In this document: positions 1 through 64,000 of the stretch, in pieces
How the letters are laid out: every line of letters starts with the position of its first letter
Position numbering within the stretch: the stretch's first letter is position 1
NCBI GenBank assembly: GCA_942159475.1
Contig: OW804097.1
Span: forward strand, 56,564,986 to 56,628,985
From: Sthenelais limicola
Lineage: Eukaryota; Annelida; Polychaeta; Phyllodocida; Sigalionidae
Reading direction: 5' to 3'
DNA: 64,000 bases
Program-made: the position numbers and the translations under genes
Notes under the pieces: model-generated
Seen by the model: only the letters and a program-made list of their open reading frames with translations
Databases searched by the model: none
What the model was told of the DNA's origin: nothing

Positions 1-899
1 TTTTGTCATACTGTATATTGAAGACACAGAGTCTCACAGAATAACACGAGAATATAAACTACCTTTTTAGCGAGATTTGGTGCTTAGATATATTTAAAGG
101 AAATTAATGTCTGATTACATTTTCCGAACATAACCAAACGTTGAGGTCTAATTCACCCACCGCAGAGGGATGAAAAAAGCTTGAAAATTTATGTTGTGAT
201 ATAATCCAATGTGTCAGTGGAAACAAGGCAAAGGAGGATACCAGCAAACTGTTTCTTGACTCTAGTGTATACCTGGAATGGAGGCACATAGACCTCATAT
301 TGCCATAGTAATAGGTGCAAGCCTTCCAGCTATAAAATGTGCTTACCCTCAAAACATTTTATCGATCGTTAGTGATATGTGTTGGATGTATTAGGAATGT
401 ACACTTTACTGGATGTTCCATACCGGACATTCCTATGTTATTTTAATCGGATTCTAGTATATACCGGATGTTCCATTGTACATTGCCAAAGAATCCGACC
501 CATATATAAGATCCTATAGCAGTTGTGTATAAATACATTGAAAGGATCAATACTGCTGTTATCATACCCAACACAGATGATCTCCACATCATAACATTGT
601 AATACGGGGTCGTTGTCAAGATGCGCTAAAATCAGGGAAGTTAAAAGTTTTCTAGTTTGATCTGAGAAAATGCTCAAGCAATGCCTATAAAAATATGTGT
701 ACTTAAATCTATAACGTTTTGTGATGCTTACAGTTAAGTTACTTGGAAGAGGGTGTGCAACAGAACACAGAGAACTACTTGGTTTATTAACAGCAAATGT
801 GCTCCATAATCTTCACGATATTGAAACATGGTGCCCCAACTTGTTTATGTCTCATTGCGCATGCCCAAAAGTATGTAAATGAGCCCAACAAATCATGCG
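1..899. other. Left flank of LINE, no firm gene
   Basis: No convincing gene. A minus-strand open stretch of 79 codons lies at 438-677 and is preceded by an acceptor-like TTTTCTCAG at about 664-672, so it could be an unidentified exon. No family was recognised. The motif GGATGTTCC recurs near 411 and 467. The 5' end of the neighbouring LINE could lie anywhere in the last hundred bases or so here. Confidence 0.3.
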
Positions 900-921
900 T
901 AAAAACACCTGCTACAATTGA

Positions 922-1830
922 ACCACTAATTTCACCGAAGAGAATATTGAAAAGGCGTATAGGGTAGGAAAACAGAGAGGGAAAATTCCCCCAAAACTCG
1001 TGGTCAAATTGATCAGCGTTGGAGATAAGGAGTTCTTATTGCGTGAACAGCCTGTATTACAAGACAAGAGACATTTTCCAACAGACAAATTCGCCTATCT
1101 AAAATTTGTGAAAATCAACCAAATATTACCACCGGCCGTACAGCAAAAACGAAGTCTTATCCGACAAATGGCTAAGAGAGCCAACAAAGTTACCCAGTTC
1201 AAAGCACAGGCAAAGGGAGATAAACTCATAGTTGACGACAAGATCTTCTCTCAAAGCATGCTTGAATATGTTCCGGACATTATCCATCCATCAAGCACCA
1301 AAATAATCCCGGTAAAAGATGGGTATGCCTTTCAGAGCGAAAAGGCGTTTTTGTCCAATTTCTATAAGTGCAACATCAAATACAACGAAGACGACTACTG
1401 CCATGTCGAACAAGCATATCAAGCCAAAAAGGCTGAATTTTTCGACAAAGACCGAATTGCTTCACGAATCAGAGCAACCAGAGACCCACAAGAGTGTAAA
1501 CGCATTGGTGAGATGATTCTGGACACAAAACACCCTAAATACCAGTACTGGTTGAAAGAACGGGACAGAATTCTTGAAACTCTCGTGAGAATAAAGTTTA
1601 TGGATAATCCCAATCTGAGATGCCAACTCATTGGAATGGGAAGATGCTTATTAGTCGAAGCAACTCACGATAAGCACTTTCGCAGTGGCTGTATCCTGGG
1701 AAGCAAGCGCCTGAACGATGGTTCATGGGATGGCGAGAACGTATTGGGCAATATACTCGAACGTATACGAGATGAATGCTATAGAAAGCATCCATTGGAT
1801 GTACCAATCCTCCTTGCAACCTCCACGTAG
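922..1830 (+). CDS. LINE ORF1 fragment: ORF1p-like region fused to NADAR domain
   Basis: One uninterrupted frame of about 300 codons, open from the codon after a TGA at 919-921 to TAG at 1828-1830; no credible ATG marks the start. The first ~125 residues resemble the RRM and C-terminal domain of LINE-1-type ORF1p: IEKAYRVG, then PPKLVVKL..V.DKEFLL, a K/R-rich helix, and GDKLIVDDKIF. From about codon 1324 to 1780 follows a NADAR domain: FLSNFY, HVEQAYQAKKA, DPQECKRIG, KERDRILE, IKFMDNPNL, LLVEATHD and GENVLGNILERIR, about 150 residues, the usual family length. Known NADAR enzymes remove ADP-ribose from guanine in nucleic acid or split N-glycosidic bonds of early riboflavin intermediates. ORF1p normally coats element RNA as a chaperone. 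The activity of this fusion is inferred, not shown. A further tail lies in another frame (1803-2252). Confidence 0.8.
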   Translation, partial: TTNFTEENIEKAYRVGKQRGKIPPKLVVKLISVGDKEFLLREQPVLQDKRHFPTDKFAYLKFVKINQILPPAVQQKRSLIRQMAKRANKVTQFKAQAKGDKLIVDDKIFSQSMLEYVPDIIHPSSTKIIPVKDGYAFQSEKAFLSNFYKCNIKYNEDDYCHVEQAYQAKKAEFFDKDRIASRIRATRDPQECKRIGEMILDTKHPKYQYWLKERDRILETLVRIKFMDNPNLRCQLIGMGRCLLVEATHDKHFRSGCILGSKRLNDGSWDGENVLGNILERIRDECYRKHPLDVPILLATST

Positions 1831-2252
1831 ATCACAACCGTTTCAAGTACAATCGACAACACAACTCCCCATCGAATAACAGATGCATCAATATTGGTAC
1901 TGATGCTGGCCTGATAAGACCAGAAACCCAAAAGGAGATGGGAGAAGAAGGAGAAACAACCATGGTACCAGCACCTCCAGCAAGGGATGGGATGAATGAA
2001 TACGCTGCAAATGGATACGATGATACAAATTCTAGAACAGAATCCCCCATGCCTTCGCCAGTGGTAAATGGTAATACGGACAGGATATTCGCAAAAGAAC
2101 TTGATACCCAACAGATGTCGACACCGGCTGAAAGAGTCACAAAAACACCCAAATACAGGATAAAGACCAGAAGCACATTAGAAGAATCATACAGATCTAT
2201 GAAGAATAATTCTACCAGGAGCTCGAAGCTAGATAAACTCCTGATATGTTAA
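1803..2252 (+). pseudogene. Shifted-frame low-complexity tail of LINE ORF1
   Basis: Frame 3 is open from before the ORF1 stop to TAA at 2250-2252 and overlaps the end of the NADAR frame. The roughly 150 residues are polar and low in complexity, rich in N, S, T, R, E and P, as expected of a disordered linker or tail. I infer that a small indel near 1800-1828 moved the end of ORF1 out of frame. It could also be a separate small ORF, since an internal ATG is at 1938, or chance. No known domain. Confidence 0.4.
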
Positions 2253-2580
2253 GGTAATTCGGACATATGAGTAACAAATCGTGCTCCCAAATGACTCCTA
2301 CATGACTCAAGTATTTCAGTCCCCATGAATAAGTGTCTTCTCTCATTTATTTCTTTTTTTATATGTATGTGCCTAAAAAGTTCTCAAAACAATTGTGCAA
2401 AACGATATGCAATACAAAATATCTGGTGGTCAGTCATTTCTTTGCTCATTACATACTAAGGTATGTCGTCCCAATGGGATATTGTATTGGATTTACTGTC
2501 AGTATTGTATATCACCGCTGTTTTTAATTCTTGTGATAGCAAAACGCATTTGAAAATGATACCCCTGTTCTTCAAAGACT
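2253..2580 (+). other. Spacer between LINE ORF1 and endonuclease ORF
   Basis: About 330 bases without a convincing domain, between the ORF1 tail and the endonuclease ORF. It contains a T-rich stretch near 2341-2365. It may be inter-ORF sequence of the LINE or the eroded start of ORF2. Confidence 0.4.
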
Positions 2581-3297
2581 ATGGCTAAGAATTCAGTGAA
2601 AAAAATGGGTTGCTCGATAATCAGCTTCAATGTGAGAAGCCTCAACAGTCATCTAAACGAGGTACATGTATCGCTACTTGATAAGGGAGAAACAATAATA
2701 GCTCTCAATGAAACCTGGTTAAAAGCTTGTGATCGAGATATATATTTGTCACATAAGGACTATAGTCTAATCAGAAACGACCGGGTAATTGAAGGTACCC
2801 CGATGAGGGGAGGTGGTCTGGCTGTCTATCACAACAGCTCAGTCGTTATTGACAAACACAGATTTGAATATCTAAATTGTTGTAATAAAGATATCGAATG
2901 TCAGCTGCTAATGTGTAAATACCGAATGTATGGGAAATTTCTCTTAGTAAACTCCTATCGTCCCCCAGCGGGATTGTTGGATGAGTTCATGATTCAGATT
3001 AACAAAATGCTGGATATGATAAGAGTTAAAAAACTCAGAGTGGTTTTTCTAGGTGATATGAATATTGACATGGTGAAAAGAAGCCCACAAAAAAGAATAT
3101 TATCTGATACGATGAACAGAAGTGGTCTAAGATTACAAAACAAATCATTCACTAGGATAACTGATAGAGGCCAGACACAGATCGACCTTATCTTTAGTAA
3201 CCTTGATATGACAGATTGTGATAGTATGAATATAAACATATCCGATCATCTCCCAGTGAAAGGATTCATATACCAGAAAAAGAGAGTAAGATCTTAA
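2581..3297 (+). CDS. LINE ORF2, APE-like endonuclease domain
   Basis: A 238-residue open frame starting at ATG 2581 that forms a complete apurinic-type endonuclease (exonuclease/endonuclease/phosphatase fold). This domain nicks target DNA to prime reverse transcription. Expected catalytic and metal-binding residues are visible: N17 in SFNVRS, E44 in NETW, Y126 in NSYRPP, D159 and N161 in GDMNID, D202 in QIDLIFS, and D222-H223 in the terminal SDH motif. GGGLAVY at about 77-83 is also typical. The frame ends soon after SDH, whereas in the intact LINE of this window EN runs into RT. The likely cause is a one-base indel near the A-rich stretch at about 3275-3285, because frame 3 continues the protein without a gap. 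Confidence 0.88.
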   Translation: MAKNSVKKMGCSIISFNVRSLNSHLNEVHVSLLDKGETIIALNETWLKACDRDIYLSHKDYSLIRNDRVIEGTPMRGGGLAVYHNSSVVIDKHRFEYLNCCNKDIECQLLMCKYRMYGKFLLVNSYRPPAGLLDEFMIQINKMLDMIRVKKLRVVFLGDMNIDMVKRSPQKRILSDTMNRSGLRLQNKSFTRITDRGQTQIDLIFSNLDMTDCDSMNINISDHLPVKGFIYQKKRVRS

Positions 3298-3685
3298 CAA
3301 ACAACAGGTCTGTTGATGATATCTGGTCTGATTTCCATAAAATCCTAGAAAAAGCAGACAAGAAATCTTTCAAGGTAATTCGTAGACGAAAAAACTCAGA
3401 TATTTCCTATGTGTTCGAAGAAGCTTATAATTTAATTAAAGTTAGAGATGAGGCATTCAAGCTAGCCAGAGTGACAAGATCATATGAAGATCATTTAGAG
3501 GCCAAAGCATTGCGAAAAAGGGTAAAACAATTGTTACTTCGGGAACGACAACAATTTCTAGTCGATAAGGTTAACGAGAACAAAGGCAACCCTAGGAAAT
3601 TTTGGGAGCACTTGGGAGCTATATATAGTAACAAAGATTCTAAAGATAAGGGTATCTTGGAAAACTTTAAAACAGAGAATGGTAC
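3282..3685 (+). pseudogene. LINE ORF2, EN-RT linker fragment
   Basis: Frame 3 stays open from the frameshift behind the endonuclease to the insertion point at 3685. About 130 residues are basic and helical. The motif NPRKFWEHL matches NPKKFWEIL at residues 379-387 of the intact 976-residue LINE protein further right, which places it between EN and RT. The fragment stops where the foreign insert begins, after ENGT. There is no catalytic motif here. Confidence 0.75.
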
Positions 3686-5829
3686 CCCGACAGGCACTGA
3701 GTGCAATTGAGTGTTATAGCAATGCGATCATTTTGTGATTGACCGCAAACTAGTGAAGTGTGATAATTATGGCTATGAATAACAGTGAAATGGACATGCC
3801 ATTAGCCATCATTATGTGAAATCCATTGCGTCTATTTCCTCCTATGTTGGTGGTGGTGTCACACTTGTGTTGGATTAAGTTCTCATTGATATTCATTTAT
3901 GTTTATATTAAACATATGTTACTCAACCAATTGTATCTGTGAATACATGTTTTCTTCAAAAGTTAATAATATGGGTGTGATCTCAATTGCACTAATCATG
4001 CGCATTCATTATTGCACCTAAATACTCATAATGCAGCCACTACTGAGTACTGGACGCAACACTTGACACTGTTCACTCGCCTGGCATTCACACCCACTGA
4101 TGCTCAACTGAAACTCCGTTCTCTGACTCATGTACTCATTCTCTGACACCAAGTCAGTTACGCGCTAACGACGCTAACCCATGCCTTCTACTAGTGAGAT
4201 CAGAATTATGCATATGGTTGAATTCCTTATTTCCTCAGCTTTCAGTAGATATAAAGTGTGTGCATGTTAAAGAATATTTAATATGATAGAGTAGTTACCA
4301 AAGATAATAATTTATTTCTTTTGCTGAAGAATAATAAGGACTAAAACTAAACTATTTGATAAGTAAAACTACATAAAGGCATACGTACGGCCTATGTAAC
4401 AATATATCTTGGATATTCGTGCAATAAGGACTTTTAAGAATTGTAAATTACAATCTTCATTATGCAAATAATCCTTACATCAAGCAGTTATTCTACTGTA
4501 CATTCCCAATGGTAAAACATATAATTTACATCTTACAGTTCAATTCTGCATAATCGCAATGTAAAGAAGGCTGTAACAAATAAATGGTATTTTTAATTAA
4601 TTCAACAATAGTCAATAGTGTTGTCACCCAGATATTATATTTAGCATAATATAAGTTCCCAGAGCTTCCTTAACAGTGCGTGAAAATGCACCACAAAACT
4701 ACCGTCAAGTAACTAGGCTAATTTAAGCTACCCATTATACTATACTATGAAACCCCACGCCGACATACAATACAATGTTATGCCTGTTAATGTTTTGGCG
4801 AATAAAGCGCCGCAATTTTTGCCGCACTTAACCGATCGTCGCTCATTTATTAATGCAGATATCGAAATACCATTTATACCATGAGTAAGCTGAGAAAAGT
4901 AGCTTGACAACCATGTCAATAGTCTTTTTGTAAAGTGATTGTAACTATCAATTTGATTGAGTTGAAATGAACATAAAAATTCGCGCAAAGTGACGGGAGT
5001 AGCGCAACTGTCAAACACAGAGGAGCGGTGGTATGGTAATGCTACTGTAATTAACACACCTCTCCCTCCCTATATTTTAGAAACACCTCTAACACTAGAG
5101 GGCGTTACAAGCAAGCGAGTCATAATTAATAATCTTTCTATGTTAAAAGCACTACCCATGTAATATTGTGACATTTATGCACTATTGGAACTAACCATCA
5201 TATATCTTGAATTGTTTTCCGTGATATTCTTCTATATTTTATATGTGTAATCATTTGTGTGATATTGTAGAGGGTGTATACTCAAAACACCCTCTATCAT
5301 TTACATCTGCATATATAGTGTACCTCCAGTGGGTCGATAAACTCGACAACCCACAACCTACAATGAACAGGGAGAGAATGATGTACCCACACTCATGTGG
5401 ACACTCTCTGTAGGCAAAATGATGAATAAATGTATGTCTTTCTAAAGGATACCAGTGGTTATATTCAATTGCTGGGTTTCCTTAGCAACACTAATTGGAT
5501 GATCACTCAATCTGAGTTCATTAAAGGTTATCAGAACTTGATAAAAATTGACTGAATATTAGATACTTAAATATGCATTTTGATGTGCTAATAACATACA
5601 GTAAGCTATTGATCAATTGATATAAGGAATCGATTGTATACAAATATTCCGCTGGAAATGCCATAAGAAATGCCAATTTTTGCGTCAATATTGCGTTATA
5701 CCCTTAGTGCGACCATCTCACGATCATTGCGCAATAATTATTGCATGAAAAGCGTCCACGCTCATCACAGAACTATGGCGAGATGATTGCGCATTAAAAA
5801 TCGCGCAGAATCGCGCTCATTTGCCCGTC
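3686..5829. mobile_element. 2.1-kb inverted-repeat insertion in the LINE
   Basis: This 2144-base block interrupts the RT. The target is GGTAC on the left (3681-3685) and GGAAC on the right (5830-5834), an imperfect 5-bp duplication. Removing the block with one copy brings the two RT frames back in register. The ends are imperfect inverted repeats: CCCGACAGGCACTGAG on the left and, read from the other strand, GACGGGCAAATGAGCG on the right. Subterminal GCGCAAT/ATTGCGC motifs recur near the right end (about 5690-5800). No transposase was recognised inside, so it is probably a non-autonomous DNA transposon. The superfamily is not assigned. Confidence 0.6.
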
Positions 5830-6333
5830 GGAACAGTATCTGGTATGGACGCAATAAATTATGCAAACAATTATTTTGCAGGAATAGGTGAGGGTGATGT
5901 AGATCTGTTTTGATTCGATGGGAAAATATATGGAGAATTAGATATTACACAAAGTGTACAGGAATCGGAGGTATTGAGACTGGTGAAGGACTTAAAAGAT
6001 TCAAAATCATCTGGTATTGAAAAAATAAACAATAGTACTATTAAAATGGCCATTGTTTCAGCAATTGGTTTTTTTACTAGACTCATTAATCTGATTCTCA
6101 GGAATGGTACTTTTCCCCTTGCTTGGAAAAAATCGCCAATTGTTCTAATCCCAAAAAATGGTGATACGAAAAGAATTGAAAATGTAAGAGCGATCACATT
6201 GGTAGCTTCAACCAGCAAGATACTAGAGCGAATTGTTTATACCAGGCTTTACGATCATGTTGAAACTAACAATATACTGTACAAACACCAATATGGTTTC
6301 CGCACTGAGAAATCTACTAACGATGCCATATAA
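5830..6333 (+). pseudogene. LINE reverse transcriptase, N-terminal part, broken
   Basis: RT coding resumes directly after the insert with an AINYANNYFAGIG segment, which matches AANLANNFFGGIG of the third LINE at about 51.6 kb. An in-frame TGA lies at 5911-5913. Further on are KSSGIEKI, FPLAWKKSPIVLIPK, LVASTSKILERIVY and HQYGFRTEKST, the early RT finger motifs. The frame ends with TAA at 6331-6333, where coding moves to the next frame. Confidence 0.8.
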
Positions 6334-7466
6334 TGTTACTATCAGAGTTATATAATGCAACGAATATGGGTCAATTGGCTAGTGTTGTTTATTTTGATGT
6401 CAGCAAAGCCTTTAATTCGGTTAATCACTGCTTGTTATTGGGAAAATTACATCATATGGGTATGAGTAGGCTGTCACTAGAATTGATGTCTAGTTTCTTG
6501 TTGAACAGGAAGCAATACATAAGATCGAATTGTGGCCTCAGTAAGGAATGTAATATAGCTGCAGGCGCACCCCAAGGCAGCATATTAGGCCCATTAATGT
6601 TCATTTTGTTCATAAATAATCTATCGGATATTGGCTTGAATGGAAAATTAATAATATACGCGGATGATCTGGCCTTAATTTCGAGTGACGAGAATCCTGA
6701 AAATTTACGAGTAAAAACACAAGAGGATATTAATAAATATCTACAATGGTGTGATAGTAATATGCTTCTGGTTAATAATAAAAAAACCAAAGCACAATTG
6801 TTCGGTCGCTTTGGGAGAAATCAAAATGAACCAATACTGTACTGCAATGGTAGCCGGATAGAAAGGGTATACACTTTTAAATACCTGGGGTGTAATATCG
6901 AAGAGAAATTAACGTTGAACCAGCATTTGTCAAATATAATAAAAACAGTATATTGGAAGCTTGGTGAGCTACAACGTAGGCGACGATATATGTCTCCAGA
7001 GATATGTATTTTGATATTCAAAACTTATATTCTGCCTGTTTGTGAATACGCTTGTGCTTTTTTCGGTCCAACGAATCTGGGCTTGGTTGGCAAACTTAAC
7101 AGGTCATGTAGGTACGCAATAAGAATAGCACACGGTCAACAAATTAATGTGGATATGAAAATGAAAGATTGTAATATTTTACCTCTGGAATATAGAAGGA
7201 AAGCTACCATGCTGTCATTAGTTCACAAACACTATATAGAATCCTTTGCAATGAACAGAGAGTTAGGTCTGCGAAATGATATTGCCCCGAATCTGCTATT
7301 ACCAAGACCCAATTCCGAACGATTTAAAAGATCAATTGTCTACAATGGTAAGCGAGAATGGAATGTACTGGCACCCAAATTCAAAACAATTGTTGATTAT
7401 AGAGCGTTGAAACGAGCACTTATGAACAGCTATAGAGAATTGTTTGTTGTACACCATGATAATTGA
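6333..7466 (+). pseudogene. LINE reverse transcriptase, catalytic and C-terminal part
   Basis: A 377-codon open frame containing the RT palm. The first catalytic aspartate is D22 in VVYFDVSKAF, followed by GAPQGSILGPLMF and then the YADD box at residues 109-112, which supplies the other two aspartates. After these come the thumb and the C-terminal region typical of LINE RTs: KYLGCNIEEKLT, LPVCEYACAFF and KREWNVLAPKF. The ATG at 6333 is not a real start; it lies at a frameshift from the upstream piece. The C-terminal part is complete to TGA at 7464-7466. It is related to the RT at 51.6-53.3 kb. Confidence 0.85.
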
Positions 7467-9480
7467 TAGATTTCTTTTAGCCTTGCCCGACCTTTTATCC
7501 TCGCGGTGAGATAGCGAAACGAATTGTATGTTTAAATTAGACCAATCTAATCCTATATGTCTGATGATATGATAACGTGTGATGACTCAACAATAAGAGA
7601 ATGCGTTGAGTATTCGAATATCGTTTAAGAAATTAGATAGACGATTTGTAGTAATGGTAGTATTTTATAATTTAAATTACTCCATTTTTGTTTCATGACT
7701 TCAGCAATTGACTTTATGACACAACATGTACCATCAATTTCAGATTTTGTAGTTACCTACTGCAAGGGCAACGCATGAAAAATAACTGCGCTGTCAGTCA
7801 TGCGTATTTGATCATTAAAATGCTTTATTATTTGTTAAATGTGTAGGCCAATAAAAATATTTAAAAAAAAAGAAAAATGTACCTATGGTGCACGTTGTCT
7901 CCCCTAGAAGAAATTTTACAAAATGGCTCTGTCAACGTTTTATTTGGTTGGAGCAGATGAAAACACTGTCCGCAGTTTATTAATTCTTCACGTCAAGTAT
8001 TGAAAGGTAACAAGAAGGGATATAAGATAATAAACTTCGATTTCATTGTCATAGTGAGTGGTTAGAAACTTCGACAACTCTCCACAAACTACCGCAACCC
8101 TAGCCGCCCTGTTCGAATCGAGTCCTAGGCAAAGCCCTGTATATGGCTAACAAAACTGCTATTATTATAGAGTAGTGGCAGGGTATATATAACTAAGTAT
8201 CGTTGTATAGAAGATAGAAAGTCATATTAAGATTAATGTGCGGTATGTATACAGATTATATTCCAAAGAATGAGACTAATCGCATATCTGTGAAACTAGC
8301 TTAGCTAGGGGTGTTTTAAGGTTTAAACACAAAGTCTTTTCAATCTGGAGTTAATTGAATGAAATCTTTATTCCCTTTGGGTTCCAATTTACTATGATGT
8401 ACTCCCATAGTCCTCCCCAAAGAATGAAAATAGAACAGGAAATTGTGGTGTCTGGGTTCCAGTAGAAGATCCATTTAACCAAATGTTCCTTTGAAATCAG
8501 TAGAGAAGTAATTGAAAGATAACTATTATTTCTACCATCTCGCTCATAATTATTTCAAGTATATCAGGTATTCTTATTCACCATAAACTTGTTTGAGAAC
8601 CATTACTGATCTTACTTCTTCACCGGACTTATTATTCTGATGGTAAAACCAAATGAAAATAATTAAAAATAGTAATAACAAATAATACTAGTTTTCCAAC
8701 TCTGCATACAAATGGGCCCTTCAAAATGATCATGCACCAGGTATTACGCTTAGATAACTTGGTGTTGACTTTGCTTTCTGGCAGAAAAACATGTGAAAGA
8801 CATGTGATTTGCCATCCTTATGGTTTCATCTCGTGCTATATAAAGTAAATCCATTGCTTTCTTGTGTCCATGCAAATCCCCTATTCAAATGGACAAAACA
8901 GCTTCTCAATACCACCACACTCAGTGTTACTCTGACAGGCAGGCCGACAGGGGTATTCGTCAGTTAATATCGGCATGAATACCTACTTTTTAACACCCTT
9001 TATGTCTTAATGGGCTCTGAATATATTTTTCTTGAATGAGAGGAACAAGAGTATCTTATGATGCCTTAATGAACACATTCAGACCGCTCCTGTGATGGAT
9101 TCAGATTGAATGCATCGAGGAAAAATATCCTCGTCTAGCTATAGATGATAGTTTTGTGAACTGCTAAATTATGGATAAAGAGGCTATGGTAGAAACGGGA
9201 GTATAGTAGACGTTTCTGGACTAGACTCGAGGTAAAATGTTAAATTATTGCTTTGTAGAAAAAGGAACTAATTAACGATCAGGTGGGATGTATTGGTGTA
9301 GTAAGCTGCCGTCCATAATATTCTTAATGTCAAATAAGTAACTTCTACCTGCGAACATTAGATTACTATTGTAAATTGAATGTAAACAACTTGAAATATA
9401 ATCTGAAGACAATATAACTTTAACAAAAGATAAGTTGAAAAATGTCTTCAAATAAACGATCAACTCCTGTAGTTTGCTGT
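7467..9480. other. LINE 3' UTR, then non-coding DNA
   Basis: Bases 7467 to about 7877 are the LINE 3' UTR and A-rich end. From there to 9480 no gene is supported. A GTTCGAATC box near 8114 resembles a pol III B box, but a matching tRNA or SINE body could not be confirmed. Confidence 0.4.
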
Positions 9481-9514
9481 AGGTTCCAGTTTATTAGCTT
9501 TTGATGTTGTATGC

Positions 9515-9560
9515 TTTACCCAACGCGTTTCGACCTATGGGGTGGTCTTCGTCAGGGGAT
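9515..9560 (-). ncRNA. Hammerhead-ribozyme-like core (Penelope-type element remnant)
   Basis: On the minus strand the order is CTGACGA (9555-9549), a 4-bp stem GACC/GGTC (9547-9544 with 9535-9532) closed by an 8-base loop, then GAAAC (9531-9527) and GCGTTGG. This is the layout of a hammerhead core, with C in place of U in CUGAUGA. Such motifs, often continuing into CGAAACGCGTT, mark the terminal repeats of Penelope-like retroelements. A TATATAAAC sequence lies about 40 bases upstream on the same strand. No RT or GIY-YIG coding is recognisable nearby. Stem III and the cleavage site were not resolved, so self-cleavage is uncertain. Confidence 0.5.
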
Positions 9561-11271
9561 GAACTAATAGATTTGGAAGGATTTTGTTTATATACTGCTT
9601 CGAGGTTTGGCACAATTTACACATAATGACACATTTTACACACGATGATTAGGTGACACATTTTTGACATTTTAACTTTAACAAAATTGCATGAACCAGA
9701 AATAGGACTGTTTTAATACATATTCCTAGATCTGTCCACAGACGTTGTTATTGTAATGGTGGTGCTGGTAGTTTGGCATGTTATGGCATGCTTCAAATGG
9801 TGGAAAACAGTGGCACTGGAAGGAATTATGAGTCCCGAAAGAAAATGAAAGAGAGGTTTTTTGCCCGGTGTGCGTTTCAGCAATTTCGTATAAAGACTAT
9901 TTGCAATTATCCCATTCTTTTGAAGGTGGCGTAATGTATTTACCTGAGGGCAAATGGTTGGAGGAACTGCACAATTTCCGATGCAAGGCATTTTTAGTTT
10001 CGCTACATTTCTAGTTTTGCTATATCTTAAAGTAAAAATAAAATCAAAGTAACAAAAATCTAGACAGAATGCTAACAGCAATAACCAAGAATAGTTCTTG
10101 CCAGTTTCATATGCTTATAATATCAAAGAAACATTTATATATACAAATTATATCATTCATAACGATCTTCCAATCGGAAATAGTAATCTGTCATTGCATA
10201 ATGGTATCGGTCTATAACAGTCCGCCCCCGCTCCTGTCCAATCAGCATCAGGCCTTCTCCTTCACTCACTTTATTTATTCCAATGCCTTTCGACGGAGGT
10301 GATTGTGGATTGTATAGCTACGTCCTCAAACTAATCAATATCTCTTTTAATGACTTAACAAAACATAACGGCAGTGTTTGTGCAAATATCTAAAGCAATC
10401 TGAAAAAGGTCCCAGGAACTGTGGTTATAGGTTACTTCAAATAGTGTCTTTTCTTTTCCACGGATAATTTTTTTATTCAAGAAGCATCAGTTACAATTTC
10501 ACAAATTCATGTGATTTTTGTTTTGCCCTGATGCATACTTCAATTCATACATTTGGATCGTAGGGAGTTATTATTGGACCATTACAACGGTAGACATTTG
10601 TATGAATTTTGATCGTCGAAGTATAAGGATACAATAATCAATTTATTTATGATCATAGTATGTATATTATTAATCAATTATGATTTTGTGTTGAACTTGT
10701 GTCGCGTTACATAATAATGATATGAGATGGTGGCTACAGACTATTGATATAATTTCTTTTCTATTATAGATAAGGGAGTGTGGTAGGGTTGGTTTGAATT
10801 GCGACCATAAACACATTTTGAAATAGCTGTTCTTAGTGAGAATAAAGAAATGTTCATACCTGATTATCAAATATGTTTCCAGATACAGATATCTTGTCAT
10901 ATTTTGACATACCCATTCACTGCGACTTCCTGAATGCTGGCCGTCTAGAAGGTGTCTAGCTATTTACATAACCTATCAAAGAATTAATGGTTGCCACTGA
11001 GGGCTTTCTGGCACCCTGTACATTGTACCAGCAGCTCCAGAAGTTATTAATCATTTTAGTTTCTGCCTAAACATCTGACTGCCCAATTAATAAGCTAAGG
11101 TCAAACTGGTTAAAGGCTGACGGTTCATTAGATGCCACATTTCCCACCGTGTGTTTGTGATTTCATATACCGTATACTATATGCCCCATTCAACGTACTT
11201 TACTTATTTGGGCAATGATTAGTGACATATCCCTTAACACGATTGGATAATGATTAGTGTATAGGCATTAG
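9561..11271. other. Non-coding, possible retroelement remnant
   Basis: A minus-strand open stretch of 122 codons (9713-10081) lies upstream of the ribozyme-like motif in the same direction, but no motif was recognised and it may be chance. The rest shows no supported gene. Confidence 0.3.
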
Positions 11272-11464
11272 GGGTCTGTTGCACAATACATCCTTACTTG
11301 ACATGCTCCTTGCCATCCTGTTTTACCTTGCTTAGGTATCAAATGTCTATTGTAGAAATAACATTGTCTATACATAGTGAACCCCTTTTCTAAAGGTTCC
11401 TCAATTACCAACTGCTGTAGCTAAGGAAGGAACCCTTAATTAAGTAAGGATTGGAACAGGTCCC
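11272..11464. mobile_element. MITE, GGGYCTGTTG family
   Basis: The ends are inverted repeats: GGGTCTGTTGCACAATACAT with CCTTACTT on the left, answered by AAGTAAGGATTGGAACAG then GTCCC on the right. The element is 193 bases and has no coding capacity. It is related in its ends to the better copy at 38632-38855 and to a fragment at about 36897. Confidence 0.5.
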
Positions 11465-12240
11465 AGTATTAGAAAAGACATTTCTGTTCCAGCTGGGACT
11501 CAAAGCCATGGTCTTTGCAATACATAGGTGGTGGTCCTTTTTTAAACAGAATTTTATTGGACAAACACAAATTTACAATTGTCTCACTATTGTTGAAGCG
11601 TGAGTTTTCATTGTTGTTATTTGACCGCTAGGAGAAAAAAGGGGGAATGATTGGTTGCTCAGGACCGCCTCGTCCCAAAGTTGCTCTTAGTTAGGTTCAA
11701 TTACATAGTCCATTCCAATGGTCAGCTATCAGGGGTAGCGCGGAAGCTAACGCAGAAGAGGAATATAGCAATCTAAGTAACTTAAGTGATAAAGGTGCAT
11801 TGGATGACCTGTCTTGAGGTTAACATACAAATCTGTAACACTATTTACGCCTCCAGGATTGCCTTGCCCAACCTCGGTCACAACAACTCAGGGTTCCCCA
11901 GAAGGACCCTACACTTTCAATTTCGGATTAAAACGATCCAAAGCCCGACCTCACAACCATAATTATGTTTCTTCTCCCATCTGATTTACTGGAAGTAACT
12001 TTCCCAACTAAATCCTTTTCCCACCAACCCAATGTCAGTTAAGGCTATATCATTCTTATGACACAAGCAAGGAGAAGAACATGCACTGGCGATTGATACT
12101 TAATAACTATATAGATAGAATCTACCTAGAATTCGGTCTGTCGATGTATCTCAGTTGCGGCGGGAGACCTCGATGCATAACCCTTTGATAGACCAAACTC
12201 TAGCTAGATTCCATATTTATTACACCCTTAATTTTATTTG
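11465..12240. other. Non-coding
   Basis: No gene or clear element. A short TTTTTTTAAACAGAATTTTAT stretch near 11538 is similar to one near 58717 and may be another retroposed 3' end in minus orientation. Confidence 0.3.
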
Positions 12241-12290
12241 ATTTTTTTTTTGTTTTATTCAAGATATTCTGCCTTCTTGGCGTATACAAT
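12241..12290 (-). repeat. Retroposon 3' end (shared with 62.46 kb)
   Basis: A T run followed by GTTTTATTCAAGATATTCTG recurs almost identically at about 62464-62505. Read on the minus strand this is a 3' end in which AATAAAAC precedes an A-rich tail, as in a LINE or SINE. The body to the right could not be aligned between the two copies beyond about 30 bases. Confidence 0.4.
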
Positions 12291-12540
12291 GTTGTTTATA
12301 CTCTTCAAATACATGCAATACCAATGGTATACACCTGCATTATGCTAATATTCCCTGCTATATGTACACCAAAGATTGTAGAGATTCAACGAATTTTATT
12401 TCTTTTTAAAGAATGACACCCTGAAATCAAATGCTGCCCGTTTCGGAGAATTACTCATATGCAGGCCCACACCCGGCCCACACACAGCTACTGTTATAGT
12501 AGATACTTGGATTACAGTGGTATTAAAAGTGAATTACAGA

Positions 12541-12640
12541 GGTACACTCTGTCCAGCCTATGTAGAACCGAGACTTCAAAGAGTACCGGTATAGGCTAGC
12601 ATTGGGGTTTAGGTTCTTCAGAGGCTGGACAGGGTGTACC
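12541..12640. repeat. 100-bp foldback hairpin
   Basis: The left arm at 12541-12568 (GGTACACTCTGTCCAGCC...) is answered by an inverted arm at 12612-12640 (...GGCTGGACAGGGTGTACC). The spacer is about 43 bases. The motif ATTACAGTGGTA flanks it on both sides (about 12511 and 12660). It is probably a small palindromic MITE. Confidence 0.5.
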
Positions 12641-12659
12641 TTGAATTGGCAAAAACAGA

Positions 12660-15629
12660 ATTACAGTGGTACTATGAATTTTGTTCAAACACCGATCATG
12701 AAGCAACAATAAGTTTTTTGCCCTATTAATGCACACCAAACTATTGCTAAACATTGCAAGAGATCTGCTGATGCAGATTTTATATTAAACCATTCATTTA
12801 ACTACAATTGAAAGAAAACGCATAAGAGCTGAACTCCCCTGGTACCCATGTAATTTGAATTACGGAGACAGGCGTAATCATAGTGTTAAGGGATATCTCA
12901 TGAGTACAGCAGCTGTTTTGCTCATAAATCTTGAGTTGCTCTGAGCCATACATGTCCTGATTGAAATGCTTTGGTACATTGAAGCTGGCAATTATTCAAA
13001 ATTTGTAATTAAAGGACTTAGTCATTGTAAAAAAGGTATAAAAAGATACAACGACGGTGGAGCTCCACAATAATTCACCTGTGTAAAACAATTCTTTAGA
13101 CATTTAGATAATTATGAAACTTTGGAGAGGGCCATAGAAGAATTACGAAGAAGATTTGATCAGGCAAACTTCGATTTTCTGAAAGGGATAGAACATATTA
13201 TTAGGTGTATTCTAAATGTCTTTTATAGGGATAACTGTCAAATAACTTGAGTAGTCTCAATTACTGTGTACCTTGCTAAACCATAATATTATGGCAAGTT
13301 CTATCAATGGATCCTGAGGGGAGGGAATTTCAATACATCAATAAGTATTCATTATTTTCTTTCAAACCTTAAAACATATGGTGGGCTTTATTTCTTTGGC
13401 ATGTCTACATGGGAAAATATACCAAAACATAAGATTGTTTTCAAATATAGAAACATACCAGGAAATATATGGACGATATGAGGCCTAGCTGTGATGAAAA
13501 TACACAGTAGTGTATGCACAGTATACGTAAAAACACACAGTATTTGTTGTCAATCAATCATCTATGATTGCTGAGCATAACATATCGCTTCCTTTGCTTA
13601 ATCACACCATTTAAAGATGTTTAGTCAATTATGTGGGGTTTCAATGTCCTGTATGCTAGTTTGCCAATGTTAAATAATGACAAATGGCCTGTGTGTGTGG
13701 CTGGTTTACACAGGCCATATTGGCCTACGTCTTTAAAAAGTTAAGTTTTCAGGAACACTGTACTGTTTTATATCAACGAAACAGTGCTGAAAAATGACAA
13801 AATAAAATATGCTGCAATATAATTTTCATATGCTGCAATATAATTTTTCCGACTTTTCCCGACCGAGCCCAGTTATCAACAGATGAGAGGAAGTGATTTA
13901 ATATAGGAATTAACAAAATAACCTTCGCCTAAATTTCCCTGAGGGAGTGCTTTCAGATTTCTAGAAAATGGTTTTAAAATGTCCCCAAAAGGTTTGTCTG
14001 CCATTCACCAAAATATTCCCTCTGCCCCCCAATATTTGTTTCCTTCCTACACCCCTGCACTCCGTTAATACATAAAAGATATAAATAAATAAAAATAAAA
14101 AAACTAATTTTAGTTTTCCGCCATTTTGTATACATTTTGTGAAAGATGATGGAAATAGTCCTTCCGGTGCAGAGCGCTTGCTTTGATCTAGGCTTATTTG
14201 TCAGTCAGAAGCTGTTGGGGCCAGTTAATGAAATAAATTATTATCATTGATATACTTTAGCAAAATCGCATTTTTAGATATAATTATTCCATTGAACTTT
14301 TCATTTGGAGTACCTAGCCCTATTATTTCCAGAGAAAATCGGTAAAACGATCAAGTGGGCGATAATATAAGTTTCGCAAAATCAAAACAAGGGCTCTCAC
14401 TTCGAAGAACAAAAAAAATGCTTTCAAATAAAAGTTTTTCCGGCTTTCTAGGCCAATTAGAAGTTAATCTTACCTTTATTGTTATCTGCTGAATTATTTG
14501 GTCGTCAATATGCGTTAGTTATTACCAGAATTTAGGAGAAACCATCGGACCTTCTGCCATGATCTGTAAGCTACTAACCACACGAGACACACTAAGTAAC
14601 AGCAAGTGGTGTGTTCGATTCGCTACCGATTCGCTATAGGATCTTTGTTCATGGCTGGTCTATACGATATATGTTAGCATAATAGCATTTTTTAATGTGA
14701 TTACACGGTAGAGCCTTTTTTAAGCTTTATATATTTTATTTTAAGAGAAAATAAGGTGAATGGTCGACGATTCCATCGTCAGAAGTGGCGGTGCATGAAT
14801 ACACAATCTTTCATGTTATCTTTCATGTTATGTTAATTTTCATGTTATCAACCACCTTGACCAAGTGTGTGGTACAATGCTGAAGGTATAGGCAACTCCT
14901 CACAGGGGTGTAATAAATAGATAATGCATTGTATAGTACTTCCTCTATGCATACTTAGTTCCTCTTCTGTTACCATCCATATTCAGACAAAATGCAGAAG
15001 ACGTTATGTATCTGTGTCAAATTAGATTCATTCCTCTCAGTCAAGGGATGAATCTGGTTGCCCACTGCCATTAAATTCTATAATCCCATTTAACGTCTAC
15101 AATCTAGATAATTCAAAACTTTTCCCAAGATGGGCCGACCGCATCATTACTGCAGTAAATTAGATTTCTTCGGACAGAGTAAAACGTGACCTTCAGCGTA
15201 AATTGCCTTTTCTCAAAGGTCAGAAATGTGCTTAAAACTTTGAGTGGCCATACCGAGGGATAATATTAATAATTCATACAGCAACGAGGAGTTGTCAAAG
15301 TGATTTTATTATTAATCGAAATGTATTGTAATTGGAGTATATGTTTAAATCAGAACAGAATTCATACCCGATATTAATTACAAATGAGATAAATGCTTGG
15401 AACAAAATTGGCAATGATCCTAGGTAAGCTAGCAACTAGTGAAGCTACTATTCATAAGTCACCGGTTATCAGTAACTAGGATCAACACCAAATACAAGAG
15501 TATGGTTGGTAGTTTTCCAGCTTGGTCCTTCTCGAGATTGCTAATTGTCTAGTTAATGCTGTTCCAGTAAGTAGTTATCCTGGTGATATTTTCCCTGTCA
15601 AAATGGTTTTATTCCTTTAAAACTGTTTT
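12660..15629. other. Non-coding, short tandem repeats only
   Basis: No supported gene. A 21-bp near-exact duplication occurs at 13807-13848 (ATATGCTGCAATATAATTTT). The motif TTTCATGTTAT is repeated three times at about 14809-14850. Confidence 0.35.
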
Positions 15630-15914
15630 ATCGAAGATCCCTCCCTCCAGACCATCCATACCAACTATAGCACAACCAACTTGCTCGACGGTTACTATTT
15701 CATGCAGCAACTGTGTTACAAAAGAATAGGTCTAGTAATTATCGAACGTGGTCCCGATTACTATACCTCACATCTGTCTTATGTGGCAAGAAAGAGAAGA
15801 TTCCAAAAAGAAGATACTTGGGGAGGTGTAATGTTCTACAGGGATAGCAGGGATTTTACTTTAGGTTATGATATACGAGATAAAATAGCAGTAGAACTGC
15901 CTTTCACGAATTAG
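15630..15914 (+). CDS. Unidentified open frame, about 95 codons
   Basis: An open frame ending in TAG at 15912-15914 that extends upstream of the TTG at 15681 without a stop to about 15630. The product has mixed composition with aromatic and charged residues (LDGYYFMQQL, GGVMFYRDSRDF, DKIAVELPF) and looks more protein-like than its surroundings. No domain was recognised. A faint likeness to the end of a DDE transposase core was considered but is not supported. There is no ATG start, so it would be an exon, a fragment or chance. Confidence 0.2.
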   Translation: MEDPSLQTIHTNYSTTNLLDGYYFMQQLCYKRIGLVIIERGPDYYTSHLSYVARKRRFQKEDTWGGVMFYRDSRDFTLGYDIRDKIAVELPFTN

Positions 15915-17039
15915 ATATTGCTAGTGTCTGGTTGTGGTTGTGGCCACGACTTCAATTTAATAAGACTTAAATCCTGATATATAAATGTTACGTATATCGC
16001 AGTTTTCATGTAGTGCTAACTAGTCATTAAGCCTGAATGAACCCAATGGGATATATATGGAATATCAAAACCTAAAGTGAATTCTGATTCTCAAACATGT
16101 TCTGACATTTGTTTACCAAAGAAGCTGGAAACATTGTTTACTTTTCTTTTGCAACTTTATTACGATGACTTACCCAGGGAATCAATATAATAAATATTAA
16201 CATCTACAACCAAGCTATGCACCAGCATCCCTTCATTGTCGGTTATTAATCCTTTTAGTTTCGGTCTAAGGTGGTTATAGCTTCAAGTCCGTTCAAAGCA
16301 TTTACTAAAGAAAACTCTTCTCTTACATGTGGAAATCACCATTAACGTTCCCGCTATATATCATTACCGGACGATGCAATGTAGGCAAACTAAGAAGAGT
16401 GTTCCCACTACGTTATTCAGAGTTAAGTTAATAATTGAGGGTTTAAAATTGCTTTCTGCCATTAATTGTATGCACCAAGGTAGAAGGTTTTGGGAGGGGC
16501 ATATGCACGGAGTGTCACATACCTTGTTCTGCCAAAAGGAACCAGTGTATATTCTTCCATCATACCTTAACAAAGAACTACCTTTATATTGTATTTAATA
16601 TTTTCACAAGATAGTCAATAGGAATTACTGCTGCATACCCTAGAATGGTATGTTTTTTTATATAGTTGACCTAAGTTTTATATTCTTAAATATTCTTCAT
16701 TAATGTTGAAGGTATTATGGGATCGATTTGGTATAACACTAGATCTTATAGGAGTTGATAGTCTCCAGGGGAGAAGTAGGAGAAGGGACATGAGAAAAGA
16801 GAAGGAGCTCCTCGTGTTAAGGTGTGAGGAAGGAACACTGATGATTCTCCTCCAGGGTCTGGCTAATGAGTAGGGGGCGGAGCCCCTTATGTAATATCTA
16901 TGGCCTAGCATGAATAAGTAGACTTGCACAGCACTGGGTAGCTAAGTATAATTAGCGATTTAAGTAATGAGATAATATAATAAATGGGTGATAATTAATA
17001 ATTAATAGAAATATAATGAGGTTACACAATGTTACGTAA
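15915..17039. other. Non-coding
   Basis: No gene supported. A G/A-rich stretch at about 16750-16880 has no recognised domain in any frame. Confidence 0.3.
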
Positions 17040-17201
17040 TGTTACATAACACTAGGACTGGTATTCTGAGACTGTTTATTATACTCAGGTACAATGCATA
17101 CAGTGAGCAGCTCACCCGCGCTCACCCACTGACTTCTATTTATTGGTTCTCACTCTGTACACACCCAGTAGGCGCAGCCCGAGTATCCTAATATTATAAC
17201 A
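17040..17201 (-). mobile_element. Possible solo LTR (162 bp)
   Basis: The block begins TGTTA and ends TAACA on both strands. On the minus strand an AATAAA lies about 40 bases before the end, with CCAATAAATAG further upstream, as in a short retrotransposon LTR. The flanks carry ACGTAA-like sequences on both sides, but they do not abut exactly. No internal domain, primer site or polypurine tract was found. Confidence 0.3.
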
Positions 17202-17377
17202 AACGTAAAATAATATCACTTCAAAAACAAAAGAAACAACTGGAGGATTTTTGCTTTTGGGGAGATCTTCATGAGGGAAAAGCCTTGATTCATTTTAATT
17301 CTTCTGTATTAATTTTATTTATATTGGACTCAATACATTTTTCCAAAGGGACAATTGTGTTGGCTTGCGTACTAGAT

Positions 17378-17409
17378 CCCCCTCCCCCCCCCCCCCCACA
17401 CACACACAT
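17378..17409. repeat. Poly-C and (CA)n microsatellite
   Basis: A run of about fifteen C followed by CACACACACACA. Simple repeat. Confidence 0.85.
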
Positions 17410-17719
17410 ACAATCCCTTACAACAATTCTTTCAAGCTTCCTGAGCGGCCTCTCAAGAAATCATTTACTTGATATTATTCAATAATAACCACAGTCCAAA
17501 CGATAAACCATAATTGCAACGGTCAAGAAGTGCTAATAAACTTATGTACTTTTCTTTTAGAAGGAAGTACACAATTGGTTGTGCACTTCTGATTTAAAAT
17601 CAGGTCTTCCAGTGCGTGCCACCTACTACAAGTCCAATAGGAACTAAGAGGTAAAGTAATATAACACAGTTTAGAGAGAAGACATGATGAGGATCATGCC
17701 GGAACAATATACATATATG

Positions 17720-18050
17720 TGGAATCCCCTTCTACCTCTCAGCCAGTACTCTGTTCCTCCCACATCCTTTAACCCAACATTTGATTGCATGAGTCTACCA
17801 ACAGTGTGAGAATCTGTGAGTGTTTAAAGCATAAATATAACAGGCACTAAGTTAAGAATAGGGTAAACTATTTGTAAATAAGAAATGGTGGAAGACATGA
17901 AGGAATGCAACCCCCTGTAGCTCCCCCCCCCCCAGTAATATATCCTTCACCCATCCCTTGCCCCAACATTAGATTGCATGAGTCTATTTAACAGTGTGAG
18001 CATCTGTGAGTGTTTAAAAAGCAGGGGGAGGGGAATGAGCCATTAAACAG
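17720..18050. repeat. Two-copy direct repeat, period about 180 bp
   Basis: The blocks at about 17764-17830 and 17950-18018 share GATTGCATGAGTCTA, ACAGTGTGAG and ATCTGTGAGTGTTTAAA in the same order and spacing. Each is preceded by a C-rich stretch. A local segmental duplication that has since diverged. Confidence 0.6.
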
Positions 18051-18688
18051 GCGATAAAGAGACAGTGAGCTGACATGTAGCAGCGGGAAATAAATGTAAA
18101 AACCAGAGATAAAACCAGTAAAGCACCGATCACACCCTGCATAGCGGGGAAGGTGTGGGGGTGGGTAGCACCTGAAGTTCCAAACCAATACAGATATATA
18201 CCTATACATTTGTGTAAATTTGAAGTTTGAAGATGATGTTAGTAATAGTACAGTCAAGTGCATGGCAAATGATATTAATCAGTACAGTAAATTACACATC
18301 TCAATTGTTTGCGTGTCTAAAATGAAAGTATTGGAGTGATATTGATACCAGTTACAACACAAAGAGGGGTGTGCAATGGTATCGTTTAAAAAATGGTATT
18401 GAGTTGACTCAAGAAGGGCAAAAGGAGCGTGTATATATGCCACAAGAACATTCACGACTGTCGGACATTACTAAGTACTTGTTTGCTTTCATCAGTGTAG
18501 GCGAAAAATATAAATCTCACAATAAGATCAATATCACAAGCCAGATATATTTCCAATAAATGATTTCTCCCAATGTAGCTTCTTTCATGAGACCAAACCT
18601 CATTCAGACTTTGGAAATAATCTTCTTAAGACTTGTTCTAGGATGAATGACAAAAAAGACAACACAACGTATTGTCATATTGTCAATA
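18051..18688. other. Non-coding
   Basis: No supported gene or element. The short open frames here show no domain. Confidence 0.3.
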
Positions 18689-19006
18689 TTAAAGATGCGT
18701 TCTCATATATAATTATGACAAACAAAACCTTAGCGAATGTATGACTTATCAATATTCTGCTGCTGTGATATATATAATTATTTTCATACACTAATTTGAA
18801 TAGATAAAACCAAAGGAATGAATTTTGGTGGGTCTCTGAAATACACAATTTTAATGTGGAAGTTTGTGAATCCCTATAGCAAAATCAAGCAAACACAATC
18901 GACCATAATTTTGGTCAAATACATTTTAGATGGATTGGAATAGAAAGGATGAAAATCTAGAAAAATGATTCTTTGTGACAGATGTTAACTGAGAGTGTAG
19001 TTCTTT
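18689..19006. mobile_element. Degenerate TTAA MITE copy
   Basis: The left end TTAAAGATGCGTTCTCA and right end AACTGAGAGTGTAGTTC resemble the inverted ends of the 33858-34199 MITE. Between them is the family core, with a tract on the theme CCTATAGCAAAATCAAGCAA and a later GGAATAGAAAGGATGAAAAT. The right TTAA is mutated. Confidence 0.45.
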
Positions 19007-19832
19007 TTCATTTTAAAAATTACTGGAGTGATGTTATGGTGCGGTTATGGATGCCATAATGACCCCCGCCCACCCTCACTCCCTCCAACCCCCACACACA
19101 CTACCCACCAGATTCGAATACTGCTTCAAGTACGTGTAAGCAACTAGTCGAGAGGAATGAATAGAACTTGGTTTTACGCCGACTTAAATAAATGGGAGGA
19201 GGAATAATATAAAGGGAAGAGGAGACTGGAAGGATGTTTACGTCTTCCATTTAAAGGGCACAAAAAGCTCAATTGATTGATAAACACTCAGGGAAAAGGT
19301 CCCTCCCCTCTCCTCTAAAGAGACTGGTGTAAGCACTTCCATTAACGGTTGCTGTACGTCTCTACTCTTTGTACTAAGCATTCAAACTGGGTATCTACAG
19401 ATACTAGAGTGGTTGAATGGAATTTTCTTCCCTTTTTCTTTTAGATATCTTGTCAACGTCTTTTTTGCGCGACCAGGATAGTTAGAGATGTAATTGAATC
19501 TACGAAATTAGCATTTTCAAGACGATGAAAACAGCTTCGTCAAAAAACCAATGAATGTTAATGTTGTTGGGTTGGTTCTGTAGGTGTAGAGGGGTGGCCC
19601 AATGATATGGAAAACTAATTCGACACAAGCATAGAAGCTGTGCCACATATAGTAATATTTTGAAATTTGGCTTTTATTGGGGACATGTGGCTTTTTTTAA
19701 AAAAAATGGCAATTTGCAAATTGTGTCTGTTCAGAATTCTTAAAGCAATTTGCACATCTTTGTTGTTAGGAAGGATTTTGTTTGTATAGTCGATCCCTCC
19801 ATGCCCACTAATAGAGTGTTATGGCAGCAGTA
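19007..19832. other. Non-coding
   Basis: C-rich stretches near 19060-19110; otherwise no gene or element supported. Confidence 0.3.
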
Positions 19833-21406
19833 CACTGTAAAGTCAAACGTCTTACCATGATACACAAATCAAGACGTTTTTCTTGTTCCCACTTTTAATA
19901 CATTGTTTTGCTGTGACGTTTAGCATCTTTTGTCTTTTACCGTCTTCCAAAAACACTAAACGTCACATGTGTGACATTTACTGTGTGACGTTTAGCGTCC
20001 TAGAATGTACTACATGTAACATCATGAAAAAACGTCTCCCACAGCCCAGATTCGAACTCCCAACCTCTCACATAAATAAATGCTCTACCAATTGCGCCAC
20101 AGACCCAGTTGATGAATGATGTACAATTTATGAAACATATTCAATATTGGCATGAACATCAGGGACAATATACAACCCTAGATAAGAAGCCTAGATTTGA
20201 TTTAAAAACCTTTTGATTTAATTTATATACAGGCAAATTGTTCCATGCTTTTGGCAGTAACCTGATCATTTACATTTTGATCAATATTGAGGAACAGCAT
20301 TTTTTTATATCATTTTTCCTTGTAGGCCTATCTAAATGAGAAATTCTCTAATTATCACTATTAGAAGTGGTTGGAATCAGTGTTTGATTCTATACGCATT
20401 TTCTATGCTGTTTATGACATCTTACATGTATATTCCTATATTTATTGTTTCATATATATGTTTCAAAATATTTATATAAAATATTTCTGCGTGGGCATGC
20501 AATTACCAGTAAAATAAGTTAATAGGCATATACTATATAGGATGACCTTCAAAACATATGACTACAGGTACTTAACCCAACAAAAAACAGAACTTTCCAA
20601 TAAAGAGATCTTGTGAAGAAATCCCTTTGAAAAATAACAAATCACATATAATTAAATAATGGATTAGTATCCTCCCAATTAATTTAAATATGAAGTGCTT
20701 ACTATCAAAAGGAAGCTCAGATTCATACGAATGCAGCTATTTACTTTATATTCACCCCTCACAATATTAGAAGCGTGACCACGGATGGTGCATGATCGCG
20801 CATGAACATAATTTAAGACATATATGTCTAATATCCTTGGTGTATATATATGTCTATATTTAATTCATATTCATACATAAGGGTAAGGTCACCTAGTAAT
20901 GTACTCTGTGTGAAATGTGGAGCTTCTGTAAACCAATATAGAGCAGCATGTGTCGCACATACATAATATGACACTGTGTTAGAGCTCATTGTGTCATATT
21001 GTTGCTTTAACACCTCATTTCGCTCAACCATAGCAGGGGGTGTGTAACATGAGTTTAAAGCAATGTGGGTTCACAATACAATAGGACTGTTATAAGGTAA
21101 GTCTAATCAAGAGAAATTAGACGAAATCACATAGAACTTCTCTTTTGTTAGAATTAATTAGGGACATGTTACATTTTGCATGACGTTTAGCATCTACAGG
21201 TGTGAATGTGATGTTTAGCATCTACTGGTGAGATGTTTAGCATCTCAACATAGTTTTGCTGCTTAGATTATTTTGCAGAACGTCTCAAAATGCGTCTAAC
21301 ATCTCACGAGGACGCCATTGCGTCCTCTGTTGATACCATAGGAGGACACTTGCGTCTTATTCTGTGTATCAACTGAAGACGTTGCCCGAACACAGTTTTT
21401 AGAGTG
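19833..21406. mobile_element. 1.57-kb TA-flanked inverted-repeat transposon, non-autonomous
   Basis: The ends are imperfect inverted repeats of about 55 bases. The left has CACTGTAAA, AACGTCTT, TGATACACA and AAGACG in order; the right has the same blocks inverted (CACTCTAAA, AACGTCTT, TGATACACA, AAGACG). Both ends abut TA (19831-19832 and 21407-21408), consistent with a TA target duplication. GACGTTTAGC-type motifs recur near both ends (19915, 19956 inverted, 19987, about 21181, 21210 and 21229). No transposase is encoded. A tRNA-like sequence lies inside. Confidence 0.65.
20027..20106 (-). ncRNA. tRNA-like pol III promoter relic
   Basis: On the minus strand the sequence reads GGGTCTGTGGCGCAATTGG (A box and acceptor-like start), GTAGAGC, then GGGAGTTCGAATCTGGG (B box) and a T6 terminator. 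Spacing is as in a tRNA. The T stem, anticodon stem and acceptor stem do not pair properly, so it is a tRNA fossil or SINE head, not a working tRNA. It sits inside the TA-flanked transposon. Confidence 0.45.
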
Positions 21407-21408
21407 TA

Positions 21409-23730
21409 AGTGGTTTGAAGAAATTGAGGAGCACACTTCCACTGATGTGTTTACCAAAGAAAACGATTCCATATATTTTTCATTGCGGGTGATACATATT
21501 CACTCTATATATCACCTCATTAAAGATTTAAAAGTCCTGGTGGTCATAATTTATATGTTTTACCTCTATAGCTCTCTTTTTCCTCAATGGATAATGCTAT
21601 TTTTCCTTCAATCAATATGCTTAAATCAAAATGTAGAGGAACTGTGTTTTCATTCTGACTATTAGTATCTCATAGGGGATTCACCCTCGTTCAACCAACT
21701 CTTTAGTTAACATATATATATATAATACTGTCTTCTTTGATATCTATCATAACAAATTCATTTTTCATAGTGGTTAGTTGATAACAATCATAGGTTATTG
21801 ATGCCAAATGACACATATAGATGCCTCATTTTATATATGGATATTGGGGCTGACTTTCTGTCATTGAGGTATCTACACCATAAACAATGACGTCAAGGAC
21901 ATGTCATACGACAACATGCATTCTTTATAGATTCAGGTGTCACATGAAGATATAATATTTGTGCTGGCTCTTATGTAGCAGTCAATAATACTTGTGGGGC
22001 ATCAATAATGGACCGCTTGCCATCTATATTAACCGTGTATATTGACGCCTTAAACACCATAGCTTAACTGCGCATGGCTATCCATCATTTCCTGTTGCGC
22101 TCAACGTCATCAGTTTGTGTGTTTGACATGGTTGGCGGTGACGTTGGCGTGCTGTGTGTGGGAGGTAGAAGGATGGATGGATGAAGTGGGGTGGGAGGTG
22201 AGGGGAGGGGGGCGGGACTGAATATCTAGGGGGATGGATGGAGAGTGGGATTGGCTGAGACAAGATGGAGAAAAGGGTGACGAAAGAGTGCCTTGTCACG
22301 TGGCTTTAGGCAGGTTATGAGGAGCTCGGAGGGAGCATGTATTATTCGTGAAAAGGTCATGTCTCTCACAAGAGTGTGGTTCAGAAGAGGGCTAGACATA
22401 ACCCGCATAATGCATGTATTGGTGTTAAAGTATCAAAACCGTAGTATATGTACTGCCAATTGGAATCAGGCACACACAATCATAAACTTAAATGCCGAAG
22501 TAGTACCTTTTGTTCCGTTCTTTTCCAATCATTCTGAAAATCAATAGACCAAATGAACATGAACATGCACTCTATGTACATAACGCACGAGTTGGGAGAG
22601 GTGTTGGATACATTTCAGGCGTTACTTTATGACGTCAGACAACACACTCAGTGCCTTCTTGTCTTCAACAATTTGCAATAAAACCGTTTAAATACAAAAA
22701 TACAAAAATAGACCTTTTGACCTAAGCTTTCTCAATATGCGCCTGTGAGTGTCTATAAGTTGTACATAAATGGGAGTAAAGAAATGGGACTTGGGCGTTG
22801 GATCAGTAATGCTTATCGCCCTAAAAGTGATCATAAACCCGTTTAGTGACCCTTTAAAATTTCGAAGATATGCCAAATTGCCTCAGCTGATTCAACATCA
22901 AATCATTGTGTAAACATAACAGCAGGAGGACATTAATAAAGTCTGTCCCCTAGGCCATAACATGGGTATATTTTCAGTTTAAGTTTCAATGGAGCCCCAA
23001 CAACTCCTTTTATGAAACGTTCTTAAAAATTACAGTCACAAGTTTCAATTTTCCTCGTAATAATTGAGAATGCAGCTTGAATCAGGGCTGCATGTGTACA
23101 TTAATCGCTGTAGATACTGTTTCCCCTACTCAGTTCTAAACATTAGTTCCTTTAAACCAGTATATAACCCTTAATACAAATGCCTTATCAGGGATTCTAG
23201 AATCACTTTACTGGCTAGACGTACTGCATTCCCAAGCCTCTCAACCAATCACATTGCTCATATGGTTGGTAAAAAGATGCCATGCACAATGGACACCGTA
23301 TTTAGTGTACAACTTTTCTAGCCACATTAATAAAATTATCATTCAATATGTGTGGCATCCCAGGTACTTAATTAGTGATTAATATCGAATAGTTTATGGA
23401 TTCCAATCAGGCTGTGTGTAAGTTATTCAAATGAGGAATCTTTTCTAGTAGCTTTTGCTACAGGGCTTCATAGAAGTCCACTTCTACTATTATTATTATA
23501 TAAAATTGTTATTCAAGTTTGTGAGAGACAAGAAAAGGACATGAAATTCTAAAGTTAGACATGCTAATGTTAGATCTTCCATCTGGCCTTATATTTCGGA
23601 GACCTGCAAAGATCCTTTCCTGTCGTGGTTTGTTCGATATCGCTCCCCAGTGGACGTTTTCCCTCGGCTGATTCGCCTATAAATTCTGGTATAAACATAT
23701 TACAGCAACAGAATATTGATGAACTGTTCT
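21409..23730. other. Non-coding with MITE-like fragments
   Basis: No supported gene. A G/A-rich stretch lies at 22130-22290. A GAGAATGCAGCTT motif at about 23070 matches an end of the TTAA MITE family, but no complete copy was delimited. The stretch 23440-23700 also resembles the family interior (GCTACAGGGCTTC, CCTCGGCTGATTC). Confidence 0.35.
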
Positions 23731-23772
23731 TTAGGTAATAATATGAGTAAATTAGGTAATAATATGAGTAAA
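23731..23772. repeat. 21-bp tandem duplication
   Basis: TTAGGTAATAATATGAGTAA plus A occurs twice in direct succession. A recent slippage or duplication event inside a MITE-like region. Confidence 0.85.
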
Positions 23773-25105
23773 TTAACATGCACAAGTCATTTTACCACAT
23801 GAATAAGTCATCTAATATTCTTGGCACCCCAGGTACTTAATTATTGATTAATATTGAGTGATAGAACTACTTGCCACTTTACGGATGTGGCCATTAATCC
23901 TTATCCTTATCAGTGCAAAAATAATTGCTTTCCAATGAAAATACCCTTTCATACCATCGCTCTAGTGTACTATGCCTTTGATGGCATTTCATTTCTGTTA
24001 ATGAAAAGAGACAAGGTGGAAACGTTGTACTGGGAGGAGCTCTCAATAAAAGAGGTAGTAAAAATGTCTGCTGACCGGAAGGGTGTGGGCGGCCAAGGAA
24101 AATTATGTTTAAGTCCAGCATGAAATGAACATGGTCATGCAATGACCTTTCTATCCGCTTCCGGGTCAGGCCATAATTGAATATCCAGAATGCGTTTGGC
24201 GCTTCCTTTCATGGACTAGAGATTGCTCTTTCACAACAGTACCCAGCACCAGGTAAGATATTTGGTGGTTTGGGGTACATAATGATCTAATCTAATATCT
24301 CTTACTATGAGAAAATCCCCTTTTGATCGCATATATATATAGAGAGTCGCTGTTATTTAATCACTGCCTTGAAAGTCTAGGTGCTTCGCCTTGGGATTAT
24401 ACACCACACAGTGCACCAGCAGACCCACAATGTCGATCATTATGATTTTAATCACGAGCAAATTATTTCCATACATCCCTAAGCATCTTAGGAAAATACG
24501 TTCATTCACAAATTAACAGAAGGTTTTATGAACCCATTGTACAGAAAACATCTTAGGAGGATGGTCACGCCCAATCCCTGAGTATTGTTCATTATAGTGA
24601 TACTTCCTTATATCTACCTTCACCGTTCACAAATAAATAATTACTATGAAACCAGCTATACAGTTATTTTAGTGTTATTTTTAACATGCAGACTTTTCTT
24701 GAATTTCTATGGAAAACATATCCAGCAATTTTGAAGAATACATTATTTTGACAAAATATCTCTAATTCAGTCTTCCCATCTTTAGCCTACGTTTTTGACA
24801 GGCGGAAGAGCGGGAAACGAGGAAGCGAATGGAGAGTTTGGATAGAATAATTAATTGTCATGCGATGTAACATGATATGTAACATGCAAGAAATGATATA
24901 ATGGATATGGGGTTTTATGTGTTTGCATTGGTTGGGTGGGGGTAGGGCAGGCAACCCATGTCTCATCAATCTGTATTCTCTTCCTGACTCTGTAAACTGT
25001 TCAATACTGTAATGCCTCACAATAAAGCTGCATTCCCTTAAAACATGATAAATTGTTTATTTGTTCCAGACGTTTGTCCCATTAAATGCAAATATGCCAC
25101 TCTTT
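23773..25105. other. Non-coding
   Basis: No gene recognised on either strand; the short open frames lack domains and splice context. Confidence 0.3.
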
Positions 25106-25541
25106 TAAAGCTGCCTTCCCAACTAAAGCGGCCCAAAAATATTTGTCCCTGTTCTTTCTTTCCTTTATCCTGAGTAGTGTAGAATGGAATATCCTTTATC
25201 CTGAGTACTGTAATATTCAAATTAAGGAAGACAAATATCTATATATTTCTTCGAATTTGAGATTAATAGTGCAATTAGTTGGCTTCTTCAAATACCTATC
25301 TAGCCAGTGTTATCCTTACATTTTCGATTCCAAAAGGATTCCCAAAGTTTAAGAAGATGATAGAGAATCAGACTAATTAATCGTTATAATGATTTATTTT
25401 ACACCAAGAAGAACTGGTCAACATCCGTTAATACTCCATCTAGGTGACCTTTATATATTAGATGGCTCTGGAATGAATAGAATACTAAACAGATAATTTC
25501 ACCTTTTTGACGGAAATAGCTGAGAATGCAGCTTTAAACTA
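25106..25541. mobile_element. Possible degenerate TTAA MITE copy
   Basis: The left end TTTTAAAGCTGCCTTCCCAA and right end AGCTGAGAATGCAGCTTTAA match the inverted ends of the 33858-34199 family. The length, about 435 bases, is greater than the 340-355 of good copies, and the interior contains a CTTTATCCTGAGTA direct repeat, suggesting insertions. Confidence 0.4.
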
Positions 25542-27356
25542 ACGTCTCACTTTTGGATCACTAGTATTTCGGGTTGCCCTCTCTTTATTCAATGAGCACA
25601 ATATATATTTTATACTCCATGAGTTTCTCCCAGTGTCTATGCAACTATTCTTTGTATTAACTTCTCACAGAATGCCTTGATCTCATTTCACATTTTTCAT
25701 TATACATATTTCATTGTAGCGATTTATAGATCTTCGTAAGACACCCAACATTTTTTGGCACGCGTTATGATGATCCAACCTCCATTTAAATCTACTATGA
25801 TATCAGACTTACACCAATAGAAGTTACAATGTGTTCCCACTGACTCTCTATTTCTGACAACTACACTACAACTTCATATAACTTACCTGTAGAGAAGTAC
25901 TACTATACAATCCCGATAGTAATTAAACAATTAACCCAGATTAGATCGACCAAGAGACCACTACACCTGTTACAATATTTTATTTTGTGTTTGTATTTAT
26001 TTATTCAGTCGCATTTCATCATTACAGATAATTTCTTCCCTAACAACACAATGGACTGAGACAGAGTAGTTCGTCCCGTAAGTGGGTAACACTACCATAA
26101 TAAAATGGCCTGCACATCGTTATCATTGACTTACATATCGACCATTGACTTATATTACATAAGACGTAGAACCTAGGGAACGAAGTAATATATTCATAAA
26201 TCCAACACCACACCCCTAATACACCCAAAGAAGCTTATCACATTTTGCTCATAATGAAATGGGGCTATTATAAGAACTTATCAAAGATTCTCAATTCTCA
26301 ATTCTCAATTCAATAACAGGCTCTGATTACCTCGTATACGGTAAAGCAGTATGGGAGCTAACTCGAGGCTAATGAATCTGGGTGGCAGCACACAGAGCTT
26401 ACTACTGCAAGTATTCCTGCCTCAGAGGCACATGTGTTAATATTTAATTTCCCCTTCCAGCATTGCGCAGTGGGATTAGTGCTATATGATACCTATACGT
26501 CTCTCAGAGTCACCGCCCACTGTTTATGTAAGTGATCCTTTGGCTGAGAGTGTAATCCTCCTTTGCCCGGGGTAATTAACACATGTTATTAGCGTAGAGA
26601 CACCATCCCCTTGTAGTTGATTGGTGTATCAATATCGAATACAACATCTTCCCTTAGGGCTGAATGGGTTAGTAATGCTGTTAGCAGCTTGGCGTATCAA
26701 GTGATGTCCGATAGGAGATGCGCAATGGACAATCCGGTTTCACTGACGATTTTCTGGATTGTCTGGAGTTCGGGAAAGGTGTGTGTATATGGGTATTGGA
26801 ATGGCAGGTTGAATTGCCCTAGGGTTTGGTGTCAGACTTAAAGAATATCTTCTGGGACACTACCAACAGGACAGGGTAAACAGCCATGCCAAATAGCTGC
26901 TGGTGCCTGATGTATGTGTGGATACACCTCCCTCTGGTGTTACATTCCCTATTGATAAACATAAATTCTCTATTGAATCGCCACCTAGCCCCCTAGTGGT
27001 TAAAACTGTCTCTCCACCACCATTCGGATACAAGCACCCCTACAGAGTCGACCTTACTTACCAGAGACAATTTTATTTCTATTTTATTTTTTATTTTTTG
27101 ATAAAGGCAACCACCCAGTTGCTAAATTGATTGGCCTCCCGTGTTGTTTTATTATTTGAGTTCACTTTTTGCGTTAACATCAACAAGCTAAGGAAAGGAA
27201 AATTGTATGTGGGAATTCTTGCACCTATTTCGCTTCCTTTGGTAGGTAGAAATAAAATATCCTCCCCGCTATGGTCACTAAAATGAAAGTAGCAAGAAAA
27301 AAAGTATAAAGGGTCTACCCTCAGCTTCCTGAATGGAAAACAGTAAAGTGACTTAC
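25542..27356. other. Non-coding, probably intron of the CUB gene
   Basis: No exon recognised. If the minus-strand CUB exon at 27357-27550 is real, this stretch is its downstream intron. Tandem ATTCTCAA repeats lie at about 26287-26312. The strip at about 27166-27260 carries AAGCTAAGGAAAGGAA, a likely fragment of the GGGCCTGTTG MITE family. Confidence 0.35.
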
Positions 27357-27550
27357 TTTCATCGATAAACTCGAATTTTCCCTTGAAGCCTTTGTGCCGT
27401 GTCCCGGTATAGTCTGACTTGAATAGGATCTCCACAGTAAGATGTAGTGAGACCATGGGTTCAGGCAGTCTACTGCCACACAACCGATCCTCCAAGTGTT
27501 TCATGTTGTGTATGTCTATAGTGAAGATATCCACATAGTCAAATAGACAC
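27357..27550 (-). CDS. Host exon, second half of a CUB domain
   Basis: On the minus strand an acceptor (CTTTCTCTTTACAG, ending at 27551) and a donor (GTAAGT at 27356-27351) bracket 194 bases. The reading frame between them, entered after one base, begins CLFDYVDIF, continues through DRLCGSRLPEP and LTVEILFKSDY, and ends GFKGKFEFIDE. This is the second half of a CUB domain: Cys, the DY[VL]x[IV] strand, the CG..xP turn and the closing GF..xFxF strand. CUB domains are extracellular, disulfide-bonded modules of about 110 residues found in proteases, receptors and guidance or growth-factor proteins. The upstream half must lie in another exon, which I could not locate. The parent protein is unidentified. 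Confidence 0.72.
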
Positions 27551-28291
27551 CTGTAAAGAGAAAGACAAAACTTTGTATTAATTCTGAAGGAAGATGAAGT
27601 TCATGAATAAACTAAGAAAACAGTTCATGTAAGCTAAGGAAGGAATTGTGTGTGGGATTTCAGGACCACACTTTTTCACCTTCCTTTGATGGGTTTGAAT
27701 ACAATTTCTACCCACCATTGATATGAGTATGAGTGTATTGGCTATTCCTACCAGCTGGGAATTTTACACGTAGGAAGGAATCATTTCCCTCGACATAGGG
27801 GAAGGAACTGTCATAAGAAAATTATTTTCAACAGGGGTCAGTCCAGTTTGTGTAGTGTTTTCCTATTATAGTTACTTTCTGTTACATGCAGATCCACTTG
27901 CATTGCATTTTGTTACAAGAAAACACATGTGTGGATTTGCGTGGAATTGGGCGAAAGATCCACCAAACTATGGTCAAATGACTTTTAGAAATTTTGAAAA
28001 GAATGGAACAAAAAGTAGAAAATGTTCAGTTCTTAATCGAGGTTAGAATACAGAGTTCTGAGAGTGCAACTTTAAAACAAGATAGTAGTGATTATACTCA
28101 AAGTTTGCTGTTTTTAAGTCAGGAATGCTCTGATCAAAACCACTTTTTGTTGCATTTCATTCCATAGAAGTATCAATCATCTAGAATATATGTATACATG
28201 CATGTATAAATGCAGTTATTAACTTGTAAGCCCTGAAGTGTATTTCTGCATAATCGCAAGGGTAACTGTAGAGAAACTAAGTTATTTTCTT
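27551..28291. other. Intron side of the CUB exon, MITE fragments
   Basis: At about 27626-27815 AAGCTAAGGAAGGAA and GGGAAGGAACTGTC form weak inverted ends of the GGGCCTGTTG family. At about 28050-28077 CTGAGAGTGCAACTTTAA is an end of the TTAA MITE family. No gene. Confidence 0.35.
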
Positions 28292-28646
28292 TTAAACCTG
28301 CATTCTCAGCTTTTACTGTAAAACATATCATACCAAATCACCTCATATTATGACCTATACGACTGGCTATATCAATATTATGCTGCTGTTAAATGTTGAT
28401 ACAGGAATTCCAAGTCGGATCGGCTGAGGGGAAATGGCTGCCGGTGAATGATAACAAGTGAAGCTGCAGATTTGGATTCAGGCGTGTGTCCAAACTATGA
28501 ATAAGTAGTTTTATGAAATCCTCTAGCAAAAACAACCAAACAAAATCCTCCAATATCTCTCAAATGACTTTTATATGGGTTGGAAAAGAAGGTGACAAAA
28601 ATGAGAATATCATCAGGTTTCTGACTGATCTGACAGTGCAGCTTTA
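28292..28646. mobile_element. TTAA MITE copy, 355 bp
   Basis: The left end TTAAACCTGCATTCTCAGC is answered by TGACAGTGCAGCTTTA at the right. The interior shares GGGAAATGGCTGCCGGTGA, TCCTCTAGCAAAAACAACC and AAAATCCTCCAATA with the copies at 33858 and 18689. No coding capacity. Confidence 0.55.
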
Positions 28647-31600
28647 TTGCTGAATTCTGACTAAAATGTCTGTCCTTATCTATTATAATAGTTCCAGCAT
28701 TAAGTTTGGATGAAATTGCAATTCAGATTTAAGTCAAAGTTTACATATTGAACCAATATTTTTTTCCATCCATTTGTGTTAGTGGTATCGCAATATATGC
28801 TAAGCTCCGATCGATATAACATAAATGAAATTTAGCGTGTGCTTAGTTTCATTCTATGCGAAACTAATCTCCCTGAGATTAATATAATTGTGGATTTAGA
28901 AAAGAAAACTAGTTTAGTGTCTGAGGGTTAACAACTAGATGGATAACATTAAAGCATTAAGCAGGGTCTTCTTACCACTGGGGTACGTATACTCGGTAAA
29001 AAGACTACCAGCCAGAACGTTTAATAGTGCAAACACAACCAAATGTTTATTTTTTCCAATTCAGGTTGAAATAATTCAATTCCATATTACAATGTACTTG
29101 TAAAGACAAAGTAGATGCTAATACTTGTACATAGAGAGGGTGGTATTTTATGTAGGATTTATTTTTATGCTTGAAAAAAGTTTTCAATATTTTTGGGCGA
29201 ACACTAGTTAAGTATTTAACTATACTCAATGGATAGGGTGACCTTAGAAACACAGACACATAATTAGTACACCACCTTGATATTTACTAGATGTATTCAT
29301 GAGACTTAAAGCTCCAGATAAACTCCAAATGAGAACTTTCCAACAACGAAATCGTGTGAATAATACACTTTGAAAAATATCAATTTTGCTACTTATGACT
29401 CATTCTTGGTGACACATCGCAAAATGATATATCAAATCGCAAGATGGAGGATGGTAATCTATCAAGTCAAGGACGACCACATCCCACAGGCGGCTGAGTC
29501 TGCTTTAGCTCCCTGTTGAGATCGATTACAAACATACAGAGTGATAATTTGTATTAAATAGATAATAAGAGAATTCACATATTCCGCAGTCAGTAACTGC
29601 AGGACTGCTCTGAATCATTTTGCGCATGTGCAACTCATTAGAGCCTCACCTAATTGCGGGTACAAATGCCCCTCTTACTTTAGTGCCCACTGGGCCCAAA
29701 CACTCCCCCTCACTGACCCATCAATACCACTAGAACTGCCTGCTGTCTGTACGTGTGCCGCGTGTGTACCTTTTTTTAGTAGATACACTCTGACAAAACT
29801 TAGAATATTCTAGAATTTAGCAGGTCAATCCACCTGAAATCCGGCATGATTTCTCTAAATGTATGATTCTATGATCCTGCCTAATGTGTTGGGCACATAG
29901 TTAGATATGTTGGAGCAAAAAGTTGGACAAGTTGGACACCTTTGGTGCAAGTATAGGGTCAATGGAAAACTGTCCGTCCAGTGGTCTGACTGCAGCGTCG
30001 CACAGGATCAATTGAGGACATTATGATTAAAAGAAGAATAGCCATTAACTTTCGCCTACTGCTGTGCCTAACTACATCTGATTCTAATGGATAAAATGCT
30101 ACATAATACATGTGATCATTATTTCTTTAGATATTGTAAAAATTTAAGATGTTGTTATTACAACAGGGCACTACACCATGTCATGTTATATTCAGCAGAT
30201 CCTAACACAAGTATAATCTAGGAAAACATATTCTTTCGTTGAGCTCTAGTTATAAATCTTATAATCAAATAGCTCGGATAATCTTACACAGAAAGAAAAC
30301 AGATTCTTTCAGTTCAATAACAGTATTTATTCATTTGTTTTTGTGAACCGATGGTCAGAGTACGGAGGCAATTTCTGCAAGTAGTAGTATTCTATGTATA
30401 ATCAAGACAGATAAAGGGAGCCCTTGTCGCTCATAATAATTTTGTGTCAATGTCTACTGCGGGTAGCTCAGAGATAGCAACACAAGGGAGATAATGATAA
30501 TAAGATAATAAAACAAGGAATAATCAGAATAAAGTTTTATTTTAAATTTTCTTGCGACAATCTAATATACTAGTTCTCTGTGTCCCCCAGGCCTTGGCAT
30601 TGTGACCACAAGACAAAGTAGGTGGGTGATGTATTTAGATGGAATAGCGGGGTTATTTTCCATCAGGGACCTTGTGTAAGTTGCTGGAATCCCACGTGTG
30701 CGTGATACACAGCTAGCAATACAACTGGCTATACTTAGTTAGTCTTTGAAAGCATTATCTCATTCTTGCTATCCGATATCTATCATCTCTGGGTTCATGT
30801 ATAACAATTAATAATTAATAATAGAAGGATTATTATACATTGAAAGCCTTGAGTAAGAACAAATATTTTCATATAGATTGGATCTTAGATTTGACAGTGC
30901 CAATGGATCATAATCCATTTAGATTTTGATTAAAAGTAATATAGAATAGGTGACATGTGAAGCCATACCCTATATTCTTCAACATAGCTCTGCCCATCCA
31001 AACGAGGGCTGTGTATAGGGAAGATACAGAAGTCATTGGCATCTTACTTACAAGACAATAAACCCCGTTGGTAAGACCACATCAACTCCATTCGTATAGT
31101 TATCATAGAGTTTGGTGCCAGTTATTTTTCATTACGACCATCTGTCTAAGTATATGACCACACCAATTAGTGACTAGTAATGACTACGAATGAAGAACGA
31201 TCTTTAGTGAATATTAGGGACAATAGCAACATTAATATATCCATAATTATTAATAATATATCCATTCCATAATACATCGAAGTATAGCGATGGAATATAT
31301 GTAAATGATTCTCATCTTTATATCAGAGTCTTTAGTGTTTCGCCTCCTGATCAAAACTAAACAATCGGGGCACCATTTGAAATATGTAAAGTATTAGGAA
31401 CGTATATCCTATGCTACTTTGAAAACAACTAGTCGGTTAATGTTGTCACTACATTATTAAATACAATTTCTATTAAGTCTCAGGTGAATATGAGAAGTAG
31501 GTCTAATGATACAATGTCGTATAGCCATTGGATCCCTCCGATCTATATATTATGTCCCTTAAATGTGTTTGTTTTATTTTGTTTTCCACTTTTAATTATA

Positions 31601-32465
31601 TCATATTTTCTTCTCAGTCCAGTACAAGACTCATGCACTCAAAATTAAAGGTAACTGTCTGCAGAAATGGAATACTATTTTTCATATAGACATCTAGACC
31701 TATTTGTCCCTTTTAACATGATGTAACGTTGAGCAGTTTGACAAATAAAAGATTTTCTTATCTTATCTTATTTCACCAAGACCCCAAACTATCCAAATCC
31801 CAAGGGCATGCAGGGTTTGTCCGCTAATTATCAACCAGCAATTTGATAGAAAAGGTGTATTAGTATGTTTGTTGCATGGACATAGAGGAGGGGGTGTTTT
31901 AGCGAACATTGTAGGAGTTAAGAAAGTGAAATCCATATGCATTGATAAAAACAGTGAAGCCTTATGTCTCCACATAACACTTATAATACATATTTCACTT
32001 CTGGGGAATATTGATTAATTTCTCTAATCTGAAATTGGAACTTCTTCGTTAGATTTCTCTCACATATAAACAACTTACAGGATTCATTGCAAATCAAAAT
32101 CTACTATAGCGTGAATTAAAGTCCACTATTATGGGCAAAACTCATTTTGGAGTATTGAATTTCAACTGAAGATGCAGCAGCCAACATGAGGTTCTATAAC
32201 GAGGAGGCTGGAGAGTTCTAAACATATGATGGATGTCCAGTATACTTTACACAGGGGTGAATAGCCTCTACATGGGTCTCACCGTGTTACACAGACCTAA
32301 TTGTACCCATCCATCTATACACTGCCATCCCATACAAGTACAATACTTCATTACATATAGCTTATATAAATACATCGCCCTTGTGTTCTAGGCTATCCGT
32401 TCACTCACTAGTATGAATATGGGAAGGGTTTAAAGACACCTTGTGATTTTTCGTTGCTCATTCCT
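28647..32465. other. Non-coding, intron-like
   Basis: No gene recognised. Near 29310-29420 the motif CTACTTATGACTCATTC followed by GTGACACATCGC matches the right end of the small MITE at about 61377-61508. Confidence 0.3.
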
Positions 32466-33857
32466 TTAAAGGTACACATTCAGCTAACATTGGCAGAAAA
32501 GTAAAGGTTTTCCACTTTGTATTCCGTTATTTTTTTCAGTCTAAAAGTTCGTTGTTATCGATCTAAACGTGAATACAATTGACCACGATTGTGAAGGATT
32601 TTGCTTTGAATGGGTTTTATATACATGTATGTGTGATTGTGAGGCGAAAGAATATTTGGTCATACATGAATATAGATAGTGTATAAACGTCCTCGCTTGA
32701 CCATATCTAAAATCTGACTGTATTTGAGCTGAATAATTCACACGATACCCGATATGAACATTGCATTTTTGGTTTTACTCTTGGACGGTTGTATTTCTCA
32801 CAACATTATAATTGATACTAACAGATAGATACTCTTAACTTTGATTAAGCTTAGGAGACCTTCAGGACTCTGGAAAACCAATTCTGATGTTGTGTCGCAA
32901 TTAACTTCGCACCTAGCCCATTTTCTTGCATTGAGTTCGTCAGGTGATTTTACTCTGTAATCCTTCCACGCAACAGATGCACTAATAAAAAGGAAAAAGC
33001 ATGGGGTGCGTTGCTCCTGCCCTCGGTGTGCTACAAAAGCTCGTATACCTATTTTAAGAGTCTATTGCATTCTTCTGGGGCAGTTCTTCTGAAATTGTAT
33101 TTTATGAAACGAGGAGAAATGAGGAAACGAGGAAACGAGGAAAAAAGTGAGCGAGGCCACATTCTATAACACCTTTAAAGAGATGATTCTCTTTTATCAT
33201 GCTTATCGATAGTAACGATTAAGATGTGGAGATTATCTTTGCAGCACACCCTCGAGTATGGAAGAATGAACACCTCCAATATACCCTTCCCTTCAAAACT
33301 AATACCCCCACATGTATAACCCCACCCCCACTCCTCTCCATCATCCAATAACAAACAGCTTTATATTGTACCCTCCCCAGCAACCAATCACCAACTGGTT
33401 TACATTGTATGGCCATAATCAATATCATCCATCTCCTCTACTTCTTCAGGAAGACATCAAGTTTCATTAACGCGAGATTTATTGGAAGTCACGTGATTAT
33501 TCCACGCACTTCCTGGTTCAGAGTTCAACGCCAGGGTGCAGACAATCTGTTTAAATGTAATCTATGGCAAGCCGAATGCCGCTTTATTATAAAAGCAGTG
33601 GCAAGGTCGTCTTGGGCTTGTCTGTGGGATTCTTAAATGGGGAGGTGCGAAGAAGCGGTGGAGAGAGAAAAGAACGTTTAATTGAATTGATTAACTATAA
33701 AAACTGTCCCCTAAAATACACTTATACTGAGAAAGTACTCTTGGCGTCGCTGGGCCATGGGCTGGGTAGAGAGATATTACTAATAGACTCAACGTTTTTA
33801 TTGTGAATTGTATATATATATAGACAACTATTTATAATGACTTGTTCGACGGTACTC
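32466..33857. other. Non-coding with one MITE end
   Basis: TTAAAGGTACACATTCAGCTAA at about 32466 is a left end of the TTAA MITE family; the right end is unclear. GAGGAAAC repeats lie at about 33113-33140. Plus-strand open frames at 33409-33806 lack any recognised domain. Confidence 0.3.
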
Positions 33858-34199
33858 TTAAAGCTGCACTTTCAGCTAACGTCGATCAAAAACTGAATAT
33901 TGTTCCATTCTATCTATAAGTCATTCATTTTGTGCAAAGTATTGGAGGATTGTGTCTAGTTATTTTCGCTACAGGGTTTCACAAACGTCCTCATTTGTAT
34001 TTGGAGGACCCGTCATAATCCTTCTATGCGATGACTTCACTTATTATTGCTCACCGGCGGCAGTTTTCTTGCAGGGATTATATTAGAATTCTTGTATACA
34101 TATATACCAGCAGCATAATACTGATAAATCCAATTGTATAAGTCACAATATGAGTGAATATGGAAGATTGGTTTTGTATAGCTGAGAATCCAGCTTTAA
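33858..34199. mobile_element. TTAA MITE, best copy (342 bp)
   Basis: The terminal inverted repeats TTAAAGCTGCACTTTCAGCT and AGCTGAGAATCCAGCTTTAA start and end with TTAA, the target duplicated by piggyBac-like and some Kolobok transposases. No protein is encoded. At least four more copies or fragments with the same ends occur in the window (18.7, 25.1, 28.3 and 32.5 kb). Confidence 0.7.
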
Positions 34200-34338
34200 A
34201 TATATGAACTTGGCTTTTAAGAGACCATCATATCTTCAATGGTAAGACCAATCAAATTCCAACGATGTGAATCTTTAGACAACCTAATAAGAACTTCAAA
34301 TTAGTTTATGTTTTAAGAAATTTCTATATGGACATTAC

Positions 34339-34374
34339 AAGTACAAGTTACAAGTACAAGTTACAAGTAGTTAA
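34339..34374. repeat. Short tandem repeat of ACAAGT units
   Basis: TACAAGTACAAGT and TTACAAG units alternate. Simple tandem repeat. Confidence 0.7.
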
Positions 34375-34431
34375 ATATATTCCCTAAAATTAATGACCTT
34401 TGTAACGCAAGGATACATTCAATACCCCGTC

Positions 34432-35171
34432 TTAAAGAGATAAACCACTGTTATACGCACTGCTGCAGACGGGAGTTAAAGGAACTAATGCATGAAAAAT
34501 ACGGATTGACAGTAATTTTTTCAAACTTTGTCTTGAGAAAGTACATGGTTGGAGGATAACAAAAAGCAAAAAAGAATGGATCTCAGCATATTTTTTTTCT
34601 TTCTAGAGACCAGCAAAGTTTAGTATTGAAGTATGTGGGAAAAATGGATATTTTCTCAGTTTTTCCAAGATTTCAGACAGACAAATAACATTTTTCAATT
34701 GAAATGTCTTCTAAACATAACCACTATAGATGTTTACCCTCATGTATGAAAGAACAGGGTATCAACATATTTTGAAATATATTATTTAGCATTGAAAATC
34801 TTCAATATTCCTGTTTTTAACTCACCGGGATGCAGATTCAGTTGAATAACTTTTTTAAAAGATCGGTGACCCCCATTTTTTCTTGCTTGAAAGGGTAAAG
34901 CAATATGTTAGCTATGTTTATAGAGATTTTTAGGAGAAAGTTATTTTCATTTTTTTTTATACTGAAAAAACGAAAAAATTGTCCTTTTCTCATAGACTTC
35001 TATAGTGAACAACCATAAATTTTGAGGCTCCCTAAAATGAAAACTAACCCGGTGACATATTGTTTTTATTGGCTTTTTGAATTCACATAACCTTGTTCTT
35101 TCACGAGGCAAAGTTTAAACAAAATGTTATTTTCAGTTTTTTCCCAGTTGAATTGTGGTTTATCTCTTTAA
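34432..35171. mobile_element. TTAA element with 17-bp perfect inverted ends (740 bp)
   Basis: TTAAAGAGATAAACCAC at 34432 is repeated exactly, inverted, at 35155-35171. TTAA at both extremes fits a piggyBac/Kolobok-type target duplication. The interior is AT-rich with many A and T runs and no open frame of note, so the copy is non-autonomous. Confidence 0.7.
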
Positions 35172-38100
35172 AATGTGATACATGTATTGAGTACATGAGC
35201 CCTAAGCAACCCAAAGAATGAACACATTCCTACACAGATCACAGGTGAAAACAAACCATCTGAAAAATATATTATTCTGAATCATTTTCTTGACACATCA
35301 CGTTACAAGTTATAGTAGAGGTGATTGTAAATTGTATTGTTCCCTTGGGAGAGATGCAGGATGCAGCTTAATGTACGGAATGACCAGTTGTTATGGCCAG
35401 CCCTGGAAGTAGATCATTAATAACTGCATAATTAGGTTATCTGTTTAAACCAGCCTATAACAAGGTTAATCCGGCTGCGGCGACATAAAGATAATCATTA
35501 CTCATGACATAATCAGAGCATGCGAATAGCAATCCTCCTACATGGAAAGATAAGAGCGCGGTATAAGCAGGACCAAGGAGCGACAGTCACAATGTATGTG
35601 GGTGAGGCCGAAGGGGAATTCAAGGGTATGGTACCCCCTATATTGCCCCAAAATCAAAAAAATAAAATGATAATATAAAAGAAAAATGAATAAGTAATAT
35701 AGAAAAATGGAAAAATAAAGGTCGAGAAGAATTTTAAAGGATGATATATAAAATATGTCCCAGAACTTATGAAATAATTGTATCTACTTGGGGATTTATT
35801 TAGGATATAGGTAAGAATTGTTTGCTATGGTACAAGAGAGGATGGATTAACATGTACATGTATGTCATTTTATTTCCATTTATCTATGCAGTTACATTGA
35901 ATTCTTAGGAAAAGGATTAAAATCCATTTGTGGTACAACACAGGTCTGCCATGATTCCCTATTGTGATAAAGAGTTTGTTTTGTTTTGATTCTCTCTATC
36001 CTGATGAATGTTAGTCCCTGGTTGTTCTTTCAATTCTCTAATACGAACTTACATTGTGTATTGATCTATTTATTTCTATATCTGAATGACAAACATTCAG
36101 CATTGAATATCAGTTCCATTTTTACAGTCTTCATTGCAATTTAAGTTCAGTGATGGCCATTTCTGAGCTTTTAAATTCAAATTTTATCGTTTTTTTTCTA
36201 ATGTTACTTCATATTTCTAATATCCAATAAGATGTAGATGTCTTTTCTAATTATTACCTATTTCGATATATCAGGAATTTGTATGTGTGATTCACACCAG
36301 ATTCATTTGTAATCAGTCACATATTCTGAGAGAGCGTAAACATGTATGCATTACAACGAATGAAAATGATAAAGACTGATCGGAAACCATATTGCAGACC
36401 CTCAGATGAATAAGTTTATTGTTTTAGTCTTCTGAATCTATGAAACCCTTCGGTACTAATCTAATGTTGATATTAATATTCACCATCTTCCTTACCCACC
36501 CACCCCCCTCCTCGCCACACACACCTACACACCCACACACTACTTGCTCCATCTAGAGCCATTCCATGCTATTTAGCCAATGTTGTTTATGGAAGGCTAT
36601 AGTTGCTTTAGTGTTCGGTCAAGGCCACATCTTGAATAATATTGTTATATTATCAGCAGAATCTCCTAAGTGAGTCAAAGAACATTAAGCCACTATGACC
36701 AATCTTTTGGAATGGTATTAGTTTCTCATGCAGACACAAACTGCATTGAAGTGATTTTATCCACACATTTTAGGTTGAAAACATACATTGCCTTACAGAT
36801 TTTTCTAAATAAGATTATCGATGAAATAAAAACATTGCTTTTTTAATATTTCATTGCATAAATCAGTGACACGTGTGGTGTAACAGGGCGGACATTGGGC
36901 CCGTTGCATAATAAATCCTTGCCTTACATATGTGATGTGTCACAGGAAAATGAGTCATAAGTCGCTAAACAATGATATTCTTCAAATATTTTTCCACAAG
37001 AACCCTTGCTCAGAATGCTTTCATTGTTTAGGTGTTTATCGCTGTTAGTAGCAGCATGAATACATCTCTCAAATTCCAAGACTGTGTATATGTATCTATG
37101 CATATATGTGAAGAGTACATCAAACTACTTCACTAGTATATTTAACTACTTTACTATAGTGAGAGAAACTTTGCCAAGAACATGTCAAGTAAGGCGTTCT
37201 TATGTAGCATGCCTCTCACATAAGGCAGAGGTCTTGGAGCTTTAAATTAAATTATAATCGGGATGATTTCTGTCCAGTGAGTCAGATGTTTCTACCAAGG
37301 GTCGTTACAACTAGTGTTGTTACATGGGACTACAATAAATAGGGTACAAGGTATAGTGGCAACAGGGTGCAAGGAATAGGGGGGGGGGGCGTGGACAGCT
37401 GGACCGTTCTGGTCAGCAGCTGCATTCTCCGCTAAGAAATACAGCAAAAATCGTACCAGGTCTATTCATTATTTGACATACCGGACTGAATGGTAGACCT
37501 GCTATGGCAGAGGTCACCTTCCTAATTTCTGGATGATGTAACTGATTGAATGAATGGACCAGAACAAAAATACGATATATATTCATTAATATGCTGTTAT
37601 ATGTTAATGCAAGAATTTGAAGTTAGATGCATGGGTTGAAATAGAAAGGAACAAAAGGTAGAAAATCTTGACCGTGAAGTTATTCATGTGGCAGTCTTCG
37701 GTATGACTGAAGTGACAGAGGCTATTGACTGACTGAGTGCAACTGACTGACTAGTAGAGTGTTGAAGTGACAGCTAAGCCATGGCTATCATTACTCCTCT
37801 CGTTCACCATGTACAGACAGCCATATCCATGGATGGATGGCAACGATTGCACATCATTATAAATGCATGAGGCAGCTGACGTTTGAAGGGCACACCTCTC
37901 CCGCTCTCGCCCTCCCTCTCTCTCTCTTACTCCCTCTCCTCCATTTATCATTAATTCTGTCTAGAATCATAAACTAACTTCATATAAGTTTTGAAGAACT
38001 TCAAGCAACTCATAGAATAGCATTTGATATATATTATGCTATAGAAGTGTATATTAGTGTGGGATAAACATGGTAAACATTCTCTGTACTGACATAAAAG

Positions 38101-38631
38101 CAAATAGTAAAGAATACATCAGAAGTTACGGAAATAGTGAACAAGTAACAGTATATTGTGTCACAGTAGAACAAATGTGGTGCTCGTAGTTCTCTACAGA
38201 AGGAAGAGTTTTAAATCTATTAATTATTTCTACTTCTCCCAGACTGTCGGATGTATGAATGATTAATGTCTCACTGAAATGTCATTGAGAAAAGTCAGGG
38301 AAATGTCAGACATCTAAAATATTATGGTAACAACTAAAGTTCGGGTCATCTAGTTTGGCTGCTACGTGGTTATAAATTTGATTATTGATTCATGTTATGA
38401 TATTGTAAAGGAATTCTGTTGGGTAACGAAATCTGAAAAGAATATATATATGTCCAACAAATTCAAATTAAATATATACGTTATGCACAGGTTTTGCATA
38501 AGCTGTGCACAAACGTTTTGACCACATTGTTATCAACTATATCAGATATATTTGAAATATCAGAACAAAAATAGATTAAAGATAACATTCATTTGAAGTC
38601 GAGCTTCAAGACCTGCATTACTTTTAACATG
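35172..38631. other. Non-coding
   Basis: No gene recognised. A GGGCCCGTTGCATAATAAATC fragment at about 36897 belongs to the GGGCCTGTTG MITE family, and TGTGATGTGTCACAGG at about 36939 to the 61.4-kb MITE family. A pyrimidine-rich strip lies at 37890-37942. GCTGCATTCTCCGCTAAG near 37418 is another TTAA MITE end. Confidence 0.35.
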
Positions 38632-38855
38632 GGGCCTGTTGTATAAACTAAGGCAAGGAACATAGTGTGTCATGAATTCCTACCCCCCCCCCCCCCTTCT
38701 TTGGTGAGTAGGAATAACAATTCGTTACACCATAGGTATCCTAACTTATAAATGCACCTCAACTGGGAATTTCACCAACGATGAAACTATTTTCCTTCCA
38801 ACAGGTGAAGGAAATCTCACAAACAGTTCCTTTCCTTAGCTTATACAACAGGCCC
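38632..38855. mobile_element. MITE, GGGCCTGTTG family, complete copy (224 bp)
   Basis: The left end GGGCCTGTTGTATAAACTAA then GGCAAGGAAC is answered almost perfectly by the inverted right end GTTCCTTTCC, TTAGCTTATACAACAGGCCC. The arms are about 30 bases. A C run sits inside at about 38683-38697. It encodes nothing. Confidence 0.75.
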
Positions 38856-41800
38856 ATTATAACAAAGTTAGTGGTATTACATAGAATGACCTTAAAAACT
38901 GTAGAAAAATCTTTTAAAAACACCTTTTTTGTGACTTACAACTCTTTATACTGTGACATATCACAAAAAATAACCCGAGTGTTTTTGTACAACTTCTCAA
39001 TAATAAAAAAATCTAAAATATTTATTTCCCTGTATCAATATAGACTCAATACACAGATCTATAAAGATGAATAGGAAATCATGTTGAGAGTTATCAACTG
39101 TCTAGGGGCATTGACAGCTATTTACCATATCTAATCAAGTAGCAGTCACTCATAGCTATTGACAGTCGGTAAAGACTAAACATTTGAGCTGTCATATTAA
39201 CCTGACATCTGTCACAATTCGTTTCTTTTACCTCGCCATAGTGTTCCGAGGTGCATTGATAATGTGGACAGGCCATGTTGGCGCGAAGCTCTCAATGTCT
39301 TTTACTTATTTCCGGAGGTCTTTTAATAATTGGACCAATTTAATTGCTAATCTTTAATACGCATGTTTGAACGTTATACTATTTGTCATTTTTAATTAAT
39401 ATAAATCTTCATTTTATTTCATATCTATTTTCATTTTTATATCCATGCATTGTGTCTATATTTATTTTGCTTTCTTTCTGTTTCATTTACTTTTACAGGG
39501 CAGGCAGAGTCTGGCAGAGTCTGAATAACTAGTTAATGGTGGAACCACAAAACGTTACGAAGCATGTAAGAACGTCTGACGGGGAATTGAAACCTCGCAA
39601 TATGCAGGAGATCCCTTTCGATCGGCAGCGAAAGTATGCAATAAAATGTTTTCAAATTCAAAGTTCAAAAACTCTGGGAAAGCCCCTGTAGTGCCCCTTC
39701 TACTATAGGATTAATGACGGACATTGAGGGGCTGCTGGAAAGGACCATGGGTAGCATCCATATTCTCTTACAATATTGTAATCATATAGTTACGCCATAA
39801 GAACGTAATGGTACAATTGTTGGCGTGCTACATTGTTTGCTAACTGGACATATTTATCAATGTACACAAATAAGTTTCTACAACAATTAAGGGGGTGCTC
39901 GGGAACGCCTTCTGACTGCCAGACTATACTTATCTAGTTCCCCCACTCGACAAATAGCTCGCATGTAGACCTGCCTACAATTTAGCATTTAGCATTTACC
40001 AATTATCAATTTACCATTCTTGTGTATGTGTCATGTCATTCAGTAGGTCTGATGTGGGGCAGGTGACTTGGATGCAGACCATACATTTGATAACACGAAA
40101 TTGTGAGGATATTCCCTATTGGAAAAATAAAAGTTGTGTTTTCCAGTGCCCAATTCTTCCATTAATATTCTTGACATCCTGATTAGAAAGTTGACAGGCC
40201 TGAGAGATTAGACATTTCTTGTTATGCTGAAGGCAGTTGAGGGTGGAGATAATAAACAAACCTGCTTGTTTCACGCAATAATTCTATGATGCGACACTTG
40301 TCAAAGTTCTTGGACCAATCGTTTTAGAATCTCCTATTGGTAAAAGATAGGCATGTCCATTTCAGTAGATCCTGATACAGATATATCTAAAAACCCTTAT
40401 TCAAATGGGGGTGAAAGTCATATAATTATTTTGTTGGCTGCATCTTGAAGCAGGATTTCATTTGATTTAACTATTTTAATCAACTTATATTACGGATCCT
40501 CTGAAGAATAGTTAACTGTGGGTGGGGCCATAATCAGGACATGAAGCTAATTTAACAATAAAACAACAACAGACTTGACCCCTGGTATTCATTGAGACAA
40601 TTATATCTCCCTATAATAATATCATGAATAGACGAATAAGTTCATCAATGATTGTTGTCCTGAACACAGTAAAGTTCAATATAATGTAAACCTTGCCTCT
40701 GGCAATCGTGCAATCATGTAATGGTAGACACAGCACTCTGGAAATTATATTACTGCTGTATTCATAACTATCGACTTTTGATTTATAGGTGTTGGTCACG
40801 ATGATGTCTTTTCTTACCTGCGAGGATAAGGTTGAGTTGCTGTCACTTGCATACTCATTAAAGGCTATGGAATTTCCGTTTGTTAGGTTTTACTAAGTGA
40901 CAGTCCTACTGAACTAATGCACTTTTTAATAGTAAGACCCGACGTTGAATGTGTAGCCCAGTTTCGATCTGATTTTAAAAAAGATATGTTTAAGGCCAAT
41001 ACAATATTTAGAATATATATATATAGAAAAAAACGCATTATACACAACAAGGGCCGCCTCTAATTAAGAGATAACATACATCCGTACACTCTGGGTCACA
41101 TGACACCTTTCCAGCACACAAATTACATAATTACATAAGCAAAAGGACAGTATTCATCATGTTATAATCCTCTCCTCTCCTCTCCGAACCTGCTACGGTT
41201 GACTGTTGGGAAAGGTTGACTGATGACTAGGAAAAGGCTAGTTGACAAGTGGGACGGACTAGTGACACCGGGAAAGACTGGATTCAAATTGTGCAGTTGC
41301 CGGTGGGCTCTGCAGGCATGAAACACGGTCCAGAACACCCATAGGGCTGCACAGGTGGTTACGTTGTGGAATGCAGTCAGGAAATGGATGTGAGACAGAA
41401 TAGGAGACAAGCCTGGACACACACCATAGCGCTTATAGCCTATACCATAACTTCGAAGGAATGGCATTGCCTTGAAAGATAACATATCTGGAATGGCCTT
41501 GACTGTAGATGGAAGGGGGTTCACTTATGGCGCAGCTCCTCGAAACAAACAGTCACTAAGTGGAGCCTGATCAGCTCTTTTGGGGCACCTCTTGAACAAC
41601 ACCAGGTACAGTCTAAACCCCAAAACCTGGCAAGAGGAAGACTGCTGATGAAGCAGACAAGGCAACGAGAAGCATGCTCAGCATGTATTACAATAATATA
41701 CAGAGTATCTATATTTATATGTATTATCTGTAGCATACATGTATGCTATAGATAATACAGTACAGTCCCATCCCCCTCTGATCTCCCTCTGCTAAATCTA

Positions 41801-42290
41801 AAAGAATATGCATACCCTTATAATTTGTAGGACATTCATTGTGAGCAATTAGAAGTAAATAGTACCATTCATCTGCTCATAAATGCATTATATTGAAAAA
41901 ATAGAACTTAACAGTACATTATGTATTGTAAAAAAATAGATGGTTCTTGGAATAACAATGGCCAGTACTTGCATTGTAAGGCTATGAAGTAGTATAAGCC
42001 AAGTGTACCGCAGCTTGATTCTGTTGCTTTAAACCCTGGTCTTTGCTTTGGTTATACCAAGGGTGAGGAAGGACTAACGGGTACTATACCCAGCTCTATG
42101 CAATTATCACTGGCAGGTCTCTGATGTGCTTACTGCCACAGTCAAGCCAAATGCTTGAGTAGCATCTGCATGCACTGATTAGGAGGTAAAATAACAACTT
42201 TGGCCAAGGCACAGAGTGGCACCAACGGGGAACTCTCACATGTCTTCATGTACTAAGGTAGAGTACTGTACCTCCCCGACTACATACTAA
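38856..42290. other. Non-coding, mixed
   Basis: No firm gene. At about 39496 TTACTTTTACAG resembles a splice acceptor, and an AATAAA lies at about 39640, so a terminal exon on the + strand cannot be excluded, but no protein domain is visible. A minus-strand open frame of 120 codons at 41162-41524 has no recognised domain. Confidence 0.25.
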
Positions 42291-42314
42291 TTTTTTTTTT
42301 TTTTTTTTTTTTTA
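42291..42314 (-). repeat. Poly-T run of about 24 bases
   Basis: Long T run, or a poly-A tail if read on the minus strand. It may end a separate retroposed sequence lying between it and the LINE end at about 42597. No body was identified. Confidence 0.6.
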
Positions 42315-42596
42315 TTTTATTGGTAGTACAGATACATCCATACATAATAGTCACAATCTAAACCATCAATTCGTTCTGTATATTTATTTCCCAAGAATCG
42401 ATATAGAACTCCATATTCGAGCCCAAGGTAAGAGATTTTCGATTCTTTTTTTTTATTTTGTTATTTCAAACTGAAAAAGTATTATTCGGTAAAAATTAAA
42501 CCCGTTTGTGTAACTAAGTATATTAATAATTTTTATCTCATACAAAAATGTTATACGTCACCATGTTGTTTTTATCACCTGTGTGATTCAGTTGAT

Positions 42597-45500
42597 ATTC
42601 AATTCAATTCAATTCAATTCAAAGCATTTTTTATTTATACGAGAGGTGTACAAAAAGGAGACCCGTATCTGAAAGGTAACTTCCAGGTCTTCCAGCGGGT
42701 TCCTGACTAGTTGCTACCAGAAAAAATTTTAAATTTACATTAATATGTCCAAAATAAACTTTAGGGCTAAAGTCTAATATCTAATCTAGGAGTATTTAGT
42801 TGAAGCTAAAGTGAGAAGTAGTTCATAGCCATTGAGACAGAGACAATAAACTTCATCTAGCTAACAGATAATACAATCTATCTAAAGCAGTTTAATAGAT
42901 TCATCAGTAGTAGAGACGAATAAAAATAAGGTATAGCAGTAGGATCAGTAATAATGGTAGGTCCAGACCAAGCAGCACAAAACACTCATGAAAATACACA
43001 CATACAAAGAAGCCACAGTATAGCGTGGTCTACAACACATCAATTTCACTTAAATATATATCAATAATTTTGATGAATGATTTTCGGTCCTGTACCTGGT
43101 GAGCAGCAGTTTCAAGGGAGTTCCAGTATTTGGCTGATTTATAAGTAAATGAGTTTAAAGTTTTTTTGAATTTTGGTTGTAATAATTTTAAATTTCTCCT
43201 GCCTTTAACATGACTTCTAGTTGATAGTATTCTATTATCTAAATGGTTTTCATCATTAGCCATGAAGTGGCTTAAATTTATTATATGTTTTTGTCTTCTT
43301 TTATCTAGATGTAACAAATTTAGATCCAAGTGTTCTTGATCTACGTTAGATCGTTTTGCTTTTCCAAAAATAATACGAAGTGCCGAATTTTGTAAAGACT
43401 GGAGCTTACCAAGTAATATTTTTGGTCCAGAGTCATACAGATAGTCACCAAAATCAAAATGCGGAAGAATAGTCATTTTATACAGATCTTTTTTACTCTT
43501 CTCTGTCAGACAGTGTCTTACTTTATACAATAAACGTAGTTTTGTATTTACTTTGGTTCTGATGTTGTTTATATGTTCTTTGAAGGAGAGGTTTGTATCC
43601 ATTATTAGTCCAAGATATTTGTATTCATTCACTGATTGCAGGTTGTTACTCCCCAGTTTCAAATTTCCTATCTCTGTTTTTATTTTTCTGTTTAAAATCG
43701 AGAAATGCATCACATTACTTTTTGAAGCGTTTATAGATATTTTATTTAATCTACACCAAACATCAATCCTGTCGAGGTCGTGTTGGAGGTTCTTGTTTAC
43801 TATTGAAATATCCCCATCATGGTAGTACAAAATAGTGTCGTCTGCATAGTGCTGTACTGTACATTTTTCCACCACCATGTTTAGGTCATTAATGTAAATA
43901 GAGAATAAGACTGGACCCAGGATTGTACCTTGTGGTACACCATATGTAATTATGCCGTCAATTGATTCCAAATTATTGACTTTTACCATTTGTTTACGGT
44001 TGGTTAGGTAGTTTCTAAACCATATTAATTCAGTGTTGGTAATACCATATTGTTGTAATTTCAGCAATAGCCTATCATGGTTCACAGTGTCAAAAGCTTT
44101 TTTGAAGTCTAAGAAGACTGTGCCATTTAAAGATTTATCATTTAGACTTTGATATACTTCATTCATAAAGTCAATGTGAGCATGTTGAACTGATCTCTCT
44201 TTTCTGAATCCATATTGTTTATCATAGAACAGATCATTTTCTTCAAAATAGGTTGAAAGTTGTTGTTGAACAATTTTTTCTAGAATTTTAGCCACTAGGT
44301 TAATACTTGAAATTGGTCTATAGTTATTAGTGTCATTCCTTGCCCCTGTTTTAAAAAGGGGGGTTACATTTGATTTTTTAAAAATGTCTGGTATATCACC
44401 ATTTTTCAATGACAGGTTAACTAAGTAACACATCTGTAAAGAAAGAGCTTTTAGACATGATTTAAGAATGGACGTTGGTAGATCTGAGAATCCTGAGGAC
44501 TTGTTATTTTTAAATCCAGAAACAATTTTCCTTAAGTTCTCGGGAGTTACCTCCGTAAACTTGAAACATATACCTTCATGCATTTCTTGTATCCTCATGA
44601 AAACTTTTTCATCATTCATATTTTTAATGACAAGATCAGTATTGGGTGGATCTTTAATTTTTGCTGCAAGGCCCGGACCAACATTTAGAAAGAAAGAATT
44701 AAATTCAGAGGCTACCTGAGATGATTCCACGCTCGTACCTTCTTTTTCGAGATCAATTTTGTTATTTACGGATATTTTTCCTGGATTTATTAGTGGTTTC
44801 AAAATTTCCCAGAATTTTTTTGGGTTTGCTTCATTAATTTGTAGCTGTTCCTTAATAAATTTGGCTTTAGCTTTTTTACATTTATAATTAGCCTCATTTC
44901 TCATTAGTTTTGCCTGAGTTAGAATATCGTGGTTGTCATCCCTCCTAGCCTTACTGAACAGATAATCCCTCCTGTTCATTAAAGTAATTAGTTCTTCAGT
45001 TGCCCATTTCGGTTTTCTTTTTACCTCTTTAAACTCCTGAAGGGGGCACATCCTATCCAGGAAATGTGTTATTTTACCATGTATAATTTTCCAACATTCT
45101 GACACGTCAGTTTGATTGAAATACAATTCCCAGTCTGAGTCCACTAATATTTGATTCAAAATTTTTTGGTCCAGGGACTTTTTATTTCTTGCCCAAAAAG
45201 TTCTAGTGTCATTCCTATTTCTTTGTTTTTTCCTTATTGCAAAGATGGGGAAGTGATCTGAAATGTTAATATCAATGATCCCAGCTGAATTTAGAATATT
45301 TGAGTTTGAGTATATGTGGTCTATAATAGTGTTAGATCTTAAAGTTGATCTTGTTGGCTCACTAATATATTGAGTTAATTGAAACCTATGTACCATATCC
45401 CTGTAGTTTGATGAGATTGCAGATTTGGCATTTTTGAGTATATTTATATCCATATTCAGATCTCCTAAGATTATGATTTCCTTCTCAGTATCTAGTGATT

Positions 45501-46000
45501 GAAGTATTTCACTCATGGTGTCAATGAAATTCTGCAGGACGCCACTGGGTGGACGATAAGTATTTAACAGTATTATTTCTTTGGAATATTTGTTTTTGAT
45601 TAGAAGTATTTGAACTTCAATATCTTCATTTGACCTATTCAATTTACAGTAACTGTCTTGATCTGTGATGTGGTTCACATGTGAATAAATACACAACCCA
45701 CCACCTCTTTTTTTCCTCTTTCTATCCTGTCGAAATAGATTATATTTACTAATTGTAACTTGGTTATCATGAGTGTTATTATTTAGCCATGTCTCTGACA
45801 GGCAGAGAAAATCAACTGACTCATCCGACATTAATATTTGGATTTGTTCATAGTTTGGAAGGATGCTTCTGATATTCCATGCAACGAAATTAACCCCCTT
45901 CAGGGCTTTTAATTCTTTAAAATTGGACAAACGAACATTCTGGGCCTTTATGTCTACCATTCACCCACTATACAATTATATGAGTGTGGTAAATGACTTC
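42597..46000 (-). mobile_element. LINE with intact ORF2 (CR1/L2/Jockey group)
   Basis: A minus-strand non-LTR retrotransposon: ORF2 at 45960-43030, then about 400 bases of 3' UTR ending ATAAATAAAAAATGC and a tail of five GAATT-type 5-bp repeats (42597-42622). Such short tandem tails replace poly-A in CR1/L2-like LINEs. No ORF1 was found upstream of 45960, so the copy is either 5'-truncated near 46.0 kb or has an unrecognised leader up to about 46.7 kb. The target duplication was not resolved. Confidence 0.88.
43030..45960 (-). CDS. LINE ORF2 polyprotein: APE endonuclease plus reverse transcriptase
   Basis: An unbroken frame of 976 residues from ATG at 45960. Residues about 24-245 are an APE endonuclease with N29 (WNIRS), E56 (SETW), Y135 (NTYRPP), D167 and N169 (GDLNMD), D214 (IIDHIYS) and D235-H236 (SDHFP). 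A basic linker with NPKKFWEIL (379-387) follows. The RT runs from about 480 to 730: YRPISSINLVAKILE, QYGFRKERS, D618 in FLDFKKAF, GVPQGTILGP and YADD at 705-708, so all three catalytic aspartates are present. The C-terminal part (about 770-976) carries YKYLGLIMD, LPHFDFGDYLY and SAKYWNSL. The protein nicks target DNA and copies the element RNA there. No stop or frameshift is seen, so this may be a recent copy capable of ORF2 function. Confidence 0.95.
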   Translation of the reverse strand: MVDIKAQNVRLSNFKELKALKGVNFVAWNIRSILPNYEQIQILMSDESVDFLCLSETWLNNNTHDNQVTISKYNLFRQDRKRKKRGGGLCIYSHVNHITDQDSYCKLNRSNEDIEVQILLIKNKYSKEIILLNTYRPPSGVLQNFIDTMSEILQSLDTEKEIIILGDLNMDINILKNAKSAISSNYRDMVHRFQLTQYISEPTRSTLRSNTIIDHIYSNSNILNSAGIIDINISDHFPIFAIRKKQRNRNDTRTFWARNKKSLDQKILNQILVDSDWELYFNQTDVSECWKIIHGKITHFLDRMCPLQEFKEVKRKPKWATEELITLMNRRDYLFSKARRDDNHDILTQAKLMRNEANYKCKKAKAKFIKEQLQINEANPKKFWEILKPLINPGKISVNNKIDLEKEGTSVESSQVASEFNSFFLNVGPGLAAKIKDPPNTDLVIKNMNDEKVFMRIQEMHEGICFKFTEVTPENLRKIVSGFKNNKSSGFSDLPTSILKSCLKALSLQMCYLVNLSLKNGDIPDIFKKSNVTPLFKTGARNDTNNYRPISSINLVAKILEKIVQQQLSTYFEENDLFYDKQYGFRKERSVQHAHIDFMNEVYQSLNDKSLNGTVFLDFKKAFDTVNHDRLLLKLQQYGITNTELIWFRNYLTNRKQMVKVNNLESIDGIITYGVPQGTILGPVLFSIYINDLNMVVEKCTVQHYADDTILYYHDGDISIVNKNLQHDLDRIDVWCRLNKISINASKSNVMHFSILNRKIKTEIGNLKLGSNNLQSVNEYKYLGLIMDTNLSFKEHINNIRTKVNTKLRLLYKVRHCLTEKSKKDLYKMTILPHFDFGDYLYDSGPKILLGKLQSLQNSALRIIFGKAKRSNVDQEHLDLNLLHLDKRRQKHIINLSHFMANDENHLDNRILSTRSHVKGRRNLKLLQPKFKKTLNSFTYKSAKYWNSLETAAHQVQDRKSFIKIIDIYLSEIDVL

Positions 46001-46740
46001 AAATGCAATAAAAGGATGATGTGCGACTATAAGTGACTAAGCGATTAGTTGTAGATGTACTAATACAGATCTAGGACGGATTGAGCACCAGGTTGTAGCA
46101 CCAGGGATCGCCTTTAAGTCAAAAGATTAATAGTTTAACTTCTGGAGATTGACAGACAGGAAATATACAGGAGATATACAGCACGGAGAGCATACAATTT
46201 TTTGATACCCCAGATACTCATTATTTACAATTGGTACCATACATATGTTTTGATGTTAAGGTTAGAGAAACAAATAGATAAGTAACATTGAAATATCCAA
46301 GGATCATCATTGTAAATCCTTACAGTAAGTATGCATTAAGTCCCTACTATGTTTTTAAAGGGGCTCCTTAGATAACAGACGGACACAAGCCCAGCATGTA
46401 CATATATATACAATGTGCGGAAATAGATCCAAGTAGAAAGTAAAAAAGTAATAATCAGATCACATCAGATTAGACAAACCAGGTGATATACTCTATTATA
46501 AGGTTAGATCAGAACACTCAAATCGTTCATTCAGTCCCATTCCCAGGTGTCAGGCTAGAAATGGCATGCATGTACATATATAATTATGGTTTATAAATTT
46601 GATTAAAATTCATCCAAGATACAAACCCACCTTATTTCTCACAATATGGCACGAATTGGCTACTTGGTGTCCCAGTGATCAGTTGCCCTTTGTATTTATC
46701 AAAATCTATGAAACATCCCTTAAATAATTATAAGATAGAA
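46001..46740. other. Flank or leader of the intact LINE
   Basis: No ORF in the LINE direction. It may hold the 5' UTR of the LINE or host sequence; the junction could not be set. Confidence 0.35.
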
Positions 46741-46898
46741 TATAATGAGACTCGTGTCTAGGAGACTGTATACGATGGTCACGAGTTTTTACTGATGTGA
46801 CGATCTCTCGAGAGGCCACCAGGCCTCGAGAGAGATCGTCACATCAGTAAAAACGAGTGGCCATCGTATACAGACTCCTAGACACAAGTCGAGTTATA
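46741..46898. repeat. Long palindrome, arms about 77 bp
   Basis: The left arm 46741-46817 and right arm 46822-46898 are near-perfect inverted copies (about 90% by eye) around a 4-base centre, with TCTCGAGAGGCC against GGCCTCGAGAGA next to the centre and CTCGTGTCTAGGAG-like sequence outward. Such an arm length would form a cruciform or a long RNA hairpin. Likely a foldback transposon. Confidence 0.8.
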
Positions 46899-46905
46899 TT
46901 ATATT

Positions 46906-47400
46906 TTTATATCATGATCTCATGTTTAGAAAAGAAGTCAGAAACAAATTCTTTATTTACCTAGTTCGTACAATGATCCGCCATTTTGAGTGACAATTCT
47001 CGAATCGTATGACGTTTGAATGGGCGTGACGTCATGTGCAGTGCAACGTCGCGGTTCATTTTTTACTAGGGGGAGTCATGGAAAAACAATGCTCGCGTGT
47101 TGAGGTGTAAATTACGCAATCCACCTTGCGTGAAGGAGGTGTTTAGAGATGAGATGTGTTTAATGAATAAATATAAATAATTTAAGTATTATTTCACTTA
47201 CGAATATTATCAAAATTTACTGTTGCATCAGATCAAATTTCACCTGGTTCTCCCCTAGCTAGTACAGTCCATCGGGCATTGACCAATAGGAAGCTTCTAA
47301 ATATAGAATACGCCTAAATTCACGCGTGGTTTCTCTGTGACGTTATACAATGGTCAGATTTCACTCTGTTCCAGGGTGTACAACCCCCGATCATGATATA
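46906..47400. mobile_element. Possible inverted-repeat element next to the palindrome
   Basis: TTATATCATGATC at about 46907-46919 is answered by GATCATGATATAA at about 47389-47401. Inside is a CpG-bearing strip with TGACGTCA (47027-47034). No coding. Together with the palindrome it may form one composite transposon. Confidence 0.4.
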
Positions 47401-47419
47401 ATACTTCTTATTAGATTTA

Positions 47420-47605
47420 TTCTTTAGACATACATATCAATTATACATACATGTGTGTCAGGTCGCCTAGAAATGTAGAATTGCTCTCAGAAAGGCAAAT
47501 TTAAAACGTTGAAAAAAGTACATTCTTTAGACATAAATAATACATATGTGTGTCAGGTCGCCTAGACATGTAGAATTGCCCTCAGAAAGGCACATTTAAA
47601 ACGTT
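47420..47605. repeat. Two-copy tandem repeat, period about 100 bp
   Basis: Both copies share TTCTTTAGACATA, TGTGTGTCAGGTCGCCTAG, ATGTAGAATTG and CTCAGAAAGGCA, then TTTAAAACGTT. They lie at 47420-47510 and 47523-47605 with few differences, so the duplication is fairly recent. Confidence 0.75.
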
Positions 47606-48959
47606 CAAACTTTAAGTGGATACTGGTTAAACTAAATAGACTGAGATGCATGAAAATGCGTCTGCAGGTAGGCCTACTTTCATAACACTATACCTCGTTT
47701 CTCAGGGCGAGAAATACTCAGTGTATAGTATAGCAACCTGACCCATGTATGTCTTGAAGCCAAACACCATGTTCTATTCATGACGAATTATTCAAATAAA
47801 TGATGCCACCTAGGACATATTGATTCGTATCGAAGTATTCAATGACATGGTTGGTGTGAAAATTGAATACAAAACTGATGAACAGCCTCACACTAATACC
47901 AGCTTCCATTTCTTAGTGCTTTAAATAAACTTCTATAATGAATGAATGAACTTACGTTTTGCAATGAGCGATAATGGGAGAAGGTTCAATACAATTTGCC
48001 AATACATCAGAAATTCGGCATTCATTTATTCTCATCAGGAGCCCAACTGACAGCTCCCGCTCTGTTTATCGCTCACCTATGATTAATGCTTTTGACGAAT
48101 GCTTCAGCATTTCTCCATTATGACATATTGCCGAGGAAGAGTACAAAAAATGCTTTAGTGTGTGAGGCAATATCACTGAATGAATAGGTTAATGCGCTAT
48201 GAAAGGTGCAGTCAGACAGTATTTTGTGAAATAAAGATCCCATTATATATGTTTTTCCCAAATTTAATCGAATGTAAGTTGTATTTGAGAAAGAGTTAGA
48301 TTAAATCTTCTCAAAGAACCATTAGATCTGGGACTCAATCGTGACCTCTTTGGGTTTTATGGGAAGACTTAAGGAGAACAAATTGATTCTGAAAGAAAAG
48401 TTAATCACCCTGTAGTTTCTTTCTTCTCTTTATTCCTAGAAATAGGGTCAATGTCCTTATACATCATGCTTCAACTTTCAGGATCTAGCCACAGAAGATG
48501 TTTCTCAGATGTATATATCTGCTATGTCAAAGGATGTAAGGTACTTCAATATTTATAGACGAAAAACAACAGGCAAAGGAGTTTAGATATTCGAGATTCT
48601 TCCCTGGTGGAAAGGCCCTTCTTCCACCTCTCTTCCACCTACCTTCTGGTATCTCTTTTTGTCTCAACCGATTTCAAAATCATCCGAATGAATTCCGCTG
48701 ATAAAATGCCTTCGCGTTTGATTAAGTCCCCTTCTCCATTCATCCCCTGTCTCCGCCTTATTTCTCTCTCCATACTATTTTAAGTAATGCTGCTTATGAA
48801 ATGTATCATTGTTTGATTAGGCTCCCAGTCCCCCATCTGCCCCCACGCCCATGGTGGTTCACCCCTCCACACATTGATCTTCTCTCTCACATCCATCTCT
48901 CGCTCCCTGTGTGGGTTTTTATACAACCAAGTGTGCCAGACCATATTGCTCTTGTGATG
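47606..48959. other. Non-coding
   Basis: No gene recognised. C/T-rich sequence at about 48600-48780 precedes the purine-rich tract on the right. Confidence 0.3.
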
Positions 48960-49310
48960 GATTGTATTCATGCGGTGGGGAATGGGGAGGAATGAGGGGA
49001 AGTGTGGGGGGACGGCGTAGAGGAGGCATGGGGGGAGCAGGAGAGGATATTTCGGGGAAAAGCCTCATGAGGGAAATCAAAGGGAAACTAGAAGCGGGGT
49101 ATTGGAGTGGAGTAGGGAGGGGAGAGAGTGTGAAGGAAGGAGGAGGGGGGAGGGAACATGAGGGGGGGGGGGGTTAGGGGAGCAGGAAGGGAGGTGGAAG
49201 AGCATCTGGAGGGGTTAAACGGGAATAGGAAAGGGAGCATAATTATGAAGGTGGCATGGGAGTGGATTAGCGAGGGGAAGGAGTATGATGAAAGGAGGAG
49301 GGAAGGTTTT
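48960..49310. repeat. G/A-rich (polypurine) tract
   Basis: About 350 bases strongly biased to G and A on the + strand with many runs of three or more G, including a G13-like run near 49160. Open frames here are composition artefacts. The tract could form G-quadruplexes or triplex DNA. Confidence 0.7.
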
Positions 49311-49794
49311 TATTTTAAAGATTTTATTTTAACTGGGGTTATATTTCCCGGAAGTCCAGCCTGTATTACAATGAGTTGTTCACAAGAAAACATATAGATT
49401 CATAGCTATACAGACAACACATATAATAAGGTGGGATTATCGCAGTAGTGTACTGAAAAGAAACAATTTTCATCCTTATTTTATAGTAGTACAATGTTAA
49501 AGATAACTAATAATACAATGCAATAGGATAGTCGCTATCAACGAGTGTGATCCATTAATCATGCACCATTAGGTTAGCATCATCGTGTAGCTAGATAGTC
49601 AGTGTCAGTGAGTGTGATCCAATACCCAGAGACTTAGGAGTTGTTCATAAATTAAAGTTAAATAATTAAAGTCAATTGATGCAAGTCTCGATTTCTCAAG
49701 TGAGCATGAATTGATGCATAGTACAAGTCAGTAAGTCAAGTCAACATAATCTTCAGGAGTCATATTGATATGTGGACTAAAATTAGTTAATTCA
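49311..49794. other. Non-coding between two purine tracts
   Basis: No gene. AGTGTGATCCA occurs twice (about 49547 and 49612) in similar surroundings, a weak direct repeat. Confidence 0.3.
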
Positions 49795-49995
49795 TATAAG
49801 GGGTTAAGGGGAAGGGAGAGGAGATGGAGGCGAGGGAGGAGAGGAAGTGTAAAGAGAAGGTAAAGGAGGATAGTTGGGGGGGGGGGTCAATATGAGTAAG
49901 CGTAGGGGACAGGAGGATGAGTGGGGAACATAAAGGAAGACGAGGAATAGAAATGGATGGGTTGACAGTTGAACATCGGTGACAGGGGAGATGTA
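49795..49995. repeat. Second G/A-rich tract
   Basis: Similar to the tract at 48960-49310: G/A runs on the + strand, with a G11-like run near 49876. Open frames on the minus strand here reflect composition only. Confidence 0.65.
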
Positions 49996-51545
49996 GGAAG
50001 TGGAAACACATAGGAAAAGTAAGACTATATCTTATATTTATCGACTTCACCCCTGTTCTCCTTCCCTAATAGAGGAGTTGCATTATTCACTGTGTATGTC
50101 TATTAAAGAGCATGCTGGGATGGATTCAATTCAAATCCAGCATATACATCTTTAGTAACATTTTTATAGACAATTGCAAGGATCTTTCACCAATATCATA
50201 TGTAAATGATTTATAAAAAACAAATGCATGACGGGAAAGATGGAGTCATATGTTTTTTGGAAACATTTAAAACACATGGATATTTGCATAAGATCACAGT
50301 TACATATTCCATGCTGCACATAACATTTTCTATATCTTATAGAGTGACATACAACTCCCCTAATTCCATGCGAATCAATATTCAAGATGGCGGAAATGCA
50401 AATCCCCTCTTGAACCAGATTTCATAGATTTGGGTAACCCTGTCCATATAAACTAGAATAAGGAACGATTCCAAACTTCGTACATATTTGCCACCTAAAC
50501 ATCACAAATCATGACAGCATACTTTTCAACTGCCTTAAACTAAAACCAGTGACTCCTCCCCATTTATCCACATTCTCCCTCTTTAAACCAAGCAACCCGT
50601 GGTATGACATCACAAAAACACATCCATTACCCTGGCCTCATGCTTAGAATAATCCACCTCACACACAGCCATATGATACATCAGTGTATGGTAAAGTATG
50701 CATATTTGTTTACAAGATGGATCATGCCTTGGCTCCACAGGTCATGCCATGCCTCTCTTTGCTCTATGAATTGCAAGCTATTTGCTTTATAGTGTCTGCC
50801 TGTCCCATTGTGATTGATGGCTGACTCCAGTTGTAAAGTCTATCAATGTTTTCTTGTGGGAAACTTTTTGAAGATGGACTCCATGTGGCCCATAGGGTGA
50901 GTAAACATTTTTCCCGTTTTTGCTCCGTCTTTTCCATTGTTATATATGATGTTTGTATGTTCCATCTAAGTTGTCTCAAAGTCAAGGGTGATATAAGTAT
51001 TAGTGATCCTATAGAGTAATATTTAGTAAACTCTTCAAGTATCTATACAAATCAAGGGGACATCTCTTTTACGATTTTAGGATTTCTTATGGTTCTATAG
51101 CTGGTTTAGGGGGATGTAACCTATCCTAGAATAATAGTGAATTTAGTATTAATTCATTCTTTATTTAGTTATTCACAGTGATTCATATCATAGCTTAATA
51201 CCATCTTTATTGTGATTTACCCATATTTAGTTCCCAGGAACAACTTCAGTTTCATCTGACATGGCTTGTTGGACAAGGCAGTCCATAAGAGATAGATGTG
51301 CTGGTAACCGTACCAGAAATAAAATACTGAGGTTGCACGTTCAAGTCCATTGTGGAAAAGGCAAATGTTTGTTCTAGGGCCAATGCTAAGGCTGTTTACT
51401 TTACTGATACCTCATAATTATGGCTGCAGTTCTCCTGACAATACCGACGATGTTGGTTTTTGTGTGGGTTTATGTCCATGTCAGATTTTGTCATGTCACC
51501 CACTGTAATATCTGAAACAGTGTATGAATAATTTAACTTTAGAGT
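49996..51545. other. Non-coding
   Basis: No gene recognised. Around 51300-51365 a CACGTTCAAGTCC box resembles a pol III B box, but an A box and SINE tail could not be confirmed. Confidence 0.3.
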
Positions 51546-53826
51546 GTATATGACACACAAACTATCTCTATCAGATTGTCATTTATAAGGGATAGCACCG
51601 GTATCAAACTTTTTGGAATCGATGCTGCTAATCTAGCCAATAATTTCTTTGGAGGTATTGGTAGTGAGAACTCAGATGCCCGAATAGTCTATAATAATCT
51701 TCCAAGTGTTAGTCACTTTGAGTGGAACGATCCCATTTCTAATAGAGATCTACATGACTCCATTTCTGACACTGACTTCACTAAATCTTCTTGTGTCGAG
51801 GGGATACGCTCAAATATCATAAAGAAGTTTATTGAAGCCGATGAGACTAACATTCTTGTACTTTTTAATGGTATCAAGACCACCGGTGTTTATCCCCAAC
51901 AGTGGAAGGATGGTCTGTGTACTCTCTTGCCGAAAAATAAAAATAGTCGAAAAGTGAATGATCTTAGACCAATTGTGTGTACTCCAATAGTGAGCAAACT
52001 GCTTGAGAAGATTATTGTCAAAAAGCTTTATGCCTACTTAGAAGAAAACAATTTGTTATCGAATATCCAACATGGCTTTCGACAGGGGTGTGGAACAGAT
52101 ACTGCTCTGAAAAAAGTTATAGATGATATTATGTACTATAAGGATCATTCAGTAAACTGTGCTGTCATCTTTTTAGACGTAGCAAAAGCGTTCAACAGCG
52201 TAAATATTCGTCTATTACTTAAAAAACTAAAGAACTTAGGTCTTGATGACTTGACATTAAAATTACTATCCTCATACTGTATTGACAGAACACAGCGCAC
52301 TACTTTTAATGGATTTATATCGGATCCTTATATTATGAAGGCAGGTGTGGCTCAGGGGAGCATTTTGGGCCCATTAATGTTTATTATCTATATGAATGAT
52401 TTGTATAATGTTAGATTTCATGGAAGGGTTACTTTATATGCTGATGATTGTGCTATCTGTATGCCTATTATTAGTAAGGACTCTTTTTCGTTGTTACAAC
52501 AAGATCTTAACTCGTTCAAAAACTGGGCGGATATCAACTTCCTAAAAGTAAACGAAAATAAAAGTAAGATCCTTATTTTTAGGAGTACGGTTGAAAATTA
52601 CATAAAGAAACCTGTACCCGTTTATATGAATGGTAGAGAGGTTGAATATGTGGATGAATTCCAATATCTTGGCCTATGGCTAAACTCATCGTTATCCATG
52701 ACAAAACAGTTAAATATTAACTATGGGATGGCGAGTAATTACCTGTGTCGTATGGTCAAAGCAAAACACCTACTAATAAGGAGAACATCACTTATGGTCT
52801 ACAAAACATTTATTCTACCAATAATTGAGAGAGGGTGTATTTTTACCGATTTAGCTCCTAAAACGAATTATATTCGTATGCAGAAGCTACAGAATAAAGC
52901 CCTGTGTATAATATATGGTAGAAGAACCGCTAGAAATAATTTGTTTAATTTACATATCACCAGTAAGTTACTCCCTATCTCGAAGCGAAAAGAAATAAGA
53001 TTCTTATGTTTGTTACCCAGATGCAGTGAATTTATCAACATAGATCACGGCCATAATCTGAGAAATGGTAGTAGAAGACATATAAAAGAATACAACTGGA
53101 AAAAGACCAGGTTGAGTAGAAGTTTTTTGGCCAAAGGAATTAATGCATGGAATAGGCTACCTGAGGTCATACGAACTGACATGAACCAAAAAAGCCTAAA
53201 ATCTAGGGTGAAACATCTGTACCTAACTGAGTTTAGGAGGTCTGGAGTGGTGTCTTAACACTATCCAAAAAAACAGAAAAAGTGTGAGAAAATCGTGTAA
53301 TGGTGTTTTTTGAGATGGTATAATATTGTAGTTATAGGTTGCTTTTTTTCTTTGAAACTACATGTTGTATAGTGATCATTGTGTCATCAACAATAGAGTC
53401 TTGTCAGAACGAGTTATGAGTATAATCAGTAAGCCCACGATTATTAATGGTTACTCTGTAAGAGCACGACGTCTGTTTCTTTTCTTTGTTTTTTTTTCTT
53501 GAAGAACTCTGTAAATAATAACTGTTTTTAACACTCCCCGTCCCTTGAGACTGTGAAATGTATTTTACTCATGTATATGCCTTTATCCTCATATAATAAT
53601 TGATTAAATTTCTAAATATTGTAGACTAGTGTAATCATATCAGAAGTATCTATGTTACTACTATTGTAAATGTGCTGACATCTATTCTATTTTTCTTAAA
53701 ACGAGTGAATGTATAAAATCTAAATCTTTTTCTATTATTTAAATCAGGCTGTCCTGAGAATATTCATGCTCATTTGTGTGGAAATGTAATTGACCTGAAT
53801 AAAATATTTTCTAAATCTAAAAATCT
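51546..53826 (+). mobile_element. 5'-truncated LINE with intact reverse transcriptase
   Basis: The copy starts shortly before the RT (a stop lies at 51540-51542, and no endonuclease is found upstream) and ends with AATAAAATATTTTCTAAATC at about 53799-53826. 5' truncation is usual for target-primed reverse transcription. The 3' UTR is about 560 bases. The RT is related to that of the NADAR-bearing LINE at the left end, but the 3' UTRs are not alike. Confidence 0.82.
51576..53258 (+). CDS. LINE reverse transcriptase, N-terminally truncated
   Basis: An unbroken frame of 560 codons, open at its 5' end (the first codon here, TTG, is not a true start). It begins in the EN-RT linker (AANLANNFFGGIG at about 17-29). 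RT motifs follow: LRPIVCTPIVSKLLEKI at about 130-146, QHGFRQGCGTDTAL, D201 in FLDVAKAF, GVAQGSILGPLMF and YADD at 288-291. The C-terminal region contains FQYLGLWLNSS, LPIIERGCIF and INAWNRLPEVIR. Every catalytic aspartate is present. Without an endonuclease the protein could not start insertion by itself. Absence of stops suggests a young insertion. Confidence 0.9.
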   Translation: MSFIRDSTGIKLFGIDAANLANNFFGGIGSENSDARIVYNNLPSVSHFEWNDPISNRDLHDSISDTDFTKSSCVEGIRSNIIKKFIEADETNILVLFNGIKTTGVYPQQWKDGLCTLLPKNKNSRKVNDLRPIVCTPIVSKLLEKIIVKKLYAYLEENNLLSNIQHGFRQGCGTDTALKKVIDDIMYYKDHSVNCAVIFLDVAKAFNSVNIRLLLKKLKNLGLDDLTLKLLSSYCIDRTQRTTFNGFISDPYIMKAGVAQGSILGPLMFIIYMNDLYNVRFHGRVTLYADDCAICMPIISKDSFSLLQQDLNSFKNWADINFLKVNENKSKILIFRSTVENYIKKPVPVYMNGREVEYVDEFQYLGLWLNSSLSMTKQLNINYGMASNYLCRMVKAKHLLIRRTSLMVYKTFILPIIERGCIFTDLAPKTNYIRMQKLQNKALCIIYGRRTARNNLFNLHITSKLLPISKRKEIRFLCLLPRCSEFINIDHGHNLRNGSRRHIKEYNWKKTRLSRSFLAKGINAWNRLPEVIRTDMNQKSLKSRVKHLYLTEFRRSGVVS

Positions 53827-56267
53827 GTCTCACATTTTAGTGGAAGAAATTTATCCATCAGCTTGTCATAGCCTCTCAGTGCAATGTTCAATTACAAAAT
53901 AGTTCCTGGAATAAATAGTATCAATTATAAAAAGTGTGACTATGAGGGGACAGTGAACCCGCACTGAACGTTAAATTATTTTGGGCCAAGGGAAATGAGA
54001 CTTCCCACATGTACACAATAGAAGATAATAGGTTGGGGGAAAGTTTCGCCAAAGGTAAACAGAAGGTTTCTTCCTTTAAAAAACGCATAATTTCTCTGGT
54101 CCAAGTGCATAATACAGACCAAGTTATTAAAGTTGCTTATCTATATAAGTACTGACAAAGGCAAACAGGCTGTGGAATGAGGAGGATAGATACATGTATA
54201 TAGTGTAGTGTATGATAGATACGGATGGAACTGAGAAGTCTATTAGCACTATTAGCACTACATATAAACCAATATGCCATTTCGGTTGCACCAAAATACA
54301 TTATCGGGTGGCCTGATAGATTTTATATCTAAAAACATATTCTCTTTTGTATTCTTGAAGCCACAGGAATGTTGATCGGAAACGATAAGCAGTGAAATAG
54401 GACTCAGAACTATAGAAAACTTTACTTTGTTATGACAGTCTGAAGAAAAGTTAGGCAATGTCTGAAGACATCCATGCTCTCAGTGTTTGATGTAACCATA
54501 GATATTATATCGGCCTTAAAGGAATAAAAAAAGCATCCGAAGAAAACCTTTAGAGTATGTTTCCTTTACAAGTTTAGTCTTCTTTTTCACGTTAACACAA
54601 TGGCTTGACATGGTTATGATAGGTACCTAGACTAGCACCAAGTCCTTAACCCTACCTCTATGAACACATCAACATAGCTGGGTCATCACTGGGCTAAGTC
54701 GAGGCAGTAGTGACTCTAATATGATAGTTTTTCTGCTTTTCTTTTAAGACTTCGCTTCTTAAACAAAATTATAAACAAACAAATGTATACATGTCTAATA
54801 GGTACCACTAACGCAGAACGTATCTATTAAACAATAAAGGACATTGTATGTTCCATTTGTCAGTTAGTATCATCTACACCACCGATACCTCTTAACTCCT
54901 GGCCATCACACCCATAAGAGAGACAGTCAGTGAGAAGTATTACTCATCTTCTCCTCCATCCAGACATCTTAAGCATACCAGCCCCCGGAGAAAGGAGTTA
55001 ATGTACATGCACATTCACACATGGTCAGCCCTGCACACCTCAGGACAAAGAGCTTGGCCACTGGTCAGTGTCCAGTGTAGAGTGTAGGTGCTAGGTGCAG
55101 GGGCATCAGGGGAAATCAATGTGGAAGGTAGAAACATGAGGTGACACTTTGGTGACACTTTGATGGAAGCCTGTATATGGTGGGCTTGTGTCTGTATGCA
55201 TTACATTTATACAATATATTGATATATTGTATATATAAACAAATATATAATGTATTATATTTCAAATTAGTATAATGTATGTAATATATGTATACTAAGA
55301 TATTAGAGTTTAGTCATACGGAAACAGAATCGAATTAAACATTCGATAGACAAACTAATAGATAAACAGGAAAATGGCTAGTAAAATATAGTTAAATAGC
55401 TAGACATAACAGACAAAAGTGATGTCTACGGATGTAGATAGTGATTTCAGGGAGTGAAGAAATAAAATTGTGTAGCCCAAGGTAATTTTGTATTAGGTAT
55501 TTATTATAATTTTCCTGAAATATGTAAGGCACAGGAATAGTGAGAATGTGATGGAAATTTATGGTGAAACACAGATTCTACAGCTCTTCCTGCCTCACTC
55601 ACTGTGTTTAAATACTCAATTCCAGTTACCAGGTGATAAACATGCTTTATAGTACATGTCGCTCGTAATATGAGCCCCAATGCTTTAGCCTATGCTATTT
55701 GATATTACCCGCCAGAAAGGTATAATAAACAGGTAGTTTGCTGGACATAGAAACATAGATGGATAGAGGAATTATTAAATAGAGAAAATTGCAGTTGAAA
55801 TTAAGGAATCAGTAGAGGGGTGCACTAATTTTTGCCACATTAAAGGCAGGAAACTGAGGATACAGGCAATTTAGTCATCCTTTGTAAATACCTGTTTCAG
55901 GTTGTATTGTTCTTTTAACCTCAGTTTTTGTGGCAGTAATTCTAATGACGGTTTGAAATCTTAGGACGACAAACCTTTTAAATCATTGTTTTAAAGGGCT
56001 TAATCCTACATTAACTTGACGTAAGCATGATCAGTTTCATCTCCTTTTGACATTTTCAACAATCATGTCTCAAATAAGAACATAAACAAGCTCTTTCTGT
56101 TTCCAAGAAATCTACTGATACAAATAGGGAGAACAAAGCAATTTGAAACTTTACATTTTTCACAAACTCTGCTTTCAAATAAGTTGTCATGAAATCTGCT
56201 GGCATTCTGAGACGATGTCCTTGAATGGATTACACCAGCTGAGCTGTCAGCAGATATATTGGGTATA
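53827..56267. other. Non-coding, AT-rich
   Basis: No gene recognised. AT-rich palindromic sequence at about 55205-55300 (ACAATATATTGATATATTGT). Confidence 0.3.
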
Positions 56268-56400
56268 GGGCCCGCCCACCTGGATTATCATGACGTCACG
56301 AGTAGCTAGCCAATCAGTGTCTTGCATCTCCACGCTGTAGTATACGTTCCTCATTGAAGCTAAACCCATTCAAATCTCAGCTCCGGAGTTGAATTTTTAT
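56268..56400. promoter_or_regulatory. Promoter- or enhancer-like patch (GC box, CRE, CCAAT)
   Basis: Within about 50 bases are CCCGCCCACC (56271-56280), the full palindromic CRE TGACGTCA (56291-56298) and GCCAATCAG (CCAAT at 56310-56314). The spacing and higher GC resemble an invertebrate or vertebrate proximal promoter. No TATA box or exon was recognised downstream on either strand, so its target is unknown and it may be chance. Confidence 0.3.
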
Positions 56401-57999
56401 ACTTATTATCTTTCTCTTAAGTACTTTAATACATTTATTATTTCTGTAAAGTAGATTTTGAGAGAGACCATCATTTTTTAACAGATGAGATTAAGGGAAT
56501 TTCAATGATGTTAACCATGAGGACGTCTGATAAGTACTTCTATTTAAAATAAAAAAGCAATTCTGGACAGACAATCACTATTGAAGCAGATAAATATATT
56601 TCAAGAACTTAGAAACGCATAGATATTCAGTATGGTGAACTAAAATCGCTATAGACCCAACCATTCAGAATATTCCTAAAAAGTTCTGTGACTTATCACC
56701 TATGTAAAACATTAACATCACACTGATCATGAGTCAAACCTGAGGCAAACTAATTCTTAGAATTTTAGGCGTATTCATGAGAGAACATTTACTTTTAAAT
56801 CCATAATATCACTCAATACAAAAACAACCGAATAAATGAAAAGCACCAAGAATATTAAATGTAATGTATGATATGATATTATGTTGTGAAGTAAAAAAGA
56901 AAGACAAATGGTGAGATTATTTATCTACAATTTATTTGTGCCAACATAGTTTCCTGAGGCTGACGTATATATATTAGAACCATCAATTGTACCTACATTT
57001 ATATAAGGTTTTCATGTGCTGTCATAGGCTAGCTGTATGTGGATGGGATAGGCATTAAGGCTACACCCATAGTGAGGTGGAATTTATCACCCCACATGCT
57101 ACATACTGCCCTGCCTCTAGTAGGTGGCCACCGCTTACATTCATACCTCATAGCTACACTGTAAAACACAACGTGTCAAAAACCTATTGTTATAACGGCG
57201 GTCACATGAAGGGAAAAGATGTAGCTTTTAGAGGTACTTTTCTTGCAGGGCAATAATGATGTTAAACCTTAATGAAGTACAGTAAGTAGGTAGCCCTAAA
57301 GGAGTGCGAAACACTTGTTGAAAAGCTGAGAGGATTACCATTAGTTAATTCTCTGCATCTGATTGGCAAGTGCAGCATGACAAATGAAGAAGGGGTATAA
57401 GTCATTGAGAAGCTAGCCTCCATACAGGTAGGAGCTAGGGTAAAGGAATTAAATTTGATGGGTATGCACAATGAGGTATAACATATTATTCAATGGTAAA
57501 AGTTCTTAGGTATTTCATCTTATTGATAGTGTTTACACTCCCTGTACAAAGTGTATTTGTTTTCTTTTATTATAAAGCCATAAATTAAGAGGTTGCTTCA
57601 AGGATTTTCAGTAAACACTGCAATTGGCAAATAAATGCCAAGGAAAGAAAGTCAGGTCCAGAAACAATTACATGCCATGTACCTGCACTCCCAAACTGCA
57701 CCTTTCAAACTGATCACATGTGTAATAAACTATATTATTATAATAGGTAGACAAGGCACCAAACCTGTAACAACAAATTCCCTTTTTGGACTACCTCGGT
57801 CTAAGAAATTAAATGTCAAGAAACTATATCCTTATACTATCAATTATTAGGCATTAGAAACATTGCATAATAGTAGCAGCATACTTAATTGGAAAAACAT
57901 AGCAGCACATGACCTTCAAATCAAAAATTCTAGAACTGCAATTCTACAGTGTAGAACTAGTACAAGGCAAGAGCTGTCCACATTTGTCACCTCCAGCTT
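56401..57999. other. Non-coding
   Basis: No gene supported. CACTGTAAAACACAACGTG at about 57158 resembles the end of the 19.8-kb element but lacks a clear partner. Confidence 0.3.
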
Positions 58000-58359
58000 T
58001 TATACAAAAAATATCACAAATGATTTGGGCAATCTCGGCAAGGCCTCACTCATAAGTCTGCCATAAAACTCTTGCTCACAGGAGCAGCTCACAATATGAG
58101 TTCTACCCGAGCAGCACATATTGCGGGGAAGCCTGTAGGGCCATATATAATGTTGGTATGTTATCGTGACATCTCCTCTCAACGCACAGCCATGTATTCT
58201 TTTAAAAGTAAGGAATAGCCCACAATCTGTGTAGAAGGGGTGTTGAGAGGTCTTACATGATGTTGCATCCCATATATATATATACATGGTATTCTTTTGA
58301 CAAAGTTGATGTAGAATTCCTCCACACACACTGTAAGTAGGCTTTATGAAAGACCTCAT
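58000..58359 (-). CDS. Unidentified Cys-rich open frame
   Basis: An open frame of up to 119 codons. The last 65 residues or so are cysteine-rich (HGCALRGDVTITYQ, NMCCSGRTHIVSCSCEQEF) and look like part of a secreted, disulfide-bonded domain. A possible acceptor (TACACAG) precedes it on the minus strand at about 58228. It lies on the same strand as the CUB exon and upstream of it, so a shared gene is conceivable, but no family was recognised. It could be chance. Confidence 0.2.
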   Translation of the reverse strand: MRSFIKPTYSVCGGILHQLCQKNTMYIYIWDATSCKTSQHPFYTDCGLFLTFKRIHGCALRGDVTITYQHYIWPYRLPRNMCCSGRTHIVSCSCEQEFYGRLMSEALPRLPKSFVIFFV

Positions 58360-59621
58360 TATGTGATGTTATAAAGAAGATATCTAATCATCTTATCCAG
58401 ATTTGGAGGTATGCAAAAGCAGATCCTATCACGGGTAGGCTTAGAGCAGTATTTGGGTTTTCTCAGTATGCAACATACATGTTATTGCCTGTAACGCACA
58501 AACTAGTATTGTTCTTCTTTAAGACAATAAAAGCGAAATGAATAACCAACCAGTCCAAATCAGATCTTTTAAGGATGACCCATAATAAATGAAATAATAC
58601 AATTGGAACCGTAGAAGGGCTTAGACATATTATATCATAATATTTATATAAAGAATGATTTCATCACATTGTATATACTATTTCCTACGGATAATGTTAG
58701 GGGTAGTGCCTTGCTTTTTTTAAAACAGAATAACATTTTAATGATCTTTATTCAGGAGAATAAATGCTGGCATAGGCCATAGCAAATTTGTGTAACGCTC
58801 AGGCTGGGCCCGGTCTACCACAGATTAGAGATGTTTTCCAGTTTAGTCCTATCCAACCCTCTTACCTAGCAAATCCTACCCCACCGGAAAAAGTCTACCT
58901 ATTTGTTTGTGAGTTGTTTTACTAAAAAAGGCAAATAATAGCAGGGAAACAATCTTGTTAACAAGAAAATCCTTAAAAGGTATATATCCTTTGTTTCAGA
59001 CAACTATTGTTACAGAATAGAAATTGTGTTGAGTTCCTGGAAGGTGTAAGAAATCATTAGATAGAACTGAACGACAGGTTAGAACTACTCCTGTGATTCA
59101 ATGCCTCAAGTCAAGCCTTTGGCAGCGCATTGGATGCAAAATATATTTGTAAATTGAGCCATTGTACCCCAATAGAAGCTTTTAACCTCAAGCAGAGTTC
59201 TTTCTTTACAACCTTTTCTTTAAGACTTGGAAATAATAGAAAATCGTCATCCTTACGCTTGTATTAGGCCATGTTTATGAGTGAATGTGCCTCGCGGCTG
59301 AGTAAGCATGTCTCCAATTCCTCTGACATCATCAAAGACGGTGATATTGACCAATCACAAAAGTCCTTACAACAGCGGCCACACCTTTTCTTACCGGTTT
59401 TTGTTATTCAACACGTACAGAATTCATGAAACTATTAAATGGCCGTATTCTTTCCGCGACGTGTGACTCTGTAACATATTACAAATGTAATACTTTATTT
59501 TCTCTCCTTATGTTTGGAATTCCCCCACGCCCAGTCCACATCTGACAAATCTTTAGGCATTTAAGTGTTTGTCTTGTCCATGTTCCCTTCTCACTGATGT
59601 ATTTTTCATATCGATCCACTG

Positions 59622-59622
<1 letters not shown>
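58360..59622. other. Non-coding
   Basis: No gene recognised. A TTTTTTTAAAACAGAATAACA stretch at about 58715 may be a retroposed 3' end in minus orientation. Confidence 0.3.

Positions 59623-59623
<1 letters not shown>

Positions 59624-59666
<43 letters not shown>
59624..59666. repeat. (TC)n microsatellite
   Basis: About 21 consecutive TC units. Confidence 0.95.
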
Positions 59667-59669
<3 letters not shown>

Positions 59670-60048
59670 CAACCAATACCCCACTTAATATTATGTAAAT
59701 ATTTTGTCACCTATATACGGACCTCTTTAATCAGGATGCCCTGAAACGATAGTGGGGTTTGCCCGCGTGCATATCAGCATACATGATGGGACTGTACTCT
59801 TATTTATTATACGCGCATTCTATATGAGACATGCTATAAGTGGGGTGCTTTAAAAATATTCATATAGGACGTGTCCTATCCCACCAAACAAATCCCCGCG
59901 ATCGGTAATACACCCGTGATTCTGGTACTATGATTATAGAAATATATAATAAAACCTACATCGTTAAATAGAGCATTAAATTCTCTTTTGAATGATATAA
60001 ATAGAGAGAATGGGACGAGCCGGCAATAATCGAAAATTTATAGGACGA

Positions 60049-60101
60049 GATTCGTCAACATAAGCACGATGCAGTAGGCAGAGTGCTTATGTGGACGAAT
60101 C
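60049..60101. repeat. 19-bp-arm hairpin inside the foldback element
   Basis: GATTCGTCAACATAAGCAC at 60049-60067 is answered by GTGCTTATGTGGACGAATC at 60083-60101 with a 15-base loop. The stem has one or two mismatches. Confidence 0.8.
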
Positions 60102-60167
60102 AAGTTTAATAATTTGTATTAATGTAGCTCAGATATCACTGAAAAAATACTAAAGAAGTCTCAGAGA

Positions 60168-60231
60168 GCCCCGCTGCCCTGCTGACAGCCCCACTGACAG
60201 CCCCGCTGACAGCCCCGCTGACAGCCCCATT
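60168..60231. repeat. 12-bp tandem array CTGACAGCCCCG
   Basis: Four CTGACAGCCCC(G/A) units follow one diverged unit, in an otherwise AT-rich setting. Confidence 0.85.
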
Positions 60232-60510
60232 AGTATATTGATGAATTAAAACGTCCATATCATGGCCATTTCTTGAGCTACATTAATACAATTTATATCA
60301 TTCAAAAGAGAATTTAGTGCTCTATTTCATTTTCATAGCACCCCACTTATAGCACGTCTCATATAGAATGCGCATATAATAAATTGTACGCAAGTTTGCC
60401 AGTGTGCGAGGGCTTTCTTCCTCCATCATTTCAACTGTATCTAGCTATATTCCTCTTGTATGAAAACCAGATATGGTAAATTATGTTAATATCTTTTTAA
60501 TTAAGCATGT

Positions 60511-60626
60511 TTTACATGCAAAACTAGGCATGTATACATAATAATCAAGTTACGCACGGACGCGTAAATTTACATGCAAAACTAGGCATGTATACATAAT
60601 AATCAAGTTACGCACGGACGCGTAAA
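60511..60626. repeat. Exact 58-bp tandem duplication
   Basis: Copies 60511-60568 and 60569-60626 are identical by eye, including TTTACATGCAAAACTAGGCA at the start and GTTACGCACGGACGCGTAAA at the end. Identity points to a very recent event. Confidence 0.92.
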
Positions 60627-60678
60627 TAAAGGACTCGATCTCCGATCTCGTCCTTTATTTACGCGCCGTGCGGTAACT
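60608..60678. repeat. GC-rich hairpin next to the tandem duplication
   Basis: GTTACGCACGGACGCG then TAAATAAAGGAC is answered by GTCCTTTATTTACGCG then CCGTGCGGTAAC. The arms are about 28 bases and the loop about 15. The left arm is the end of the second 58-bp unit. A related TCGTCCTATAA sequence occurs inverted near 60040. Confidence 0.8.
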
Positions 60679-60726
60679 CGTCCTATAAGTGCTAAATATT
60701 GATTATCATTTGCGCATATTGTTTAA

Positions 60727-61376
60727 ATGTATGTATTAACTATCATCGGCAAGGTGGAGCTGCATTTCAATGTAACTTCTTTGATATTACAACTTGTTAA
60801 TACAAACAGAGTAATAATATTCCACGGTTGTCAGTGTTATCTATCCTCCTCCTCAAAGCAATTCCCAGGGTCATTACACATACAAAGAAGTCTTACATAT
60901 TATCAGTGATATTTATTAGTAATAGTTTTTGTTTTCATTTGGAGAACAGTATACACGTTGACAAGTATGGTGAGACCTACAAATCAACACCCATCTTGTT
61001 GTGAAGAAGAAAATACTTTCTTATTTCAGGATGTCCCCAGGAATGCACAAATGAGCATAGGGGAAGGCTATGTGGAGATTAGAGAAAAGAGAGGGAGAAC
61101 ACACGTGAGCCGATAGCCTTTAATTGTCTGCTCGCCTCTGATCTCTCATTTCTTCCCTCTTTCTGGAAGGTTCTGGAGAGTTCTAGGATATACTGTGTCT
61201 ATTTATGCAGGTCTCTGATGACAGCTCTGAGCTCTATCATTAAGATCATTCACCAGCCTCTATATTATCCCCACTCCCTCGTGGTCACATATCAGTAAGA
61301 AGCTTGTAGTTCACACCTCAAAGAGATCTTCAGATGTATAGTAACGGCTTTTTATAATGGATGGGCCACACACATT
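60727..61376. other. Non-coding
   Basis: No gene or element recognised. Confidence 0.3.
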
Positions 61377-61508
61377 TTTGATGTGTTACAGAGAAATGAG
61401 TCAAAAGTCGAAAAAAAAAGATATTTTCACTATAGTATATAACCTGTGAATAAAAGAATTTGAAAAATATCAATTTTGCAACTTATGACTAATATTTCTG
61501 TAACATAT
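61377..61508. mobile_element. Small MITE, about 130 bp
   Basis: TGATGTGTTACAGAGAAATG and AGTCAAAAGTCG on the left are answered by the inverted CAACTTATGACTAATATTTC, TGTAACATATCA on the right. Related ends are seen near 29385-29415, 36939 and 38935. Non-coding. Confidence 0.5.
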
Positions 61509-62463
61509 CACATATCTTCTTAGTCACTTATCGACTGAATACGATGCACATGTATGTCCTTCTTTGTGCTTAACTTTAGACCCAGCATTACATGCAATGT
61601 AATCAATATTCTGAACTCATACCATCTGATTGGCGACTATACTTGGAGGCTTGTTTTTCGTCAGGTTACAGCTGTCCCACTCTATAGCATTCATACATGC
61701 ACTGCTTAAGTGTCTCATGCATGACACCTGTGAAGGTTTCATATTAAATATGAATTAGTTTGCGATGTTTACATAAATCTTAAGTAAATGCAGACCTGAC
61801 ATCCATTTTATTCAGAACACCAACTCTTGTAAGATAATCGATTGCAAACCTACAAATTAGTGTCGTATTGAGATTGATCTAATAATTCTACAAATGCTTC
61901 TACTCATGAATTTAACTATTACAAATACATATATTTTTTTCCTTATATCATCATAGCATATAGATTATTATAGAAATTCTGCATGACTTTGTATGAGAGA
62001 AAACAATATTGTGCATATCGTAATTGAGCAACCAATATTTAAACTCGATAGTTTGAATAAATATCACGGAGAAAACGACAATCTCAGGAATATTGTTTTA
62101 GATCCATGTACTAACAAATTCAACGAATATCATCAATCTTGTGGGTTTCAATAGGCTTCACTGAGCAAACTAATTTCGCAATACTTACTGTGAACAGTTG
62201 TTACATCATCAAAACATAGTGACAGAAAGATGATGATAAAAACCACCATCCTTCTTATTCAACCAACAACCCTTAATACCCAACATGATACAACTGACAG
62301 CTGTCGCCATAGACAAACTTAAGGGGTTTAAGGGCTGTCAGTGTCACAATACATTGGGTTTCTGCTGTCAGTACTGTCAACGAGAGGAGCATGGGTAGCT
62401 GAGGGTGGGGGTGGATGAGGGACCAATAGGGCCCTAACAACTCTACAGTACTGACGATAACAG
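61509..62463. other. Non-coding
   Basis: No gene or element recognised. Confidence 0.3.
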
Positions 62464-62510
62464 ATTTTTTTAAAGGTTTTATTCAAGATATCCTGCCCTC
62501 GAGGCTTTTA
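62464..62510 (-). repeat. Retroposon 3' end (shared with 12.24 kb)
   Basis: A T run, then GGTTTTATTCAAGATATCCTGCC, matching the block at 12241-12290. Read on the minus strand it gives an AATAAAACC-type end with an A tail. Confidence 0.4.
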
Positions 62511-64000
62511 CACATCTAAAGTTCAATATCAGTCTCCCTTATATTTTATGGGTTTTTTTTTATATTTTCATGTGTTTTCTTTTTTGTCATCCACTTCGGA
62601 TCTTACCCACTTACATCTTATGTGGTTTCGATTTCATTCTCATATACAAGACACCTGTACCTAGGTCAATCACAACTTTATAATAAAAAGACCAAAGTAG
62701 AAGATCTAGGTGTTTACGTCTTGTGAGTTCTACTTTACACCTTTTTAACCTTATTTCTAGAAATTTCATGGACAATCACATAGATCATACAACCGGCATA
62801 TAATAGCACTTAACCGCACACAAACTGGCCTTACCGTTCACCCTATCCACGATAACAGACTTGATTCTATACAGAGAACCAGAAAGACTAGATTAGTAGA
62901 AACACAATGACAGGTATGATTTGTCCTAAATATATAGAAATATAAGAATTGTATGATCAGAAATTAAGCCTCTCCAGGAATATCTCTCGTCACCAAACCA
63001 TGTTCTTATTTAAGTCAAAGTTTTAAACAACAAATATTTGCTTTCTGTTGAACGGGGCTTTATCCCTTTAACAGGATATGTAGAAACTACCAAATCGCAT
63101 CATCAGCTCATAAAATCTGGCTTTGATATCGATCTGGTCCTAAGGATTCACAGATAGATTTAGTTCAATGGCCAATACTAAAAGTCAGGCCGAGCTAGCT
63201 TTGCGACTCCCCTTCCCCCCCTCCCTTCCCGCCCAAGCACCACATGAATTATTTATTCCAGTAGGTCTCGGTGTTGACATTTGCAATCCTTGTCTAATAG
63301 GACTATTAATCAATCTATTCTTCTTCCATACGTCAATGTCTTAACCTTCGGAGTTCGGGGATATGAAACCTAGGCTCTTTCATGATTTATTGGCAGTTCT
63401 GAGGTCAGTTTGTGTTCGCACAGCTTGTGCATCTCCTTGTTCATTGGTTGCAATGCCAGATTCAGATGAATTCACTGAAGTTCAAGTTACAAACAATATA
63501 TTACTTAAAATTATACTCTTTTCAGACAAAATATGTTAATTTCCGCGTTGATACATATACCCACATTGATAATCATCGTTTTATTTTATTATTTTTTAAA
63601 AATCTGAAATTAGATTCACTCAGATTCACTCAGAATCTACCACCTTACTGGCTGAAATGTCTTGGAGCGGGGGGGGGGGGGTATTTGTGTATTAGTACTT
63701 TATACTTTATACTTTTGTATAGGAAATGCAACTGTATGACTGAAACAAGAGCATAAATCATGTATCAAAATACGGTTGGCATATTATTGAACGAGGGACG
63801 ACATTTCTGTCTGTGGTTTAAGACTTGATTTGTGGCGGGCATAAATATTCTGCCTCTAATAGATTACACCCACTTATTGTACATATGGTCACCTACATCG
63901 ACATAATATGATGTTATGATGAATATAAAATATCAGTTTAAACGGGTGTTGTTTTAATCAGAACAATACAGACCTATTCCTTACTTATTTGAGTTATAAT
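62511..64000. other. Non-coding right end
   Basis: No gene supported. A 114-codon open frame at 63412-63756 is partly made of a G run (about 63669-63681) and low-complexity sequence, so it is not called. Confidence 0.3.

Follow-up and report, generated by a model that had tools for sequence, protein, structure and literature searches.

NADAR-like domains have been described in ORF1 of several Tx1 LINE families of the oyster Crassostrea gigas and in Pol of Ectocarpus Gypsy LTR elements, with RNA processing as the suggested role (PMC12477816, published in 2025). Among the matches listed in our literature search, whose scope left out subscription papers and Repbase, this was the only report of NADAR in retroelements. 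The word NADAR is absent from the main text of a survey of 448 Jockey-superfamily ORF1s (PMC4120745) and from that of a study of bivalve LINEs (PMC10294476), and no NADAR appears in the available text of work on gastropod non-LTR elements (PMC11203168). Esterases are another kind of enzyme described in such elements, occurring in CR1, RTEX, and Penelope-like elements (PMC3905857) and constituting the Type IV ORF1 of CR1 and L2 (PMC3905857, PMC4120745).

As far as the available text of the biochemical literature goes, it is the N-glycosidic linkage to a base that characterized NADARs cleave (PMC11543638, PMC11125620). Hydrolysis of guanine-ADP-ribose is documented for NADARs, among them one from a eukaryote (PMC11543638); every tested E. 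coli and phage NADAR was active, and what eukaryotic NADARs do beyond riboflavin metabolism is described as open (PMC11125620). Residue K95 of the E. coli C7 NADAR is essential for efficient guanine-ADP-ribose hydrolysis, although K95R is active in vitro, and K50 of the Phytophthora nicotianae enzyme has been equated with it; guanine-specific DNA ADP-ribosyltransferases are known from shellfish and butterflies (CARP-1 and the pierisins; PMC11543638).

We analyzed a 64,000-nt stretch of the annelid Sthenelais limicola (hereafter, the window). A sequence-only reading had reported a continuous frame joining an L1-type ORF1p part to a NADAR domain, followed by the endonuclease and reverse transcriptase (RT) of the same LINE. 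The frame (922–1830, plus strand) is indeed stop-free over 302 amino acids, and its residues 139–285 (1336–1776) match Pfam PF08719 at 89.9 bits (cut-off 35.1; E = 2.8e-25). The fusion is thus confirmed, but the frame is only a remnant of ORF1, truncated at the 5' side and frameshifted in its tail, with both the natural start and the C-terminus absent; the longest ORF1 frames of its relatives reach 577–690 amino acids. Similarity to longer copies begins at about 918, which leaves the window ORF1 without its coiled coil and the first part of the RRM. What precedes NADAR is a truncated RRM-like part and a CTD-like alpha-beta-beta-beta-alpha part (922–1275). The stop at 1830 is due to a frameshift, and the tail continues in another frame of 155 amino acids (1785–2252, plus strand) that resembles the ORF1 tail of a related locus, L032, ending in SKLDKLL.

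The whole copy spans 918–7877 on the plus strand and ends in an A-rich tail (7863–7877). Its nearest relative, L031, aligns by blastn over 918–3289, 3287–3685, and 5830–7861 at 97% identity, whereas L032 and L033 show 81%–84% and 72%–74% identity over most of the same span. These alignments bear out the claim that the endonuclease and RT lie downstream on the same strand and belong to the same LINE. ORF2 begins with an APE-type endonuclease (2560–3297; Exo_endo_phos, 1.1e-6) and passes into a linker region in another frame (3225–3710, aligned to L031 and L032 at about 3284–3685); about 90 bases are missing near 3287 relative to L031, with a change of frame. A foreign insert of about 2.1 kb (about 3686–5829), unaligned in all three comparisons with L031–L033, splits ORF2. 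The end part of this insert (5616–5831) recurs at 480–705 of another locus, L036, in the plus sense of its LINE and at 79% identity. The RT follows at 5914–7466 in two overlapping plus-strand frames, of which 6321–7466 matches RVT_1 at 1.7e-21 and 5914–6333 at 1.3e-5, under the Pfam cut-off; it pairs with L032 in the ORF2 tree (97/95). Although the copy keeps the catalytic E, K, and E (positions 163, 170, and 246), its residue 254 is R rather than the G of 37 of 39 LINE rows, and the copy is therefore probably dead. Against L031, its NADAR has a dN/dS of 0.57 (dN 0.019, dS 0.032; small numbers), the level expected of decaying copies. The window copy is probably a dead fossil member of a large NADAR-LINE lineage.

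We searched the genome (1.13 Gb in 161 contigs) for that lineage. With a threshold of E = 1e-3, the fusion query gave at least 131 matches, at least 99 of which span both the RRM–CTD part and NADAR (a count of query ranges). Pfam NADAR yielded at least 5,561 loose candidates; all of the best 150, which were scored, exceeded the cut-off, and 148 were stop-free inside the match. From the fusion matches, 20 loci of 8 kb were picked for diversity and long frames, and both ORFs were open in 12 (ORF1 of 579–679 amino acids, ORF2 of 948–1014), these being intact multicopy ORF1–NADAR–endonuclease–RT elements of the kind that the sequence-only reading had proposed to look for. Exo_endo_phos and RVT_1 were both over cut-off in the four open ORF2s scanned, placing endonuclease and RT in one ORF2. 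Relatives share an ORF1 order of basic N-terminus, probable coiled coil, RRM-like plus CTD-like part, NADAR, and variable tail. The elements show non-LTR traits, being dispersed, multicopy, and 5'-truncated, with A-rich 3' ends in five of six copies viewed (the exception being L031); L031 and L032 have a common 5' end and different flanks. At the ends tried, three loci had no target-site duplication of 8 bases or more, and one A-rich 7-mer was seen in L038. Collectively, this is a large, deeply diversified non-LTR lineage whose ORF1 ends in a variable tail after a probable coiled coil, an RRM/CTD-like part, and NADAR, and whose ORF2 encodes endonuclease and RT.

NADAR is not always part of a LINE: three of the best 150 places lie in 162-amino-acid frames. 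One stand-alone frame (L053; G000:C1:94854554–94857179, minus strand) sits beside another (FHGCYFHGHKC) that we take to be type-B DNA polymerase-like, which suggests a Polinton/Maverick-like element also carrying NADAR; the others are at C1:89380390 and C1:66983187. In another locus, L050, a second and very different ORF1 with NADAR (5918–7765, plus strand; 1.7e-16) lies downstream of the locus's own ORF1 and endonuclease, apparently one NADAR-LINE nested in or adjoining another.

Copies of the LINE lacking NADAR would have spoken for a chance insertion. We therefore queried the genome with the coiled coil and RRM–CTD part, without NADAR, and obtained 139 matches; 106 were used, 33 short fragments being left out. 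These were compared against 89 of the 131 fusion matches (41 of the 42 left out were lower-scoring places, and by eye none fell at an unmatched place). A NADAR match lay directly downstream for 75 of the 106. The other 31, which had no listed NADAR, comprised five partial matches, which may be without the domain, and 26 low-identity places; one of these 26 (L058) does have NADAR at 4.5e-28, as does L050 from the same identity class. Among the loci that were read, a set that excludes the other 25 low-identity places, there was no long ORF1 frame of the NADAR-LINE kind without NADAR. The fusion instead recurs across many divergent families, and in several of them both ORFs are open.

The kinship of the part preceding NADAR with ORF1p is likely at the level of anatomy, in the order probable coiled coil, RRM-like, CTD-like; in sequence the similarity is weak. 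A profile of the RRM/CTD part from 13 families, searched against 177,635 PDB sequences, had LINE-1 ORF1p as its top two matches (2w7a, E = 0.1; 2ykp, E = 0.4), which are suggestive of kinship and fall short of significance. In the AlphaFold2 model of the window protein, the CTD is a helix, three strands, and a helix (pLDDT 78–93), and the blocks of the truncated RRM have pLDDT 54–66. The RRM/CTD-like assignment is likely, given this predicted secondary structure and the best PDB matches of the profile. The Pfam search that had been proposed for the frame came out in favor of NADAR only: no model, RRM and Tnp_22 included, was over cut-off in the RRM/CTD-like part, and matches of the coiled-coil region to coiled-coil families were all below cut-off. 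L1 ORF1p was absent from the Foldseek and VIA matches of the window model, in which the RRM is truncated. Searches with full-length ORF1 found no protein match at E = 1e-3, either with one sequence (7,990 scored candidates) or with 14 families (7,993 scored candidates).

The NADAR domain is far better defined. PF08719 was found in all 11 further ORF1s scanned, ten at 90–112 bits and the second ORF1 of L050 at 61.3, and the predicted structure has the YbiA/ADP-ribose-binding fold. We aligned 39 ORF1 rows: 43 loci whose frame fitted the pattern and reached 430 amino acids or more, together with the window ORF1 and minus rows contained in another (loci with shorter frames and L050, which the pattern missed, lie outside the set). 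Of the catalytic set, K193, K225, E246, and N273 are present in all 39 rows and E163 in 37; position 170 is K in 37 and R in two. The two rows with E163K, L019 and L031, are likely decayed copies. The active-site stretch with E163 and K170 lies at 1408–1431 of the window (plus strand). By alignment and hand counting, K170 maps to K50 of the P. nicotianae enzyme (8bau), and through this mapping E163 and K170 correspond to E88 and K95 of the E. coli C7 NADAR. In the active-site check suggested by the sequence-only reading, E163, K/R170, and E246 come out as conserved on a predicted YbiA fold. The last-strand catalytic residue is a Glu of YbiA type and not the Asp of DarT1-linked NADARs. We considered K193 (equivalent to K115 of DarT1-linked NADARs) as a specificity marker and dropped it, because 30 of 37 other NADARs also have K there. 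Across 14 divergent ORF1s (859 columns, L051 excluded), all 21 invariant columns lie in NADAR or, by a single residue, directly in front of the start that Pfam gives it. With an active site so nearly unchanged across the family, the retrotransposons probably need the domain.

NADAR is under strong purifying constraint, comparable to that on ORF2. We compared copies of different subfamilies in four pairs, with dS of 0.44–2.15, near or beyond saturation, so that absolute dN/dS values are rough. For L043/L044, dN/dS was 0.044 in NADAR (95% bootstrap range for NADAR, here and below, 0.014–0.084), 0.024 in RRM–CTD, 0.065 in the N-terminal part, 0.309 in the tail, and 0.066 in ORF2. The corresponding values were 0.043 (0.018–0.077), 0.024, 0.040, and 0.292 for L034/L035; 0.045 (0.018–0.081), 0.027, 0.041, and 0.317 for L027/L034; and 0.015 (0.002–0.037), 0.025, 0.057 (32 codons), and 0.188 for L031/L032. 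L034 is common to two of these comparisons, and L031 carries E163K. The selection analysis that had been called for therefore places NADAR at 0.015–0.045 and the tail at 0.188–0.317, and dN alone separates them as well (0.032–0.049 vs. 0.082–0.241). NADAR is not the slowest part, as RRM–CTD lies below it in three of the four comparisons (0.024–0.027). NADAR dS fell within 0.05–1.2 for 41 of 741 possible pairs, which are non-independent, the rest being saturated or near-identical. Median dN/dS was 0.045 for NADAR and 0.309 for the tail in the 13 pairs with NADAR dS of 0.8–1.2, and 0.107 (28 pairs) and 0.364 (22 pairs), respectively, at dS of 0.05–0.15.

In a midpoint-rooted tree of 60 NADARs, the 22 LINE rows fall together (97/88), and the NADAR of L053 lies outside them with four stand-alone NADARs. 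For 17 elements, the trees built from NADAR and from ORF2 have 10 of 14 splits in common, and the only conflict with support above 80 on both sides concerns how three long-branched families branch relative to one another. This agreement fits, as far as trees of these sampled sequences can tell, a domain that was captured once and then inherited along with the element. The LINE group also includes a protein from outside this assembly, P0001. An alignment search with the NADAR domain returned 41 proteins, and among the seven inspected, only P0001 has a LINE-like RRM–CTD part. P0001 is 277 amino acids long with the order RRM–CTD–NADAR as in the LINE ORF1 (27% identity, 6e-27 for a single comparison), and has K where the others have the last-strand catalytic E246. 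It comes from a 5.2-Mb contig (ENA) of another assembly, possibly even of the same species; in the genome studied here, the contigs other than the nine long ones total only 4.1 Mb. No relatives of P0001 were confirmed in viral or prokaryote contigs.

The clade of these LINEs can be approached through the RT. The motif G(V/I)PQGSx(L/I)GP occurs in 13 of 16 ORF2 frames longer than 650 amino acids (one has LAP, two are of another form) and differs from the same segment of L1 (gtrqgcplspllf) and R2 (gvkqgdpmspllf) in PDB alignments. GVPQGSxLGP is characteristic of the Jockey superfamily (CR1, L2, Jockey), and elements of L1/Tx1 type have the motif seen in L1, Tx1 being part of the L1 superclade. 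The motif of the NADAR-LINEs resembles the Jockey-superfamily type, a lead by which they may stand nearer to that superfamily than to L1/Tx1. Two more LINE sequences occur in the window. An uninterrupted 976-amino-acid endonuclease–RT ORF2 (43030–45960, minus strand) forms a group of four with the divergent NADAR-LINE ORF2s of L055–L057 (100/100); directly upstream, that copy has no ORF1-like frame of at least 70 amino acids. A 571-amino-acid RT frame of a truncated LINE (51543–53258, plus strand) groups with the NADAR-LINE families L047/L048 (100/99).

Some families have an extra ORF. In L051/L055, L052/L056, and L054/L057, a separate frame of 216–313 amino acids lies between ORF1–NADAR and ORF2 (L055, 3110–4048, minus strand; L056, 3372–4100, minus strand; L057, 14–661, plus strand), with DSRG, GIC, and DGxH blocks invariant in three divergent families. 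SGNH hydrolases have blocks with Ser, Gly/Asn-Asp, and Asp-x-x-His, and by motif the extra ORF of L055–L057 is presumably SGNH hydrolase-like. It had no Pfam match over cut-off, and one of the three, searched against the PDB, had no relevant match. In window-type elements (L032–L035), only 209–438 bases separate the frame of ORF1 from that of ORF2, leaving no space for it.

What might the domain do? Building on the fusion, the conservation, the selection, and the predicted fold, which are the documented steps, our leading though still tentative reading is an active hydrolase tethered to the ribonucleoprotein (RNP) that frees bases of ADP-ribose and thereby protects mobilization. NADAR would act as an N-glycosidase/ADP-ribosyl hydrolase, the coiled coil and RRM/CTD would hold it on element RNA and cDNA, and during reverse transcription it would strip ADP-ribose from bases of element nucleic acid or of target DNA, shielding mobilization from host nucleic-acid ADP-ribosylation. 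The putative linkage is guanine N2, the best candidate because NADARs, one of them eukaryotic, cleave it and because CARP-1 and the pierisins exist. The more specific version, in which ORF1p erases ADP-ribose put on element RNA, cDNA, or target DNA by a host guanine-specific ADP-ribosyltransferase of CARP-1/pierisin type, is possible but doubtful. If true, nucleic-acid ADP-ribosylation would be a eukaryotic anti-transposon defense countered by the transposon. Many NADARs fused to a presumed RNA-coating protein, with catalytic residues under selection, make this lineage a place to seek reversible nucleic-acid ADP-ribosylation in eukaryotes.

The conserved residues are compatible in principle with any NADAR chemistry, small molecules included. 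A catalytic NADAR could act on small molecules derived from NAD (RNA-repair by-products, or ADP-ribose signals in cyclic or phosphorylated form) and blunt a host alarm, much as soluble ADP-ribose derivatives have been posited as targets of viral, above all phage, NADARs (PMC9503650, available text); we think this unlikely, as the fusion to an RRM/CTD-like part in the aligned families speaks for a substrate that sits on the RNP or close to it. That the domain is a noncatalytic structural or ligand-binding module (for ADP-ribose, an NAD cap, or RNA) aiding RNP assembly, akin to the nucleotide-binding packaging aid of the sequence-only reading, is improbable. It has a parallel in SNA-3, whose three NADAR domains include a first one without conservation of the YbiA-critical residues and which is required for nematode trans-splicing (PMC9303266, available text), but one would then expect some of the invariant residues, E163, K/R170, and E246 among them, to have been lost from the 14 divergent families, which retain them; catalytic conservation together with purifying selection favors an enzyme. 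That the domain frees proteins (host factors, or ORF1p/ORF2p) of ADP-ribose, and not nucleic acid, is distinctly improbable: macromolecular ADP-ribose has been proposed as the target of eukaryotic RNA-virus NADARs, in parallel with protein-acting macrodomains (PMC9503650), yet the base-linkage activities described in the available text of PMC11543638 and PMC11125620 include no protein substrate. A chance passenger, in the form of a YbiA-like housekeeping N-glycosidase acting on riboflavin intermediates, is very improbable; that activity is known in bacterial and plant NADARs (PMC11543638), but there is no evident cause for lasting selection on it in a mobile element, at a level comparable to ORF2. 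A one-off landing of a host or bacterial NADAR gene in a LINE copy, or a gene-model artifact, might be imagined from the window, where the sole NADAR-bearing copy noticed is broken. It is refuted, with next to no probability left, by the multicopy fusion in divergent families with open ORF1–NADAR frames, by the matches across both parts, and by the NADARs downstream from most RRM-part matches and in L058.

Several known systems resemble this lineage in part. The P. nicotianae NADAR (8bau) and E. coli YbiA (2b3w) lie outside any mobile-element ORF1. The Type II ORF1 of CR1, L2, and L1 (PMC4120745, available text) has the order of coiled coil, RRM-like, and CTD-like parts that is likely here too, but in the NADAR-LINEs the CTD-like part is succeeded by an enzyme domain. 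The Type IV esterase ORF1 likewise places an enzyme on the ORF1 side of a LINE, but its fold and chemistry are unrelated to NADAR, and the SGNH-like protein found here has its own ORF between ORF1 and ORF2. The Ectocarpus Gypsy elements are retroelements with NADAR too, but of LTR type and with the domain in Pol rather than in an RNA-binding ORF1p (PMC12477816). The closest counterparts are the C. gigas LINEs, which likewise have an ORF1 with a YbiA-family NADAR and correct the statement of the sequence-only reading that it knew of no such LINE clade; they are filed as Tx1, whereas the RT motif here is unlike that of L1, a comparison made with the oyster set by description only (PMC12477816, available text). 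If the Jockey placement is right, the oyster NADARs represent a second capture or elements that were filed differently.
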